From: Desulfoscipio gibsoniae DSM 7213
GTDB lineage: Bacteria > Bacillota > Desulfotomaculia > Desulfotomaculales > Desulfallaceae
Direction: 5' to 3'
Length of the DNA: 64,000 nucleotides
Assembly: GCF_000233715.2 (NCBI RefSeq)
Contig: NC_021184.1
Span: 2,752,001 to 2,816,000, forward strand
Below the pieces are notes generated by a model. That model had not been told where the DNA came from, did no database searches, and saw only the letters and a program-made list of their open reading frames with translations. A program made the position numbers and the translations under genes. Below, in pieces: positions 1-64,000 of this stretch; the first letter of the stretch is position 1, and every line of letters starts with the position of its first letter.

Positions 1-65
1 TGGGTAGTATTATTAGTTGGAGGAATATTTAAACATAGTTTTTGATTATTTAAACGTACAACGCA

Positions 66-96
66 AAGAGCCAGGGCAGCAAATACCCTGGCTCTT
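66..96. terminator. Hairpin downstream of the zinc-ribbon gene
   Basis: An 11-bp perfect inverted repeat (arms 66-76 and 86-96, 9-nt loop) lies just past the stop of the minus-strand zinc-ribbon gene. There is no strong T-run on the minus side, so this is at best a weak terminator. Confidence 0.45.
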
Positions 97-112
97 ATTG
101 GTATATTTTATT

Positions 113-409
113 TTACCAATTGTTGCGCGGTTTGTAGCAATCGCGACAGTACACGGGTTTATCACCGCGGGGTTGAAAAGGTACCTGGGTTTCTTTGCCG
201 CAGGCTGAGCAAACTGCATCATACATCTGGCGTCTTTCACGACCATAGCTATTGCCCCCCCGGTTGGCAGCCTTTCGTGCGGCACGGCACTCAGGGCAGC
301 GACCGGGTTCATTGGCAAACCCCTTGTCTGCATAGAATTGCTGCTCGGAAGCGGTGAAAACAAAGTCGGAACCACAATCCTTACAATTTAAAGTTTTGTC
401 TTCAAACAT
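113..409 (-). CDS. Zinc-ribbon domain protein, 98 aa
   Basis: A small, probably cytoplasmic protein with two zinc-binding knuckle pairs. The N-terminal half has CKDCGSDF followed by RCPECRAARK, and the C-terminal half has CSACGK and YCRDCYK, so eight cysteines are arranged as four CxxC pairs. This matches the short tandem zinc-ribbon proteins common in Firmicutes; no enzymatic role can be read from it. The start at 409 (MFEDKTLNC) is chosen over a longer frame reaching 508 because a GAGGAGG ribosome site sits 7 nt upstream and the extra N-terminal residues have no zinc-ribbon character. It is monocistronic. Function is unknown; nucleic-acid or protein binding is the usual guess for this fold. 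Confidence 0.85.
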   Translation of the reverse strand: MFEDKTLNCKDCGSDFVFTASEQQFYADKGFANEPGRCPECRAARKAANRGGNSYGRERRQMYDAVCSACGKETQVPFQPRGDKPVYCRDCYKPRNNW

Positions 410-675
410 TAAAAAACCTCCTCTAATTGATTGCCCGTGCCGGGGATTAACAGGTTTATTCTTCCCCAGCCAACAACAATAGAGAAAGTACACCGTAATT
501 CCAAGCATTTTATCGAGCTAGATGAATTATAACTTGAGTTTTAAAAATTTGCAACACATATCACGTTTTATCGACCATTATTACCTATAGACTAGAAATT
601 TTTTTAAAGGAAATTTACGCTTTATGAATAATAAATTAATGAATATATATTTTATATTTACGAGGTGTATCAAGA

Positions 676-987
676 ATGAGCAATAATAATGAGCAAAAAC
701 CAGATCTGGTATTTAGGCTGGAATCACTTGAATCCCAGATTAAAGTTCTTGGGGAAGCAGTGTCCAAATTGCAAAAGGATTGCCAGTGGTACAGGAAAAA
801 GATTACCCAACTGGAGGGCCAGTTAGCCGGTTATCAGATGCGAGGGTCCGAAAAACGCAACGTTGGCAGCGGTAAATGTAATGGCCTGGGTTACCTGCGC
901 GGTGGAGCCCAGCGAGATAGATGTACTATCAAAGGGGAATTTGCCTGCACGAACTGCGGCGAGTGCGGTAAACATATTAATAAATAA
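676..987 (+). CDS. Hypothetical coiled-coil protein with Cys-rich tail, 103 aa
   Basis: Not recognised as a named family. Residues about 10-55 have heptad-like spacing of Leu/Ile/Val with charged residues, suggesting a coiled coil. The C-terminal 40 residues carry five cysteines, the last three as CTNCGEC (CxxCxxC), which could bind a metal or form disulfides. There is no signal peptide or membrane segment. A GAGGTG ribosome site lies 8 nt before the ATG. It stands alone and converges on the acyl-CoA ligase gene, with a strong bidirectional hairpin between them. That the frame is a gene is supported by the ribosome site, codon usage and terminator; its function is not known. Confidence 0.65.
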   Translation: MSNNNEQKPDLVFRLESLESQIKVLGEAVSKLQKDCQWYRKKITQLEGQLAGYQMRGSEKRNVGSGKCNGLGYLRGGAQRDRCTIKGEFACTNCGECGKHINK

Positions 988-1023
988 CTTATAGCCCGGT
1001 ATAAAATGCTCCAATACAGGTAG

Positions 1024-1060
1024 AAGTAATAATACCCCAGGCAACAGGGCATTATTACTT
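1024..1060. terminator. Bidirectional terminator between convergent genes
   Basis: A 15-bp inverted repeat (1024-1038 and 1046-1060, 13 of 15 paired, 7-nt loop) with A-rich and T-rich outer ends lies between the plus-strand gene ending at 987 and the minus-strand gene ending at 1116. Confidence 0.75.
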
Positions 1061-1115
1061 CATTGGCCTTGTTTAATATTATACTACAATTTATCAATGC
1101 AACCGCGGTTTGATG

Positions 1116-2627
1116 TTATTCCCGCATTACCCTTTTAAGTATTTTACCTGTGGGATTTTTGGGAAAATCATCGACAAACTCAACTTGTCTGGGGGACTTG
1201 TAGGCCGCCATTCTTTCCTTGCAGAACTGGACTATCTCCGCAGGTTCAGCTTCGACTCCCTGCTTGAGCTTAATATATGCTTTGGGAATTTCGCCCTTTT
1301 CCTTGTCAGGGACACCAATGACAACCGCTTCAAAAACCTTGGGATGAGTGTATAACACTTCTTCTATCTCACGGGGATAAATATTGTAGCCCCCGCAAAT
1401 GATCATATCTTTTTTCCTGTCTACTATATAATAGTATCCATCCTCATCGTATTTACCCAGATCACCGGTCTTAAACCAGCCGTCTTCACTCAAAACTTCC
1501 TTTGTAGCTTCGGGCATTTCCCAATAGCCTTTAAAGACCCCGGGACCCCTTAAAACAATTTCTCCAACCTCGTTTGGACCTAATTCTTTACCGTCATCGC
1601 CAATTATTTTAAACTGATAGCCCCATGCCGGCGGTCCGATGGAAGCTACCTTACCGTGGCCCAGGCGGCCAAATGAAACTGTGGAACTTGTCTCGGTGGA
1701 ACCGTAACATTCGCAAAAGCCCACCCTGAAGGTGTTTTCTATTTTGCTGATATATTCCCCGGGCATTGAAGCTCCCGCGGATTGGGCAAATCGCCATGAA
1801 CTAACATCATATTTTTCAGGGGTATACTCATTAAGCATGTAAATCCACATAGTCGGCACACCAGCATAATGGGTCACCCGGTATTTTGAAATGCTTTCAA
1901 GTGTCTTGTCAGGCATAAAACGTTCGGATACAACTATGCCGGCGCCGGCATATATTGGGCCAAGTACACTGAGAACATAAAAAACGTGACAGAAAGGTGT
2001 GCCGGTATAAAACAAATCTTGGTCGTTGACGTGTAGTACTCTGGTGCCGTTTAACCGGGCATTAGATAAAAAGTTATTATGGGTAAGCATAGCACCCTTG
2101 GGCTGACCGGTAGTTCCGGATGTATAGAGAATGCTCACAGTGTCGCTGGGTGCGCAGTCTACCATTTCCAGTTCATCTTTACCGCTTTCAATCATGGATG
2201 CAAAAGTAACCGCACCGGCAAGTTCCGTCTCGCCAACCGTAATTACGCGTTCCAGGGTAGGAATTCCGGGCAGCACTTCAACCACATTCAATGCAGCCTC
2301 TTTTGCGGCAGCGATGAGCACTTTGGCTTTGGAATTGTTTAAAATATACTTAATTTCCGGGCCCTTAAACATTACGTTGAAAGGTACTGCCACAGCCCCG
2401 ATTCTGGCTATAGCAAAATGGGAAATTAAAAATTCGGGTGAGTTGGGAAGATATATCGCAACCCTGTCTTCTTTTTGAACCCCCATCTCCTGCAGGGCAC
2501 AGCCAAAACGATTGATTAATTTGTTAAATTCCTCGTAAGTATACTTGGTATCCGTTTCTGTACATATAATTGCAGTAGCTTTTGGATTCCAGCTAGCATT
2601 GTTTTCGACAATGCTGGATAAATTCAT
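1116..2627 (-). CDS. Long-chain fatty acid--CoA ligase (AMP-binding), 503 aa
   Basis: An adenylate-forming enzyme that activates a fatty or other carboxylic acid to its acyl-CoA with ATP. The P-loop-like motif YTSGTTGQPKGAML is at about residues 167-180. The hinge motif GWFKTGDLGKYDEDGYYYIV, the segment with DRKKDMIICGG, and the C-terminal PTGKILKR containing the catalytic lysine are all present. A length of 503 aa is typical. No signal peptide is seen, so it should act in the cytoplasm. The ATG has a GGAAGGTG ribosome site. It lies downstream of four other acyl-CoA degradation genes on the same strand, which supports a catabolic role. The exact substrate (long-chain, medium-chain or aromatic) cannot be read from sequence alone. 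Confidence 0.88.
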   Translation of the reverse strand: MNLSSIVENNASWNPKATAIICTETDTKYTYEEFNKLINRFGCALQEMGVQKEDRVAIYLPNSPEFLISHFAIARIGAVAVPFNVMFKGPEIKYILNNSKAKVLIAAAKEAALNVVEVLPGIPTLERVITVGETELAGAVTFASMIESGKDELEMVDCAPSDTVSILYTSGTTGQPKGAMLTHNNFLSNARLNGTRVLHVNDQDLFYTGTPFCHVFYVLSVLGPIYAGAGIVVSERFMPDKTLESISKYRVTHYAGVPTMWIYMLNEYTPEKYDVSSWRFAQSAGASMPGEYISKIENTFRVGFCECYGSTETSSTVSFGRLGHGKVASIGPPAWGYQFKIIGDDGKELGPNEVGEIVLRGPGVFKGYWEMPEATKEVLSEDGWFKTGDLGKYDEDGYYYIVDRKKDMIICGGYNIYPREIEEVLYTHPKVFEAVVIGVPDKEKGEIPKAYIKLKQGVEAEPAEIVQFCKERMAAYKSPRQVEFVDDFPKNPTGKILKRVMRE

Positions 2628-2818
2628 ATAATCACCTTCCCCACTATTCTTAATGTTCTGATTTAAACCGGCAATTCCCTACTAAATTTTTATTGTGACA
2701 GGCACGTATTACGTTTTACATTGGGCTGCAGTGTAACAACAAAGTAAATTAAAGAGCTCGTCCTTCTTTAAGAGCTATGTTTAATGGTTGCGATTGGCAT
2801 TATCCGTGCAGCCGGGTT

Positions 2819-3679
2819 TTATTTTTCATAATCAAACCAGCCGGCCCCGGTTTTACGTCCAAAACGCCCGGCTCTGATTAATGCTTTAAGTGATTGGGGC
2901 GGATTCCAGAGGGGATCTTTGTGTTCCTGATACAGGTAATTCAGAACATGGTAACCGATGTCAACTCCGCCGAAGTCTTGCAATTCAAATTGCCCCATAG
3001 GGTGATTGAGGCCGAGTTTAAGGGCGGTATCAACATCTTCCAGCGTCGCCACTCCTTCCTCAACCAGTTTGATTGCTTCAATGTATTGGATTAACATGAG
3101 ACGGTTGACCACAAAGCCAGGATAATCTTTTTTAACTTCAATGGTGATTTTACCCATGGACTTGGCAACCGCGGATGCAATTTCAACCGTATCATCGCTG
3201 GTGTAGTACCCGCGAATTATTTCCACCAGTTTCATCAGGGACGGTGGGTTAAAAAAGTGCATTCCTATGACCTGAGATTGTCTTTTTGTTTCGTTTGCCA
3301 ATACCGTGATTGACATGGAAGAAGTATTTGTGGCCAGGATTGCTTCCGGTTTGCAAACGCTGTCCAGTTCTCTGAAAGCGGCTTTTTTCGCCTCCAAGTC
3401 TTCGATAATGACCTCAATCACCATATCTGCATCTGAAAAATCAGAAAACCCTGACGTGCATTTAATGCGCCCCAGCGCCTTTTCTTTTTGTTCAGCGGTC
3501 ATTTTCCCTTTTTCAATGCTCTTTTGCCAAAATGCATTCATCCTGTCCACGGCATTGTTGACATATTTAATATCAACATCGCTTAGAACAACATCATAAC
3601 CTGACTGCGCAGCTACCTGGGCAATACCTCCGCCCATGGCTCCGGCGCCTAAAACAGCAATTTTTTTAATCTCCACCAT
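2819..3679 (-). CDS. 3-hydroxyacyl-CoA (3-hydroxybutyryl-CoA) dehydrogenase, 286 aa
   Basis: Oxidises 3-hydroxyacyl-CoA to 3-oxoacyl-CoA with NAD, or runs in reverse in butyrate-type metabolism. The N-terminal Rossmann motif GAGAMGGGIAQVAAQSG begins near residue 11. The family features NTSSMSIT, GMHFFNPPSLMKLVEII (with the catalytic His) and VKKDYPGFVVNRLM follow. The C-terminal domain contains NHPMGQFELQDFGGVDIG. At 286 aa it is the usual single-function length, without a fused hydratase domain. It is followed by the acyl-CoA ligase and preceded by the thiolase, consistent with one beta-oxidation module. Short-chain versus longer-chain preference is not decidable here. Confidence 0.92.
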   Translation of the reverse strand: MVEIKKIAVLGAGAMGGGIAQVAAQSGYDVVLSDVDIKYVNNAVDRMNAFWQKSIEKGKMTAEQKEKALGRIKCTSGFSDFSDADMVIEVIIEDLEAKKAAFRELDSVCKPEAILATNTSSMSITVLANETKRQSQVIGMHFFNPPSLMKLVEIIRGYYTSDDTVEIASAVAKSMGKITIEVKKDYPGFVVNRLMLIQYIEAIKLVEEGVATLEDVDTALKLGLNHPMGQFELQDFGGVDIGYHVLNYLYQEHKDPLWNPPQSLKALIRAGRFGRKTGAGWFDYEK

Positions 3680-4023
3680 TAATAACTCCCTTCAAGACAT
3701 GATGCTACAAAAAGTACTAAGATTTTAATTTACTTTGAATAACCCCCTTTCCTCGACAGGTTATTCCATAAAGGTATTAAAACTTTGCCACACCAACACA
3801 TTAGTCCCATTAGTTATGTTAAATATAGACTAAATATTAGTACTCTCAATATCCCCCAAAGGATTGAATATGGTTTATAAAAAGGGTGAAAAAAGAATTA
3901 GCACCTATCAACCAGGTCAAAAAGAAGATCAAGAAGGCACCCCAAGGGGTGCCTATACTATACACAATAACAGACAAACCATGACAATTTAAGATATTAT
4001 TTAACTATCTTAGATTTTACTTT
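3680..4023. other. Intergenic stretch between dehydrogenase and thiolase
   Basis: 344 bp without a convincing gene. It is AT-rich and contains one GC-rich hairpin near 3935-3954; no riboswitch or repeat was recognised. The dehydrogenase probably has its own promoter here, but no clear -35/-10 pair stands out. Confidence 0.5.
3935..3954 (-). terminator. Hairpin after the thiolase gene
   Basis: Perfect 9-bp GC-rich arms (AGGCACCCC and its complement) with a 2-nt loop, 70 bp beyond the thiolase stop. On the minus strand it is followed by a T/C-rich run, fitting a factor-independent terminator or attenuation point. Confidence 0.55.
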
Positions 4024-5217
4024 TTAAGAAACCTTTACAACCAGAGCTGCACCGGTATCTCCGGCCGCACATCCTGTAAACAGCCCGTAACCACCGCCAA
4101 GGATAACTAACTCTTCAATCATTTCAATAATTCCACGACCAGCGGTAGGTCCCTGGGGATGCCCGTAAATAAGAGAACTGCCGTAATTATTGAATTTCAT
4201 AACATCGACATTCAATTCCTTGGCCAAATACAAATCATTAGCGGCAAATGGGTTATGTGTCTTAATGGCCTTTACATCCTTAACGTCAATGCCAGCTTTT
4301 TCCAGAGCCATTTTCGCCGCAGGTGCCACGGCCATAGCCATATGAGCTTTTTCCGCGCGGGCAAAACCATAGGAAAGTATCTGTATTTCTATATTTTGAT
4401 CATCACTAAGTTCTTTTGCTTTTTCCTTGGTGCATACAACAACCCCACAGTTGCCATCAGCCGGGTGGGTTTGGGCGCCAAATGAGTGCACCCCTCCCTC
4501 AATAACCGGTCTTAATTTGGCCAGTCCTTCCTTGGTTGTTGGAGATACACCTTCATCGGCTTCAAGCAATGCAGTTACCTTTTTATTCTTCTTATATTCC
4601 GCCGGGAACATGTAGCGCTTCTGGAATTTCCGCTCGTTAGCCAGGGCATCCTGGTACTGCTCATAACGCCTATATGCCACCGCATCACAATCTTCCTTGG
4701 TGATACCGCCCACCTTTTTAACTACGTTTTCTGCCGTTTGAATCATTGGAACTTTTCCATATGGGTCGTAGTTAAAGTTATCCATCATCCAGTTTTCCGA
4801 AATCACTTCTCCACCAGGGCCTGCGGAATTGGGCCAGATAGTGTGTGGGCCATTTGAACAGCGATCGGTCATAAGGCAAAATGCATTTTCATATTGGCCA
4901 GTCTCGACGCCCGCCGCCGCCTGGTTTATGCAGGTCGTGGATGTAGAACAGGCCTGTGGAATATGGCAACCCGGGATTCCATCAGCTCCTATTAGGGCAG
5001 CCGCCCAGGGGCCGGCATAAAAAGTATGCAATTGTCCGATGGTTTTCCCTAAAAAGAGATATTCAAACACTTTCGCATCAATGTTTTTTGCTGCCATCCA
5101 TCTTTTGGCTGTTGCCGCCGCTAATTCAATGGCATTTTCATTTTGCAGGCAACCCTGCCAGCGGGCAAAAGGGGAACTAAAATATGCCCGGTAAGGAATA
5201 AAAGCCTTGGAGTACAT
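4024..5217 (-). CDS. Thiolase family protein, 397 aa
   Basis: Predicted acyl-CoA acetyltransferase-type enzyme cleaving 3-oxoacyl-CoA with CoA. The nucleophilic cysteine lies in PQACSTSTT near residue 89. The C-terminal catalytic histidine sits in YGHPQGPTAGR and the second cysteine in FTGCAAGDTGAA. The usual NEAFA asparagine motif is replaced by THNPFAAND, and the region after it reads NNYGSSLIYGHP instead of the canonical NVNGGAIALGHP, so it belongs to a divergent thiolase subfamily rather than the classical acetoacetyl-CoA thiolases. A GGAGG ribosome site precedes the ATG. It lies between the acyl-CoA dehydrogenase and hydroxyacyl-CoA dehydrogenase genes, so the thiolytic step of that pathway is the best assignment. 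Confidence 0.82.
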   Translation of the reverse strand: MYSKAFIPYRAYFSSPFARWQGCLQNENAIELAAATAKRWMAAKNIDAKVFEYLFLGKTIGQLHTFYAGPWAAALIGADGIPGCHIPQACSTSTTCINQAAAGVETGQYENAFCLMTDRCSNGPHTIWPNSAGPGGEVISENWMMDNFNYDPYGKVPMIQTAENVVKKVGGITKEDCDAVAYRRYEQYQDALANERKFQKRYMFPAEYKKNKKVTALLEADEGVSPTTKEGLAKLRPVIEGGVHSFGAQTHPADGNCGVVVCTKEKAKELSDDQNIEIQILSYGFARAEKAHMAMAVAPAAKMALEKAGIDVKDVKAIKTHNPFAANDLYLAKELNVDVMKFNNYGSSLIYGHPQGPTAGRGIIEMIEELVILGGGYGLFTGCAAGDTGAALVVKVS

Positions 5218-5318
5218 AAATATACCCTCCTTATTTTTTATTTAATTATTTATTAATTACTTAATTTAAATATAGTAATAATATTTAGCTGTTTAAAGTG
5301 TGTGATGCTTTAAGCAAG

Positions 5319-7073
5319 TTACACCACATACTTGCCGGCTTCTGAAATAGCTGCGGCAATCTCCTGTCTAAGAGCTATGGTGTTTCTTGGAGTATACCGG
5401 GACAGCATCTGTAAATTTTCCAGCAAGCTGGTCAGCTCATTACCGTCAGCAAGGGCAGCCAAGGTTTCTCCTGCCACATAGACCATAACACCAAATGTTG
5501 AATTGATGTAGGCTTTAGCCATATTCATTTTAAGCTTTGATCCGGCCTCATCCTCATTAACCATTGATTTTTGAGCACGGAGCCAGGCGCTTTCCATTGC
5601 AAAGGTCATAATCGCCAAATCCGCCAGTTTGCCCAGTATTTCTTGTTGCTTATTCAAGCCGTCTCCATATTTCTGAAGCCCGGCATCTATGGTCAACAGG
5701 AATATTTCCTTTGCTGCCTGCACGAGGTCCACTTCCCCTTCTCTGGCCGGAATTCCGCTGGAAAGTTGGCCCCGGAGTCTTTCGATTGCTTCCTGGAGGG
5801 GCAAATCTCCTTTGGCCGCCCGGCGCAGCAAAGTAATGGGAATCAGGCTGCGGTTAATTTCGTTGGTTCCTTCAAAAATACGATAAACCCTGGCATCCCT
5901 GTACAGTCGTTCTATGGTATATTCAGAACTATACCCGTATCCACCATGAACCTGTACCCCTTCATCAACACAATACGCCACAACCTCGGTGGCAAAGACC
6001 TTGTTCATAGAGCATTCCAGGGCATATTCTTCTATACCCTTGGCAGCAACCCGGCCCCCGTCTTCACCCGAGGTATCCAGGCTATGCAGCATATTTTCAA
6101 GCAAACCTCCAGTACGATAGAGCATACTCTCGGCCGCGTAAATTTTAATTGCCATTTCGGCCAGTTTTTCTTTAATTAATCCAAAATTAGCAATGGGTGT
6201 CTTAAACTGTTTTCGATCATTGGCATAGGTAGCAGACAGTTCCAAGGCAAACTTGGCGTGGCCCAAAGAGTTTGCGGCCAGTTTATAACGGCCTAAATTC
6301 AGGATATTAAATGCTACTACGTGGCCCTTGCCAATTTCAAATAATAAGTTTTCCACCGGTACTTTTACATCTTCTAAAATTAGGGTTCTGGTGGAGGAAC
6401 CTTTGATGCCCATTTTCTTTTCTTCCGGCCCGGTGGACAGTCCTTCGGAATCACCGTCTACAATAAAGGCAGTAAATTTATCACCGTCTATTTTGGCGTA
6501 AACTATGAATACATCTGCCATGCCGGCGTTAGTGATAAATTGTTTGGTTCCGTTTAAAATATAATATTTGCCGTCTGAACTTAAAACAGCCTTGGTCTTG
6601 ATCGCCATTGCGTCTGAACCTGCTTCAGGCTCGGTCAAAGCGTAAGCGCCAATTTTTTCAGCGCTGACTATTCCGGGTAGATATTGTTTCTTCTGCTCAT
6701 GGTTACCGAAAAAAACGATTGGCATACTGCCGATACCTGTTTGACCGCCCTGGGTCATGGCAAAGGAACCGGCTCGCCCCATACACTCGGCAATAATAGT
6801 GGAGCTGATTTTGTCCATTTCCATACCGTCATACTCTTCTGGAATATCGGCTCCCAGTAAACCCAACTCTCCACAAGCCTCTAAGAGTTCTCTGATTATA
6901 CCTTCCTTCTTGGATTCAAGTTCTTCCATTCTGGTTAAGATGTTATCGGTAACAAATCCTGCAGCAGTACGGAAAATCATAATATGTTCATCGGTAAAAT
7001 CCTCGGGAGTGAAGATATTTTGGGGATCGGTTTGACCGAAGATATAGCTTCCCCCCTTGGGCAAGTTGCTCAA
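5319..7073 (-). CDS. Acyl-CoA dehydrogenase, long form, 584 aa
   Basis: FAD enzyme introducing the alpha-beta double bond in acyl-CoA. Family signatures are YALTEPEAGSDAMAIKT, KQFITNAGMADVF, GIKGSSTRTLILEDVKVP, and the C-terminal VQVHGGYGYSSEYTIERLYR region, where a Glu in EGTNEINR fits the catalytic base. At 584 aa it is longer than the 380-aa enzymes and resembles the B. subtilis FadE type with a C-terminal extension. The start is placed at a TTG (7073) because GAGGTGG lies 5 nt upstream; a GTG at 7082 would overlap that ribosome site. It is upstream of the thiolase and downstream of the enoyl-CoA hydratase. Electrons presumably pass to an electron-transfer flavoprotein encoded elsewhere. 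Confidence 0.9.
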   Translation of the reverse strand: MSNLPKGGSYIFGQTDPQNIFTPEDFTDEHIMIFRTAAGFVTDNILTRMEELESKKEGIIRELLEACGELGLLGADIPEEYDGMEMDKISSTIIAECMGRAGSFAMTQGGQTGIGSMPIVFFGNHEQKKQYLPGIVSAEKIGAYALTEPEAGSDAMAIKTKAVLSSDGKYYILNGTKQFITNAGMADVFIVYAKIDGDKFTAFIVDGDSEGLSTGPEEKKMGIKGSSTRTLILEDVKVPVENLLFEIGKGHVVAFNILNLGRYKLAANSLGHAKFALELSATYANDRKQFKTPIANFGLIKEKLAEMAIKIYAAESMLYRTGGLLENMLHSLDTSGEDGGRVAAKGIEEYALECSMNKVFATEVVAYCVDEGVQVHGGYGYSSEYTIERLYRDARVYRIFEGTNEINRSLIPITLLRRAAKGDLPLQEAIERLRGQLSSGIPAREGEVDLVQAAKEIFLLTIDAGLQKYGDGLNKQQEILGKLADLAIMTFAMESAWLRAQKSMVNEDEAGSKLKMNMAKAYINSTFGVMVYVAGETLAALADGNELTSLLENLQMLSRYTPRNTIALRQEIAAAISEAGKYVV

Positions 7074-7127
7074 TATGGCCACCTCGCATTTTCTTAATGT
7101 CTGGATACATTTATGATTAAGATTTGT

Positions 7128-7907
7128 TTATTTATCTGTAAAATTAGGTTTCCGTTTCTCCATAAACGCCCCCATACCCTCTTTACTGTCGTCACTGGCA
7201 AAGGCAATGATAACATTTTGTATTTCCAGGGTCAGAGCGGAAGAAATATCAATATTTACTCCTGTGTTGATGGCTTCCTTGGCCATTTTCATGGCTACGG
7301 CAGGTTTTGAAGCCAGCTTTTGAGCAATTTTTTTGGCCTCTGTCATAAGATTTTCCAACGGTACTACCTTGTTTACCAAACCCAGCTTTTCAGCAGCGGC
7401 GGCATCAAAAATATCGCCCAGGAAAATCAGTTCCTTGGCCTTTGCCGCGCCGATAAGCCTTGAAAGACGCTGGGTACCACCTGCACCGGGTATAATGCCC
7501 AGGTTGATTTCGGGCTGACCAAATTTAGCGGTTTCGGAAGCAATACGAAAGTCACAGGTGAGGGCCAGTTCATTGCCACCGCCTAAAGCAAGGCCGTTGA
7601 TGGCTGCAATAACGGGCTTCCCTAAGTTTTCAATTTTCTCCAAGGCAACTCGTGAACCCTGGCAGAATTTATATGCTTCCACCGGGGTTAACTTAACCAT
7701 TTCGGTAATATCCGCGCCTGCTGCAAACGCCTTATCTCCTGCTCCGGTAATAATAACCGCTTTGATGGAATCATCGGCCTGCAGTTCGTCAGCAGCCTGA
7801 TCAAGTTCCCGAAATACCTGGCTGTTGAGGGGATTCATCGGAGGGCGGTTCAGGGTAATGATGGCCACTCCGTCTTCCTTATTTAGCTGAATTACTTCAT
7901 AAACCAT
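7128..7907 (-). CDS. Enoyl-CoA hydratase/isomerase, 259 aa
   Basis: A crotonase-fold enzyme hydrating 2-enoyl-CoA to 3-hydroxyacyl-CoA. It shows the oxyanion-hole segments AFAAGADITEM and ALGGGNELAL, and the two catalytic glutamates expected in the ELALTCDFRIA and GQPEINLGIIPGAGG regions are present, so hydratase activity is likely. 259 aa is the standard length. The start at 7907 is preferred because GGGAG lies 7 nt upstream; the ATG 6 nt earlier would sit against the ribosome site. It is the first gene of the acyl-CoA module on this strand. The 50-bp gap to the dehydrogenase suggests co-transcription. Confidence 0.92.
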   Translation of the reverse strand: MVYEVIQLNKEDGVAIITLNRPPMNPLNSQVFRELDQAADELQADDSIKAVIITGAGDKAFAAGADITEMVKLTPVEAYKFCQGSRVALEKIENLGKPVIAAINGLALGGGNELALTCDFRIASETAKFGQPEINLGIIPGAGGTQRLSRLIGAAKAKELIFLGDIFDAAAAEKLGLVNKVVPLENLMTEAKKIAQKLASKPAVAMKMAKEAINTGVNIDISSALTLEIQNVIIAFASDDSKEGMGAFMEKRKPNFTDK

Positions 7908-8809
7908 TGACATACTCCCTTTCTATAGGTAATTACAAACTTCATCAAACATCCCGTCATCTCCGGACTAAATCTTAACCGTAATCATTTTGGATGTTTA
8001 GCGTAAATTCAAAGAGACCACCTCTAACCGGCAAACACAGCAACCCCAGGCGTTAATTTGAACGGAACAGGCAAACTGAGGCGGTGCTGCCATATATTAC
8101 ACGGGGTCTCCAGCGCCCTGATTTTATTACAAATTTTATAAACAGTTCAGCGATGTACTTTTAAATCACGACAATGACAACAATCCGGCCCAAAATAAAT
8201 AGATTAAGCCAGAATTGATCTTATGTTAAATATAAAACAGTAAAAAAGAAAAAAAAATAGCTTAAAAGCATGGAAGCCAGGTTAAAAACGGGTGAAACAT
8301 GGATTAACCTTTTTAGGTTAAATCTTTTTAATCGCCGGTCCGGACCCAGACAATGGAAATTGTGCAGCTTAAATTACAATTGTGACAACGTGATAAGTAA
8401 GCTGATATATACAATTGGTTCAATATTGACAATAGTGGTACACCGGTGCACCTGTTTTTAATTAAGCTGAACTTACTTATTAAGCAGGTTATGGTTATAG
8501 AACAGTTATATGGAGTAATTAATAGTCGTTTGTCTAAAATTTATAAACACAAGGCTTTTACCAGCGTTAAATGGTATCAATTTTGCAAATTATTTAAATT
8601 AGAAATTAAAATTCAGCACGCATTAGATGTCATTACTAAAGTTTATTATAAACTCCCTTTTCCACCTTTCAGCCGCATTCTTTATGATCATAGTCTTTTT
8701 AATAACTACGGCTTAGTCAAACAATTCAAATTAAACGGGGTAATCCAATAGCCAAAAGACCAATAGAATTACCTGTCGATTTAGAGAAAAGTTTAGGAGG
8801 AGAGGTATC
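7908..8809. other. Long AT-rich divergent intergenic region
   Basis: About 900 bp between the divergent acyl-CoA module and the response regulator. Open frames at 8270-8461 and 8446-8751 (plus) lack convincing ribosome sites and resemble no family I know, so they are not called. Notable sites are an imperfect palindrome GGTACACCGGTGCACC (8437-8452) just after a TTGACA (8426-8431), and a widely spaced inverted repeat (AAACATCC and GGATGTTT) in the leader of the enoyl-CoA hydratase. No T-box, S-box or cobalamin core motif was seen. Confidence 0.4.
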
Positions 8810-9487
8810 TTGTCTAAAATCAATTTAATGATCGTAGACGGACATACAATGATTAGAAAAGGTTTGACTGCCATGCTCAGCACCTGCGAAGATATCCATA
8901 TTGTGGGCAGCTGCGAGGACAGCGAGGAAGCAAACAGGATGGCACGCAGGATAAACCCCAATGTTATACTGATGGATATGAAAATGGGAGATATTAACGG
9001 TATTGATACGGCAAAGCAGATAATCGAGGATCGTCCAGATATAAAAATAATTTTCCTTACAGTTTTTGAAAACATGGAATTCATGCGCCAGGCTCTGCAA
9101 GCCGGGGCGGACGGGTATATTTTAAGACATGTTTCCAGGGAAAAACTTATTGATTCCATTCGCAGGGTATCGTTAGGGGAAAAAATTATAGACCCCACAG
9201 TTATCAATACCATAGTCAATGATTATATTAAATTATCCCAGGTAGCCATTATACCCGAGAGCACTCAAAAACAAACTATAAAATTCACTTCCAGAGAAAA
9301 GGAAGTATATTCCCACCTGGCCAAAGGTTTAACCAATAAAGAAATATCTACAGCAACCAATCTATCCGTAAATACAATAAAAACACACCTGCGCAATATT
9401 TTTCGCAAATTACATGTTAAAAACCGCTCCCAGGCGATTAACCAGGGGAAAAAATATTTTAATTCCGTTCATTATAATTACAATTAA
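8810..9487 (+). CDS. NarL/LuxR-family response regulator with atypical receiver, 225 aa
   Basis: A two-domain transcription regulator. Residues 4-125 form a receiver domain with the phosphorylatable aspartate D56 (LMDMKMG) and T84. Residues 155-215 form a LuxR-type helix-turn-helix (FTSREKEVYSHLAKG, then NKEISTATNLSVNTIKTHL). Two conserved receiver positions are changed: the acidic pair is D10-G11 and the invariant lysine is R106. Such changes often mark poorly phosphorylated or phosphorylation-independent receivers. It has a TTG start with AGGAGG 9 nt upstream. No histidine kinase is adjacent, so it is an orphan in this window. It is divergent from the acyl-CoA genes and could regulate them, but that is only positional inference. 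Confidence 0.88.
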   Translation: MSKINLMIVDGHTMIRKGLTAMLSTCEDIHIVGSCEDSEEANRMARRINPNVILMDMKMGDINGIDTAKQIIEDRPDIKIIFLTVFENMEFMRQALQAGADGYILRHVSREKLIDSIRRVSLGEKIIDPTVINTIVNDYIKLSQVAIIPESTQKQTIKFTSREKEVYSHLAKGLTNKEISTATNLSVNTIKTHLRNIFRKLHVKNRSQAINQGKKYFNSVHYNYN

Positions 9488-9546
9488 TAATCTGCATTAA
9501 CAATCATAGTGAACTCCTTTAAATAATCACACTGGCCATATCATTA

Positions 9547-9555
9547 TGTTATACT
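9547..9555 (+). promoter_or_regulatory. Extended -10 promoter candidate for prfC
   Basis: TGTTATACT (TGn plus a -10 hexamer TATACT at 9550-9555), 59 bp before the prfC ATG. No good -35 is present, as is usual for extended -10 promoters. Confidence 0.35.
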
Positions 9556-9613
9556 AAAGGATAATTAACTTCACATTGAAGTTTTACATGCCAAGACAAT
9601 ATTGGAGGAACTT

Positions 9614-11221
9614 ATGAGCCAGCATGCCTTAAAGACAAGTACCAGTGAACTGGAATCTGAAGTTTCCCGGCGACGTACTTTTGCTATTATCTCTCACCCG
9701 GATGCCGGGAAAACCACCCTGACTGAAAAATTATTACTTTATGCAGGCGCCGTTGACCTGGCAGGCGCGGTGCGGGCCCGCAAGAACCAGCAACACGCCA
9801 CCGCTGACTGGATGGAACTGGAGCAGCAAAGGGGCATTTCCATTACCACCGCTGCCCTGCAATTCGATTGCCGGGGATACCGGATCAATCTTTTAGATAC
9901 CCCGGGTCACCAGGATTTCAGCGAAGATACTTATAGAACGCTAATGGTTACGGACAGTGCAGTGATGGTACTGGATAGCGCCAAAGGCATAGAACCCCAA
10001 ACCCATAAATTATTCCAGGTTTGCCGGCTGCGGCGCACCCCCATTCTCACTTTCATAAATAAACTGGATCGCCCGGGGCGTGACCCTTTAAGCCTGTTAG
10101 ATCAAATCGAACAAGAATTGAGAATCGGACCTGTACCTATGAATTGGCCTATTGGCAATGGGCCGACATTTAAAGGAGTATACGACATTTCCAAACAACA
10201 AGTACTGCTGTTTGGACGGACCAATCACGGACAGCACCGGGCTCCCGTGCAGGTACATGACCTATACGACTCGGTACTGATAGATTTGCTGGGCCATGCT
10301 GAACATAAACAATTAGTGGAAGAAATAGAGCTTCTGGATGCAGCAGGTGCTTCCTTCAATTTGGAACAGTTCCTGGCGGGTAATATAACCCCGGTATTTT
10401 TCGGCAGTGCCATCAACAATTTTGGTCTCGACCCTTTTCTTCAGGCGCTTCTTGATTTGGCACCAGCACCCGGCCCACGGGTGAGCAGTCGGGGCATGGT
10501 TGAGCCGACCCGCGAGGAATTTACCGGGCAGATTTTCAAAATCCAAGCTAACATGGACCCCCAGCACCGGGATCGGGTTGCCTTTATGAGGGTATATTCC
10601 GGACGCTTTGAAAAAGATATGCAGCTGTATCACTCCCGCCTACAGAAGAAAGTGCGCATGACCAGAGCTTACCGTTTCTTTGCCCGGGAGCGGGAAATAG
10701 TGGAAGAGGCATTTCCAGGCGATGTGGTAGGCTTAGCCAACCCGGGACTTTTTAACATCGGTGACACTTTATGTTCGGGGCAACTTATTAAATTTGATGA
10801 CATACCCCGTTTCGCACCTGAACACTTTTGCATTTTGCATAACCAGCAAATATCTAAATACAAGCAGTTCAACAAGGGCATTGAGCAATTGGTGGAAGAA
10901 GGCGCTATCCAGGTGCTTTTCTTTACGGACAGTTTACGCAAGGAACCTGTGCTCGCAGCTGTTGGAGAACTGCAATTCGACGTGGTAGTGGCGCGGCTTG
11001 ATTCGGAATACGGTGTAGCAACATCTATAGAAAGACTACCTTTCACATGCGCCCGCTGGGCTCTATGCAGCCCGGAAAAACAAGCCGGCATTGTCTGGCC
11101 CAGCCGAAGCAAACTTGCCCGCGACCGGGAAGGACGGTTAGTAGCACTGTTCTCCTCAGACTGGGAGGTAAACTTCTGTTTGGAGAAAAACCCCGGCTTG
11201 ACATTACAGGAATTGGGCTAA
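9614..11221 (+). CDS. prfC: Peptide chain release factor 3, 535 aa
   Basis: Translational GTPase that recycles RF1/RF2 from the ribosome after peptide release. GTPase motifs are SHPDAGKTTLTE (G1), DTPGHQDF (G3) and NKLD (G4), followed by the RF3-specific middle domain and C-terminal region. The usual RF3 length is about 525-535 aa. The ATG at 9614 has GGAGG 5 nt upstream; an in-frame TTG at 9602 would overlap the ribosome site. The gene stands alone and converges with the ComM gene, about 45 bp away and with no obvious strong terminator. RF3 is present in only some Firmicutes, so the gene is a useful lineage marker. Confidence 0.95.
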   Translation: MSQHALKTSTSELESEVSRRRTFAIISHPDAGKTTLTEKLLLYAGAVDLAGAVRARKNQQHATADWMELEQQRGISITTAALQFDCRGYRINLLDTPGHQDFSEDTYRTLMVTDSAVMVLDSAKGIEPQTHKLFQVCRLRRTPILTFINKLDRPGRDPLSLLDQIEQELRIGPVPMNWPIGNGPTFKGVYDISKQQVLLFGRTNHGQHRAPVQVHDLYDSVLIDLLGHAEHKQLVEEIELLDAAGASFNLEQFLAGNITPVFFGSAINNFGLDPFLQALLDLAPAPGPRVSSRGMVEPTREEFTGQIFKIQANMDPQHRDRVAFMRVYSGRFEKDMQLYHSRLQKKVRMTRAYRFFAREREIVEEAFPGDVVGLANPGLFNIGDTLCSGQLIKFDDIPRFAPEHFCILHNQQISKYKQFNKGIEQLVEEGAIQVLFFTDSLRKEPVLAAVGELQFDVVVARLDSEYGVATSIERLPFTCARWALCSPEKQAGIVWPSRSKLARDREGRLVALFSSDWEVNFCLEKNPGLTLQELG

Positions 11222-11267
11222 TTAGCATGGGAAAAGCCGTGGAATATGCAAACACCACGCATAGCTC

Positions 11268-12809
11268 TCAACGATACCAGCACCGTGTCTCCCTGTATTT
11301 CATTTCCATTCCCCTGTACTGAATGGCTTCAGCCACATGCTCGATCTGTATTTGTGCACAGCCTGCCAAATCGGCCAGGGTGCGTGCAACTTTGATAATT
11401 TTATTATGGGCCCGGGCGCTTAATTTTAGACGATTAAAGGCAGCACGTAATAATTCCATGGATTCCTTGTTCAGCAGGCAGTGTTTTTTTAATTGAGCCG
11501 GCGACATATCGGCGTTGCACATTTCTTTGCCAAAACGGGCTGTCTGCATTTCCCTGGCCATCTGCACCCTTTGGCGAATGATTTCCGAACTTTCACCCGG
11601 TGGACTGTTTTCCAAGTCGTTAAAAGTGATACAGGGTACATCTATCTGGATATCAAAGCGGTCCAGCAATGGCCCGGAGAGGCGGTTTAAATATCGCTGC
11701 ACTTGCAGTGGCGTGCACGAGCACTCCTTCTCTGCATCGCCTAAAAAGCCGCAGGGGCAGGGATTCATAGCCGCAATGAGCATAATTTTGGCAGGATAGG
11801 TAACCGAGGAATGAACCCGAGAAATGGTAACCACACCGTCCTCCAAGGGCTGGCGCAATGCTTCAAGGACATCCCTCTTAAATTCGGCAACCTCGTCGAG
11901 AAAAAGGACACCCAGGTGGGCCAGGCTGATTTCACCCGGTCGGGGGTATTTACCACCCCCGACCAGCGCCGACATTGATGTATTATGATGCGGTGAACGA
12001 AAAGGTCGTTCCGTAATCAAAGGTTGATTGGATTGTAGTAATCCTGCCAGGCTGTACAGATTGGTTATTTCCAGTGCTTCATCCAGTGACAAACCAGGTA
12101 ATATACCGGGTAACCGGCGGGCCAGCATGGTTTTTCCCGAACCCGGGGCACCAAGCATTAGAATGTTATGTCCACCAGCGGCCGCCACCTCCAGTCCGCG
12201 CTTAACGGCCAACTGTCCGCGTACCTCGGACATATCCCCTGTAATACTACGACTTGTCCAAAATTTGTGGGCATCAACCATATGGGGATTTATGATATCT
12301 TCACCTTTTAAGTGGCGGATTAAATGGACCAGGTTGGCAGCGGGGTAAACTTTAATGCCCTGGATCAGGGCAGCCTCATCGGCATTTTCAGCAGGCACAA
12401 CAACTTGATCGTAACCATCACAGGGCAGCAGCGAGACCCGGGGTAAAATACCGTTTAAACCACGAATTGAACCGTCTAAAGAAAGTTCACCTAAAAACAT
12501 ATAGTCATTTACCAAACCGGGGGCAATTTGTTCCGTCGAGGATAGTATTCCCAGGGATATGGCCAGGTCATAGACCGGACCCTCCTTTTTGAGATCCGCC
12601 GGTGCCAGGTTAACTGTGATGCGTTTGGCAGGAAATTCAAATCCGGCGTTTTTTATTGCAGCGCGTACCCGGTCCTTAGCTTCCCGCACCGCGGCATCCG
12701 GTAACCCCACAATATCAAACCCAGGTAAACCCCTTGATACATCCACTTCCACCCGGACGATATAACCTTCAAGGCCGTTTAAGGCTAAGCTTCTGACAAT
12801 GGTTAGCAT
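11268..12809 (-). CDS. comM: YifB/ComM family Mg chelatase-like AAA+ ATPase, 513 aa
   Basis: An AAA+ protein of the ComM family. Characterised Gram-negative members are hexameric helicases for branch migration during natural transformation; the role in Firmicutes is less clear. The N-terminal domain (about residues 1-175) resembles a Lon-like fold with the RVEVDVSRGLPGFDIVGLPD signature. The ATPase core has Walker A GAPGSGKTML near residue 220 and Walker B GVLFLDEVAEF. A cysteine cluster in MNPCPCGFLGDAEKECSCT is also family-typical. An ATG with GGAGG 9 nt upstream gives a full-length protein. In related genomes it lies near rnhB, yraN and dprA; here yraN is 1.8 kb away. Confidence 0.92.
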   Translation of the reverse strand: MLTIVRSLALNGLEGYIVRVEVDVSRGLPGFDIVGLPDAAVREAKDRVRAAIKNAGFEFPAKRITVNLAPADLKKEGPVYDLAISLGILSSTEQIAPGLVNDYMFLGELSLDGSIRGLNGILPRVSLLPCDGYDQVVVPAENADEAALIQGIKVYPAANLVHLIRHLKGEDIINPHMVDAHKFWTSRSITGDMSEVRGQLAVKRGLEVAAAGGHNILMLGAPGSGKTMLARRLPGILPGLSLDEALEITNLYSLAGLLQSNQPLITERPFRSPHHNTSMSALVGGGKYPRPGEISLAHLGVLFLDEVAEFKRDVLEALRQPLEDGVVTISRVHSSVTYPAKIMLIAAMNPCPCGFLGDAEKECSCTPLQVQRYLNRLSGPLLDRFDIQIDVPCITFNDLENSPPGESSEIIRQRVQMAREMQTARFGKEMCNADMSPAQLKKHCLLNKESMELLRAAFNRLKLSARAHNKIIKVARTLADLAGCAQIQIEHVAEAIQYRGMEMKYRETRCWYR

Positions 12810-13160
12810 AGTAATATACCTCCGCCTTTTTTTTCGTCATAACCATTGCCAATCCCTGCTATTTCAGGTTTTTTTCGTGAACAGTAGCTAAAAAAAATTA
12901 CCTGTAAGGAAGTTTTTTTGCAGATTGTGCAAACCTATACCTATTGTCGATTAACATAATTGGTTTTAAAGTGAAATACTGACTGACAAAGTTGACGGTA
13001 GTAATATAAAATAATGTTGACGTAATATATTAAATTGTTTATTCCATTAAGATTGCCTTGCTGTAATTAGAATTGACAATTGCCAATTAATCATACCGAA
13101 GAAAGTAGTGTACTTTTTGTGATAACCTTTTTATTATAAATTAACAGAGGTGATGCAAGG
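12810..13160. other. Intergenic region between comM and acyP
   Basis: 351 bp of AT-rich divergent spacer. It has one recognisable plus-strand promoter candidate (12983-13010) and nothing else I can name. Confidence 0.5.
12983..13010 (+). promoter_or_regulatory. Sigma-A-like promoter candidate upstream of acyP
   Basis: CTGACA (12983-12988), a 16-bp spacer and TATAAA (13005-13010), each one mismatch from consensus. It would give a leader of about 145 nt before acyP. Confidence 0.4.
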
Positions 13161-13442
13161 ATGGCTATAAAACATGTTTTTATTTCCGGCCGGGTGCAGG
13201 GAGTCTACTATAGGGATTATACTAGGCGTGAAGCGGAAAAACTGGGTGTTAAGGGATGGGTACGCAACTTGCCCGACGGAAGGGTGGAGGCAATTTTTGA
13301 AGGACCTGACGAGGCGGTGGAAAGGATGATTACCTGGTGTCACCAGGGATCACCACGTGCCGAGGTAATCAGAGTGGAAGTAGCGGAGGCAAGCAACCTA
13401 GAATTAAAGGAAAACTATATTGACTTTAAAATAACCGGGTAA
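13161..13442 (+). CDS. acyP: Acylphosphatase, 93 aa
   Basis: A small enzyme hydrolysing carboxyl-phosphate bonds such as acetyl phosphate and carbamoyl phosphate. The diagnostic [16 protein letters not shown] motif near residue 11 carries the phosphate-binding loop and catalytic arginine, and [17 protein letters not shown] carries the catalytic asparagine. A length of 93 aa is normal for the family. Its RNLPDG variant differs slightly from the common RNTPDG. GAGGTGA upstream serves as ribosome site. It is not obviously in an operon; the next plus-strand gene starts 118 bp later. Confidence 0.95.
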
Positions 13443-13559
13443 TTTTTGCATATAGGGATTGACATGCTAGCGCCACCCTGGAAATTCATGCCGCATGGGC
13501 AGCACCAGTCAAAATATAAAACATAAGCGGCACAGTCTATTTATTATGAGGTGATATCA

Positions 13560-13958
13560 ATGAATAACCATCCATTGTTACTGGTACAGAGGCAATCTGA
13601 ACCAATAAGCAATACCGGCGAAGAGGAAATTATCGCCATTGCCGTATACGGGAATGGCGTTGATGTACCCATATCAGTGTCAACTCAGCGAGTATTCGCC
13701 GGAGAAAAACCATTTCGTTTTCCAACCGAAATAACCAAAGGGGCAACCAAGACCAGAATTGTTTACCGTTACACTGTAGCGCAATGGCACGAATTACTTG
13801 AAACCACCACTCTGTCATCATCGGCCGAATCTTTAAAACAGCTCATGATTCCTATGTTATTACATATGAAACAAAGTTTCCCTGATGTATTCGAGGACAT
13901 TGCTTTTGACTGCGAAAATAGCGCTGATCAATATGCAGAATTAATCATCATGGATTAG
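13560..13958 (+). CDS. Conserved-looking hypothetical protein, 132 aa
   Basis: Not recognised. The protein (MNNHPLLLVQRQSEPISNTG...) is acidic and soluble, with no signal peptide, membrane span or cysteine motif. It seems to have a beta-rich N-terminal half (EEIIAIAVYGNGVDVPISV) and helical stretches around residues 80-110 (SAESLKQLMIPMLLHMKQ). The ATG at 13560 has a strong GAGGTGAT ribosome site 4-8 nt upstream; a GTG at 13551 lies inside that site. The ribosome site and uninterrupted frame make a real gene likely. No function is proposed. Confidence 0.7.
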   Translation: MNNHPLLLVQRQSEPISNTGEEEIIAIAVYGNGVDVPISVSTQRVFAGEKPFRFPTEITKGATKTRIVYRYTVAQWHELLETTTLSSSAESLKQLMIPMLLHMKQSFPDVFEDIAFDCENSADQYAELIIMD

Positions 13959-14130
13959 CTTTATAACAGCACTTTACACCCCCGGTTAATGTCACGTTTT
14001 ATGTTGTCACACGGTAGCACCGGTTGTTGGTACCCGCTGAGCCTGAAAATCAGAGCGTCTTTGGGGACAGCTCTTTTTGCGACGGAGCAGGTTAAAAACA
14101 AATTAAAGGAGTGGCACAAAAAGACTTGCA
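13959..14130 (+). ncRNA. Possible structured RNA upstream of a strong terminator
   Basis: About 170 bp follow the 132-aa gene before a 12-bp terminator hairpin. The stretch contains several short self-complementary segments, for example CGCTGA (about 14036) with TCAGAGCG (about 14051), and GAGC with GCTC. It reads through a 77-codon open frame (13989-14222) that has no ribosome site and crosses the terminator. It may be a long 3' UTR or a small RNA. No known RNA family was recognised. Confidence 0.25.
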
Positions 14131-14171
14131 AAAAAGCAGCTGAAAGCCTATTTAAGGCGCAGCTGCTTTTT
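14131..14171. terminator. Strong bidirectional terminator
   Basis: A perfect 12-bp stem (14131-14142 and 14160-14171; AAAAAGCAGCTG and its complement) with T-runs on both strands. It lies between the plus-strand 132-aa gene and the minus-strand small Cys-rich gene. Confidence 0.85.
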
Positions 14172-14230
14172 AATTTAAATTTCACAAATATTGCAAATAT
14201 TAAAATCCACTATGTTTATTAAAAAACTAA

Positions 14231-14359
14231 TTAAAAGCTTAATTCAATACAGCCCTTTTGGGTATATTTTTTTAATCCGACACAGCTCTTTCCCCAGTAA
14301 AAACTGCACAATCGGCATTCCAGGCATATTTGTTCATGATTTTGGGTTTGCGTTGCCAT
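14231..14359 (-). CDS. Small cysteine-rich protein, 42 aa
   Basis: A short frame encoding MATQTQNHEQICLECRLCSF and a further 22 residues. It contains five cysteines: C12, C15 and C18 in a CxxCxxC run, then C26 and C37. Such spacing suggests metal binding or a small iron-sulfur or zinc knuckle. A GGGGGG-rich ribosome site lies about 7 nt before the ATG, and a strong terminator lies 60 bp downstream, so the small unit has the parts of a real gene. No similarity to a named family is claimed. It lies between the 132-aa hypothetical and yraN, on the same strand as yraN. Confidence 0.55.
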   Translation of the reverse strand: MATQTQNHEQICLECRLCSFYWGKSCVGLKKYTQKGCIELSF

Positions 14360-14573
14360 AATAAAACCCCCCTACTTTTATTGATACCATTTTAGTACCA
14401 AAACAGGCAACGCTCAACAATCAGTCCATGAACCGGCAAAAAATTATGTTTAATGGGTGCAAACAGGGGTTAACATGCTTAGACTACCCTTTATTAGCCA
14501 GCCGGGACGGTAATTTTAACGGCGGTAAGTTGGATAAGTTGTTACTGATGGGATACACATAGTGTCAAAGGCG

Positions 14574-14927
14574 CTAAAATGCATTTTCAATATGAGTTAT
14601 AGTTGTTTCCCCGGCACAATAAAGGGCTACCACATCAAAACGCACGTCTAAATTTTTATAAGGCCTCAATGCCAAATATACCTGGGCCAGGCGCCGTAGT
14701 TTTTTTATTTTAGCAGCTGTAATACTTTCCTGGGGCAAGCCGCACGATGCGCTGCTTCTGGTGCGCACCTCCACAAAAACAAGATAATTACCCTCCCGGG
14801 CAATAATATCAATCTCACCCAGACGGCACTTGAAATTACGCTCAATAATTTGCAACCCTTTTCTTTTCAGGTATTCAGCAGCAATGTTTTCTCCTCGAAT
14901 GCCCAGCCGGCGTCTTAACATAGTCAC
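14574..14927 (-). CDS. YraN family (UPF0102) endonuclease-like protein, 117 aa
   Basis: A small restriction-endonuclease-fold protein of unknown cellular role. The family pattern is intact: RRLGIRGENIAAEYL at the start, then NFKCRLGEIDIIAREG with the acidic active-site Asp, and LVFVEVRTRSS, the E-x-R/K part of the nuclease motif. The length of 117 aa is standard. It starts 10 bp after the upstream C_GCAxxG_C_C gene ends, so the two may be co-transcribed. In many Firmicutes this gene sits beside rnhB and comM; here the nuo operon lies between it and rnhB. Confidence 0.9.
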   Translation of the reverse strand: MTMLRRRLGIRGENIAAEYLKRKGLQIIERNFKCRLGEIDIIAREGNYLVFVEVRTRSSASCGLPQESITAAKIKKLRRLAQVYLALRPYKNLDVRFDVVALYCAGETTITHIENAF

Positions 14928-14936
14928 GCTAATTAC

Positions 14937-15389
14937 CTACTTTCCCCGGGGCAGCAAATCCTTGTCAATTAAATATTCGGTTAGCAGCTTGGCGGTATTG
15001 CCTGTAATTTTCAAGCAATTGACCATATGCTCACGACTGTCAATTTCATGAGGATTTAACACCCGGCAGCAGGTAGCACCGTACTTTTGCTCAAACCGGT
15101 CATGCAATTCCCTGGAAAGCCGGTAACAAACGTCCCTGTCCTGCATATCGGTACCAGTACGCCCTTTAAGCAAACTAAGTACAGCCGCCGATGCAGCAAG
15201 AGCCCCGCACATGCAACCGGCATGCCCCAGTCCGCCCCCAAAGGCAGTAAACATTTTAACTAAACCAGGGTCTACTTCCGGTGCCACCAATTCCCGAAAA
15301 GCCAGAAAAATTGATTCAGCGCAGTTATGTCCGTCTTTAAAATTTTGCCCGGCCTTGTTTCTCATTTGAATTGCTAAATCTTTATCCAT
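14937..15389 (-). CDS. C_GCAxxG_C_C family redox-associated protein, 150 aa
   Basis: A member of the small family named for its cysteine pattern. The motif parts seen are NCAES near residue 23, GGGLGHAGCMCGAL near residues 51-64, and GATCCRVLN near residue 105, with another Cys in MVNCLK. Family members are often found near redox and electron-transfer genes and are thought to bind an iron-sulfur cluster or act in thiol redox, but the biochemical role is not established. No membrane segment is seen. GGAGTG serves as ribosome site. It is followed after 10 bp by yraN. Confidence 0.88.
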   Translation of the reverse strand: MDKDLAIQMRNKAGQNFKDGHNCAESIFLAFRELVAPEVDPGLVKMFTAFGGGLGHAGCMCGALAASAAVLSLLKGRTGTDMQDRDVCYRLSRELHDRFEQKYGATCCRVLNPHEIDSREHMVNCLKITGNTAKLLTEYLIDKDLLPRGK

Positions 15390-15517
15390 GCTTTCACACT
15401 CCTTAATAAGATTTTTTATACATGCTATTAAATCAGAGTATATAACAGTATTTAAGTAAATTTACCCCTCCCTTGGCTTAGTTATAGGAAGGGGTATTAA
15501 TTTTACGCTATTCATAT

Positions 15518-16714
15518 TTACCTTTTAACCCTGAGCTTTTTAATGGCCGCATTCAGGCCGTCTAAAGTAAGTTCAAACATAGGAAATATTTCAGAAACTA
15601 AACCGATGGTGTATCTCCCCTCGACCCTGCCCCAATACTGCTTGGGAATGGGGTTAAGCCACACACAATGTTCAAAGTGGCTTGCCAATCTTTGCATCCA
15701 TACCTGGCCGGGTTCCTCGTTTTCCGCCCACCAATCCAGCGCTCCGTAGGGCATAAGTAGTTCCCCGGCCCCCATGCTGGCATCCCCTACCATGATAAGC
15801 CGGTAATCTGAATCATACTGGCGCAAAAAATCATAAGTGCTTACTGAATTGCGCTTCATACAAAAGGGATCGTTAAAAATAACTTCATAAATACAGTTAT
15901 GATAGTAATAAAACTGCAAATCACGAAAATGCGTGGACTTGTTGGCTGCATTGAATAACTGGCTACAGAGCCTCTGGTAAGGGTTCATTGAACCACCGGA
16001 ATCCATAAGGATAAGTAGTTTAATTCTATTCTTGCGCTCCCTGGCCCATACCAACTCCAGCATTCCGGCTTTACGTCCGGTGGCATCCACTGTGGCATCC
16101 AAATCAAGCACATTTCGCTCACCTTCTACTGCCGTACTCAGCAAGCGTAATTTGCGCAGGGCCAGCTCAAACTGCCGGGTAGTTAATGTTTCATCCGACC
16201 GGAAATCCCGGTAGGCACGCTCGGCAGCCACCTTGACCGCTGAACGGTTTACCGATTGCCCCCCAATGCGCACACCGGCCGGGTTGTAACCGGAATGACC
16301 GAATGGCGAGGTGCCTCCCGTGCCTATCCATTTGCCCCCGCCATGATGCTGCTCCGTCTGCTCCTTCAAGCGTTCAGCCAGTTTTCTTTTTAATTCCTCC
16401 AGGCTCCAGTCTAAATTCGGCTTTTTATCCGCCTGATCAACCAACCGCGGCGGCAACGCGTTTTCCAGCCATTTAAGCACCTCTGCAGTTATTTCCGGTG
16501 GTGTTTCAATACCCTCAAAGCATTGCAGAAAAGCACGGTCAAAGGCGTCGTACTGTGTTTCGCTTTTTATCAACACCGAGCGGGCTAAATAGTAAAAGTT
16601 AATTAAACTGCTATTGGCTAATCCACGCTGCAGCGCCTCCATCAATGTTAACCACTCTGTAAGAGCAACGTTAACACCTTCCCGACGCAAGCCATAAAAC
16701 AGGCTGGTAAACAT
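15518..16714 (-). CDS. VWA (CoxE-like) domain protein, 398 aa
   Basis: A von Willebrand factor A-type protein that works with the MoxR ATPase encoded just upstream. The VWA domain lies in the C-terminal half and has the metal site region KLLILMDSGGSM. This reads D-S-G-G-S rather than the canonical D-x-S-x-S, a variant that may alter metal binding. The start at 16714 (MFTSLFYGLRREGV) has GGAG 9 nt upstream; the longer frame to 16858 would overlap the MoxR gene by 140 bp and is not needed. The MoxR gene ends at 16719, so the two genes are tightly coupled. Pairs like this act as chaperones for metallo-enzyme maturation or complex assembly; the client is unknown. Confidence 0.85.
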   Translation of the reverse strand: MFTSLFYGLRREGVNVALTEWLTLMEALQRGLANSSLINFYYLARSVLIKSETQYDAFDRAFLQCFEGIETPPEITAEVLKWLENALPPRLVDQADKKPNLDWSLEELKRKLAERLKEQTEQHHGGGKWIGTGGTSPFGHSGYNPAGVRIGGQSVNRSAVKVAAERAYRDFRSDETLTTRQFELALRKLRLLSTAVEGERNVLDLDATVDATGRKAGMLELVWARERKNRIKLLILMDSGGSMNPYQRLCSQLFNAANKSTHFRDLQFYYYHNCIYEVIFNDPFCMKRNSVSTYDFLRQYDSDYRLIMVGDASMGAGELLMPYGALDWWAENEEPGQVWMQRLASHFEHCVWLNPIPKQYWGRVEGRYTIGLVSEIFPMFELTLDGLNAAIKKLRVKR

Positions 16715-16718
16715 TCTA

Positions 16719-17597
16719 TCAACTCCGCCAGTAACTGGTAATATTTTTCTTTCCTGCCGTTCGGGCGTCCCCGGCTTCACCACCGTGCTTGCGTTGCCAT
16801 AACGCCATGTCGTTATCCTTTTTAAGAAGCACCCCTGGAAGAGGTATCTCTTTTTCAATTATACGCGGGTCAATACCACCAACCGCCAGAGCCTGTACCC
16901 AGTCCAAAAGCTCGCTGGTGCTGGGTTTTTTCTGCAATCCAGGCAGGTTTCGGATGCTGTAAAAGGCGTTGACAGCGGCACGAACCAGCTCTTTTTGCAG
17001 ATTCGGGTAGTGTACATTAATAATTTGGCGCATCATTTCCTCATCCGGAAAGGCAATATAATGGAATATACACCTGCGCAGAAAAGCGTCCGGCAGTTCC
17101 TTCTCGGCATTGCTGGTAATGGCCACGATGGGTCGATGCCTGGCCGTAATTGTTTCGCCGGTCTCGGGAATATAAAAACTCATCTGATCCAATTCCCACA
17201 GCAAGTCATTGGGGAACTCTATGTCAGCTTTATCAATTTCATCAATCAGCAATACAACCCGCTCATCGGAAATAAATGCCTCGCCCAGCTTACCCAGTTT
17301 TATATACTGCTTGATATCGCGCACGTCACCTTCACCGAACTGGCTGTCGTATAAACGCTGCACTGTGTCGTACACATATAACCCATCCTGGGCCTTGGTG
17401 GTGGATTTGATGTTCCAGATCAGCAGTTGCATGTTTAAATTATCAGCAACGCTTAGTGCCAGCATAGTTTTACCGGTACCCGGTTCGCCCTTGATTAAAA
17501 GCGGGCGGTTAAGAGCCGCAGCTACATTGACAGCACTGATTAGTTCTTGTGATGCAATATACTTATCCGAACCTTGATATGCTGTGTTGTTATTCAT
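16719..17597 (-). CDS. MoxR-family AAA+ ATPase, 292 aa
   Basis: An AAA+ chaperone-type ATPase. Walker A is LLIKGEPGTGKTMLAL near residue 40, Walker B is RVVLLIDEIDKADIEF, and the arginine-finger region is near DAFLRRCIFHYIAFP. At 292 aa it is typical for MoxR. The start at 17597 has GGAGGG 4 nt upstream; an upstream in-frame ATG at 17678 lacks a ribosome site. The gene follows the nuo operon terminator and overlaps nothing. It pairs with the VWA gene; together they could assist assembly of a membrane or metal complex. Placement next to nuo suggests complex I maturation as a hypothesis only. Confidence 0.9.
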   Translation of the reverse strand: MNNNTAYQGSDKYIASQELISAVNVAAALNRPLLIKGEPGTGKTMLALSVADNLNMQLLIWNIKSTTKAQDGLYVYDTVQRLYDSQFGEGDVRDIKQYIKLGKLGEAFISDERVVLLIDEIDKADIEFPNDLLWELDQMSFYIPETGETITARHRPIVAITSNAEKELPDAFLRRCIFHYIAFPDEEMMRQIINVHYPNLQKELVRAAVNAFYSIRNLPGLQKKPSTSELLDWVQALAVGGIDPRIIEKEIPLPGVLLKKDNDMALWQRKHGGEAGDARTAGKKNITSYWRS

Positions 17598-17662
17598 AAT
17601 TCCCTCCATATTGGTTAAATGTAACATTATTATATCACGAATTATGAACTGGCTGCACAATA

Positions 17663-17695
17663 AAAAAGCCCCTACCAACAGGTGAGGGGCTTTTT
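17663..17695 (-). terminator. Terminator of the nuo operon
   Basis: An 11-bp perfect stem (17663-17673 with 17685-17695) followed on the minus strand by six T. It sits 14 bp beyond the nuoN stop and separates the nuo operon from moxR. Confidence 0.88.
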
Positions 17696-17708
17696 GTTAT
17701 AGTTTATG

Positions 17709-19163
17709 CTAGTGCAGAAAGAATGTATGGGCGGCGTTATTAACCACCTCGGAGAGCGGTCCCGGATAGACACCGATGACCAGTGTAGCGATCGTGGCAA
17801 CAATCAATGTCACGGCTACAGGACTGGATACCTTGATGGGGGTTGCATCAATGGGATCATCACGATACATGACCAGTGCCACCCGCAGGTAATAATACAC
17901 TGACACCATGCTCATAATCAAACCAATAAATACTAACCACAGGTAACCGTCCACAATGGTCTTGAACAAATAGAATTTGCCTGCAAAACCGGCCAGGGGA
18001 GGTATACCGGCCATACTTAACAGCGCCACCAGCATCACCGCCGCCATCAGAGGAGAGCGCTGGGCCAAACCGGCATAATCCTTCAGTTCATCACTTCCGG
18101 TGTTGTTGTAGAAGTAAGCCACCACGGTAAAGGCAGCCATTGTAGCAAATACATACAGGAACGCGTAGAACATGACACCCTTGATACCAGCTTCTGTAGC
18201 AGTAACCAGTCCCACCATTATATAACCTGCCTGGGCTATACTGGAGTAGGCCAGCATCCTTTTGATGTTGGTTTGAGGTATGGCCACCAGGTTGCCGACA
18301 ATAATGGTTACCGCGGCCAGAATGGCAATCACCATAGCCCAGCTTTCCCATATACCCGGCAGGCCGGCAATGAATATCCGCAAAATAATAGCCAGCGATG
18401 CCGCCTTGGAACCCACGGCCAGGTACGCCGTTACCGGAGTAGGAGCACCTTCGTAAACGTCAGGTGACCACATATGGAACGGCACAGCGGATATTTTAAA
18501 TCCAAGACCGGCGATAACCATCACAACAGCCAGCATCAGCGCAGGTGATAGAGGCTGCATGGCGATAATTCTGCTTACCTCAAGTATGGTTATGCTGCCG
18601 GTGAGGCCATAGATCAGGCTTAATCCATACAGCAGCACTGCAGAGCTCATACCGGCCAGCAATAAATACTTAATGCCTGCCTCCACTGACTTGGCATCTG
18701 TTTTGCGAAAGCAAACCAAAATGACAAATGACAGAGTCATTAATTCCAGGCCGAGGTAGAAAGTGATAAAGTCTCCCGCCGAGGCCATGACCATCATACC
18801 CAAGGTAGCAAATATAGTAATGCTGTAATACTCGGACTGGTTGCCCATTTTATCAACAAAGCGCATACAGCCCAGTATCACCAACGCCGCCGCCGTCAGG
18901 AAAGTTATTTTCCAAAACAGCGCGTAGTTGTCCAGCAGGTACATACCATTCAGCAGTTCCCGCTTTTCACCCCATAAGGAAACGGCCACAGCCAGTATGC
19001 CCAGTATACCCAGCAGGCTGACCCAACCCAGTCCGTGCTTGGAGCCTTTGGGCACAACAATGCCCAGTATGAGCACGCCAAGTGCCAACACGGCGGTCAG
19101 CATTTCCAATGTCAATGCAGAAGGGTTAAACGGTAACGTTAAAGCAAACATATCAGCTGGCAT
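17709..19163 (-). CDS. nuoN: NADH-quinone oxidoreductase subunit N, 484 aa
   Basis: An antiporter-like membrane subunit of complex I that forms one proton channel of the membrane arm. The sequence is hydrophobic throughout with about 14 predicted helices. It carries the family segments LGLELMTLSFVILVCF, GIKYLLLAGMSSAVLLYG, FHMWSPDVYEGAPTPVTAYL and KRMLAYSSIAQAGYIM, with the conserved lysines and glutamate of the channel. Length is standard. The ATG follows directly on the nuoM stop (TAAATG), with GGGGGG as ribosome site inside nuoM. It is the last gene of the operon and is followed by a strong terminator. Confidence 0.95.
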   Translation of the reverse strand: MPADMFALTLPFNPSALTLEMLTAVLALGVLILGIVVPKGSKHGLGWVSLLGILGILAVAVSLWGEKRELLNGMYLLDNYALFWKITFLTAAALVILGCMRFVDKMGNQSEYYSITIFATLGMMVMASAGDFITFYLGLELMTLSFVILVCFRKTDAKSVEAGIKYLLLAGMSSAVLLYGLSLIYGLTGSITILEVSRIIAMQPLSPALMLAVVMVIAGLGFKISAVPFHMWSPDVYEGAPTPVTAYLAVGSKAASLAIILRIFIAGLPGIWESWAMVIAILAAVTIIVGNLVAIPQTNIKRMLAYSSIAQAGYIMVGLVTATEAGIKGVMFYAFLYVFATMAAFTVVAYFYNNTGSDELKDYAGLAQRSPLMAAVMLVALLSMAGIPPLAGFAGKFYLFKTIVDGYLWLVFIGLIMSMVSVYYYLRVALVMYRDDPIDATPIKVSSPVAVTLIVATIATLVIGVYPGPLSEVVNNAAHTFFLH

Positions 19164-20684
19164 TTAAAACTTCCCCCCTAACTGGAGCGCGTCGCTTATC
19201 GCAGCATGCAGGGGCACGACGCCGCTGTTAATCATGTCGAACAACAGGGAGGGGAGGAAACCTCCAACCACCAGTACGGTACCCAGTACAACCAAAGGCA
19301 CCATTTCCGGTCCCCTGATATCTTCCAGGTGATCATATTCCGCACGCGGCGGGCCAAAAAGGGTGTTGGCACCGGCACGCAGCACATAAAGAGCCGTGAT
19401 AATGATACCCGCAATACCGATAACCGCCAGTCCGCCGTATACCTGGTAACTGGCAATGAAGATGGTAAATTCGGGAATAAAGCTGACTAAACCGGGCAAT
19501 CCCAGGGAAGCCATGGCTGCCATCATGAATCCCACAGCCAACCGCGGCGTTTGCCGGGCCAGGCCGCCCATATCCGGAATCCAGCGGGTATGAGTTTTTT
19601 CGTAAATAAAGCCGATCATAGAGAAGAACAAAGCCGCCATTACACCGTGTGCAAACATGTTGGCCACTGCACCGTTCAAACCAATGACATCCAGGCAGGC
19701 TACGGCCAAAATGACATAGCCCATGTGGCTGACACTGGAATAACCGACGACATATTTAAGGTCTTTCTGGGCCAGGGCACCCATGGCGGCGTAGGCCACG
19801 CCAATCACACCAAGTACGGCCATATACGGTGCCCAGAATGAAGCACCCAGCGGCAGCATATAAACAGCTATTTTCACTAAACCATAGCCACCGATTTTTT
19901 TCAACACGCCGGCGTGGATCATACTAACCGCAGTAGGAGCACCGGCGTAACCATCGGGTGACCAGGAGTGGAACGGCCACATGGATATCAGTGAACCAAA
20001 ACCAAGGAGCATCAGCGCAAACAGCCAAATTTGATCAAATCGTTCCAGCTGCTGCGCCACAACGGCCATCCCGGTAAAACTCATATCCGGAGCCCCGGCC
20101 AGGGCAGTGGTTTTAACGAACAGGGCAATAACGCCAACCAGCAGGAAACCGCTTCCGATGAGCAAATACATGGTCAGTTTCATACCGGCATATTCCTTGG
20201 TAACCCGCTTTGAGCTACCCCAAATAACCACCATAATATAAATGGGGATAACCACCACTTCATAGAACAGCAGGAATATGAACAGGTCGTGGGCGATAAA
20301 CGTGCCCATAACACCGGCAATCAACAGCAGCAGCAGTATAAAGAATTCCTTGGGCCGGTTATTGATATTCCAGGAGGCAAAAATCGCTGAAAAACCAATC
20401 AAGTTGGTCAGCAGCAGCATGGGTAAGCTGATGCCGTCCACGGCCAGGAAAAAGGTAACGCCCAAATCTTTAATCCATGGCATGTCATGTCCGAAAACAA
20501 ACTGCAGACCACCGATATCCTGGTTGTAAGCAAAGTAGGCATACAGACTTAAGGCGAGGGATATAAACATACCCACAGCGGCTACACTCTTAATCAGTAT
20601 GTTTTCTTCCTTTGGTATAAACATCAGAACTAATGACGCAACCAGCGGTGCCAGCAGAATGGCTAACAGGATAGGAAAATCCAT
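19164..20684 (-). CDS. nuoM: NADH-quinone oxidoreductase subunit M, 506 aa
   Basis: The second antiporter-like subunit of complex I. It has multiple membrane helices with hallmark segments FLLFYEVVVIPIYIMVVIWG, MWPFHSWSPDGYAGAPTAVS and KDLKYVVGYSSVSHMGYVI. The channel glutamate (FYEVVVIP) and lysines are present, so ion translocation should be possible. Length is typical. Its start overlaps the nuoL stop by 1 nt (TAATG), implying translational coupling. Confidence 0.95.
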   Translation of the reverse strand: MDFPILLAILLAPLVASLVLMFIPKEENILIKSVAAVGMFISLALSLYAYFAYNQDIGGLQFVFGHDMPWIKDLGVTFFLAVDGISLPMLLLTNLIGFSAIFASWNINNRPKEFFILLLLLIAGVMGTFIAHDLFIFLLFYEVVVIPIYIMVVIWGSSKRVTKEYAGMKLTMYLLIGSGFLLVGVIALFVKTTALAGAPDMSFTGMAVVAQQLERFDQIWLFALMLLGFGSLISMWPFHSWSPDGYAGAPTAVSMIHAGVLKKIGGYGLVKIAVYMLPLGASFWAPYMAVLGVIGVAYAAMGALAQKDLKYVVGYSSVSHMGYVILAVACLDVIGLNGAVANMFAHGVMAALFFSMIGFIYEKTHTRWIPDMGGLARQTPRLAVGFMMAAMASLGLPGLVSFIPEFTIFIASYQVYGGLAVIGIAGIIITALYVLRAGANTLFGPPRAEYDHLEDIRGPEMVPLVVLGTVLVVGGFLPSLLFDMINSGVVPLHAAISDALQLGGKF

Positions 20685-22618
20685 TACTTAACACCTCCCA
20701 GAACCAGGCTGGCGGCGGACGGACCGGTAAAGGCCATTAATACAGCCACAGCCAACACGCCAAGGAAGAAAATCAACACATAGTTCTGCATCCGACCGGA
20801 TTGGAACACACGCAAACCATCCCCGGACAGCTTGGCGAAGGCACCAAACCCGTTCACAATATTGTCCATTACGTAAATGTCAAACAGGTAAAACAGTTTG
20901 GCTGTGCCGTCCACCAGCGCGTGATTGAACCACAGGTACAGCTCGTCAATGTAGTATTTATTGCAAAGCATCCGGTATACGGGACCGAACCATTTAGCCA
21001 TAGCTTTGGCCCGTTTCTTTTCAGCATCCTTCAAATACAATGTATAGGCCAAATAGATACCGCTACCGGCCAGCACTATTGACAACAGCATGGCTCCATA
21101 ATTAGCCGCAGCATGGTGCGGATGCCCGAAGTAAATCCACTCCGCCCACACGTTGTGCCAGGGTGTACCCAACCAGCCGGCGCCTATGGCACCCACTGCG
21201 AGAACCACCAGCGGAACGGTCATGGTCCATGGAGACTCTTTGGGATGATTGGCGGGATTTTCTTTGCCGAAGAATGCCAGGAAAATCATTCGCCACATAT
21301 AAAACGCAGTTAAAAACGCGGTAAACGCCGCCATGGCAAACAGCACGTAATGTCCTTCGGCCAAAGTAGCAACTAAAATTTCGTCCTTACTCCAAAAGCC
21401 CGAAAATGGTGGTATACCGGCAATGGCCAAACCGCCAATGACAAATGTCCAGGCAGTAATGGGCATTTTCTTAACCAGTCCACCCATTTCCCATACATCA
21501 GCCTTGTGGTGCAGGGCAACCAGCACACTACCGGCACCCAGGAACATCAAGGCCTTGAAGAAAGCGTGGGTCCACATGTGGAACATACCCGCGGTCAGGC
21601 TGCCCACCCCCAGGGCCAGCATCATATAGCCCAGCTGGCTGACGGTGGAATAAGCAAGTATCTTTTTAATCTCCCGCTGCGTAATAGCAATGGTCGCAGC
21701 AAACAGCGCGGTAAAGGCGCCGGTGACGGCCACCAGCTGCATGGCCGACTCCACTTCATGGAACAGGAACATGGTGCGGCCAACCAGGTATACACCGGCC
21801 ACGACCATGGTGGCGGCGTGGATCAGCGCGCTGACCGGAGTAGGGCCTTCCATAGCATCCGGCAGCCAAACGTGCAGTGGAAATTGACCGGATTTACCGA
21901 TCGGTCCTATAAATACCAACACGGCAATCAATGTAAGCATGCCGAAGGTGGTATATTCTTCAAAGTCAGCAATTCTTTCACCCAGTTCGGTCAGGTTCAG
22001 CGTGCCAAATATTATTTGCAGCGCCAAAATACCCAGCAGCAGACCAAAGTCCGCCACCCGGCAGGTGACGAAGGCTTTTTTGGCTGCCTCCCGGGCTGAT
22101 ATCTTGTGGGTATAAAAACCGATCAACAGATATGAACATAGTCCCACCAGCTCCCAGGCGATAAACATTTGCAGCAGATTGCTGGAAATAACCAGCAGAA
22201 GCATGGAGGCACCGAACAGTGACAGGTAAGAAAAGAATACTGAGAAACCATCTTCTCCATCCATATAGCCGATGGAATACAAAAAGATGAATGTAGATAT
22301 AAACGAAACCATGACCATCATCATGGCCGATACAGGGTCCAGCTGTACCCCCACGTCTATTTGCAAATTAGGCATTCCCGGCAGTCCCAGGGAAAACCAG
22401 CGCGTGGCGTAAACCAGCGGTTTTTCCGCATACTCATGATTGGTAAAAATCCCGTACGCCGCCAGTGTGGCAATGACACAGGACAAGGCCATTGATCCCA
22501 CCGCCACGATGGCACTTAACTTTTGCCATGGCCGGGTGAGAAAAACTATTACCACAAAGGCAAGGGCGGGAAGGAGCGGCACCAACCATGCATGCTGCAT
22601 TGCATATTCAACAAGCAT
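20684..22618 (-). CDS. nuoL: NADH-quinone oxidoreductase subunit L, 644 aa
   Basis: The largest antiporter-like subunit of complex I, at the distal end of the membrane arm, with a long lateral helix at its C-terminus. Hallmarks are FIAWELVGLCSYLLIGFYTH, FPLHVWLPDAMEGPTPVSAL and KILAYSTVSQLGYMMLALGV. The C-terminal 130 residues contain the expected amphipathic piston region and a final membrane anchor. 644 aa is normal. A 33-bp gap separates it from nuoK. Confidence 0.95.
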   Translation of the reverse strand: MLVEYAMQHAWLVPLLPALAFVVIVFLTRPWQKLSAIVAVGSMALSCVIATLAAYGIFTNHEYAEKPLVYATRWFSLGLPGMPNLQIDVGVQLDPVSAMMMVMVSFISTFIFLYSIGYMDGEDGFSVFFSYLSLFGASMLLLVISSNLLQMFIAWELVGLCSYLLIGFYTHKISAREAAKKAFVTCRVADFGLLLGILALQIIFGTLNLTELGERIADFEEYTTFGMLTLIAVLVFIGPIGKSGQFPLHVWLPDAMEGPTPVSALIHAATMVVAGVYLVGRTMFLFHEVESAMQLVAVTGAFTALFAATIAITQREIKKILAYSTVSQLGYMMLALGVGSLTAGMFHMWTHAFFKALMFLGAGSVLVALHHKADVWEMGGLVKKMPITAWTFVIGGLAIAGIPPFSGFWSKDEILVATLAEGHYVLFAMAAFTAFLTAFYMWRMIFLAFFGKENPANHPKESPWTMTVPLVVLAVGAIGAGWLGTPWHNVWAEWIYFGHPHHAAANYGAMLLSIVLAGSGIYLAYTLYLKDAEKKRAKAMAKWFGPVYRMLCNKYYIDELYLWFNHALVDGTAKLFYLFDIYVMDNIVNGFGAFAKLSGDGLRVFQSGRMQNYVLIFFLGVLAVAVLMAFTGPSAASLVLGGVK

Positions 22619-22651
22619 TATTTAAAAGCACCTACCTTCACTTTTAAAATC

Positions 22652-22966
22652 CTACCATTTCAGCCAGTCGAAGTCATCCAGATTCACTGACAGCTTATTG
22701 CGGTAGATGGCTATGATAATGGCCAACCCTATACCCACTTCAGCGGCGGCCACGGTAATGACAAAAATAGAAAATATTTGTCCGACAAAATCCGTTGGGG
22801 TAATGTACTTACTAAAAGCCACCAAATTGATATTCACCGCGTTCAGCATTATTTCAATACAAATCAATACGGCCACGGCATTGCGCTTGGTGAGCACACC
22901 GAACAGGCCAATACTGAATAGAAGGGCCGAAAGTATCACATAATGGGTCAGGCTAATTGTGAGCAT
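22652..22966 (-). CDS. nuoK: NADH-quinone oxidoreductase subunit K, 104 aa
   Basis: A small complex I membrane subunit with three predicted helices. It shows FSIGLFGVLTKRNAVAVLIC and IEIMLNAVNINLVAFS, which carry the conserved intramembrane glutamates, and then AAAEVGIGLAIIIAIYR. The length of 104 aa is about standard. The start codon overlaps the end of nuoJ by 14 nt, consistent with coupled translation. Confidence 0.95.
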   Translation of the reverse strand: MLTISLTHYVILSALLFSIGLFGVLTKRNAVAVLICIEIMLNAVNINLVAFSKYITPTDFVGQIFSIFVITVAAAEVGIGLAIIIAIYRNKLSVNLDDFDWLKW

Positions 22967-23507
22967 TGGCCTTCACCCCCTCATCCACGGCAACTGCACC
23001 GGCATCATCTCTGGCTATGACAATGGCACCAATAAGCGCCACCAGTAAAAGAATGGCCACTACTTCAAACGGGATTACATATTTGCTCATTAGCAACGCA
23101 CCAATGGCGTGTATGGTGTTTTCAGGCACCGCTTGCGTCGTCACAAGCTCAGTCCAGGCGGTACGACCGGCAAATACAGCACACATGGCCACCACCAGGG
23201 CCACCAGACCGGCACCTGCAAACAGCTGACCATTGAACAAATTGGTATTCTTCATATCAGGCCTCTGGATCAGCATGACACCGAATACCACCATAATACA
23301 AACAGCACCGGCATATACCAGCACTTGTATAGCGGCTATAAAGTCGGCATCCAGCAATAAAAACAGCCCGGCCATGGATATGAAGGTAACAGCCAGAAAC
23401 AAAACCGAGTGTACAATATTACGTGCAAACACCACCAGTGTGGCATTGCCCAGAATAGTAACAGTCAAACCGTAAAATGCAATTACGCTATATATACTGG
23501 TTTCCAT
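22953..23507 (-). CDS. nuoJ: NADH-quinone oxidoreductase subunit J, 184 aa
   Basis: A complex I membrane subunit with five predicted helices. The conserved segments NIVHSVLFLAVTFISMAGLF and LDADFIAAIQVLVYAGAVCI, with the pi-bulge helix region, are recognisable. The C-terminus is soluble (DDAGAVAVDEGVKANAHN). The ATG lies 3 nt after the nuoI stop. Length is within the usual 165-200 aa range. Confidence 0.93.
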   Translation of the reverse strand: METSIYSVIAFYGLTVTILGNATLVVFARNIVHSVLFLAVTFISMAGLFLLLDADFIAAIQVLVYAGAVCIMVVFGVMLIQRPDMKNTNLFNGQLFAGAGLVALVVAMCAVFAGRTAWTELVTTQAVPENTIHAIGALLMSKYVIPFEVVAILLLVALIGAIVIARDDAGAVAVDEGVKANAHN

Positions 23508-23510
23508 CGG

Positions 23511-24041
23511 TTACTGACCCTCCTTATCGGGAGCCTTGCCGGCGGCAACCTCGGATGCGGCAGCAGGCACAGATTTATCAACCTTGGCCTTGGGTTTAGG
23601 CTTAACTTTGTCCCCACTACCTGCCTTGGCCGCCGGTTCTTCTTTCTCCACCGGTTCAGCGGGTGCTTCGCGCTGTACCAAAACAACCGGAAGGTTATCG
23701 TAAAAATATTGGTTCATATTAAATATCGCAGTAAAATGCAGTGCATCTTTGGGACAGGCTTCCACACACAACCCGCAGAACAGGCAGTACTGGACATTCT
23801 GTACATAATCAGTTAGAAACTGTTTTTTACCAACCTTCTGTTTCTTCAACTCTATTACCTTGTTTGGACAGGCATTGACACACATTCCGCAGGCTATGCA
23901 TTTATCAACTTCTATAGATAACCTTCCATGAAAGCGCTCCGGCACCGGGGGCTGCTCTTCCGGGTACTGAATAGTTACCTTGGGTGTCCAAAACTCTTTC
24001 CAGGTAATCACTAAACCTTTTACTAATCCTTTACCAAACAT
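23511..24041 (-). CDS. nuoI: NADH-quinone oxidoreductase subunit I with long C-terminal tail, 176 aa
   Basis: The ferredoxin-like subunit of the complex I peripheral arm, carrying two 4Fe-4S clusters (N6a and N6b). The motifs are CIACGMCVNACP near residue 48 and CLFCGLCVEACP near residue 86. After about residue 126 there is a tail of some 50 residues rich in Lys, Pro, Ala and Glu, with no predicted fold; ordinary NuoI proteins end soon after the second cluster region. In an operon without nuoEFG, this subunit and its tail are the likely docking surface for a non-NADH electron donor. That is an inference. Confidence 0.93.
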   Translation of the reverse strand: MFGKGLVKGLVITWKEFWTPKVTIQYPEEQPPVPERFHGRLSIEVDKCIACGMCVNACPNKVIELKKQKVGKKQFLTDYVQNVQYCLFCGLCVEACPKDALHFTAIFNMNQYFYDNLPVVLVQREAPAEPVEKEEPAAKAGSGDKVKPKPKAKVDKSVPAAASEVAAGKAPDKEGQ

Positions 24042-24045
24042 ACCA

Positions 24046-25092
24046 TCACCACCCTATCGCCCGGTAAATGTACATCCCTGCACCAGTTATAAAGACATTG
24101 GCCAGGGAAAGGGGCAGCAGCACCTTCCAGCCAAACCCCATGAGCTGGTCTACCCTGAAACGGGGGTAAGTCCAGCGAATCTGCATCATCAGGAACATCA
24201 TGACATACATCTTGAGGAATAACCACAACCAGGATGGAATAAAGTCCCAGCCAAAGGGCGCTTGCCAACCACCAAGGAACAAAATTGCGGTCATGAAACA
24301 AATCACTACCATATTGGCGTATTCAGCCAGGTAAAACATAGCAAAAGCCATACCGCTGTACTCAGTGCTAAACCCTTGGACCAGCTCGGACTCACCTTCG
24401 ACTAGGTCAAACGGGGTACGGTTGCATTCCGCCAAACCACATATAAAGTAAATTATAAAGGCAATCGGCTGGGTAAAGATAAACCAGGTGTGTTCCTGAG
24501 CTTCAATAATCTCGGATAGATTCAAGGTCCCCGTAAGCATGACTACGCCCAGGAGAACTATTACCATAGGCAATTCGTAACTAACCATCTGGGCTACCGA
24601 ACGCATACCGCCGATCAATGAATATTTATTGTTGGAGGCCCAGCCGGACAGCCAAAAAAGTATCACATCCAATGAAGTAATAGCGATAAGATACAGTAAA
24701 CCGATATTCATATCAATGGCCGCCATGTTTTTACCGAAGGGTATCACTGCCAACACCATCAACGTAGGCACGAAAATCAAAGTCGAAGCAAGTAAAAAAC
24801 ATACTTTATCCGCTTCTTTGTTGATAAAGATCTCCTTTGCCATCAACTTGCCGATAGTAGCCGTGGTTTGCAAAAGTCCCTTAGGGCCGGTTCGGTTGGG
24901 GCCGAGACGGGCTTGCATGAAGGCGGCAATCTTTCGCTCCATGTACACCAGCCACAGAGCACTGAGTAAGATAAACAAGAGGATACCAACAAGCTTGACC
25001 AACATTACGATGGCCTCATTTATTTCCAGGGGTAGGCCACCGAGAGAAGATCGTAGCCCTTCGGCTATGCCTACAAATAAATTTTCGAACAT
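24046..25092 (-). CDS. nuoH: NADH-quinone oxidoreductase subunit H, 348 aa
   Basis: A membrane subunit linking the peripheral and membrane arms and lining the quinone chamber; eight helices are predicted. Hallmarks are VYMERKIAAFMQARLGPNRT, GLLQTTATIGKLMAKE, and AECNRTPFDLVEGESELVQ with its acidic quinone-site residues. The start at 25092 (MFENLFVGIAEG) has GGGGAGAAG just upstream; the longer frame to 25140 would overlap the end of nuoD by 20 nt. Length is standard. Confidence 0.95.
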   Translation of the reverse strand: MFENLFVGIAEGLRSSLGGLPLEINEAIVMLVKLVGILLFILLSALWLVYMERKIAAFMQARLGPNRTGPKGLLQTTATIGKLMAKEIFINKEADKVCFLLASTLIFVPTLMVLAVIPFGKNMAAIDMNIGLLYLIAITSLDVILFWLSGWASNNKYSLIGGMRSVAQMVSYELPMVIVLLGVVMLTGTLNLSEIIEAQEHTWFIFTQPIAFIIYFICGLAECNRTPFDLVEGESELVQGFSTEYSGMAFAMFYLAEYANMVVICFMTAILFLGGWQAPFGWDFIPSWLWLFLKMYVMMFLMMQIRWTYPRFRVDQLMGFGWKVLLPLSLANVFITGAGMYIYRAIGW

Positions 25093-25120
25093 ACTCTTCT
25101 CCCCTATGTTCCCATATTTG

Positions 25121-26224
25121 TTAACAATCCACTTCACCAAGTATAATGTCCAGACTACCTAAAATTGCTATAACATCAGCTAACAGAACACCGCGCAGCA
25201 ATTCATCGAGATAACCCAGATTAATAAAGGACCCTCTGCGTACGTGAATACGATACGGCTTGGCGCTGCCATCGCTGACCACATAGTAGCCAATGATGCC
25301 CTTTGAACTCTCAATTTCCTCGTAAGCCTCTCCTTTAGGTGGCTTAAGCACTTTGGGCACTTTGCCGATAACCGGGCCATCGACTTCTTTAATTTGTGCT
25401 ACGGCCTGTTTAAGAATCCTCACTATCTGACGCATCTCCTGGAGCCGGCAGTAAAACCGGTCATAGCAGTCGCCGTTAGTGCCCAGCGGCACATCAAAAT
25501 CAATCCGGTCATAAACACTGTAAGGCTTGGCCTTGCGCAGGTCATAGTTTACACCGCTGCCCCTTAAATTCGGCCCACTTAGGCTGTAACTGATGGCCGT
25601 TTCCGGCTTAATCACCCCCACCTGCATGGTCCGAGCTTGGAATATCTCGTTACCGGCGATTAAACCGTCATACTCGTCAATATAAGCCGGCATTTTATCC
25701 ATGAATTTATCCACTTTGTCCAACCAGCCCTCGGGCGCATCAGCCGCCACACCGCCAATGCGGGCATAGCTTAAGGTCATCCGGGAACCGGTCAATTCCT
25801 CCAGCAGGTCCATGGTTGTTTCGCGTTCCCGTAAGGCAAGCTCGAACCCTGTAACACCACCGGTATCCATCGAGTAGGTGCCGATGGCAATCAAGTGACT
25901 GGCCAGGCGGGAAAGCTCACCGCAAATAACCCGCATGTATTCGGCCCTTTCCGGCACCTCTATACCCATCAGCTTTTCCACAGCCATCACATAGCCCCAG
26001 TTCTGGAGCATGGCCGCCAGGTAATCCAACCGGTCGGTATAAGGAATGAACTGGGTATAGGTACGTGCTTCCGCGAGTTTTTCAACACCACGATGCAGGT
26101 AACCCGGAATAGGCTCGGCTTTGACTACTCTTTCGCCATCAAGGGTCAGGAGAATCCGAAAGACACCGTGCGTACTGGGGTGCTGTGGGCCAAGGTTTAA
26201 ATTATATTCTTGCGTTTTAAGCAT
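25121..26224 (-). CDS. nuoD: NADH-quinone oxidoreductase subunit D, 367 aa
   Basis: The 49-kDa-type subunit of the peripheral arm, related to NiFe-hydrogenase large subunits, forming the quinone site with NuoB. NLGPQHPSTHGVFRILLTLD opens the protein and includes the quinone-binding His/loop region. Other family segments are MDTGGVTGFELALRERETTM and NLRGSGVNYDLRKAKPYSVY. It has no hydrogenase nickel-binding cysteine pairs, so it belongs to complex I. The protein is separate from NuoC, not fused as in some enterobacteria. Confidence 0.95.
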   Translation of the reverse strand: MLKTQEYNLNLGPQHPSTHGVFRILLTLDGERVVKAEPIPGYLHRGVEKLAEARTYTQFIPYTDRLDYLAAMLQNWGYVMAVEKLMGIEVPERAEYMRVICGELSRLASHLIAIGTYSMDTGGVTGFELALRERETTMDLLEELTGSRMTLSYARIGGVAADAPEGWLDKVDKFMDKMPAYIDEYDGLIAGNEIFQARTMQVGVIKPETAISYSLSGPNLRGSGVNYDLRKAKPYSVYDRIDFDVPLGTNGDCYDRFYCRLQEMRQIVRILKQAVAQIKEVDGPVIGKVPKVLKPPKGEAYEEIESSKGIIGYYVVSDGSAKPYRIHVRRGSFINLGYLDELLRGVLLADVIAILGSLDIILGEVDC

Positions 26225-26227
26225 GAG

Positions 26228-26674
26228 TTACTCCCTGCCACCTTTCCATTGGAAATCCTTGCGCAGCGGGTGTCCTTCATAATCATAATCCAGCAAAATG
26301 CGCTTCGGGTTGGGATGGCCGGTAAATACAACACCCATCAGGTCATATATTTCCCGCTCCTGCCAGTTCGCCCCACCCCAGACAGAAAATACCGAAGGTA
26401 ATTCCGGATTGTCCCTATCTACGGAGGTCTTTACCATTATGGTAATTCCATTTTCTATGGAACTGACATTATACACCACTTCGAATTTATTTTCCTCGGG
26501 ATAATCCGCCGCCGTCTCGTTGGTCAAAAAGTCCATACCATAGTCATCTTTTAAGGCCTGCATAAATTCCAGCAGTTTATCCGCGGGAATGATGACGGTC
26601 GACTGCTCGTTTACTTCCACATAGTCAAACTTTTTACCAAGCTCATCAACCAGCGTAGTTGCATCCTCTATCAT
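26228..26674 (-). CDS. nuoC: NADH-quinone oxidoreductase subunit C, 148 aa
   Basis: The 30-kDa-type subunit of the peripheral arm. The signature EREIYDLMGVVFTGHPN followed by RILLDYDYEGHPLRKDF lies in the C-terminal third, as expected. The length of 148 aa is at the short end of the range and similar to other bacterial unfused NuoC proteins. The ATG starts 1 nt after the nuoB stop. The N-terminal third is less conserved. Confidence 0.94.
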   Translation of the reverse strand: MIEDATTLVDELGKKFDYVEVNEQSTVIIPADKLLEFMQALKDDYGMDFLTNETAADYPEENKFEVVYNVSSIENGITIMVKTSVDRDNPELPSVFSVWGGANWQEREIYDLMGVVFTGHPNPKRILLDYDYEGHPLRKDFQWKGGRE

Positions 26675-26675
26675 C

Positions 26676-27266
26676 TCAACCCGTCACCACCTTGCCTTTA
26701 TATTTCTCCAGGAACTTCCTATTATCAAGAATTTTAGCCTGCAGCATAAGATATCCTTCTATCACCGCGTCTGGCCTGGGCGGGCAACCGGGCACATAAA
26801 CATCCACCGGGATCAGTTTATTGACTCCGGGCACCACATGGTAGGAATCCACAAAGGGCCCGCCGGATATGGCGCAACCGCCAAGGGCCATGCACCACTT
26901 GGGCTCAGTCATCTGTTCCCATAAGCGCACTATAAAATTCGCCGCTTTGGTGGTTACGGTACCGCAAACAACCATCACATCGGCCTGGCGGGCGGTACCG
27001 CGGTTAACCTCCCAACCAAAACGGGACAAGTCATAACGAGGGTCCTGGGTCGCCATTAGACCCTCAATGGCACAGCAAGCTAAACCAAAACCCAGCGGCC
27101 AAATAGAGTAACCGCGGGCTAGATTCAATACTTTATCCACCGTGGTTAGATGAATTAACCTGCTCAGTTCGGGCGGCTCCTTGTAATCCGGGTTATCCCC
27201 GAAATATTCCGCCGGCCAAATGTCTTTTTGGGCTGTTTTTATTTGTTTCCCATTATCTACTGCCAT
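26676..27266 (-). CDS. nuoB: NADH-quinone oxidoreductase subunit B, 196 aa
   Basis: The peripheral-arm subunit holding iron-sulfur cluster N2, the last electron carrier before quinone. The ligands are visible as GLACCAIEG near residue 64, LGGCAISGG, and [11 protein letters not shown]. The start at 27266 ([10 protein letters not shown]) has GAAGG within the end of nuoA and overlaps it by 10 nt; the upstream in-frame ATG at 27296 lies deep inside nuoA and is disfavoured. The N-terminal 50 residues before the conserved domain are longer than in many homologues. Confidence 0.95.
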
Positions 27267-27610
27267 TCCAACGCACCTTCCTTCCAGGCGTACCACAAGC
27301 CAACGATTAATATAAAGACGAATATGATCATTTCAATAAATGCAAACAATCCCAGGCTCTGGAATTTAACCGCCCAGGCATACAGATAAATAGTTTCCAC
27401 ATCAAATATGACAAAAAGCAATGCGTAAAGAAAGTAGTTGGTTTTAAACTGCACCCATGTGGATCCCTGGGTCGGCATACCGCATTCATATACTTCCAGC
27501 TTTAACGGAGTAACCCGTTTCGGTGAAAGAAGATATCCGGTTGCAATACCCCCTGCGCCAAAAATAATTCCTACTACTAGAAATATAAATACTCCCGCCC
27601 AGTCTGACAT
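27257..27610 (-). CDS. nuoA: NADH-quinone oxidoreductase subunit A, 117 aa
   Basis: The first gene of the 11-gene nuo operon. It encodes a small three-helix membrane subunit with [20 protein letters not shown], which contains the conserved loop cysteine, and [16 protein letters not shown], with the acidic helix motif. A GGGGGG-containing ribosome site lies about 8 nt upstream of the ATG. The operon order A-B-C-D-H-I-J-K-L-M-N lacks E, F and G, the NADH-oxidising module. Confidence 0.95.
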
Positions 27611-27839
27611 TTTTTTCCCCCCTTTCTTGATAATTTTTAACTAACAAAAAAAGTAATTGATGATAAAACCGGGGAGTAAAAGAAATTATAATTGTGAATT
27701 CCGTAACTCCCTGGCGCACAATTATATTTTAAACATATAGCAAGCATGCATTTCAGATTTTTCATAATGTGTCGCATACCTGACGGAAATGTTTTGATGC
27801 ATTGGTTAATATTTTTACAATAATACATCAATTGATAAC

Positions 27840-28631
27840 TTAACTTAGATCATTAACTAACTGTTTAACAGGAGCAAAACTACGCCTGTGCACAGGACAC
27901 GGGCCAAATACCGACAGTGCTGCCAAATGGGCGGCGGTACCGTAACCTTTGTGGGAATCAAAGCCATATTCCGGATATAACAAATGATAAATTTGCATCA
28001 ACCTATCCCTGGTTACTTTAGCCACTACAGATGCTGCAGCAATAGAGGGGCACAGCCCGTCACCACCCACTATCGCTTTTTGATCAATATTGGTATCAGG
28101 CAGGGTAAATCGCCCATCAATCAGTACAAGTTCAGGTCTCATGTCTAAGCTATTAAGTGCCCGCAGCATGGCCAGCATAGTGGCATGATGTATATTGTAT
28201 AAATCGATCTCGTTAACGGTGGAAATACCTACCGACCAAGCTAGCGCAGTCTTTTTAATAACCGTATCAAGTTTGGCACGCCTGACAGGAGCTATTTTTT
28301 TGGAATCATCCAAGTCCTCAAGCAAAAACACCTCAGGTAGTATTACAGCTGCCGCCACCACCGGTCCGGCCAGCGGACCCCGACCCGCCTCATCCACACC
28401 GGCCACAATGCCGCATCCTGGCTTTTTTAAAGAACGCTCGTACACTTTCATTCTTTCCAGGCGTCTAAAATTATCATTTTGCTTTTGCCGGGCGATGATA
28501 TAGTGCCTGTACAGCGATTGCACGGCAGAACGTTTATCAAGCGCCATAGCCTGCAGCAAATCATCAGTAGGACCGCCGTTTCGACCGGCCAGCTCTTTAA
28601 TTTGGGCTACGGTTAAAGAAAGTATATCCAC
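27840..28631 (-). CDS. rnhB: Ribonuclease HII, 263 aa
   Basis: Removes ribonucleotides from DNA and RNA-DNA hybrids. The metal-binding core starts with GVDEAGRGPLAGPVVAAAVI near residue 79, followed by the acidic positions in LVLIDGRFTLP and SIAAASVVAKVTRDRLM. The first 75 residues precede the catalytic domain and form an N-terminal extension common in Firmicutes RNase HII. The start codon is GTG. It ends the ribosome-biogenesis cluster on this strand, just upstream of the nuo operon, from which it is separated by 229 bp. Confidence 0.95.
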   Translation of the reverse strand: MDILSLTVAQIKELAGRNGGPTDDLLQAMALDKRSAVQSLYRHYIIARQKQNDNFRRLERMKVYERSLKKPGCGIVAGVDEAGRGPLAGPVVAAAVILPEVFLLEDLDDSKKIAPVRRAKLDTVIKKTALAWSVGISTVNEIDLYNIHHATMLAMLRALNSLDMRPELVLIDGRFTLPDTNIDQKAIVGGDGLCPSIAAASVVAKVTRDRLMQIYHLLYPEYGFDSHKGYGTAAHLAALSVFGPCPVHRRSFAPVKQLVNDLS

Positions 28632-28726
28632 ATTATTTCTCCGACATAAAAGCTAAGCTTATATTTTTTTTCGCTATTGAGCTTAAAATCCCTGCCCTTA
28701 ATAAAATATTTTTATTGTTTTTTTAC

Positions 28727-29575
28727 TTACTGCAAAGGTAATTCAAGGCTATACTTCCCCAAGCTGCCCTCACGAAACTCCTTGATGATAAATACAGCTG
28801 TTTTATACTCGTCAATCCTTCCTCCGGAAAGATAAAAGCCCCTGTAGACACCGATTTTTTCGATAACCTCCCAGACATTTTCCGGCAAATCCCTCAGCTT
28901 ATAGCGTTTGGCCAGCGCATCGGGGGCGTTATCCAGCAACCACTGCACCAGCTTTGTGCATATTTCCTCTGGATTATATATCTGCTCTTTAATAGCCCCG
29001 GTAACCGCCAGTTTATAAGCCGTTTCAGGATCTTCAAATTTGGGCCAGAGTATACCCGGCGTATCCAGCAGCTCCAATTTTCCACCTAACTTAATCCACT
29101 GTTCACCTCTTGTTACTCCCGGACGATTGCCTGTGCGGGCCGCCTTTTTGCCGGCCAGCCTATTAATCAGCATGGACTTGCCCACATTGGGCACACCCAC
29201 CACCATACAACGTGCCAACCGGGCAAGTCTTCCCCTGGCCATATATTTCTTTATTGCCGGCTGGGCCAACCGCTCGGTTAGAGCAACCATTTTTTTTACG
29301 CCCGCCCCGTGGTGCGCATCCACAGCCACCGCCGGTAAGCCCTTACTGGTAAAATAATCCAGCCAAACCGCGGTGATTTCCGGATCAGCAAGATCCGACT
29401 TATTAAGTACCACAAGTCTGGGTTTATCCTTTAAAATAGCGTTGATATCGGGATTTCTACTGCTGGCCGGTATGCGAGCATCCAGCAATTCAATAACCAC
29501 ATCAACCATCTGCAGATTCTGCTGTACCTGCCTGCGGGCTTTGGCCATATGCCCCGGGTACCATTGGATATCCAT
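28727..29575 (-). CDS. rbgA: Ribosome biogenesis GTPase RbgA/YlqF, 282 aa
   Basis: A circularly permuted GTPase required for a late step of 50S assembly. The motifs come in permuted order: NKSDLAD (G4) near residue 58, then GVPNVGKSMLINRLAG (G1) near residue 127, then ELLDTPGILWPKF (G3). The C-terminal ANTAR-like region is present. 282 aa is the normal length. The ATG has only a distant GGATC-type ribosome site, so initiation may be weak. It sits between lepB and rnhB in the usual Firmicutes order. Confidence 0.95.
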   Translation of the reverse strand: MDIQWYPGHMAKARRQVQQNLQMVDVVIELLDARIPASSRNPDINAILKDKPRLVVLNKSDLADPEITAVWLDYFTSKGLPAVAVDAHHGAGVKKMVALTERLAQPAIKKYMARGRLARLARCMVVGVPNVGKSMLINRLAGKKAARTGNRPGVTRGEQWIKLGGKLELLDTPGILWPKFEDPETAYKLAVTGAIKEQIYNPEEICTKLVQWLLDNAPDALAKRYKLRDLPENVWEVIEKIGVYRGFYLSGGRIDEYKTAVFIIKEFREGSLGKYSLELPLQ

Positions 29576-29815
29576 TTTTTCACTGATCCTTTTTAATACC
29601 TAGCTTATTCGTACCGGCAGCACTTATGCATGGTGCCGGGTGTTGAAAGATTAAAAAGTTGAAAGGTTGCAAAATTACAGTATTATTAATAGAATCTCCG
29701 GTTAATGATCAGATTATCAATAGTATCACTATTTGCTGATCATTTTGGCCATAGATACTATTTATAGCAACTGGAGGCTATGAAACTACAATATAACGCA
29801 CTCGCTAACATGCCT
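29576..29815. other. lepB-rbgA spacer with interleaved inverted repeats
   Basis: 240 bp holding two pairs of 9-bp complementary segments in an interleaved order: 29704-29712 with 29736-29744, and 29719-29727 with 29754-29762. This is pseudoknot topology or two mutually exclusive hairpins. A short dispersed repeat (29631-29650) also lies here. No known RNA family was recognised. Confidence 0.5.
29631..29650 (+). repeat. Dispersed GGTGCCGGGTGTTG repeat, copy 1
   Basis: TGGTGCCGGGTGTTGAAAGA; the core recurs at 32605 and 41678. It is followed by TTGAAAG-type repeats. Confidence 0.55.
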
Positions 29816-30367
29816 TTATAACAACCTTATGCGATCCAAAGGCCAGTAAATCAATACCGCTTTGCCAATAATATTTTCTTCCGGCAATGCTTCCCAGACC
29901 CTGCTGTCATCACTGTTATTACGATTATCCCCCATCATGAAATAACTATCTTGCGGCACTTCAACCGGCCCGAAATCTGCAAATGAAAGACCCTCTGGCA
30001 GGTAATCCTCCTGCACTGGCCGGCCATTGATATATAACTGGCTATTGCGTATAGCCAGACTCTCACCGCCGGTGCCGATGGTTCGTTTCACAAAGTCCCT
30101 GCTGGGGTCTAGGGGGTACTTGAATACCATGATATCGCCCCGTTTTGGTTCACTAAAATGGTAGTTAAATTTACTGACAATAATTCTATCACCCACCTGC
30201 AGGCTGGGAACCATGGATTCGGAAGGGATATAAAAAGGCTGGAATATAAACATCCTAATTACAACGGCCAGCAAAACCGCTATGGCTACCGACTCAAAGA
30301 TCTCCATTATTGCCAACTTACCCTTATCTCTTTTTTTCGCCAGTTGATCCCGACCTGGATTTTCCAT
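29816..30367 (-). CDS. lepB: Signal peptidase I, 183 aa
   Basis: A membrane-anchored serine/lysine protease that cleaves signal peptides on the outer face of the membrane. There is one N-terminal membrane helix (AIMEIFESVAIAVLLAVVIR, about residues 18-37). The catalytic serine is in PSESMVPSLQVGD and the lysine in DFVKRTIGTGGE. The C-terminal signature GDNRNNSDDSRVWEALPEEN is intact. The start at 30367 (MENPGRDQL) has GAGGGG 5-6 nt upstream; the ORF extends to 30397 but those residues lack a ribosome site. Location between rplS and rbgA is a common Firmicutes arrangement. Confidence 0.95.
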   Translation of the reverse strand: MENPGRDQLAKKRDKGKLAIMEIFESVAIAVLLAVVIRMFIFQPFYIPSESMVPSLQVGDRIIVSKFNYHFSEPKRGDIMVFKYPLDPSRDFVKRTIGTGGESLAIRNSQLYINGRPVQEDYLPEGLSFADFGPVEVPQDSYFMMGDNRNNSDDSRVWEALPEENIIGKAVLIYWPLDRIRLL

Positions 30368-30428
30368 CTCTATCCCCTCAATTAATTTCATCATCAATCT
30401 AATTAAATCTAATTTATTTCATTTAAAA

Positions 30429-30453
30429 AGGGACTGTCTTATCAGCAGTCCCT
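30429..30453 (-). terminator. Terminator after rplS
   Basis: An 8-bp stem (AGGGACTG at 30429-30436 with 30446-30453) followed on the minus strand by a TTTTT run, between rplS and lepB. Confidence 0.78.
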
Positions 30454-30459
30454 GTAGCC

Positions 30460-30804
30460 CTAGCGGCGAATTTCCTTGATACGAGCAGCTTTGCCGCGCA
30501 ATTTGCGCAGGTAGTATAGTCTGGCTCTGCGGACACGTCCTCGCTTAGTAACTTCTATTTTATCAATACGTGGTGAATGCAGAGGGAACGTTCTCTCTAC
30601 ACCAACTCCGTAAGATACACGGCGCACTGTGAACGTTTCACCAAGCCCACCACCACGGCGTCTGATCACCACACCCTCAAACACCTGGATCCGTTCCCGG
30701 TTGCCTTCCACTACTTTAACGTGCACCTTAACAGTATCACCAGGGCGAAAATCAGGAATATTATCTTTAAATTGGTCCTGCTCAATAGCCTTAATTAAAT
30801 CCAT
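30460..30804 (-). CDS. rplS: 50S ribosomal protein L19 (bL19), 114 aa
   Basis: A structural ribosomal protein at the 30S-50S interface. [20 protein letters not shown] opens the protein. Conserved parts are [20 protein letters not shown], the segment with [20 protein letters not shown], and the basic C-terminus with [16 protein letters not shown]. The start at 30804 has an excellent GGAGG 8 nt upstream; the longer frame to 30834 is not needed. It is separated from trmD by spoIIP and a LysM gene, whereas trmD-rplS are usually adjacent. Confidence 0.97.
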
Positions 30805-30937
30805 GCTGTAACCTCCTTCCCCCCAGATGTTCATATCCCGTCATTATTCGGGACAGCGGACCACCGTAATAAACAAGGAAAATTATATCACAAACCTTTT
30901 CATGGTGCAACAGCCCATAAAATGCTATACTTCCGTC

Positions 30938-32032
30938 TTACTTTTTAAGCCTGTTCAACATACCCATCTTATTTAATATATACTCCTTAATTTTATTTTT
31001 CGGGTTGTTAATAAACACAAATATTATTCCTATCATTAGAACCACTGCCGTAATTAATAGAGCTGTTTTCCAACCCTGATGACCGGCTTTTGGTAATTCA
31101 GTTTGTGTTGGCTGGGGGGGTGGCGTTAAGCCAAGCATTTCCGGGACGGCATTAGCTAAAAGGGCAACACCGTTTTCCGCCTCCGGCTTTTGATTGGTAT
31201 ACGTACCGGCTTCAATCAGCAGTGCCGTAGAAATCAAATCCTGGTTATAGTTGCCCCGTGCCATGTATATTTCCTTAACCAATTCGGGATTTTTTTTATT
31301 TACATAAGCCATTAATCGCTTGGCAAAGTCAAGATTGGCAGACATTTTTGGATTCTGCCTGCCCACCACCAGACGAATTTGGGTGACATCCTGGTTTGAT
31401 ACAATACGACGATAGAAATCAGGATCGTCTATACCGTCCCGATGCACATCAAAAATAGCTACCGGGTTTTGCTTCAACAACTTGAGGGCTGTCCGCCGGG
31501 ACCGGTAATAAGCATTGGCATCATGGGGATCGTGGGGTGTTTTATTGTAAAGCACTTTTATTTTTTGGTCCTTAAGTGCATCAGTAAAATTTTCCCCCAC
31601 TTGAAAAATACCCCCTTTGAAAGGAATGGAAGCTGCCCCGTCGGTAGGTAAATATGATTCATCCGAATGAGTATGATAAATGCCCACTGGACGCTCGCGC
31701 CACTCTTGATTCGAAATAACCGCCACATCTTTGGTTTTAGCATAATAATCCATATAAGAAAGCAGGTTTTTATCTTTTCCCATCAGGTTGACCCGGGCTG
31801 TATTACCATCCACACTGACCACCCGGTAATGGAATCCCTTTGCATTGATTATTTCATCGCCCCTGGCGGGCTCACGTGATGTAAGGGTCACAATACTGCC
31901 ATGCTGGTCAATATATTCATAACACACTCCGGCCACATGGTCGGCCTGTTCCCCGGCTGGTGACGACATGGGGTATACAGCAATAGCAAAACAAATGCTG
32001 ATTATTACTAATACTGCACGCAGCGCTATCAT
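30938..32032 (-). CDS. spoIIP: Stage II sporulation protein P (SpoIIP)-like hydrolase, 364 aa
   Basis: A peptidoglycan amidase/endopeptidase of the DMP engulfment machinery, acting at the septal wall. An N-terminal membrane segment (MIALRAVLVIISICFAI) starts the protein. The amidase-like core contains VGIYHTHSDESYLPTDG near residue 113, AIFDVHRDGIDD near residue 193, and STALLIEAGTYTNQ near residue 265, with His and Glu residues suited to zinc binding. A second hydrophobic helix lies near the C-terminus (ALLITAVVLMIGIIFVFI, about residues 319-336), followed by a basic tail, which is unusual for SpoIIP. The start at 32032 has GGAGG 8 nt upstream. It intervenes between trmD and rplS. Confidence 0.85.
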   Translation of the reverse strand: MIALRAVLVIISICFAIAVYPMSSPAGEQADHVAGVCYEYIDQHGSIVTLTSREPARGDEIINAKGFHYRVVSVDGNTARVNLMGKDKNLLSYMDYYAKTKDVAVISNQEWRERPVGIYHTHSDESYLPTDGAASIPFKGGIFQVGENFTDALKDQKIKVLYNKTPHDPHDANAYYRSRRTALKLLKQNPVAIFDVHRDGIDDPDFYRRIVSNQDVTQIRLVVGRQNPKMSANLDFAKRLMAYVNKKNPELVKEIYMARGNYNQDLISTALLIEAGTYTNQKPEAENGVALLANAVPEMLGLTPPPQPTQTELPKAGHQGWKTALLITAVVLMIGIIFVFINNPKNKIKEYILNKMGMLNRLKK

Positions 32033-32254
32033 GACCATTGCCTCCATTATAAAACATAGTAGTTTTATAATGGCCTTATCTAATAAAAACTAGACATGGT
32101 AAATAAATCGTTTAAGCTCAATAGCAATCTTTACAAAGTATATTCATAAACTATATAAAAGCTTGGCAGCTGATTTTAATAAGGAGAGATTCAATTCATG
32201 TTCATATTAATATCCCCGGCAAAGGTAACACAAGCTGGGAAGGTGAGGTAAGCC

Positions 32255-32599
32255 ATGCCCGATTCAACCAATCAAAAACCATGTCCTTCCGGTCGTTTTT
32301 GGATAGTTCAGCCGGGAGATACCTTTTATTTAATGGCATCATTTGCAGGCACCACAACTGCCGAATTGGAGCGTCTAAATCCCGACAGTGACCCCGCAAA
32401 CCTACAAATTGGCCAACAAATTTGCCTCCCCCCGGAGAGAATTTGTCCCTCGGGCGTATTTTGGGTGGTAAATCAAGGTGACACCCTGTACACCATCGCC
32501 CTGGCAACCGGAACCACCATTGAAGATCTGCTGGAGCTCAATCCATACATCGACCCGTTAAAACTTTTACCAGGACAAACTATCTGCCTGCCAAAGTAA
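32255..32599 (+). CDS. Protein with two LysM domains, 114 aa
   Basis: Two LysM repeats make up almost the whole protein: residues about 14-60 (FWIVQPGDTFYLMASFAG... to QICLP) and about 65-112 (FWVVNQGDTLYTIALATG... to TICLPK). LysM modules bind N-acetylglucosamine-containing polymers such as peptidoglycan. No signal peptide is visible, so export could be non-classical or the protein may sit in the mother cell or spore layers; spore-associated LysM proteins without signal peptides are common. GGTGAGG serves as ribosome site. It is divergent from spoIIP and adjacent to it, so a sporulation link is plausible. Confidence 0.85.
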   Translation: MPDSTNQKPCPSGRFWIVQPGDTFYLMASFAGTTTAELERLNPDSDPANLQIGQQICLPPERICPSGVFWVVNQGDTLYTIALATGTTIEDLLELNPYIDPLKLLPGQTICLPK

Positions 32600-32604
32600 A
32601 TCAA

Positions 32605-32620
32605 TTGGTGCCGGGTGTTG
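32605..32620 (+). repeat. Dispersed GGTGCCGGGTGTTG repeat, copy 2
   Basis: TTGGTGCCGGGTGTTG, directly after the LysM stop; matches copies at 29631 and 41678. Confidence 0.5.
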
Positions 32621-32628
32621 TTAAATGC

Positions 32629-33384
32629 TTACCTTTTTATAATCCCCTGAATATGTTCCATAATCTCACGAAGAATACCCCTGTCTTCACTATTGAGCAC
32701 TTCTTCACGCAGCAGGTCGGGGCGTCGCTCCAATGTTTTAAGCAAGGCCTGGCGGCGACGCCAAAGCCTTATTCTTTCGTGATGACCGCTCATCAAAATC
32801 TCGGGTACGGATAATTCCCCGTAGACACAAGGGCGGGTGTACTGCGGGTATTCCAGTAACCCCTGGTAAAAGGAATCCTCTTCAGCAGAGGCCTTTTCGC
32901 CAAGAACGCCGGGAATCATCCGGGAGACAGCGTCCACCACCACCATGGCCGGCAGCTCACCACCGGTGAGCACGTAATCACCTATGGACAACTCGTCCGT
33001 TACAGCCAGCTCACGCACTCTCTCATCAACGCCTTCGTAGTGTCCGCAAATTATCACCAGGTGTTCCTCCCGGGCCAAATCCCGGGCCCAGTACTGGTCA
33101 AAAGTTAAACCCGTGGGGCACATCAATACCACCCTGGCAGGCATACCGCCCCTTTTGTTACGCACATACTCCAGCGCCCGCATAATGGGCGGGGTCTGCA
33201 TCACCATACCGGCACCGCCACCGTAAGGGGTATCGTCCACGGTATTATGCTTATTTCCTGAAAAATCCCGGATATCTGTAAAGCATATTTCCAACAGCCC
33301 CCTGTCCCTGGCCCGCTTAATAATGCTGCTGTCAAAGGGGCCGGAGAACATTTCCGGAAATAATGTAAGCACATCTATTTTCAT
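32629..33384 (-). CDS. trmD: tRNA (guanine-N1)-methyltransferase, 251 aa
   Basis: Methylates G37 of certain tRNAs using SAM, preventing frameshifting. The knotted SPOUT fold motifs are [18 protein letters not shown] near residue 47, [17 protein letters not shown], and [20 protein letters not shown]. The start at 33384 ([13 protein letters not shown]) overlaps the rimM stop as ATGA. The extra upstream frame to 33414 is dropped. 251 aa is standard. Confidence 0.96.
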
Positions 33385-33914
33385 GATAGCTCTTCCAACC
33401 CTTCCAGCAAACAAACAATCATTTTCTTGTGCACCATATCGACATTACGTACCACTTTTTTCAACGCCGGCAGCAGCAGTGGACGTTTCACCACACCTTC
33501 AACGATAAACACATCATTCGCACCGGTTTGCAACACGTCTCGCACTTGCCCCAGAAAACGCCCATCCTCAGTAAACACTTCCATGCCCACTATATCAAAG
33601 ATATAAAACGAATCCTCGGGCAGCGGCATCAACTCATCCCTGGGGATCAGCAAATGAGCCCCCTTAAGGGTTTCTGCAGTATTCATATCCTCGATACCCA
33701 TAAACTTAATGATAATAAACTTTTTATGTTGATAGGTTTTTTCAACGTTCATTAAATCGGTTTTACCATTATGACCAACATGAACCTTATTCATAGTGGA
33801 AAACCGCTGGGGGAAATCCGTTAACGGTATAACCCTGACCTCGCCCCGGTGTCCCTGGGTATTAACTATTTTACCAATGGTTATATATTGATCTTCTACA
33901 CCCGGCAAATACAT
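33381..33914 (-). CDS. rimM: 16S rRNA processing protein RimM, 177 aa
   Basis: An assembly factor for the 30S head. The N-terminal RimM domain has [20 protein letters not shown], and the C-terminal PRC barrel has [20 protein letters not shown] and [17 protein letters not shown]. Total length fits the family (about 165-180 aa). The start at 33914 ([14 protein letters not shown]) is favoured by homology, though the ribosome site (GGGGTG) is unusually close; a GTG one codon upstream (33917) is also possible. It is coupled to trmD by a 4-nt overlap. Confidence 0.92.
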
Positions 33915-34001
33915 CACCCCAAAAATAAAACAAGTTATCACCATTATGTCATAAATAGGTACAAAACAACCATCATCTTAAGAGACATACGTATGTAATG
34001 C

Positions 34002-34079
34002 TATGTATCATATTATTATCCAATTATTATCCAAGTTCTGACTAATCTACAGCGCTATCGGGTTTTCATATGATACATA
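34002..34079. repeat. Inverted repeat element between khpA and rimM
   Basis: Twelve-bp perfect arms (34002-34013 and 34068-34079; TATGTATCATAT and its complement) enclose 54 bp. Inside is a tandem 11-bp direct repeat (ATTATTATCCA twice, from about 34012). Confidence 0.55.
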
Positions 34080-34083
34080 ACAC

Positions 34084-34107
34084 GAAAGAGGGCAGTTGCC
34101 CCCTTTG
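34084..34107 (-). terminator. Hairpin after khpA
   Basis: A 10-bp GC-rich stem (one G-U pair in the minus-strand RNA) 18 bp past the khpA stop. There is no T-run, so termination may be partial or the hairpin may mark RNA processing. Confidence 0.45.
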
Positions 34108-34124
34108 TTTGTTGCCTTATAAAA

Positions 34125-34352
34125 TTATATAATCTCTACGGTGACCTTTTTGTGTTCTTTTGTGGCTGCCGCCTTAACAACGGCCCGAATGGCCCTGGCA
34201 ATACGACCTTGTTTACCGATAACCTTACCCATATCATCCTGGGCAACCCGCAATTCAATTACACAAGATTTTTCTTTTTCGATCAGATCAACGGTCACCA
34301 TATCAGGATGGTCGACGAGGGCCTTGGCCAAAGTTTCCACCAGCTCCTTCAT
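34125..34352 (-). CDS. khpA: KH-domain RNA-binding protein KhpA (YlqC), 75 aa
   Basis: A small single KH-domain RNA-binding protein. The GxxG loop is GKQGRIARAIRAVVKAAATK near residue 46, and the final beta strand is KKVTVEII. In other Firmicutes it pairs with KhpB/Jag and affects cell division and RNA levels. GGAGG lies 7 nt before the ATG. It lies 29 bp downstream of rpsP in the usual order. Confidence 0.93.
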   Translation of the reverse strand: MKELVETLAKALVDHPDMVTVDLIEKEKSCVIELRVAQDDMGKVIGKQGRIARAIRAVVKAAATKEHKKVTVEII

Positions 34353-34381
34353 CGGATAAACCTCCTCAAATTACTGGTCAT

Positions 34382-34651
34382 TTACTGGCCTTCGCCACCG
34401 GCAACGTTTTTATTGATACCAACCTTATTAAACAGCGCTTTAGTAGTATCCGTAAGTTGTGCACCCTTACGCAACCACTCCGCCGCTTTGGCTTCGTTGA
34501 TATTAATTACGGCCGGGGTCTTTAGCGGGTCGTAATAGCCAATTTCTTCTATAAAACGACCGTCCCGGGGAGAGCGGGAATCAGCCACCACTATCCGATA
34601 AAACGGCTTTTTCTTGGCCCCCATTCTCTTAAGCCTGATCTTCACTGCCAC
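34382..34651 (-). CDS. rpsP: 30S ribosomal protein S16 (bS16), 89 aa
   Basis: A structural 30S protein. After [20 protein letters not shown] the conserved [20 protein letters not shown] follows. The start is a GTG at 34651 with GGAGGTGA 5-10 nt upstream; the long open frame to 34750 would overlap ffh and has no ribosome site. Its length of 89 aa is standard. It lies between ffh and khpA. Confidence 0.96.
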
Positions 34652-34688
34652 TGTGCTCACCTCCTTTAGCTGGTGTAGATATATTTGA

Positions 34689-36053
34689 TCATTGAAATGG
34701 TGATCGGTTTTTCCCAAAACCGAGCAAACCTTTCTTTCCTTTCTTTGCACTCTTCTCCATTTCCATCAACTGGCGCATCATCTTTCTAGTCTGCTCAAAC
34801 TGTTTAAGCAAGCGGTTAACTTCCTGCACGCTGGTACCACTGCCCCTGGCAATGCGCCTGCGCCGGCTTCCGTTGATCTCTTGGGGATGCTGTCTCTCCC
34901 AGGGGGTCATGGAATTAATGATGGCCTCCACAAAAACCAGATCTTTATCATCCACTTCCAAATCCTTGAGTTTCTTCACCCCGCCCAGGCCGGGGATCAT
35001 GCCCAGGATTTGGTCGATGGGACCCATTTTTTTAACCTGGTTTAACTGTTGGACAAAATCATCCAGGGTAAATTCCATGCTCCGGATGCGTTTGTTAAGC
35101 TTTTCCACCTGTTCTTGATCAAAGTTGGCCTGGGCTTTTTCTATCAAAGTAAGCATATCACCCATGCCTAAAATACGGTCGGCCATCCGGTCAGGGTGGA
35201 AATCTTCCAAGGCATCCAATTTTTCACCCATACCAACAAACTTAATGGGGCATCCGGTAACCGCCTTAACCGAAAGGGCCGCCCCACCCCGGGTATCCCC
35301 GTCCAGTTTAGTGAGTACCACCCCGGTTAAAGATAAACGCTCGTTAAATGTTTTAGCCACGTTAACGGCATCCTGGCCGGTCATTGAGTCAACCACCAGT
35401 AATATTTCATTGGGTCCGACGGTTTCCACAATGTTATGCAATTCAGTCATTAGTTCCTCATCAATGTGCAGCCGGCCGGCGGTGTCTATGATTACCAGGT
35501 CATTGCCCTCCCGGCGGGCCTTTTCCACAGCTGCACGGGCAATGTCCGGCGGAGCCACGCTGTCACCCATATTAAATACAGGCACATCCAATTGCCCACC
35601 CAGTACCTGCAGCTGCTTGATAGCAGCCGGGCGGTAGATGTCACAGGCCACAAGCAAAGGCCGACGCCCCTGGCGGCGCATGTGATTGGCCAGTTTGGCA
35701 GTAGTGGTGGTTTTACCGGCCCCGTGCAATCCCACCATCATCACCACCGTGGGTGGTGACGGGGCCAGCTCTATTTTGCTCCGGGTGCCTCCCATCAGTG
35801 AAGTCAATTCATCATGCACAATTTTAATAACCTGTTGGGCGGGAGTAAGACTTTGCAAAACGTCTATGCCCACAGCCCTTTCCCTGATCCGGGCGATAAA
35901 ATCCTTGACCACCAAAAAGTTAACATCAGCGCCGATAAGGGCCCGGCGTACTTCCTTTAGCGCCTGGTCGACGTCCTCTTCGGTGAGCCGCCCCTTGCCC
36001 CGTAATTTTTTGAAGGTCTCCTGGAGTTTCTCAGCTAAACCGGAAAAAACCAT
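34689..36053 (-). CDS. ffh: Signal recognition particle protein Ffh, 454 aa
   Basis: The SRP GTPase that binds signal sequences co-translationally together with 4.5S/6S RNA. The N domain is followed by the G domain with [20 protein letters not shown] near residue 107, [13 protein letters not shown], and [20 protein letters not shown]. The C-terminal M domain is Met-rich ([18 protein letters not shown]). In the P-loop, the usual GLQGSGKTT appears as GLHGAGKTT. The start at 36053 ([11 protein letters not shown]) has GGGGG 6-7 nt upstream. It follows ylxM at a 4-bp distance. Confidence 0.96.
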
Positions 36054-36057
36054 ATTT

Positions 36058-36411
36058 TTACCCCCTGTCCATCTCCAGCAATTCCTGCAATATCCCCCTG
36101 GCCCGGGCCAGCTGTTGGGACGAAGGTTCCCGAGGATCTTCCAGCAACCGGGCAACCTCGGCCAGTTTATTGCGCTGCATTAAAAATTTATCGATCAATC
36201 CCAGTTTATTTTCGTAATTAGCCAGTATATTTTCCGCTCTTTTAAGTGTATCATGCACCGCCTGTCGGCTAACCCCGTAGTTTTCAGCAATTTCCCCCAG
36301 GGAATAATCATTTTCGTAATACAACTCTATGAACTTTTGCTGTCTTTCAGTCAACAGTGGTCCGTAAAAATCGTATAGCAAAGTCATCATGATAACCTTA
36401 TCCATAAGCAC
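36058..36411 (-). CDS. ylxM: YlxM-family DNA-binding/SRP-associated protein, 117 aa
   Basis: A helix-turn-helix protein encoded with ffh in Firmicutes and thought to modulate SRP GTPase activity. DFYGPLLTERQQKFIELYYE and NDYSLGEIAENYGVSRQAVH form the sigma-70 region 4-like helix-turn-helix. The C-terminal half is charged and helical (LARARGILQELLEMDRG). The GTG at 36411 has AAAGG 6 nt upstream; an ATG two codons later (36405) is the alternative. It is the first gene of the ylxM-ffh-rpsP-khpA-rimM-trmD series. Confidence 0.9.
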   Translation of the reverse strand: MLMDKVIMMTLLYDFYGPLLTERQQKFIELYYENDYSLGEIAENYGVSRQAVHDTLKRAENILANYENKLGLIDKFLMQRNKLAEVARLLEDPREPSSQQLARARGILQELLEMDRG

Positions 36412-36547
36412 AAATAACCTTTCTATATAAAGTAAAATTACTTTACAGCTAAATTTTACTTAATTTAAGTAGCGTTGTCAAGCAACTCCTTTTAGCCCCA
36501 CTTTTATTTACAGCACTAACACAATATCAAAGCAATTCCTATCAAAC

Positions 36548-36646
36548 TTAAGCCAAACCTGGTCGAGTGGCACCTAAAATTATAAGTAATTTCTTTATAA
36601 AGCCAAGCAAAAGGCCTGCAAGAATGCCAATTCCAAAGCCACTCAA
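36548..36646 (-). CDS. Possible small membrane protein, 32 aa
   Basis: A short frame starting at a TTG with GGGAG about 7 nt upstream. It encodes a glycine-rich hydrophobic helix (SGFGIGILAGLLLGFIKK, then LLIILGATRPGLA). The pattern of one membrane helix with two lysines and a basic tail fits small membrane peptides. It lies upstream of ylxM on the same strand and back-to-back with the aminotransferase promoter, whose -35 box starts 2 bp away. It is not recognised and could be chance. Confidence 0.3.
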   Translation of the reverse strand: MSGFGIGILAGLLLGFIKKLLIILGATRPGLA

Positions 36647-36647
36647 A

Positions 36648-36676
36648 TTGACACTCCCTAATTAACATGATACATT
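36648..36676 (+). promoter_or_regulatory. Sigma-A-type promoter of the aminotransferase gene
   Basis: A perfect TTGACA (36648-36653), a 17-bp spacer and TACATT (36671-36676). The predicted transcription start falls near 36683, inside an inverted repeat. Confidence 0.65.
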
Positions 36677-36680
36677 ATTA

Positions 36681-36702
36681 TTGTGCACAAAATTTTGCAC
36701 AA
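36681..36702 (+). promoter_or_regulatory. Candidate operator at the aminotransferase transcription start
   Basis: The inverted repeat TTGTGCA-N8-TGCACAA (36681-36687 and 36696-36702) covers the predicted +1 and lies just before the ribosome site. The position is suited to repression. The cognate regulator is unknown. Confidence 0.5.
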
Positions 36703-36719
36703 ACCAGGGAGGTATTATC

Positions 36720-38135
36720 TTGGGGATTAATGAACATGCATCCATAGTGTCGCCCGAATTGATTATTTCCGTAACTAAAGCCCAATCCCTGCAAAGGGAA
36801 GAGGTCAGAACATTACATAAGCATTACGGCAATGCCAGTCTGGTTAATTTGATGGGTATGCTGAACTTTGACCGGCAGTTCGTCCGGGCTCAAGGAACCC
36901 GGCTATGGGACAGCGACGGCAATGATTACCTCGATTTTCTGGGCGGTTATGGCTCACTTAACCTGGGGCACAATCACCCGCAGATTATCGCAGCTTTGGA
37001 GCAGGTCAAAGAAATGCCTAATTTACTGCAAGCCAGCGTGCCTACGATAGCAGCGGCGCTGCTGCATAACTTAGCTGTAATCACCCCGGGCAAGTTAAAA
37101 AAATCATTTTTAGGCAACAGCGGTGCCGAGGCGATAGAAGGAGCGTTAAAATTGGCTCGGGCCGCCACAGGGAAAAAAGGGTTTATTTTTTGCCAAAACT
37201 CTTTTCACGGCAAATCCTTCGGTGCCCTGTCCGTGACGGGACGGGATAAATACCGCAAACCTTTCGAGCCACTATTGAGTGAATGCATTGAAGTGCCGTT
37301 CGGTGACATTAACGCGCTTCGCCGTACATTAAAGGAACACCAGGCCGCGGCTTTCATAGTAGAACCCATCCAGGGCGAAGGCGGCGTAATTACACCACCC
37401 CCGGGCTACCTGCCCGAAGCTGCACAGGCTTGCCGGGAAGCCGGGACTTTATTCATCGCCGATGAAATTCAGACCGGTTTTGGCCGCACCGGGGCCATGT
37501 TTGCCTGCCAGCATGAAAACGTGGAGCCGGATATTATGTGCTTGGCTAAATCACTGGGGGGAGGAATTATGCCTATAGGAGCATTCATTACTACTGAAGA
37601 CATCTGGCATAAAGCTTACGGCAACGTGGAAAAAGCCACTTTGCATACCTCAACCTTCGGAGGCAATACCTGGGCTGCTACCGCCGGTGTAGCGACTATA
37701 GAGGTACTGGTTAAAGAAAACCTTTCGGAAGCAGCCGGGGAAAACGGCCGCTATTTCATGACAGGACTGAAAAATTTACAAAAAAGATACCCCCTACTAC
37801 AAGAGGTGCGGGGGAGAGGACTTTTGATCGGCATTGAGCTGGCTCAACCAGGCAATCTGGCTAACAAGGCCACAATGGGTGTAGTCTCTAAGCTTTCCAA
37901 TGAATACCTGGGTAGTATGGTGGCCGGTGAGCTTCTTAATAAACACCGTATCGTGACTGCGTATACATTAAATAACCCCAATGTAATCAGGCTGGAACCA
38001 CCCTTAATTGTCAACAAAGAAGAAATTGATTATGTACTAAACGCCCTGGAAGACGTACTTAAACGAAACAAAGGCTTTTTCAGTTTCGCGGCCACCAGCG
38101 CCAAAACAGTACTGAAAACCATAAGGAAAAAGTAG
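36720..38135 (+). CDS. Class III PLP-dependent aminotransferase (putrescine/acetylornithine type), 471 aa
   Basis: Transfers an amino group from an omega-amino substrate to 2-oxoglutarate or pyruvate. PLP-site features are GNSGAEAIEGALKLARAATG near residue 140, ADEIQTGFGRTGAMFACQHE near residue 246, and the Schiff-base lysine in MCLAKSLGGGIMPIGAF. The length and the region before the core (EVRTLHKHYGNASLVNLMG) resemble putrescine aminotransferases more than 400-aa ArgD proteins. The start is a TTG at 36720 with GGGAGG 8 nt upstream. It is monocistronic, with its own promoter and operator. The true substrate is not decidable here. Confidence 0.85.
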   Translation: MGINEHASIVSPELIISVTKAQSLQREEVRTLHKHYGNASLVNLMGMLNFDRQFVRAQGTRLWDSDGNDYLDFLGGYGSLNLGHNHPQIIAALEQVKEMPNLLQASVPTIAAALLHNLAVITPGKLKKSFLGNSGAEAIEGALKLARAATGKKGFIFCQNSFHGKSFGALSVTGRDKYRKPFEPLLSECIEVPFGDINALRRTLKEHQAAAFIVEPIQGEGGVITPPPGYLPEAAQACREAGTLFIADEIQTGFGRTGAMFACQHENVEPDIMCLAKSLGGGIMPIGAFITTEDIWHKAYGNVEKATLHTSTFGGNTWAATAGVATIEVLVKENLSEAAGENGRYFMTGLKNLQKRYPLLQEVRGRGLLIGIELAQPGNLANKATMGVVSKLSNEYLGSMVAGELLNKHRIVTAYTLNNPNVIRLEPPLIVNKEEIDYVLNALEDVLKRNKGFFSFAATSAKTVLKTIRKK

Positions 38136-38253
38136 CAGGTCTTATTGTTTTAAGTTAATATTATGCTCCTAATCTAAAAGGATTATATTCATTTGCAACG
38201 AATAAGTAATGTTTGGATTTAGAATATATCTTAAAAAGAAAGGGGGAAAGGGT

Positions 38254-38511
38254 ATGCCGATATATGAATATAAATGTGGTTGTGGCAAAGTGTTTGAAGT
38301 ATTACAAATACCCGGCAGGGATAACGACCAAATCAAATGTCCTGAATGTGGAAGTGAAATACTATCCAAGGTAATATCCAAACCTTTTCTGCCTAATGCT
38401 GTAGGCGCACCCGCAGATTTAAGTACGAAAGCCACCACCTGCTGCGGCAACAAGCCGGAAAACACCGGTTGCACGCCGGGAGGGTGCTGTGGGGGCGGAA
38501 CCAAAGAGTAA
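38254..38511 (+). CDS. FmdB-family zinc-ribbon protein, 85 aa
   Basis: A putative regulatory zinc ribbon. MPIYEYKCGCGKVFEVLQ and IKCPECGSEILSKVISKP form the FmdB motif, with the first pair as CGC rather than CxxC. The C-terminal tail is unusually rich in Cys and Gly (TTCCGNKPENTGCTPGGCCG), adding five cysteines beyond the ribbon. The start at 38254 has GGGGGAAAGG upstream; the longer frame to 38209 is rejected. It may bind metals through the tail; no target is known. Confidence 0.88.
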   Translation: MPIYEYKCGCGKVFEVLQIPGRDNDQIKCPECGSEILSKVISKPFLPNAVGAPADLSTKATTCCGNKPENTGCTPGGCCGGGTKE

Positions 38512-38587
38512 CAATTAAACATTATATCACGGTCAAGTAAAGCACAACGCAATACAACCCAATCCTTTTCAGCGGTATACCAACGAC

Positions 38588-38621
38588 AAAAGCTTTGGCC
38601 GGTTTAACGGTCAAAGCTTTT
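38588..38621. terminator. Bidirectional terminator between fmdB-like gene and hepT
   Basis: A 14-bp stem with one G-U pair (38588-38601 with 38608-38621) and a 6-nt loop; A/T-rich arm ends give T-runs on both strands. It lies between convergent genes. Confidence 0.75.
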
Positions 38622-38638
38622 ACCAACAATGGTTCTTT

Positions 38639-39061
38639 TCATTGCTTTGTCAAATATTTTGTTATATACTGGCAAAACAGCTCAAAATCACTCAATTTCG
38701 TCTGCAATATATCATAAAGCTCCGGTACAGTAACCTTGTTATACTCATGCATCAAACGGTTCCGGTAACCAGCCATTCCTGTAATCTCATGACAAAAATC
38801 TGCCGGTAATATATCCTTTTCACTTAACATGGCAATAACGGACCGGTAATCATGAGGTATACCCGCCCCGGATTTAACTGCTATATGACGACCTAAATCA
38901 AATAACGCTTCCAGTGCTTTACGCAACCTGTTTTCAGCAATATCCTGGGCATCCTCATTACCCTGAAAATCTTCCAAAGACATGCCTGTCAATGCCTTTA
39001 ATCGTAAAACCGAAGAACGTATTAATTCCAGTCTTTCAGTTATCAACTGCTGATTAAACAA
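38639..39061 (-). CDS. hepT: HepT-like HEPN toxin (DUF86), 140 aa
   Basis: The toxin part of a MntA/HepT-type pair. The HEPN ribonuclease motif R-x4-H-x-Y is intact as RNRLMHEY near residues 102-109. The sequence is alpha-helical throughout, as expected. The TTG start has GGAGGG 8 nt upstream, within the end of the antitoxin gene, so the genes overlap by 8 nt and are translationally coupled. In studied systems the antitoxin adenylylates the tyrosine of this motif. Confidence 0.88.
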   Translation of the reverse strand: MFNQQLITERLELIRSSVLRLKALTGMSLEDFQGNEDAQDIAENRLRKALEALFDLGRHIAVKSGAGIPHDYRSVIAMLSEKDILPADFCHEITGMAGYRNRLMHEYNKVTVPELYDILQTKLSDFELFCQYITKYLTKQ

Positions 39062-39476
39062 ACAAATTTCCCTCCATTATCTCTTCATAATATTCCCGGC
39101 GGGCAATTTCCAAATGATATTTAAAGTCAAGATACTCCCTGGTAATATTATCTTCAAAATCGGTGCGCCGGTCAGCATCCGCACAGTAAATCACTTTTCC
39201 CGTACTAATGATTTCAAAGCACAGGGGCAACCCCACCGAATGCATAAACAAAAGATCCACTTCCAAAGGAGCAAAGACTTTTAATAATGCCGGGTAAAGT
39301 GCAACATATAAATCTACGTTACTTTGAGGCGGACTGTTAAAAAGCAATGCCAAATCAACATCCCTCGGTTCGAGAACCTTTTCGTCCAATGATGAACCAA
39401 AAAGATAAACAGCCACTATTTGCTTATACTGTCCTATAATATCCGCTAGTTTTTGCATGTCGAATTTTAACCTCAC
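39054..39476 (-). CDS. mntA: MntA-like nucleotidyltransferase antitoxin, 140 aa
   Basis: A minimal nucleotidyltransferase with the GSX10DXD motif intact: GSSLDEKVLEPRDVDLALLF near residue 27. It precedes and overlaps hepT. In characterised systems such proteins AMPylate HepT at the Rx4HxY tyrosine to neutralise it. The start at 39476 (GTG) has AGGTGG 5 nt upstream; a GTG three codons earlier (39485) and an ATG six codons later are alternatives. The pair lies between the FmdB gene and cooS. Confidence 0.87.
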   Translation of the reverse strand: MRLKFDMQKLADIIGQYKQIVAVYLFGSSLDEKVLEPRDVDLALLFNSPPQSNVDLYVALYPALLKVFAPLEVDLLFMHSVGLPLCFEIISTGKVIYCADADRRTDFEDNITREYLDFKYHLEIARREYYEEIMEGNLFV

Positions 39477-39724
39477 GTTATCCACCTGTACTTAAACATT
39501 TTAGTAATAATAATTAATTATATCTGTATTATGATACTTTGCATATACAATTTATTGTAAACATCATAACCTAACACGGCACCATTGAAGATAAGTACTT
39601 GTTTGTTAGTTTTTATGATAACGGACACCACCTGTTACATATAGCTTATTCCCTTTGGCGAAGTATGCATAAAATACCTCTCAATTTAAAAAAATAAATT
39701 AAACTTTGCAAATGGAGGTATCTT

Positions 39725-41638
39725 ATGCCAAGGGAAGCAGTACACCGGGTAGATGGTCGCATCAGCGTCCATGATTCAGTGCAAGAAATGTATGAACGCA
39801 TACACAATGATGGCCTCAGTAACGTATTTGACCGCTATGATCCCCAATCCAAAATTCGCTGCGGGTTTTGCGTGGAAGGTGTAAGCTGCCAGCTTTGCAC
39901 CGGCGGACCGTGCCGCATCTCCGACAAGGCGGGGGCCACGCACGGCACTTGTGGCATAGACCGCAACGCCATGGCCATGCGGGACATGTTACTTCGCAAT
40001 ATGATGGGCACATCCACTTATACGCATCATGCCTACAACGCCTTTCGCACGTTAAAATCCACGGCGGAGGGTAAAACGCCTTACCAAATTACCGACACCA
40101 ACAAGCTTTACTGGATGTGTGACAAGCTGGGTATTGATAAAAGCGGCAGCCTGGAACAAACCGCCATCCGCCTGGCGGACTTTTTAATGTATCAGCTCAG
40201 CAGTGGATACGATGAACCACCGAAAATGGTAGAGGTTTTTGCCCCTGAGCCTCGGAAAAAACTGTGGAGGGAATTGGCTATTTACCCGGCCGGGGTAATG
40301 CATGAGATAAAGGATTCCGCGGCCAGCTGCCTGACCAACGTGGACGGTGATTTCGTTTCCATGGCCAAAAAGGCACTGAGACTGGGGATTGCCACCATTT
40401 ACGGTTCACAAATCGGGCTGGAAATGGTGCAGGATATTTTATTCGGTACGCCATCACCCCACGAGGTACAAGTGGACTTGGGGATTATGGAACCTGATTA
40501 TGTCAATATAGTCTTTAATGGTCATGAACCATGGATTGGTGTGGCCTGTATTTTAGCCGCCAAGGACCCGGCCAATCAGGAAAAGGCCCGTCAGGCCGGG
40601 GCAAAGGGCATCAAGGTAACGGGGTCAATCGAGTGCGGCCAGGAAGTGCTGCAGCGATTTGCCATGGATGAAGTTTTTAACGGACTAACCGGTAACTGGA
40701 TGGCCATTGAGCCGCTGCTAGCCACCGGGACCGTCGACATATTCGCCATGGATGAAAACTGCTCCCCCCCGTACATTGCACCTTACGCTGAAAAGTACCA
40801 GATTACCATGGTATCAGTAAACGATCTGGTACGTATACCGGGAGTGGAAAAGAATTTTGACTATAAACCACCTGAAGCCGCCAATACAGCCCGCCAGCTT
40901 ATTGACTGGGGTATAGAAAACTATAAAAAGCGCAAGGAACGTAATATCACAGCCAAAGTACCCAACAAAGTGCAAAAGGCCATAGCCGGTTTTTCCACCG
41001 AGGCTGTGCTAAACGCTCTGGGCGGCAAATTGGACCCGCTGCTGGACGTAATCAAAGCCGGTAAAATCAAAGGTGTGACAGCACTGGTGAACTGCACCAC
41101 CCCGGCCACCGGCCTTCATGACTATATGACCGTGAACGTAGCCAAGGAGCTAATTAAGCGGGATATACTGGTGATCAGCGGCGGTTGCGGCAACCACGCC
41201 CTGGAAGTGGCCGGTTTATGTAACACTGACGCTGTAGCCATGGCCGGTAGCGGGCTGCAGGAAATTTGTAAAGCACTGGGCATCCCCCCCGTGCTGAGCT
41301 TCGGCACCTGCACGGACACCGGGCGCATGTCCATGCTGGTAACGGAAATCGCCAATGCCCTGGGTGTGGACACCTCCGATTTGCCGGTGGCGGTTACCGC
41401 ACCCCAGTACCTGGAACAAAAGGCCACAATCGATGCAATTTTTGCACTGGCTTTCGGGCTATATACCCACCTGGCTCCCACCCCCCCCGTAACGGGAGGT
41501 CCGGAGCTTGTAAAACTATTGACCGAAGATTTGGAAGGCTTAACCGGCGGCAAAGTAGCCCTGGCTGACACACCGGCAAGCGCCGCGGACGGTATTGAGG
41601 CACATATTATGAAAAAGAGGGCCGGACTGGGTATTTAA
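39725..41638 (+). CDS. cooS: Divergent carbon monoxide dehydrogenase catalytic subunit (CooS-like), 637 aa
   Basis: Full-length homologue of the nickel-iron CO dehydrogenase. The B-cluster cysteines (C55, C58, C63, C76) are present. The D-cluster motif is CxxC (C46, C49) with Ser54 where the CX7C type has its second Cys. C-cluster ligands H267, C346, C457, C488, C529 and the lysine K566 are recognisable by alignment from memory with the C. hydrogenoformans enzyme. However, the position of its C295 is Glu303, with a Cys one residue later (ECGQE instead of CTGNE). Of the histidine relay H93/H96/H99/H102, only the second is kept (Y99, H102, N105, R108). No cooF, cooC or acetyl-CoA synthase genes lie nearby. 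GGAGG lies 6 nt before the ATG. CO oxidation should not be assumed. Confidence 0.88.
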   Translation: MPREAVHRVDGRISVHDSVQEMYERIHNDGLSNVFDRYDPQSKIRCGFCVEGVSCQLCTGGPCRISDKAGATHGTCGIDRNAMAMRDMLLRNMMGTSTYTHHAYNAFRTLKSTAEGKTPYQITDTNKLYWMCDKLGIDKSGSLEQTAIRLADFLMYQLSSGYDEPPKMVEVFAPEPRKKLWRELAIYPAGVMHEIKDSAASCLTNVDGDFVSMAKKALRLGIATIYGSQIGLEMVQDILFGTPSPHEVQVDLGIMEPDYVNIVFNGHEPWIGVACILAAKDPANQEKARQAGAKGIKVTGSIECGQEVLQRFAMDEVFNGLTGNWMAIEPLLATGTVDIFAMDENCSPPYIAPYAEKYQITMVSVNDLVRIPGVEKNFDYKPPEAANTARQLIDWGIENYKKRKERNITAKVPNKVQKAIAGFSTEAVLNALGGKLDPLLDVIKAGKIKGVTALVNCTTPATGLHDYMTVNVAKELIKRDILVISGGCGNHALEVAGLCNTDAVAMAGSGLQEICKALGIPPVLSFGTCTDTGRMSMLVTEIANALGVDTSDLPVAVTAPQYLEQKATIDAIFALAFGLYTHLAPTPPVTGGPELVKLLTEDLEGLTGGKVALADTPASAADGIEAHIMKKRAGLGI

Positions 41639-41677
41639 CCCACGTTTCACCCCCTTACGTTGCTGCCACACCCTACG

Positions 41678-41697
41678 CTGGTGCCAGGTGTTGAAAG
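41678..41697 (+). repeat. Dispersed GGTGCCxGGTGTTG repeat, copy 3
   Basis: CTGGTGCCAGGTGTTGAAAG, with one change from the copies at 29631 and 32605, again followed by TTGAAA-type sequence. Confidence 0.55.
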
Positions 41698-41770
41698 TTG
41701 AAAACAACTAAAGAGGAACTGAAAAAAGTATTCGGGTAGTGGCCCAATAAGTCAACTTAAATCAAAAAAC

Positions 41771-41849
41771 ACATTTGAAAAAATTAATGCCCTTACGGGC
41801 ATCAACCAAGAAAAGCAGGAGATTTAATATCCCCTGCTTTTTCAAATGT
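41771..41849 (+). terminator. Nested hairpin element ending the cooS transcript
   Basis: Outer 12-bp perfect arms (41771-41782 and 41838-41849) enclose two hairpins: 41787-41792 with 41797-41802, and 41811-41819 with 41833-41841. The second hairpin and the outer stem share 41838-41841, so they compete slightly. The second hairpin followed by T-rich sequence can terminate cooS. Confidence 0.6.
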
Positions 41850-41990
41850 TCCCTTAACTAAATGAAGCTATCAAGCAATATGTCTTCAACATTTCTTCTT
41901 CCATCAATTATTGTGAGCACACCATACGGGCGTTACATAAATTGCACCGCGGTTTATTAACGAACTTATCCTTTGAATTACCCATTATCT

Positions 41991-43316
41991 TTATTGTTGC
42001 TTTTTCGCAATATTGCTTCTCTGCACCAATAACTCAGCGCAGCGTTGGGCCTCAGCCATGATCACATCCTCGTCCAGCGTTAATACACGGCGGTTTTCCA
42101 TAACCACCCGGCCGTTAATTATCACCGTGTGCACATCCGCCGATGCTGCTGCGTAAACAATCTGGGCATAAATATCAAATAGCGGGTACAGGTGAGGCTT
42201 ATGCATATCCATTAAAATTATGTCGGCTTTAAGACCGTTCACCAGCCGTCCAATTTGATCCTGCATACCCAGGGCCCGGGCCCCACCTGCGGTGGCCATA
42301 TATAAAGCTTGATACGCGGGTAATGCGCTGGCGTCGCCGGTATGCAGCTTTTGCAGCAAGGCCGTGGCCCGGACTTCCTCCAGCATATCCACATTATTAT
42401 TGCTGGATGCGCCGTCGGTACCCAGACCTACCACCGCTCCCGCTTCCAGCAAGCGGGTAACCGGTGCCACTCCGCTGGCCAACTTCATATTGCTCTGGGG
42501 ATTGTGGGCTATACCTACCCGGTGCCGTGCTAAAGTAGCTATATCATTATCGTTCAGATGCACACAATGAGCTGCCAGCACAGGCAGTTCAAAAAGTCCT
42601 GTCTCCTCCATTAAAGCTATGGGAGTTTGACCATACTTTTCATTAATTTCATTTATTTCATCGTTGGTCTCAGCTAAATGGATGTGTATGGCTACATCCA
42701 GCTCCTTCGCCGCGGCGATCACTTTTTTCAGAAATTCCGGCGGGCATGTATAGGGGGCATGGGGGCCAAACATACAAGCAACCCGCCCGCCGGCACCGCC
42801 GTACCACTGTTTAATAAACTCTATGCTTTCCGCCAGTGCCTTTTCTCCCGCGGAACCAAAACCAACCATACCCCGGCTGAGCACAGCCCGCATGCCCGAC
42901 TCATCCGCGGCCTGGGCCACCCGGCCCATGTCAACATACATATCTGCAAAAGTGGTAGTTCCACCACGGATCATTTCAGCGCAGCAAAGCAGCGTACCCT
43001 TATAGATATCCTCCTGGGTCAGCAGCGCCTCAAGGGGCCAAATCTTTTCATTCAACCACTGCATTAAAGGCAGGTCATCAGCATAGCCACGAAACAGCGT
43101 CATAGCAGCATGGGTATGACAGTTGACAAAGCCGGGCAGAGCCACCATCCGGGGATAATCCAGTACCCGTTCCGGTGAAAAATCACCCGGTGTGGATCCG
43201 CTGGGACCCACGTGATAAATAACATCATCCCGTACCGCAATTTCACCATTGTGGATTATATCGCCCTCGCCATCCATGGTTAAAACGGCCATACATTTGA
43301 TCAGTAAATCCGCCAT
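41991..43316 (-). CDS. mtaD: 5-methylthioadenosine/S-adenosylhomocysteine deaminase, 441 aa
   Basis: An amidohydrolase of the TRZ/ATZ type that deaminates MTA, SAH or 5'-deoxyadenosine to inosine derivatives. Zinc ligands are in PGFVNCHTHAAMTLFRG near residue 55, in HIHLAETNDEINEINEKYG, and in VLAAHCVHLNDNDIATLARH. A final Asp is in GLGTDGASSNNNVDMLEEVR. An AAGGAGG ribosome site lies upstream. It ends an operon of MTA/SAH genes, which supports the substrate. Guanine or other nucleobase deaminase activity is less likely in that context. Confidence 0.9.
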   Translation of the reverse strand: MADLLIKCMAVLTMDGEGDIIHNGEIAVRDDVIYHVGPSGSTPGDFSPERVLDYPRMVALPGFVNCHTHAAMTLFRGYADDLPLMQWLNEKIWPLEALLTQEDIYKGTLLCCAEMIRGGTTTFADMYVDMGRVAQAADESGMRAVLSRGMVGFGSAGEKALAESIEFIKQWYGGAGGRVACMFGPHAPYTCPPEFLKKVIAAAKELDVAIHIHLAETNDEINEINEKYGQTPIALMEETGLFELPVLAAHCVHLNDNDIATLARHRVGIAHNPQSNMKLASGVAPVTRLLEAGAVVGLGTDGASSNNNVDMLEEVRATALLQKLHTGDASALPAYQALYMATAGGARALGMQDQIGRLVNGLKADIILMDMHKPHLYPLFDIYAQIVYAAASADVHTVIINGRVVMENRRVLTLDEDVIMAEAQRCAELLVQRSNIAKKQQ

Positions 43317-43373
43317 TAAAAAACCTCCTTAATGGGGTCAGGCCTAAACTTGCTTAAACTTTCTTAAACTAAC

Positions 43374-44051
43374 TCAAACCTTGCGCTCTATTGTTTCATC
43401 CTGCTGCCCGTAGCTGGTCAAGAAGGACTCCCTCAGTACAGCAACATCTCCGGGTGGTATTACTGCAACATGCCCGATTAATTTTGCAAAAGTGTATACT
43501 TGAGCAGCCTTTTCCACCACCTGACAAACTTGATACGCTTCCTCCACCGTGCGTCCCAGCCCTACCAGGCCATGATTAGCCAGCAGCACGGCATTGCCCT
43601 GCCCCAGAGCAGCCACTGCCGCATCGGCCAGGTCAGCGGTACCCGCACGGGCATACCGGGTCACCGGCACCGCACCACCCACCAATTGCACTTGATCCTC
43701 CAAAATAGGCGGTAGATTTTTACCTGCTACTGCCAGAGCACTGGCATAAATACTGTGGGTGTGCACAATAGCACCTGCATGTGCATAAGCGCTGTATATA
43801 GCTCTATGCAGCATTAACTCTGTGGAGGGTTTTCGCTCCCCCTCGATCACGCGCCCCTTGCCGTCAACAACCACTAAATCAATCTTATCCATCACGTCGT
43901 AAGGTATACCGCTGGGGGTTATCACAAACAGACCTTCGCCGGGCACACGGGCTGATATATTGCCCCAGGTGCCCGTCACTAAACCGGCACTGGCCATGCG
44001 GAAGCCTATTTTTAACACCTGTTCCTTGATCTTTTCTAATGTAACAGACAT
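43374..44051 (-). CDS. Class II aldolase/adducin family protein, 225 aa
   Basis: A zinc-dependent aldolase of the fuculose-phosphate aldolase type. Motifs are GTWGNISARVPGEGLFVITP near residue 27, KPSTELMLHRAIYSA, and IVHTHSIYASALAV with two zinc-binding histidines; the third is in LLANHGLVGLG. In the MTA-recycling neighbourhood its likely substrate is 5-(methylthio)ribulose-1-phosphate (or 5-deoxyribulose-1-phosphate), cleaved to DHAP and an aldehyde, as in the DHAP shunt. This is an inference from context; fuculose-1-phosphate is the alternative. AAAGGGGG precedes the ATG. Confidence 0.88.
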   Translation of the reverse strand: MSVTLEKIKEQVLKIGFRMASAGLVTGTWGNISARVPGEGLFVITPSGIPYDVMDKIDLVVVDGKGRVIEGERKPSTELMLHRAIYSAYAHAGAIVHTHSIYASALAVAGKNLPPILEDQVQLVGGAVPVTRYARAGTADLADAAVAALGQGNAVLLANHGLVGLGRTVEEAYQVCQVVEKAAQVYTFAKLIGHVAVIPPGDVAVLRESFLTSYGQQDETIERKV

Positions 44052-44200
44052 AATTAAACCCCCTTTATGCCCAATATAGTTTTTGCCATGACATTAAACC
44101 GTTGGCCCAAACTCCCTGTTGCTGTTCATTGATAATAATAACAATTGCTTACTTGGATCTACTACATTAGGTACTACTTGTCGTTAGCAATTCCGCTCTG

Positions 44201-45454
<1,254 letters not shown>

Positions 45455-45615
45455 AAGATCAGCTCCTTAGATATTTGTCCGATTTTATCAATATATGAAT
45501 GTAGCTCTAATTCCAGTTGTTTTGAATAAAAACGCTGGTAGGTTAAATATATTAAACTATTTCAAGGATTTAAACTACACATGCCTGTTTTTTAAACATA
45601 TACTGTATACGGGTA

Positions 45616-46683
45616 TTATCTACCGGCCAGCGCCGCCAGTGTTTCTGTATAAGGCGGCCGGGCTACACCCCGGTCGGTGATAATGGCTGTGACCAAGTGA
45701 GCCGGCGTAACATCAAAAGCAGGGTTCCAAACTTTAACACCTTCCGGTGCCACCTGCTGACCGGCAAAACAAGTCACTTCCCGATCATCCCGGTTCTCAA
45801 TCGGTATCCCCTGCCCGCTGGCTATGTTGAAATCAATGGTGGACATGGGTGCAGCCACGTAAAAAGGCAGACCATGTTCTTTGGCCAGCACCGCCACACC
45901 ATAGGTGCCTATTTTGTTGGCTACATCGCCATTGGCGGCAATGCGATCCGCACCGACAATAACCAGATCTACTTTACCGCAAGCCATCAGGTAACCGGCC
46001 ATGTTATCGGTTAACAAAGTTACCGGTATTTTTTCCTGTACCATTTCCCAGGTGGTTAAACGGGCTCCCTGGAGCAGCGGTCTGGTTTCATCAGCATAAA
46101 CACTGATATTTTTACCGGCCTGGTGAGCAGCCCGAATTACCCCTAGAGCGGTGCCGATACCCGCGGTGGCCAGGGCACCGGCATTACAATGTGTTAAAAT
46201 AGCGGCATTGGTGGGAACCAGCTTTTCACCAAACTCGCCCATGCGACGGTTGCTCTCCAGGTCTTCGGCATAAATGGCGTGCGCCTCTCTCAGTAATGTT
46301 TCCTTCAAATCCTCAACATTGCCGGAAGTGTAATTATGTAAAACCCTAAGCATTCGGTCTAAAGCCCACTGCAAATTCACGGCCGTGGGTCTGGTGACGG
46401 ATAAATTCCGGGCAATTTGCTCCACTGCGGCGATAAATTCATCTTTACCTGCAGGTTTTAGAGCTGCAGCGCCCAGGACCAACCCGTAGGCAGCGGCGGC
46501 CCCGATGGCCGGTGCACCACGTACACTTAGACGGCAAATGGCATCACAAACGGTTGTATATTGCTCGCACTTGATATACTCAGCTTTTCCCGGCAGCAGC
46601 GTCTGATCTAAAATCTCCAAACAACCGTCAACCCAGCGCATAGTTTCCATAGTTGTAAACACCGATCCTTTCCAACTCTGCAT
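45616..46683 (-). CDS. mtnA: S-methyl-5-thioribose-1-phosphate isomerase, 355 aa
   Basis: Converts methylthioribose-1-phosphate to methylthioribulose-1-phosphate. Conserved parts are CRLSVRGAPAIGAAAAYGLV near residue 50, ILTHCNAGALATAGIGTALG near residue 162 with the catalytic Cys, and VIVGADRIAANGDVANKIGT near residue 239 with the catalytic Asp. The annotated start at 46683 has a weak ribosome site; GTG 46662 and ATG 46650 are alternatives that would remove 7 or 11 residues outside the conserved part. It follows mtnP after 16 bp. Confidence 0.94.
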   Translation of the reverse strand: MQSWKGSVFTTMETMRWVDGCLEILDQTLLPGKAEYIKCEQYTTVCDAICRLSVRGAPAIGAAAAYGLVLGAAALKPAGKDEFIAAVEQIARNLSVTRPTAVNLQWALDRMLRVLHNYTSGNVEDLKETLLREAHAIYAEDLESNRRMGEFGEKLVPTNAAILTHCNAGALATAGIGTALGVIRAAHQAGKNISVYADETRPLLQGARLTTWEMVQEKIPVTLLTDNMAGYLMACGKVDLVIVGADRIAANGDVANKIGTYGVAVLAKEHGLPFYVAAPMSTIDFNIASGQGIPIENRDDREVTCFAGQQVAPEGVKVWNPAFDVTPAHLVTAIITDRGVARPPYTETLAALAGR

Positions 46684-46699
46684 TTCTCGTTGCCCAAAA

Positions 46700-47485
46700 T
46701 TATTTTACCGCAGACGGGTCCTGGGGTAGATGTTGACACGAACAGTCTGCTTGTTCATCAACTCGGGAAATTGCTTCCATAACTAAACCTCTTAAATTAT
46801 GCACATTCTCATCCATGACATCCACCACTTCCTGGTGAGACAGCCGGTCCGGAGATATACCAGCAGCAAAGTTAGTAACCATGACTATGGTGGCATAACA
46901 TATTTCGGCTTCACGGGCCAGCACCACTTCAGGCACGCTGGTCATGCCCACCACATCTCCTCCCAGCTGGCTAAGCATGCGGATTTCCGCCGGGGTTTCA
47001 AAGCGCGGTCCCTCCATACAGACATACGTCCCCGTTCTGTGGTAGGGCAGGCCTTGTTTTTGGGCGGCATCGCACAATACCTGGCGGAGTCGGGGACAAT
47101 ACGGGTCGGTCATATCCAGGTGTATAACCCCTTGCTCCACAAATGTTTGTGCCCTGGATTTGGTAAAGTCTAAAAACTGGTCTATGAAAACAAAATCTTT
47201 AGGCTTCATATCTGGATTTAAAGAGCCCACCGCAGCAGTGGCGAAAATATTTTTCACACCCAGCATGCGCAGCCCGTATATATTAGCCCGGTAGTTGATA
47301 AGGTGCGGCGCCACGGAATGGTCTTCGCCATGCCGGGCCATAAATGCAACCCGCTTGCCCTGGTAATTACCAACTTTCACCTTGATACTGCCAAAGGGAG
47401 TATCCACTTTTTCCTCGGTAATATCCGTCAATATATTGGGGTCGTACACCCCGGTGCCTCCGATAATGGCAATACGTACGCTCAC
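46700..47485 (-). CDS. mtnP: S-methyl-5'-thioadenosine phosphorylase, 261 aa
   Basis: Phosphorolyses MTA to adenine and methylthioribose-1-phosphate. IAIIGGTGVYDPNILTDITE opens the protein. Family motifs are RHGEDHSVAPHLINYRANIY near residue 53, CMEGPRFETPAEIRMLSQLG, and VGMTSVPEVVLAREAEICYA. MTA-type rather than purine-type specificity is supported by the TPFGSIKV and EGPRFET segments and by context. The GTG start has GGAGG 8 nt upstream. It is the first gene of the operon; no SAM-responsive riboswitch was recognised in the 250 bp upstream. Confidence 0.94.
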   Translation of the reverse strand: MSVRIAIIGGTGVYDPNILTDITEEKVDTPFGSIKVKVGNYQGKRVAFMARHGEDHSVAPHLINYRANIYGLRMLGVKNIFATAAVGSLNPDMKPKDFVFIDQFLDFTKSRAQTFVEQGVIHLDMTDPYCPRLRQVLCDAAQKQGLPYHRTGTYVCMEGPRFETPAEIRMLSQLGGDVVGMTSVPEVVLAREAEICYATIVMVTNFAAGISPDRLSHQEVVDVMDENVHNLRGLVMEAISRVDEQADCSCQHLPQDPSAVK

Positions 47486-47736
47486 TCTATAAACCTCCGT
47501 TTACTTATTTTTTCTGTTTATTAGCATTACTTATAACATTACCTAGTATTCGCGCTTTTTCCATGTATTCCTTTTGCATAATAAATTATGTGGATTTAGT
47601 ACACCAGCTACTTCTATGGTATTGTTATAAAAAGGCCTCATAATTATTTAATCAATAAATTAAGTAAGAGTTATAAAACAAGAATGAGACGTAAATAAAT
47701 AAGACAAACGAAACGTCCCCCCTGTCTCCCCCTGTC

Positions 47737-48939
47737 TCACCAAGAGTTCTTTCCTGGATAATTGATTCCGCTATTTACCATCACTCCATCCTCTACTACA
47801 GGGTTCCGTCGTTTGGAGAAGGTTAAGGCGAAAAATGAGGTCACTGCAGCTATGATGCCCATCATTATTAACGTGATGTCCAAGTAGTAAAATCCCAAAT
47901 CCTTAACCGTAACCAAACGTAAACCCTCGGACATCCAAGTGTAAGGCATAAGCTTACCCAGTCCGTTAAGATACACCGGCATATGGGTACCGGGCCAAGT
48001 GTACCCTGAAATAAAGAAAAGAGGAATTGATAATAACATGAGATAACGCGTCACTTGCAAGGAGTTGGGCGCATAAAGCGAAATAATAAACCCCAGAGAA
48101 GTAATAATGATATTAAAGATTAGGCCAAGCAATAGAATCAAAGCAAGTGATCCTTCAATTTTGACATTTACACACCGAGCTGCAACCCATAATAATAAAC
48201 TATAGTTAAAAAAATTCACTATAAAATAGGGTAGAGCTTTGCCCATAAAAATCTTCCACTGGGGAACCGCGGCACAAAGATACTGGATCCATGAATTCCT
48301 TTCCTTTTCCCTGGTGACAGAAAGACCAATGCCCATAAGACCGATTTGGTGTAAGACTATAATGACTAAACCCATAAAGATAAAGGTAGTATAACTATAG
48401 TTTGGATTATACCAAACCTGCATGCTAAAAGAGACGCTATCCATGACATATGTAATTTCTTGCTTGCTCATCCCCAGCCCACCGAGATAGGCAGCTGTAT
48501 GGTCAGCACTGAAGGTATTAAGTACTTGCTGGAAGTATCTGCGGGTATTATACCCGTAAATCAGGTTGGAACCATCATATACAGTTAAAATCTGCGTAAG
48601 CTGGTGCTGAGATAACCTTTGGGAGTAATCTTCCGGGATCACTACCCCCGCCCGTATCGTACCGTTTTTCATCCCTTTTTCTAAATTTGCATATGTATTA
48701 ATTCCCGGTATTACTTGGAAATTATTCGTATTCTCAAAGGCGGAGACTACGGCACGACTTTCGACAGAGTTGTCAAGGTCAACAATTCCGAGAGGCACAT
48801 GCTGCAGGATGCTGGAGGCGTAAATCATACCAAGCAAAGATACATAGAGTAATGGAACGACAAATACAATCAATAAAAGAATTCGATCTTTAAATATCTG
48901 AATAACTTCGTAGTGAGCAATATTCAGAATCTGTTTCAT
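47737..48939 (-). CDS. ABC-2 type transporter permease (YbhR-like), 400 aa
   Basis: The second membrane subunit of the exporter. It has an N-terminal helix, a large extracytoplasmic domain (about residues 45-170) and five more helices in the C-terminal half, the classic ABC-2 layout. The family region GYTWPGTHMPVYLNGLGKLM is followed by PYTWMSEGLRLV. The start at 48939 (MKQILNIAHYE) has GAGGTGG 5 nt upstream; a GTG at 48948 overlaps the ribosome site. It is paired with the similar permease just upstream, separated by 12 bp. The substrate is unknown. Confidence 0.88.
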   Translation of the reverse strand: MKQILNIAHYEVIQIFKDRILLLIVFVVPLLYVSLLGMIYASSILQHVPLGIVDLDNSVESRAVVSAFENTNNFQVIPGINTYANLEKGMKNGTIRAGVVIPEDYSQRLSQHQLTQILTVYDGSNLIYGYNTRRYFQQVLNTFSADHTAAYLGGLGMSKQEITYVMDSVSFSMQVWYNPNYSYTTFIFMGLVIIVLHQIGLMGIGLSVTREKERNSWIQYLCAAVPQWKIFMGKALPYFIVNFFNYSLLLWVAARCVNVKIEGSLALILLLGLIFNIIITSLGFIISLYAPNSLQVTRYLMLLSIPLFFISGYTWPGTHMPVYLNGLGKLMPYTWMSEGLRLVTVKDLGFYYLDITLIMMGIIAAVTSFFALTFSKRRNPVVEDGVMVNSGINYPGKNSW

Positions 48940-48951
48940 GTTAACCACCTC

Positions 48952-50106
48952 TTATCTAAAACGTGCCTTAAGACCGTGCGTAAACAAAGCAGCCAAGCTA
49001 TAGCAGATAACTGACATAATACCTAAAATTAAAAAATAACGGCCCATAAATTCCCAACCCGGGTTTTTAAAAACAAGATAGTTTATCCCCTGAAAAAACC
49101 AGGTCTGGGGAAAGACCCAGGCCACAGGCTGAAACCATTGCGGCATTGCTTCAATGGGCCATGTATAACCGGATATAACAAAGGATGGCAAAGCGATAAC
49201 CATCCCAAAACGCGAAGCATCAACCGCACTCCTGGACAAACTTGATATCAGTGTTCCAACGCTGTGCAGGGAAATTGCAAATACCAATGTATATAACAGG
49301 AAAGTAATTAGATCGCAATTAAGGGGAAGTTTAAAGACTACGAAAGCCAAGAAATAGACTGGCAATATTATGAGCATAAAAATAAAAATATGGACGATAG
49401 ACTTGCAGAAAAAAAACTTAAAAATAGACATCCTGGAAGACTTGATCTGTATCCAGCTTCGGAACCCATTTTCGCCGATGATATTCATGCAGGAAGCTAG
49501 AGTACAACACTGCTGCCAGATATTAAGTACTAAAGGAAGCACCAAGAAATAGGCATAATTTAAGGTAGGATTAAACCACGCTTCTTCCCGGAAGTCGATT
49601 GACTGATAGGCTTCTTGGGCTTGGTTCGGCTGCATACCCTGAGCTATCAAGGTTTTAACCCCTACTTGGGTCCCCAACGTTCGCGTCACCGTTAATACTG
49701 CACTTGCAGCATTTGTAGCATAAGTCATGTTTGCGCCATCAATAACCACGGCCACTTTGGTTTGGCGATGCAAGGCAATATTTTTACTATAATTTTCAGG
49801 GATGACTACACCTACCATCACCTGTCCTCTTTTGATCAACTCCTCTAGTTGTTCAAAACTATTGGGATAATAAATGATCTCTAAATCTTGAGTATTCTTC
49901 AACTCAGCAACAACTTGGCGGCTGGCACCGCTCTTGTCCAAGTTAACGATCGCAGTGGGAATATTGTCAATCCTTGGGTGATCATAGATTCCCATAAACA
50001 AAAACAACCCCAGCAGTGGCCCGGCAATCAAAATATAACGTAAACCTTTGTCCCGCCACATATAAAATAATTCACGCTTCATAATTACCAGGTACTGTTT
50101 AAACAT
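48952..50106 (-). CDS. ABC-2 type transporter permease (YbhS-like), 384 aa
   Basis: The first membrane subunit of the exporter, paralogous to the following one. It has one N-terminal helix, a long outer domain and a C-terminal cluster of helices. GYTWPIEAMPQWFQPVAWVF and PQTWFFQGINYLV match the ABC-2 signature region. The start at 50106 (MFKQYLVIMKREL) overlaps the ATPase gene by 8 nt; a GTG at 50118 is an alternative. Substrates of related YbhGFSR systems include drugs and ions, but nothing here decides it. Confidence 0.87.
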   Translation of the reverse strand: MFKQYLVIMKRELFYMWRDKGLRYILIAGPLLGLFLFMGIYDHPRIDNIPTAIVNLDKSGASRQVVAELKNTQDLEIIYYPNSFEQLEELIKRGQVMVGVVIPENYSKNIALHRQTKVAVVIDGANMTYATNAASAVLTVTRTLGTQVGVKTLIAQGMQPNQAQEAYQSIDFREEAWFNPTLNYAYFLVLPLVLNIWQQCCTLASCMNIIGENGFRSWIQIKSSRMSIFKFFFCKSIVHIFIFMLIILPVYFLAFVVFKLPLNCDLITFLLYTLVFAISLHSVGTLISSLSRSAVDASRFGMVIALPSFVISGYTWPIEAMPQWFQPVAWVFPQTWFFQGINYLVFKNPGWEFMGRYFLILGIMSVICYSLAALFTHGLKARFR

Positions 50107-50806
50107 GATGACGATCACTCTGTTCCGTGTAAAATTTTACCTGCCTGTTCCATTCCGTTTGGGCATCCTTTGGCTCATAAATGTTCATTTGTCCACTCTC
50201 CAGCCAACCAACTTTACTCATATGTTCACAAAATTCAATATTGCTAAAGCCGTAAACACAGGTTCCACCCTCAGCTTGAAATTGCCGCAACTCTCTTAAA
50301 ATGAGGTTGCGCGAATATAAATCAAAATCCTTAATGATTTCATCGGCAATCAACAATTTTGGCCGGTTTAGCATGGCACAAGCAAGGGAAAGACGTTGAA
50401 AGATTCCCAGTGTAAGAACAGTGACAGGCTCAGATAGAGAATCATTTAATTCATAGCGTTCTATTAAATTGTACACATCGGCTCGTGAAGCGTTTTTTAA
50501 AGCAGCAATAAAGTCAAGATTTTCCCCAACTGTCATATCAAGGAACAGGCTGCTTTCCTGTGTAACAATTCCCAAATTACGTTTAAAGTTTTCGGATTTC
50601 GTTATATTACAACCCAAAACTTCAACCTGGCCGGATTTGAATCGATCTATACCGGCCAAAATATGTAATAACGTTGTTTTACCTGCCCCACGAACGCCAA
50701 ACACACCAAAACTTTCTCCAGGCAACACATCAAAGGATATCCCATTTAAAAGCATATTGCGCCCAATTTTCTGTACCAGGTCCCTGACAATAATTATTGG
50801 CTCCAA
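50099..50806 (-). CDS. ABC transporter ATP-binding protein with degenerate motifs, 235 aa
   Basis: A single nucleotide-binding domain for the exporter. Walker A is intact (GVRGAGKTT, residues 37-45), the Q-loop Gln83 is present, and Walker B ends in D155-E156. The signature is LTLGI (131-135) instead of LSGGQ, and the switch histidine is Asn189 (FSNIEF). Both changes predict weak or altered ATP hydrolysis. E. coli YbhF has two fused domains of about 580 aa in total; here there is only one. The start is a TTG inside the end of the HlyD gene region, with GGGGG 8 nt upstream. Confidence 0.85.
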   Translation of the reverse strand: MEPIIIVRDLVQKIGRNMLLNGISFDVLPGESFGVFGVRGAGKTTLLHILAGIDRFKSGQVEVLGCNITKSENFKRNLGIVTQESSLFLDMTVGENLDFIAALKNASRADVYNLIERYELNDSLSEPVTVLTLGIFQRLSLACAMLNRPKLLIADEIIKDFDLYSRNLILRELRQFQAEGGTCVYGFSNIEFCEHMSKVGWLESGQMNIYEPKDAQTEWNRQVKFYTEQSDRHHV

Positions 50807-50808
50807 AC

Positions 50809-51876
50809 CTACTGCCCCCCTTCAATGATCCTAACCCTGGCTGTCATACCTGTCTTCAATGCCAGATCATCATTGGGCACATCAATCTTGACACGAAAAC
50901 TGCGGATATCATGTTCATACTGGTCATCGATAGCTTTTTGAACTGCAAATTCACCGGCATCGTTGATTAATACAACCTTACCCTTGAAAACCCGATCCGG
51001 GAAGGCATCTACAGTGATCTCAGCTTCCTGATTCAGATGAACACGTCCAATCTTTTTCTCGCTTATATAAATGTTTACATAGGTGTGAACTAGATCTGTA
51101 ATCTCATATACCGGGGTACCGGCATTAAGCATTTCACCCGGTTGGAGATATTTTTTCGTAATATATCCGGATATAGGTGATAGTAAATGGGTGTTTTTTA
51201 GATATGCCTCAGCTTTTTGGACGGCACCACTGGCTTGTTTGACCGATCCTTGAGCCGCCTGATATTGCGATTGGGCCACTGATACATTAAGCTTATTTGC
51301 CAGTGCCTGTTCAAGACCGGCCCGGGCTTCATGCAACTTGCTTTGAGCCAAATTATAGGCACTTGTAGCATCATCTAAAGTTTTTTGAGGAACAGCTCCG
51401 CTTTGAAATAATGATAAGGCTCGGTCGTATGATAGTTTAGCATCTTTTACCCCAATTTCAGCCTGAGCCAATTTAGCCTGCAACTGATTAATCGTACTTT
51501 CAACCTGTTCACTGGTTAGGGAAACCGATTCTGATGCTTGCTGGGCCTGAGCCACTGCTGCATCATAGGCACCTTGAGCAGCAACTAGGTCAGAGCTAAT
51601 TTCTTGATCTTCCAAGGAGGCTATTTCTTGCTCAATTTCCACTTTAATACCTTCATCTACTAATACATTCTTTAGTTTACCGGGGATCTTGAACGATGCC
51701 AGCACAGTCGTGGCTTCAATTGTCCCCGTCGCGGTCAGACTCTGACGTTCATTGTCCAATATGACCTTTTGTAGATAGAAGTAACGATAGAATATAAGAA
51801 TACCAATGCAAATAATGCTCATAAAAAGGATAAAGACCATCACTTTTTTAAAATCTATTTTATTTAAGGCTTCCAT
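50809..51876 (-). CDS. HlyD-family periplasmic/extracytoplasmic adaptor (YbhG-like), 355 aa
   Basis: The membrane-fusion-type adaptor of the exporter. It has an N-terminal membrane anchor (VMVFILFMSIICIGILIFY), a biotinyl-lipoyl half motif before and after a long coiled-coil hairpin (about residues 75-195, rich in Ala, Gln and Glu), then HLLSPISGYITKKYLQPGEM and a beta-barrel domain. The start at 51876 has a G-rich ribosome site. In Gram-positives such proteins link the ABC subunits to the cell envelope. The next gene upstream is the TetR regulator, about 100 bp away. Confidence 0.9.
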   Translation of the reverse strand: MEALNKIDFKKVMVFILFMSIICIGILIFYRYFYLQKVILDNERQSLTATGTIEATTVLASFKIPGKLKNVLVDEGIKVEIEQEIASLEDQEISSDLVAAQGAYDAAVAQAQQASESVSLTSEQVESTINQLQAKLAQAEIGVKDAKLSYDRALSLFQSGAVPQKTLDDATSAYNLAQSKLHEARAGLEQALANKLNVSVAQSQYQAAQGSVKQASGAVQKAEAYLKNTHLLSPISGYITKKYLQPGEMLNAGTPVYEITDLVHTYVNIYISEKKIGRVHLNQEAEITVDAFPDRVFKGKVVLINDAGEFAVQKAIDDQYEHDIRSFRVKIDVPNDDLALKTGMTARVRIIEGGQ

Positions 51877-51976
51877 TAAAAACCGCCCCCCTACAGCTTG
51901 GTCATTGAATTTATCCACATAAACGACTACTACTATATAAACTTAATTAAAGCTGACTTATCTAATATTTTTGCGG

Positions 51977-52642
51977 TCATTTCATCTCCTTATGGCTCAA
52001 AACCCCATCAAAAACGAGGCTTAAAATATGCTGCAAACGTGCTTCAAGCATCTTTCCGGATAGTATATCTTCCTGCCAGAGAGAATTAACAATTTCCCGC
52101 CGGCTAAAATAAATAAGGCATAAGGCATGCACACTAAGCACTACATGACGGGTATCTATATCCGGCCGAATGAATCCCCACTCAATCCCGTCCTTAATAA
52201 TATCGTCAAACTCTAATTCAATCAGATCAAAAAATTGAGGTATAACCTTACCTGCAAACCGGCCTTCATTGAGCGCTTCCCAGTTTGTAAGCCTTACAAA
52301 CGCTTCATTTTCGGCTAAGAAGTAGAAGTAAGCTCTAATAGCACGGGCCAAATTCACTTTGGGATCATCAGCTAAATCAAAGGTATTTTTACTTAAAGTG
52401 TAGATTTTATTGTAATTATAGCGAAGGACTTCCAAATACAGGTTTTCTTTGCTTCCAAAATAATGGTATATCATCCGCTTATTAATGCCCGCCTTTTTAG
52501 CGATCTCATCCACTCGAGAACCCTCAGGCCCCTTTCGGGCAAAGATTGTTGTTGCTGCATTTAAGATACGAGTACGGCTTTCCTCTGAACGTTGTTCTCG
52601 ACCATCTACTTTTGGGGGAGTTGTTTTTTGAAGTTTTTCCAT
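51977..52642 (-). CDS. TetR/AcrR family transcriptional regulator (CecR-like), 221 aa
   Basis: A DNA-binding repressor. The N-terminal helix-turn-helix is EESRTRILNAATTIFARKGP, then GSRVDEIAKKAGINKRMIYH and YFGSKENLYLEVL, followed by an all-helical ligand domain (residues about 85-220). The start at 52642 has GGAGG 7 nt upstream. It leads a same-strand series TetR-HlyD-ATPase-permease-permease, the same order as cecR-ybhGFSR in E. coli. A near-perfect promoter with a palindrome lies directly in front, suggesting autoregulation and control of the exporter. Confidence 0.92.
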   Translation of the reverse strand: MEKLQKTTPPKVDGREQRSEESRTRILNAATTIFARKGPEGSRVDEIAKKAGINKRMIYHYFGSKENLYLEVLRYNYNKIYTLSKNTFDLADDPKVNLARAIRAYFYFLAENEAFVRLTNWEALNEGRFAGKVIPQFFDLIELEFDDIIKDGIEWGFIRPDIDTRHVVLSVHALCLIYFSRREIVNSLWQEDILSGKMLEARLQHILSLVFDGVLSHKEMK

Positions 52643-52668
52643 AAGATAGCCTCCAAGCAAAAGGAAGT

Positions 52669-52688
52669 AAGTAACTGGTTAGTTACTT
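52669..52688 (-). promoter_or_regulatory. TetR operator palindrome
   Basis: AAGTAACT-GGTT-AGTTACTT: perfect 8-bp arms with a 4-bp spacer, just downstream of the predicted transcription start and upstream of the TetR ribosome site. Confidence 0.7.
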
Positions 52689-52700
52689 TCATCAAGCTAT

Positions 52701-52730
52701 ATTTTATGCTGTGCTGAATTATTTTGTCAA
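52701..52730 (-). promoter_or_regulatory. Promoter of the TetR-exporter operon
   Basis: On the minus strand, a perfect TTGACA (52730-52725), an 18-bp spacer and TAAAAT (52706-52701). The -35 box lies within the glcD remnant. Confidence 0.65.
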
Positions 52731-53255
52731 GGCCATCGGTACCATCTGCCTGGAAAACGGCGGGCTGGATGTATTTGTGGGTGATAACAGGGCCAGCCAG
52801 GAAAAAATCTGGAAAGCCCGGCGGCACCTGGCTGAGGCGCTGCGCGTTACCAGCCCGGTGTACTGCATGGAAGATATTGTTGTGCCGGTAAACAAGATAC
52901 CTGCGGTGCTGGCTGAAATCAACAGGATAGCTGAAAAATATTCTATTAAAATACCCTGCTTTGGCCACACCGGCGACGGCAATATCCATGCCACTCTGCT
53001 TAAGGAAAATATGGATGATGCTGCATGGTATGCCGTAAAAGAAAAGGTGTTGGACGAAATATATACTATTACCCACGCCAGCGGGGGAAACCTGTCGGGC
53101 GAACATGGTATGGAGCCAAACGGGTAAAAGCCATGGCTAAATTTACAGACCCGGTGCAGCTAAAGATGATTACAGCCATCAAAAAGGCCCTGGACCCCAA
53201 TCTGATACTCAATCCCGATAAGGTAGTGAAGCTTAACACCGGTCAAACCGGGTAA
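52711..53255 (+). pseudogene. glcD: Truncated, frameshifted glcD-type FAD-linked oxidase remnant
   Basis: This is the C-terminal third of a glycolate/lactate oxidase GlcD-type protein. The frame with KIWKARRHLAEALR and CFGHTGDGNIHATLL runs to GEHGM, where one base is missing near 53110. The reading then continues in the next frame as GAKRVKAMAKFTDPVQLK and ALDPNLILNPDKVVKL, the normal GlcD ending, with stop at 53255. The FAD-binding N-terminal part (some 300 residues) is absent, and homology begins around 52729. Both lesions indicate a dead gene. An IS element lies 140 bp downstream. Confidence 0.9.
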
Positions 53256-53396
53256 TTTCCTCGATCCAAGGTGCAGATGTAATTACTGGGGAGGTTACTC
53301 AAAACATACCCGGGGCATTAACTTCATTTTCAAGTACTTTATAAATGCTTATACCAACCGACGGTCAAATTGAATGTTGGCGCTATTCTTTAATTC

Positions 53397-55060
53397 GGAC
53401 TTGCTGAACCGACCTTAATTTTTAATTAAAACAGTATAATGACGGTTCCTGACAACCCAGATTATACCGAAACAGACGCCGCATAAAAAAGAACAAAAGA
53501 ACACGGAGTTTATGCTCCAAGTTCATCACTAGGAACTGCAAGCAGATCACGCTTTCAGCGGTCTCTTTTAGACGTGCCATAATACGTGCCAAACCATAGC
53601 GACGCTTGCCTTCTCCAAATTTGGCTTCTACAGCATTGCGTTCGCTGGCATCTTGCCGTTCTATGCGTCTCTGCTCTTTCTGTAGCACTTTATCAATCAG
53701 TGGTCTTCCTAGCCGTGGTCCACTGAGCCGTATGTTATATCTATCGCAGAAGCGCAGGTTTTCCCTATTCCGGTATATTTTGTCGGCTTGAACGGCTTCA
53801 GGGTAGTACCCGTACTTTTGGCGGTAATATTCCACCGATTCTTGCAAGGTTACTCCTTCATTGAAGGCATCCCAACTCAGCGTTTCCACGAAGGCGTAGC
53901 CATCTACCATACTGATAGCGACTTTCGCGCCGAACTCGACATCAGCCGTGGCCTTACCTCGGACAATGGGACGCACATGCGGCTGGCTGATGCTTACAAT
54001 GCGATCATTTATCTTGTGTTTGCGGTAGGTATACATATGGAGTTGTTGTTCATAGACCATACGTATGGTGCGCAATGTATCCTGTTGTTTCTGACTCAGA
54101 CCATGACTATCACCGGCCATAGCTAGTAGGCGGTCTACAGCACTTAGGTTGCGCCTCACATAGCGCAGCTGCTTGCCGATGGCTTTTCGGATAGCTTTTT
54201 TACCAGGCTTTCTGTTGTGAACAATGTTAAGGTAGGCTTTACGAGCTATTTGACGATAAGTACGTGGTCTTCTACCTGGCTTACCAAGAGTCTTGTGCAC
54301 GAGATCGATAATGTTATCCAACTTCTCCCTAGCTTCGTTAAGCAAGGATAAGTCAGTGGGGTAGCGTATGTCTGCCGGGGCGCAGGTGGCATCCAAGATG
54401 AGTTTGCCTTTGTTTGCTGGATATACCTCAAAAGAAGATGCTTTGCTTTCTGGGCTATTTGGTTCTTTCGCGTGCGTTTTTTTGCCACCTGAAGGCGGTT
54501 TAGGCTTGTTGTCATCGTCCTTCTTTTGCTCTTCCGCTTTCTTGGCGGCACGACAGATTTCTTCGTTGATATCTTTTAGGGTTTCAGAGCCAAAACGCTT
54601 ACGAAAGTGGACCATTAGTGAAGAATCAAATGGTGGCCGATCCTGGTATTCCCTTAGACCGATGAAGTATTGTAAGTACGGATTCTCAGTGATCTGCTCC
54701 ACTGTTTCACGGTCACTATAGCCACATTTCTCTTTAATGATTAAGGCACCAAGGGCCATTCTGACGGGTTTAGCCAACTGTCCACGGTTGCTGGGAAAAA
54801 GATTGGCATAGCGTTCTTCGATGCTTTCCCAGGGGATAATTTTAGCTAGTTTTACCCAGCGGTTATCAGCTCTTAATTTGCCTTCAAAAGGCAATATAAA
54901 TTCTTCAAGATAATATTGGTTTTCCACTTTACGGAACATATTTTTTGCCTCCAGGTGCACGGTTTTTGCAATCTTTACCGCATTTTCCATGCATCTTATT
55001 TCGACAAATATGCTCCTAAATCCTTGATTTTATTGGGTTTTTGTTTGGTTCAGCAAGCCC
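53397..55060 (-). mobile_element. Complete IS5/IS1182-like insertion sequence, 1664 bp
   Basis: Terminal inverted repeats of 14 bp, GGACTTGCTGAACC (53397-53410) and GGGCTTGCTGAACC (complement of 55047-55060), match at 13 positions. They are flanked by a direct 6-bp duplication TAATTC (53391-53396 and 55061-55066). One transposase gene fills the element. Intact ends and an open reading frame suggest recent insertion and possible mobility. It inserted between the glcD remnant and the haloperoxidase gene without breaking either. Confidence 0.88.
53422..54939 (-). CDS. IS5/IS1182-family transposase, 505 aa
   Basis: A DDE transposase. The N-terminal InsH-like domain (MALGALIIKEKCGYSDRETV, then LQYFIGLREYQDRPPFDSS) precedes a charged linker rich in Lys, Asp and Pro (residues about 135-175). 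The catalytic part includes LILDATCAPADIRYPTDLSL with the first Asp, EAVQADKIYRNRENLRFC with the second, and RQDASERNAVEAKFGEGKRR with the Glu. The start at 54939 has GGAGG 8 nt upstream; the ATG at 54990 has none. The reading frame is intact. Confidence 0.9.
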   Translation of the reverse strand: MFRKVENQYYLEEFILPFEGKLRADNRWVKLAKIIPWESIEERYANLFPSNRGQLAKPVRMALGALIIKEKCGYSDRETVEQITENPYLQYFIGLREYQDRPPFDSSLMVHFRKRFGSETLKDINEEICRAAKKAEEQKKDDDNKPKPPSGGKKTHAKEPNSPESKASSFEVYPANKGKLILDATCAPADIRYPTDLSLLNEAREKLDNIIDLVHKTLGKPGRRPRTYRQIARKAYLNIVHNRKPGKKAIRKAIGKQLRYVRRNLSAVDRLLAMAGDSHGLSQKQQDTLRTIRMVYEQQLHMYTYRKHKINDRIVSISQPHVRPIVRGKATADVEFGAKVAISMVDGYAFVETLSWDAFNEGVTLQESVEYYRQKYGYYPEAVQADKIYRNRENLRFCDRYNIRLSGPRLGRPLIDKVLQKEQRRIERQDASERNAVEAKFGEGKRRYGLARIMARLKETAESVICLQFLVMNLEHKLRVLLFFFMRRLFRYNLGCQEPSLYCFN

Positions 55061-55083
55061 TAATTCGTAGATGGCGATGAAGA

Positions 55084-56685
55084 TTAAATAATGATGCTGG
55101 TCCCGTCAAACTTGGTGAGGGTAAAGCCGCGAAAATCCTCATTATAGGTGTTCCTGTAATCCTGCAGGATGCCAATGGCCACCGCTTCACCCAGCTTTAA
55201 ACCCTCAATCCCGTCGGAGCGCCAGTGGATACCTGCATAATCGCGGCCAAAGGAGATATTGGCGGCCAGTTTGTTCAATTCCCCACCAACCGTTAAAGGC
55301 GGGCCCTGGAAAGGAACCAGCGAGAGGCCGTCGGAACTGGCTGCAACCGGATTGGGGACAACAAAGGATTCATTAAAGAACGCCTTCAGCATGGTAACCC
55401 CGGCCCCGGCAATGCAGGCGTGGCCGGCTGGATAGGCCGGATGGGCGGGGCAGCCTTCCGGATAAGCCTGGGGCAACAGGTAGGTGTCAAACCTGCTGAA
55501 GACTTCGCCAACCGCCTGGGAATCAAGCAGTTCCTGGTTAATTGAATAGCTGGCGGCGCCCGTTAAAAGATTTTGAACGCGTCCGCCGAACTCCTCGGGC
55601 CGGAGCCGACGATGGACCAGCCATTTCTGGAACCAGGCGGCCTCCGTCGCCGCCCGCGCCGCCCGGGCCACCAAATCCAGAATATGCGGACTACCAAAGG
55701 TGGCAAAGCCGACCTGGGTTAACGAACGCAAATAGGGATTGGGCAGATCCAGTGCTCTCTGCCCAAAACCAAGCAGAATCAAACAAGCGCCGAGAACACC
55801 CTGGTAGGAGAAATCCAGGTGAACATATTCGCCCAAATCACGACCGCTGCGAATATAACGAGGTGTGGGGTCGAATACATTTGAGGTTGCCGGAGCAAAA
55901 CCGTTTTGGATGCTCAGCCAATCCTGGTACGAGGTCAGGTGGTCGTCGCCGGCCGCCGTTGTACGATATCGCTGGACGATGGTTTTAGCCCCGAAGGGAA
56001 TGTCCTGCCATAGAAACTGGGAAATATAAGGCCCCACCAGGTCACTGGGCGTATTTCCCCGGAATAAGGTCCCCGTGGTGACCATTCCATTGACTTTTGA
56101 CCCGCGAAAATCTGAAAAATCCGATAGATCAGAAGCAGCCGCGATGGTCAGCGGATCGGTGTCGTAATCTGCGAAAGGCACATCACGGGTTAGCGCCTGC
56201 CAGTACAGTTCGGCCATCTCACCGGCAATCTGGACGCTGCTGAAGGCCGGTGCCGGAATCATACCCAAATGATGAGAATCAGATCCCGCCAGATCGAATG
56301 CATAAGCGGCCTGGGGATTAACAAGCTTGGTAACCCCTCCCAAAGTTATAAACTCTAAATCGTCCGGGTCACCGGTCGATAATGCCCTAATCAAGTCCCT
56401 ATAGTTATTAAGGTTAACTTCGCCAAGTTGATTATGCGCTAACCCCTTGGAATAGTTGCCGATTTTACTTGGAAATAAATCCTCATCACCGTTGCAGGGA
56501 TGGCCCGGGAGAGGAAGGTCCCTTTGAAAAACCGCTGCGTCCTGTCGAACTTCAAATGCTTCTTGGTTACGCTGCCGTGCACTCGTCGGCCCAATTTCAC
56601 AGCATTCCACCACGTTTAAGTTCGTGTTTGCTGTCTCCCTTTGACAAACCTCTTTTACAGCTGGTGACAATGTTTCATCACTCAT
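55084..56685 (-). CDS. Vanadium-dependent haloperoxidase homologue (PAP2 superfamily), 533 aa
   Basis: Full vanadate-site pattern of the family: K354-x7-R362-P363 in KWLVHRRLRPEEFGG, PAGH with H422 in HPAYPAGHACIAGAG, and R481-x5-H487-x3-D in GRDYAGIHWRSDG. This is the architecture of bacterial bromoperoxidase-type enzymes, which oxidise halides with hydrogen peroxide; acid phosphatases share the site, but the length and HPAYPAGH segment favour the haloperoxidase group. No signal peptide is seen. GGGG precedes the ATG. Such an enzyme is unexpected in a strict anaerobe. The gene stands alone, beside an IS, consistent with transfer; actual activity is unproven. Confidence 0.85.
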   Translation of the reverse strand: MSDETLSPAVKEVCQRETANTNLNVVECCEIGPTSARQRNQEAFEVRQDAAVFQRDLPLPGHPCNGDEDLFPSKIGNYSKGLAHNQLGEVNLNNYRDLIRALSTGDPDDLEFITLGGVTKLVNPQAAYAFDLAGSDSHHLGMIPAPAFSSVQIAGEMAELYWQALTRDVPFADYDTDPLTIAAASDLSDFSDFRGSKVNGMVTTGTLFRGNTPSDLVGPYISQFLWQDIPFGAKTIVQRYRTTAAGDDHLTSYQDWLSIQNGFAPATSNVFDPTPRYIRSGRDLGEYVHLDFSYQGVLGACLILLGFGQRALDLPNPYLRSLTQVGFATFGSPHILDLVARAARAATEAAWFQKWLVHRRLRPEEFGGRVQNLLTGAASYSINQELLDSQAVGEVFSRFDTYLLPQAYPEGCPAHPAYPAGHACIAGAGVTMLKAFFNESFVVPNPVAASSDGLSLVPFQGPPLTVGGELNKLAANISFGRDYAGIHWRSDGIEGLKLGEAVAIGILQDYRNTYNEDFRGFTLTKFDGTSIII

Positions 56686-56848
56686 TTTGGGTTCCCCTTT
56701 TTTAACGTAATATTTTAATCAATCCATAATATTTAAATTATGGTAAATTTGTTACAAGGTTTTTATTACCATTCTCAAATCAGGTAATTCCAATGTGTAT
56801 TGTCCATGTGTAATAGAAAGGGTCGTTTTTTTATACCCTTCTATATAC

Positions 56849-56886
56849 AAAAAACATAGTGATAAATTTTTATCACTATGTTTTTT
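56849..56886. terminator. Long AT-rich hairpin
   Basis: An 18-bp perfect inverted repeat (56849-56866 with 56869-56886, 2-nt spacer) with A6/T6 ends, suiting a bidirectional terminator or a small mobile-element relic. Confidence 0.6.
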
Positions 56887-57012
56887 GGCTGCGTTAAAAA
56901 AATTAATTACTTTTGCTAAATATGCAGGTCCTGCCTTTTCATATGCTTTCATTAAACCCCAAAAGGACGAAGTCCAAAGCTCTTGTAATTTTGTTGTTGA
57001 TTATACCATTTA

Positions 57013-57417
57013 TTAATCATTAATCATTGTATATGGGTTTATACTAACTAGCCCTTCGATATATCTAAAATGTTTAATATTTAAAGTAAATAACACTGCT
57101 TCGTTAATGTAAGCAGTTGCCGCTATTAGGGCATCCATTGGTTCAAGGCCATGTGAAGCACGGTATATTGATAAAAACTTACCCGCAGTAGCTGCAATTT
57201 TCCTATCAACGGGTATGTGTTCAAATATTTTAAGCAAATTGTTAATTGTTTCACAACGCTTTTCGGAAAACCTGGGCGCAGATAAAAGCTCCATTATGGT
57301 AATGGTAGAAATGTAACCTTCATATACTTCATTTTCAATGTTTTTAAGTTGTTGACGAGCCTCGGACAAGCCTTTTAAGTGATCGATAATTATATTGGTA
57401 TCAACAACCACTTTCAT
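57013..57417 (-). CDS. vapC: PIN-domain toxin VapC, 134 aa
   Basis: A PIN-fold ribonuclease toxin. The acidic active-site residues are in MKVVVDTNIIIDHLKG (Asp6), TITIMELLSAPR (Glu) and GLEPMDALIAATAYIN (Asp), with the C-terminal LFTLNIKHFRYIEGL supplying the final Asn/His region. Length is typical. It overlaps the antitoxin stop by 4 nt (ATGA). The predicted target is tRNA or rRNA, as for other VapC proteins. Confidence 0.93.
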   Translation of the reverse strand: MKVVVDTNIIIDHLKGLSEARQQLKNIENEVYEGYISTITIMELLSAPRFSEKRCETINNLLKIFEHIPVDRKIAATAGKFLSIYRASHGLEPMDALIAATAYINEAVLFTLNIKHFRYIEGLVSINPYTMIND

Positions 57418-57668
57418 CGGTCCAACCTTTTTCCAGAGTCTTTTCGTAATTCATTAACATGCAGTTTTAGATCATAATCCAAATCTGATAGCAGTCCGAA
57501 AGTTTGATCCACTATTCCTTTTTTAGCTTTCGCCGGCTTGGTCTTTAAAATGATTTTCTCATCTTCAATGTGAATCGAAAGTTTATCTCCTTCTTTTATA
57601 TTTAGAATATTTCTTGCTTCCGCCGGAATTACAATTTGTCCACGAGATGAAATTTTCACCGTATACAC
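57414..57668 (-). CDS. vapB: AbrB/SpoVT-type antitoxin VapB, 84 aa
   Basis: The antitoxin and DNA-binding partner of VapC. The N-terminal swapped-hairpin domain VKISSRGQIVIPAEARNILN, followed by IKEGDKLSIHIEDEKIIL, is the AbrB motif. The C-terminal tail, likely disordered until bound, should contact the toxin. The GTG start has GGTG 5-8 nt upstream. It likely represses its own operon. Confidence 0.92.
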   Translation of the reverse strand: MYTVKISSRGQIVIPAEARNILNIKEGDKLSIHIEDEKIILKTKPAKAKKGIVDQTFGLLSDLDYDLKLHVNELRKDSGKRLDR

Positions 57669-57773
57669 TACTTACACCTTCTTACCTTGTTTTATTTATC
57701 ATATTATATCTTAAATGCGATTTATAGTCTATGCAGCATAATATGCACCACATAAAACCTTTAATCCCAATTT

Positions 57774-59693
57774 TTAATCTTCCACCTTGAATTGTTCTGC
57801 GGCCTTTTGTAATTCCATAGCTATTGTGGCCAACTCCTGGGCCGCGTTGGTTACCTGCTGCATTGTGGAAGAGACCTCTTCCTGAGCCGCCGCCAGTTGC
57901 TGTGTATCATCGTTAACCTGGTTGCTGCCCTGGGCCATGTCCTTAACCATTTCAGAAATTTTATGAATGGCCTGAACAATATCGCTTAAGGCAGTACCCG
58001 CTTTGCCGGCTAGCTCGACCCCCTCGCCAACCATAGCCGTGCCATGATGTATGGAAACAATTGAATCTTTAACCTTGGTTTGCATTTGGTTAATTAATGC
58101 GGTTATTTCATTGGCCGCCCGGCCTGATTGCTCGGCTAATTTACGTACCTCCTCGGCCACTACCGCAAACCCCCGGCCATGTTCCCCGGCCCTGGCCGCT
58201 TCGATAGCCGCGTTCAAAGCCAACAGATTAGTCTGGTCGGCAATGCCCGTAATGGTGTTGATTATTTGGCCGATCTGCTCTGATTGATGGCCCAGTTCTT
58301 CCACTGCCCGGGAAGTAACCTTTGTATCATCGGCAATGGATTTAATCTTTTCCAGGGCCTGCTCAATAGCTTTACTGCCTGCTGCGGCCATTTGGCGCGT
58401 GTTTCTCGACTGTTCCTCTGCTAAGCGGGCATTTTCAGTAGCCTGGGCAGTTGCAGCGGCCACTTCGGTGGTTGTACCCGCCAACTCTTCAACAGTGGCT
58501 CCAACCTCTTGTCCTGATGCAGCCAGCTGCTGGCTCTGGGATGAAAGCTTTACTGAGTTATCCTGTAATTTACCCACGATTTCCCTGAGGCCGGCCACCA
58601 TCTTGTTAAATGCACCGGCCAGTTGACCGATTTCATCATTGCCGCGTACATTAATATCACGGCTTAAGTCACCGTTAGCCACATAATTTACATTGTCAAG
58701 CATTAAACTGATCGGTTTGGCAATTTGCCCCGCAAAAACCAGTGCCATTACCAGACCTAAGAGTATCGCAATTATACCTATGGTTATACCGTAACCCCGT
58801 AATGCGTAAACCGGGCCCAGAAAGTCGTTAACCGGTGAAGTAAGAGCGATTGACCAACCCATGCCTTTATAATCTCCCCAGCCGTCCAAAGGTACATAGG
58901 CAATATACTTATCTTCTCCTTCGTAAACATAGCGAGTAAACCCGGTTTCCCCGTTAACCATTTTTTCGCCGACAGCCTTTAGCGCATCGACACCCTCGTT
59001 AAAAATATTCTTGTTGAGCACCATATTTCGATCGGGGTGAGCCATAATCACACCCTGATCATTAATTACGAAAGCATAGCCATTATTTCCGGCTTCCTTT
59101 CGTAATCTGCCGAATTCATCCGCTATAACCCAAATAGTATCTTCCAGTATCAACCGGGTGGTTAAAGCCCCGATTATATTGCCGTCCCTGTCTTTAACCG
59201 GACCGGCAAAGTTAAGAATTGGTTTCCCCAGGTCCAGGGACATGCGCACGTCGGATATATACATATTACCTTTGATGGCAGGGTCAAACCATTCGGTTTC
59301 GTGCTTCATTGTTCCTACATTGCCGTCACTGTCCGCTATCTGCAGCCCGCTAACATCGGTAAGCGAAATAGAAGCGTAACAACTATAATATTGTTTAAAC
59401 TCTTGCAACGCGGCGGATTTTTCTTCCGCAGAAACATCAGGGCTGCTAATGACCGGGTTTAGAACCAAAATATTGATATCCTGACTCCGTTCATATATAT
59501 ACTTATCAATCATGTCCGAATATATTTGAGCGTCCGTCAAAAGTTTGTCCCGCGTGAAATCTACCAACATAGCCCGAGACTTGTTATATGACAGGTAGCC
59601 TATTGAAGCTACCGAAATAATTACGATCAAGGCTATAATTACAGCCAATCTGGTTCTAATGTTTAATCTCATGGTTCGGCCTTTAATGCCCAT
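57774..59693 (-). CDS. Methyl-accepting chemotaxis protein with double Cache sensor, 639 aa
   Basis: A membrane chemoreceptor. One N-terminal helix ([19 protein letters not shown]) and a second near residue 290 ([20 protein letters not shown]) flank an extracytoplasmic dCache-type domain ([34 protein letters not shown]). A HAMP domain and the signalling hairpin tip [20 protein letters not shown] follow. The start at 59693 has AAGGGGTGA; the next ATG (59672) with AAAGG upstream is an alternative. It is likely to signal through CheA/CheW encoded elsewhere; the ligand is unknown. Confidence 0.93.
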
Positions 59694-59821
59694 TCACCCC
59701 TTTCGTATCAATTTTAGTTTTATAACCGGAAAGTCGGCCTAACGCTTATTACTTATTCACTTTTAATTAGGTTCATATCCAAACCGAAAAACTCGATGGT
59801 AATGCGGCATATTTTGTTAAC

Positions 59822-59938
59822 TTATTGATTTATAATAGCTGTTTCTTCGGGATAAGTATTTTTAAAAATCAATTCGTTTAACCCCTTGATGACTGTTATG
59901 GAGTTCAGTATTTCTTCACCCACTGCTTTATTTTTCAC
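59822..59938 (-). CDS. Possible small protein, 38 aa
   Basis: A GTG frame with GGAGGG about 8 nt upstream, encoding MKNKAVGEEILNSITVIKGL and a short polar tail. It lies directly after the HD-GYP remnant on the same strand. It is helical and soluble, and not recognised. The ribosome site and start are good, but no other evidence supports it. Confidence 0.35.
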   Translation of the reverse strand: MKNKAVGEEILNSITVIKGLNELIFKNTYPEETAIINQ

Positions 59939-59984
59939 CTTGAGGTCCCTCCTTTCTTAAGAACTGCTTCATTGCATACTCCCT

Positions 59985-60278
59985 TTAAAGAATTTTAATA
60001 AATAGCCTAGCCAGGTGGGGATCAAATTGGATACCTGACTCTCTTTCAATTTCCGTTAGCGCTACGTTGGACGTTCTGGCCGAACGGTAAGTTCGGTAGC
60101 TGGTCATAGCGTCATAAGCATCTGCTATGGCTATAATCCTTGCCTCCAAAGGTATCTCTTCCCCCGCCAGGCCACCCGGATAGCCCAAACCGTCGTAGCG
60201 CTCGTGGTGGTGTAGAATAATAGGCGCTAATTTTTCAAAAGGCTTAATCTGCCCCACCACATCCATTCCTAATCCTAT
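59985..60278 (-). pseudogene. C-terminal remnant of an HD-GYP domain protein
   Basis: This encodes the second half of an HD-GYP cyclic-di-GMP phosphodiesterase domain: LGMDVVGQIKPFEKLAPIIL, HHHERYDGLGYPGGLAGEEI (which holds the GYP motif), and ARIIAIADAYDAMTSYRTYR. The upstream half with the HD metal-binding pair is missing; the frame continues to 60350 with unrelated residues. It is therefore a decayed fragment, not an enzyme. It is flanked by two chemoreceptor genes. Confidence 0.82.
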
Positions 60279-60280
60279 TT

Positions 60281-60727
60281 TCTTTGAGCGGCAGACAATC
60301 CACCAGCAAATTATAGTTCCATCCGTCATCATCCGTATTATTGTCACCACAATTTGTGATTTTTTTCACTTAAATGAACGTGGATAAGCCTTTTAAAACC
60401 TGATTATTTTCAGATTATATTCCTCGGTTACTCTTTACAAATGTCATTAAAAGCGCAACGAAACAATGTCCGATGACTGGCGTAAACAAATTCAATATGA
60501 GTGCTACGTTGCTCTCCGCATGATAATCTATATTATATTTTAACCTCTGATTAGCGGACAACGGCATGGATGTCTAACATGAAACAAATTTCACAAATTA
60601 ATAATATTAAACAATACTTCACTTATATTATCAAGTAAAAAATAACCAATTCAGCGTTAAATCATATTATTCTACAGGCTTATTTCTATAGCGCAATGAT
60701 TATGCGCCAAATTCCTGGCCGCCCGGA
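60281..60727. other. Non-coding stretch between HD-GYP remnant and chemoreceptor
   Basis: About 450 bp of AT-rich sequence with no convincing gene. It may hold further decayed parts of the HD-GYP gene, but no recognisable HD motif could be read in any frame. Confidence 0.45.
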
Positions 60728-62311
60728 TTAAACCTTGAATCTACCCACCAGGGCATTTAGCTCATCCGATAACCTGGCCATAGACTCAGCTGAAGCCGAC
60801 AATTCCTCCATAGCTGCGGTTTGTTCTTCCGTTGAGGACGCTACGTTTTGCACCCCTGAGGACATCTGTTCCGTAGCCGCCGCCACTTCCTGGATTTGCG
60901 ATGAAAGTCCCTGCACCGCGTCAATGATTCCCTTAAAGTTATCACCAACTTCACCGACAACCCGGGTACCCGCATCAACATTTTGACTGTCCCGGGCCAT
61001 AATATCCACCGCCTTTTGGGACTCAGACTGCATGGTGTTAACTAAAACTACTATTTTCTTGGCCGCGTCGGCTGATTGTTCCGCCAGCTTCCTTACTTCC
61101 TCGGCCACCACAGCAAACCCCCGCCCGTGTTCCCCGGCCCGGGCCGCCTCAATGGCAGCGTTAAGTGCCAAAAGGTTGGTTTGGTCGGCAATACTGGTAA
61201 TCAGCTCCACTATCTGGTTAATCTCGCGGGATTTGTCACTCAAGCCTTCAATAGCGGCGGCTACTCCGGCAGCGGAATCCGCAATGTTTTTCATCTGCCC
61301 GTTAACTTTAGCGATAGCCCTATTGCCTTCATTGGCCTGGTGATTTGCGTCATTCGAAACAGCCGATATATTTTGCACATGGCTATTTATCTGTTCCACC
61401 GTAGTAGAAATTTCATTCATAGCCGCAGAAGTTTCATTGGCGGAGGCTGCGGTTTGCTGAGAAATTGAGTTTAGCTGCTGGGCTGATTCCGCCACATGGT
61501 TGGACCTGTCCAATATATTGAGCACTACTTCCCTCATTTGTTTAATCATTAAATTAAAGGCGCCGGCTAGTTTACCGACTTCGTCTTTGGATCTTACTGC
61601 AATATCGGCGGTTAAATCCCCACCCGCAGTAATATTTACTGCCTTAATCAAACCAGCTACCGGGCCGGTAATACTGCGCGTAAAAAAAACAGCCATCAAT
61701 AAAGTTAGCAGCAGCACTACCCCGCTCATTAGTAATACCATCAGCCGGGTATCAATGTAAACTTGCACTGCCTCCTCATAACGCATTTGATTGCGCCCCT
61801 CCTGGTAATTAACCAGCTCAGCCATAGCATCTTTAACCTCAGCCATGGCCGGCCCGGAGCTATAGGCCAATACCGCTATGGCTTCTTCGGTCCGGTTGGC
61901 CATCCCCAGTTCGATCACTTGATTATTGGCCGATTGGGCATTATTCAATTGACTATCTACTTTGTCTAGCAGCGCCCGGCCTTGCTCGGTTTGATCAAGC
62001 TCCTTAATCTTATTAAATGACTCCTTATATTGAGCCCGCGCGGTTTCAATTTGCGTGTAGGCGCTTTGTCTGGCAGCCGGGTCATCGTTTAGCAGTATCT
62101 CCCGCATGCCAAGATTAACAGTGGATATACTGTGCAGCATATCATTGGCCAGCATGATACGGGCATTGTTAACGTTTACAATACGCTCCAGTTTGTCCTC
62201 GATACTTTTCATTTGTGACAAGCCATTATTCACCATAATCACCATAAGCAGCAGAATTATACCAAACCCAAGCCCCAGCCGCACTCCGATGTTTAAATTA
62301 GTCAACTTCAT
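60728..62311 (-). CDS. Methyl-accepting chemotaxis protein with four-helix-bundle sensor, 527 aa
   Basis: A membrane chemoreceptor. Helix 1 ([16 protein letters not shown]) and helix 2 ([20 protein letters not shown]) flank a 4HB_MCP-type sensor domain (residues about 32-185), then a HAMP domain ([20 protein letters not shown]) and a signalling hairpin with [20 protein letters not shown]. The C-terminal region holds typical methylation-helix Glu/Gln pairs. GAGGGGG lies 7 nt before the ATG, inside the preceding small frame. Confidence 0.94.
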
Positions 62312-62449
62312 TTACGCAGCCCCCTCAGCATCATTATTTTGTTTGGAGGTAATAGTATTATCTGTTAATGTTTTGCCTGTCCGACTGGTGAACACTTCCA
62401 GGGGAATAATCGGTTTGCCAGTGTCAGGCAATAAAACATCCATCTTCAT
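62312..62449 (-). CDS. Possible small protein coupled to the chemoreceptor, 45 aa
   Basis: The frame MKMDVLLPDTGKPIIPLEVF and 25 more residues ends in TAA immediately before the chemoreceptor ATG (TAAATG), and the chemoreceptor ribosome site lies inside its last codons. This stop-start arrangement is typical of translational coupling. Its own ribosome site is weak (AGAAAG). The C-terminal half is polar and probably disordered. It is not recognised. Confidence 0.4.
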   Translation of the reverse strand: MKMDVLLPDTGKPIIPLEVFTSRTGKTLTDNTITSKQNNDAEGAA

Positions 62450-62932
62450 TTTATATACTTTCTACGGGTCAATTCCTGTTATTTTGATTACTTAATCAAC
62501 CGGCAGAGCCACTTGTCCAAAATGCAGGTATGTATTACTAATAACATCCACTTATAATTGTATTAGATTATGTGTCACTACATTTGTCAATAGTAAAATA
62601 TAAAAAATATCGAACGAGGAAATAGAATGCTTAAAATTTGGTCTGGCGGGCAAGAATGTACATCATTTTGTACTATGTCAAAAAAATCTAATGGTTTTAA
62701 AGAATACACAGTTATAACTGCATAAATAATAAGGTAAATATCATTAAAAGTATAATCCAAAAAGACTATATTAAATTGACCCCGAATAAAATCAGTTGAA
62801 CTAATGAGAATATATATAAAGCAAAATACCTAAAACGCGGGTCTATCTTTAATAACCTTTCATTACTTTCAATTATTGAGGTAGCTATCATATTTAGCTA
62901 TACTTAGTGGTTCATTTGTTGGAGGAGATTTC
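62450..62932. other. AT-rich intergenic region
   Basis: 483 bp without a firm gene. A 32-codon plus-strand frame at 62627-62725 has a GAGGAAA ribosome-like site but no other support. The promoter of the following ATPase lies at 62876-62904. Confidence 0.45.
62876..62904 (+). promoter_or_regulatory. Promoter of the AAA ATPase gene
   Basis: TTGAGG (62876-62881), a 17-bp spacer and TATACT (62899-62904), 28 bp before the start codon. TAGCTA occurs twice within it. Confidence 0.55.
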
Positions 62933-63487
62933 GTGAAAATAGGACTTTGCGGTGCCCAAGGTACAGGCAAAACAACTCTGTCAAAAGCTTTGGCAACAGA
63001 ACTGGGGCTACCGCTTATCGAAGAGCAGGCGCGGGTGGCAGCAAAGTATTTCGGTATAACCAGACCTTCACGTGATATTAAAGATAGGCCGGAATTAGGT
63101 TTAGCGTTTGAGGTTCATTGTCTCATTCTTCAATTGCAGTCTGAGGATCGGTATAAACAGGGGTTTGTGAGTGACCGGACTGTTATAGATATCGCGGTTT
63201 ACTGGAGTAAGTGGCTTGCCCACACAACACCTGCAGCCATAAATCGGTTTATCTATGAGTTATGCAAGCGCCGAGCTAAAAAATACGACATGGTGCTGTA
63301 TGTGTCTCCGGAAATACCCTTGGAGAATGACGAGTTTCGGAATGCAAATCCGGAATATCAGAAAGAATTGGACTTTTGGGTACGTGCTATGCTGAAGGTA
63401 TGTAAGCCGCCGGTAATATTTAAAGTAACAGGAACATTGGAAGAACGGATGAATCAAATCCTTTCGCTGCTAAAGGGTAACCGATAA
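62933..63487 (+). CDS. P-loop AAA family ATPase/kinase-like protein, 184 aa
   Basis: A small P-loop protein resembling the AAA_28/NadR-kinase-like group. Walker A is GLCGAQGTGKTTLSKALATE near residue 4, followed by LIEEQARVAAKYFG. A later VSDRTVIDIAVYWSKW carries the acidic residue of the lid and Mg site. The C-terminal part (LYVSPEIPLENDEFRN, VIFKVTGTLEERMNQILSLL) matches nucleoside/nicotinamide-kinase-like folds. It has a GTG start with GGAGGAG upstream. It is monocistronic. The substrate is unknown; a nucleotide or cofactor kinase is the best guess. Confidence 0.75.
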   Translation: MKIGLCGAQGTGKTTLSKALATELGLPLIEEQARVAAKYFGITRPSRDIKDRPELGLAFEVHCLILQLQSEDRYKQGFVSDRTVIDIAVYWSKWLAHTTPAAINRFIYELCKRRAKKYDMVLYVSPEIPLENDEFRNANPEYQKELDFWVRAMLKVCKPPVIFKVTGTLEERMNQILSLLKGNR

Positions 63488-63801
63488 AATCCTATTAAAT
63501 CAAACTAATTAAAATGGCAATTTTTGGAGAAGGCTATGAAATACTGCAAAAAATTAGCATACCCTAAAAAAATAGGGCTTATCATAATAACGTCTTAACA
63601 CATCTAAATTCTTTTCCAAGGCTCATTTCAGGCTAACTTTACCTATGTGCATCATGCACCTAATGTAGTTGCAGATATAATAGCATTTTTCCTTAACAAT
63701 ACAATATTTAATTACCGGCTCACTTACTTTAATTATTGCCAAATTGTTAAGCCTGTGATAACATTCTATATAGGCAATATGCATATATGGGGGTTTTAAC
63801 T
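63488..63801. other. Intergenic region before the PadR gene
   Basis: 314 bp, AT-rich. It has a weak CCCTA/TAGGG hairpin near 63562-63577 and the PadR promoter region at 63744-63786. No gene is seen. Confidence 0.45.
63744..63772 (+). promoter_or_regulatory. Promoter of the PadR-family gene
   Basis: TTGTTA (63744-63749), a 17-bp spacer and TATATA (63767-63772). A perfect ATATGCATAT palindrome (63777-63786) covers the predicted start and could be an autoregulatory operator. Confidence 0.5.
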
Positions 63802-64000
63802 TTGTGCCAGGATCTTGGTAACCAGCATAAAGGCAGCTGCCGCTGCGCAGGTATGCAAATGGGGCGGTTTATGCAGACATGCCTGCTATTACTGCTGCAC
63901 CGCCAGACCAACCACGGTTATGAACTAATGCAACAGCTGGAGGAGTTTGGCTTCGCTAGTAGTGAAATTGACCCCGGAACCATCTACCGTCATCTGCGCA
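63802..64000 (+). CDS. PadR-family transcriptional regulator, partial (3' end outside window)
   Basis: The first 66 codons of a winged-helix regulator, open to the window edge. It starts at TTG with GGGGG 8 nt upstream. The N-terminus is Cys-rich (KGSCRCAGMQMGRFMQTC: three cysteines plus one in MCQ), then LLLLLHRQTNHGYELMQQLE and EIDPGTIYRHLR, the PadR winged-helix signature. The cysteine-rich extension is unusual for PadR proteins and could be a redox or metal sensor. Confidence 0.8.
   Translation, partial: MCQDLGNQHKGSCRCAGMQMGRFMQTCLLLLLHRQTNHGYELMQQLEEFGFASSEIDPGTIYRHLR

Follow-up and report, generated by a model that had tools for sequence, protein, structure and literature searches.

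In the window, by which we mean the whole 64,000-nucleotide stretch of the Desulfoscipio gibsoniae genome analysed here, an ATG-initiated open reading frame encodes a CooS homologue of 637 residues, with a ribosome-binding-like site just ahead of it (Table 1). The product matches the Prismane/CO dehydrogenase family in Pfam and scores 831.9 with the curated NCBIfam CO dehydrogenase (CODH) model TIGR01702 (cut-off 478), a model that gave no sign of separating structural group D-1 from the others. With the hybrid-cluster protein (HCP) model TIGR01703 it reaches 48.1 bits, far below the cut-off of 360.8, and it does not belong to HCP by that measure. When the protein was compared with those of solved structure using phmmer, the best match was CooS-V of C. 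hydrogenoformans (PDB ID: 7b7q; E 7e-283, residues 12-637 of the window protein), and the next sequence was a true CODH with an E-value of 9e-119. The AlphaFold model, built with 32 aligned rows (pLDDT 91.7, pTM 0.92), agrees with this, as its structural match to 7b7q gave a rmsd of 1.0 over 626 columns with 64% identity, against 1.9 for the next different protein (PDB ID: 6t7j), while identity to the CODH-II structures was 31%. Very probably, then, the gene is a close relative or orthologue of C. hydrogenoformans CooS-V, and encodes a hybrid-cluster enzyme of that type rather than a CODH.

Table 1. Positions of the features discussed; entries without a locus number lie in the window, and CooS-V equivalents are after PMC9311411.
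Feature	Position	Strand	Basis
Probable CooS-V-type hybrid-cluster protein (Prismane/CODH family, clade D structural group D-1), 637 aa	39725..41638	+	
Ribosome-binding-like site GGAGG, 6 bases 5' of ATG	39714..39718	+	read directly from sequence
Cys46-x2-Cys49, type III D-cluster (subunit-bridging [2Fe-2S] in CooS-V; CooS-V Cys41)	39860..39871	+	homologue alignment
B-cluster [4Fe-4S] motif CX2CX4CX12C: Cys55, Cys58, Cys63, Cys76 (CooS-V C47/C50/C55/C68)	39887..39952	+	homologue alignment
Tyr99, His102, Asn105, Arg108 (CODH-II sites H93, H96, H99, H102)	40019..40048	+	homologue alignments
His267 (CooS-V His259, CODH-II His261)	40523..40525	+	homologue alignment
Glu303, predicted hybrid-cluster ligand at the place of Cys295 (CooS-V Glu295)	40631..40633	+	ungapped alignments
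Cys304, separate Thr/Ser-to-Cys change beside Glu303	40634..40636	+	alignments, tree
Cys346 (CooS-V Cys338)	40760..40762	+	homologue alignment
Cys457 (CooS-V Cys449)	41093..41095	+	homologue alignment
Cys488 (CooS-V Cys480)	41186..41188	+	homologue alignment
Cys529 (CooS-V Cys521, persulfide cysteine)	41309..41311	+	homologue alignment
Glu564 (CooS-V Glu556, HCP Glu494) and Lys566	41414..41422	+	alignment; roles from papers
HepT/MntA pair, upstream of the gene	38639-39485	-	
HepT/MntA pair, downstream of the gene in G013	L165 7832-8666		
cooS-V remnant, G014	L167 6360-7085		
cooS-V remnant, G012	L168 about 5109-5506		
Glu-type CooS-V homologue of G201	L137 4430-6394	-	
Second clade D homologue, Cys295-bearing	L021 and L024, 455-2311	-	
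Multihaem cytochrome gene after Glu-type cooS (archaeal contigs, Methanoperedens and relatives)	L021, L024, L026, L028, L036		

Genomic setting and persistence of the gene

Both genes that flank the window cooS are on the opposite strand, leaving it as a lone gene. Family assignments, made for nine neighbours with Pfam and for ten open reading frames with NCBIfam, place an aminotransferase, a zinc-ribbon protein, and a HepT toxin/MntA antitoxin pair on one side, and an amidohydrolase, a class II aldolase, an S-adenosylhomocysteine hydrolase, an IF-2B-family protein, and a phosphorylase on the other, with no known CO gene among them. A preliminary description of this DNA had stated that cooF, cooC, and ACS genes are missing nearby, and indeed none was seen by eye among the frames of at least 80 residues around 33-49 kb or of at least 120 residues around 22-34 kb, the sole ferredoxin-like neighbour being NuoI-like according to NCBIfam; a neighbourhood with such genes is common among Ni-Fe CODHs, though not required. 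Over the 98 homologue loci that share the Glu303 trait (Glu type, below), with 537 neighbouring frames, no family recurred in more than 10 loci, a result that is a lower bound, since flanks are short at many loci, and no conserved operon was found for the window copy. Between 36 and 48 kb nothing matched Rfam at gathering score, and the promoter-like sites (4, against 3.7 in shuffled sequence) and terminator-like sites (6, against 3.7 with a standard deviation of 1.9) between 39.4 and 42.0 kb are indistinguishable from chance.

Genome-wide there are five genes of CooS type, a shorter HCP-like one, matched in two stretches of a single 462-codon frame, and, at 4.79 Mb, a Prismane fragment of 45 positions. 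Three ACS (CdhC) genes lie at 0.51, 1.22, and 2.10 Mb, beside the other cooS genes (0.5, 1.2, and 2.1 Mb), and the nearest is about 690 kb from the window gene. In the account of D. gibsoniae Groll(T) given in passages of PMC4148979, three cooS genes adjoin ACS genes and two others are listed as Desgi_2753 and Desgi_3080; the order and spacing of the genes make Desgi_2753 the probable identity of the window gene, and for this locus tag no other paper was found in the literature searched. The same passages take multiple cooS genes with neighbours such as ferredoxin or acetyl-CoA pathway genes as a sign of possible growth on CO, and note that no growth test had yet been carried out.

Three of 16 genomes from the family have an intact copy (96-100% identity), namely the window genome (G000), G013, and G015, all within one genus group of seven. 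Two further genomes of that group, G014 and G012, keep only remnants, which lie between the ylxM/ffh and amidohydrolase genes, and another two, G010 and G011, gave only distant CODH matches. The remnants show a gene on its way out in part of the genus, and these four of seven genomes are what could speak for a decaying, functionless gene in the window lineage as well. This is highly improbable, however, for the frame is intact, every cluster residue is kept, and dN/dS against the two intact congeneric copies is 0.027 and 0.031 (0.027-0.038 among all three), which rules out a pseudogene; the window frame is real and under purifying selection. As a separate observation, the HepT/MntA pair lies upstream of the gene in the window and downstream of it in G013, and was not found in G015, where the stretch ends about 1 kb past the gene, so that this module seems to have moved around the cooS-V gene.

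Cluster residues and the Cys295-to-Glu change

Site names below are those of CODH-II, in part after PMC9311411, and the alignment rows are homologues other than CODH-II itself. The homologue alignment comprises 141 rows out of 170 matches, with duplicates and pieces left out, and at site 295 it has glutamate in 98 rows (Glu type) and cysteine in 43 (Cys type). The letters that the preliminary description had listed as unusual (Tyr99, Asn105, Arg108, Glu303, and a CxxC D-cluster in which Ser54 occupies the second CX7C position) are all correct, as is its statement that the other C-cluster ligands and the lysine are kept (His267, Cys346, Cys457, Cys488, Cys529, and Lys566). To these we add Glu564, which it left unmentioned. 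With a constant offset of +8, all ligands named for CooS-V (PMC9311411) are present in the window protein. In the Glu-type rows, the residues His267, Cys346, Cys457, Cys488, Cys529, Glu564, and Lys566 are complete in 96 of 98, one of the two exceptions being truncated and the other, L137, having lost the set, and the CxxC cysteines of the D-cluster are found in all 93 rows that cover them.

What did not hold is the proposal of a rearranged C-cluster in which the cysteine has shifted by one residue. Against the solved CODHs and against the homologues alike, Glu303 falls in the Cys295 column with no gap nearby (in the AlphaFold model, a helix begins at residue 302), and the column that follows has Thr in 78, Ser in 14, and Cys in 6 of the Glu-type rows, and Thr in 35 of the 43 Cys-type rows. 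A shifted ligand is ruled out by the ungapped alignments and the 98 homologues, and what is seen instead is a replacement of Cys by Glu plus an independent change of Thr/Ser to Cys. The idea that the protein is a working Ni-Fe CODH, with Cys304 standing in for Cys295, could draw on the score with TIGR01702 and on the retained histidine, four cysteines, and catalytic lysine, yet with Thr or Ser after the glutamate in 92 of 98 rows a cysteine is not needed at this place, and the acid-base histidine is a tyrosine (Tyr99). Moreover, neither CODH activity nor Ni was detected in CooS-V, and the C295E variant of CODH-II produced in E. coli was Ni-deficient and did not oxidise CO (PMC9311411). We consider such a CODH scarcely credible.

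The further suggestion that most of the histidine relay is missing is true of this protein, where only His102 (H96) is retained and Tyr99, Asn105, and Arg108 take the places of H93, H99, and H102, but it is not a special feature. Where the rows reach H93, tyrosine is found there in all 95 of the Glu type and in 21 of 42 of the Cys type, while the Glu-type rows show seven different residues at H99 and five at H102, with histidine at neither; the Tyr, Asn, and Arg are therefore ordinary in this group. According to PMC6344411, tyrosine at H93 is also found in clades C, most of D, and G, and does not by itself exclude a CODH.

A quick tree of 119 of the 141 rows, computed with six trait columns excluded and containing some long rows, places all 84 Glu rows on one side of a branch with an SH-aLRT of 100, such that glutamate versus cysteine at site 295 is a single change. 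The window protein lies inside this Glu clade, to which the named CooS-V sequence, not itself a tree row, is linked by pairwise identity. When it comes to the Glu-Cys pair, which had been put forward as a possible clade marker, only the glutamate lives up to this: the six rows with the pair (the window genome, G013, G015, G193, G267, and G140) require at least three changes, forced by the starred branches, although these could be one gain and two losses, and G291, from the genus group of G267, has Ser after the Glu. A coherent Glu-Cys clade is thus ruled out, and the informative change (Cys295 to Glu) can be told from the uninformative one beside it. Cys304 most probably is no ligand, but a neutral change or one in the second shell. 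That it has a function next to Glu303, where it would bind as an additional, exchangeable ligand or carry a persulfide and give the hybrid cluster a state or redox potential unlike that of CooS-V, we regard as improbable. Since the Cys-bearing rows nearest the Glu clade already carry Glu564, this residue would predate the Cys-to-Glu change, if the root is outside this group.

Structural group D-1 is defined by glutamate for the first C-cluster cysteine, tyrosine for the acid-base histidine, a retained lysine, and a type III D-cluster (PMC6344411). The window protein has all of the D-1 traits, including the glutamate at site 295, the one histidine and four cysteines, the HCP-like glutamate (CooS-V Glu556), the lysine, the CxxC motif, and the tyrosine. 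It is not a new kind of enzyme, as D-1 was described in 2019 (PMC6344411) and the structure of a member was solved in 2022; and since CooS-V is a known CODH look-alike with an Fe-S-O cluster and no CO oxidation, the oddity of the gene is real, but already explained.

Other departures were noticed among the homologues. In three D-2-like rows with Asn at H93 (L162-L164, from G166, G134, and G218), the order of the pair is reversed, with Glu coming after Cys295 (CEGQ), compared with Glu-Cys in the window. Archaeal loci L021 and L024 each have, on the strand opposite the Glu-type gene and about 3.7 kb from it, a second clade D homologue (45% identity) that bears Cys295. In the Glu-type homologue L137 (59% identity, an open frame of 654 codons) the four hybrid-cluster cysteines are replaced by Ser, Gly, Ser, and Ser, and Glu564 by Asp, with all six cysteines of the B- and D-clusters intact. 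No other row among the 98 is like it. A match was found in six of the nine genomes of its family, and the other five matches retain the cysteines. Its dN/dS against four relatives is 0.046-0.087 (the fifth pair was not computable), with synonymous sites near or at saturation, and these ratios show no more than that its evolution has not been neutral throughout. Going by its residues, L137 is possibly a cluster-less CODH scaffold.

Predicted chemistry and possible roles

CooS-V carries a Ni-free [4Fe-3S-nO] hybrid cluster, which in the oxidised form is [4Fe-2S-S*-2O-2H2O] and on reduction becomes [4Fe-3S], with the opening of a gas channel; CO oxidation, CO2 reduction, and Ni were all undetected (PMC9311411). 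It reduces hydroxylamine slowly, with a kcat of 0.13 per s and a kcat/KM of 20 per M per s, and its reduction of NO was not above background (PMC9311411). By homology, we infer for the window protein the same fold and clusters, the same absence of CODH activity, a slow reduction of hydroxylamine, and redox morphing, with high confidence as regards the hybrid cluster and the absent CODH activity, and moderate confidence as regards the reductase behaviour. Here, the protein would be a homodimer of CODH fold, with a bridging [2Fe-2S] D-cluster, one [4Fe-4S] B-cluster per subunit, and, where a CODH has its Ni-Fe C-cluster, an Fe/S/O hybrid cluster free of Ni, presumably held by His267, Glu303, Cys346, Cys457, Cys488, Cys529 (a persulfide when oxidised), and Glu564. 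Electrons would pass via the D- and B-clusters to the hybrid cluster, which would be reduced at low potential, upon which the persulfide sulfur would be drawn into the cluster and the gas channel would open. A small oxidised substrate could then bind and be reduced, and the oxidised cluster would close again. CO oxidation by the window protein is not expected. The earlier caution that a CODH name could mislead, and that another cluster or substrate is possible, was right and agrees with the findings for the 64%-identical CooS-V (PMC9311411), but it was already in print for this group.

Our favoured guesses for the physiological substrate are N-oxides such as hydroxylamine or NO, or else a redox-stress signal. 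Given the very slow turnover of hydroxylamine by CooS-V, with its kcat/KM, hydroxylamine may not be the real substrate. This slowness (PMC9311411) is also among the points in favour of a sensor of redox or nitrosative stress, a regulator, or an electron sink, in which the morphing cluster would be the signal and no catalytic reductase would be involved. In line with such a role are the position of the window cooS as a lone gene, the Crp/Fnr-like and Lrp-like genes (named by eye only) that adjoin some homologues, and the regulatory and redox-sensing roles proposed for clade D, 64% of whose genes are not close to any other gene and for which auxiliary functions have been suggested too (PMC13056359, 2026). 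On the other hand, the reduction-gated gas channel of CooS-V suits small substrates (PMC9311411), the window gene has no adjoining regulator gene, and Lys566 and Glu564 are nearly invariant across the group. All told, we deem a sensor or sink rather unlikely, though deserving of attention, and keep to a CooS-V-type enzyme as the preferred reading.

Published observations on CO point in more than one direction. In Clostridium autoethanogenum, a D-1 gene failed to compensate for the loss of AcsA, and genetics in M. acetivorans has been cited as suggesting a role of D-1 in CO oxidation (PMC6344411). In Ca. Methanoperedens BLZ2 under CO plus nitrate, five CooS-type genes rise and two of another structural group are hardly expressed (PMC13079737). 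This genome carries two Glu-type genes (L024 and L030), which may be among the CO-responsive ones, so a link of the group to CO may exist there. For D. gibsoniae, the window cooS should not be counted as evidence for CO use by the organism.

Immediately downstream of the cooS gene, in five of the 21 archaeal loci of the Glu type, a gene on the same strand and 25-114 bases away encodes a protein with 7-8 CxxCH motifs, although at least two of the 21 (L015 and L016) have no downstream frame, their stretches ending soon past the gene. Two of the five cytochromes match Multi-haem_cyto in Pfam, and one, whose NCBIfam matches are below cut-off, has hydroxylamine oxidoreductases (HAO) as its best matches among solved structures (PDB ID: 6h5l, E 3e-35), which is a hint of N-oxide chemistry for Glu-type cooS. 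An HAO-like gene is already named in figure legends on the cooS cluster of Ca. Methanoperedens BLZ2 (PMC13079737, 2026), and the pertinent passages of that paper draw no link to the Glu-type active site. For the function of the CooS-V group, this HAO-like neighbour and the cysteine-less homologue L137 are places to probe.

Comparison with known systems

Canonical Ni-CODHs, such as CODH-II, have in common with the window protein the fold, the B-cluster, five other C-cluster residues, and the lysine, and differ from it in having Cys295 and an acid-base histidine, where the window protein has Glu and Tyr. Closer to it are the clade D Ni-CODHs that keep Cys295, whose D-4-like and D-2-like rows (labels from our own matching to a table in PMC6344411) form the nearest Cys-bearing branches of the tree. 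In these, H93 is already Tyr (or Asn) and site 564 already Glu, but 295 is cysteine and, in the D-4-like rows, the D-cluster is of type II. HCP, the hydroxylamine reductase, has in its classes I-III the same set of active-site residues as D-1, both glutamates included (PMC6344411), with CooS-V Glu295 and the HCP glutamate being unaligned in sequence and equivalent in space (PMC10502027). Unlike HCP, however, the window protein has the length, fold, and D-cluster cysteines of a CODH. The resemblance is greatest with CooS-V itself (CODH-V, group D-1; PDB IDs: 7b7q, 7b7t, 7b95, 7b97, and 7b9a), which has the same ligands, Tyr at H93, and type III D-cluster, and a genomic context likewise lacking an obvious C1 link, as far as PMC9311411 describes it. 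The two differ at Cys304, where CooS-V has Ser, and in their hosts, that of the window gene being a mesophilic sulfate reducer. The window protein is, in short, an ordinary member of a known and already solved group.
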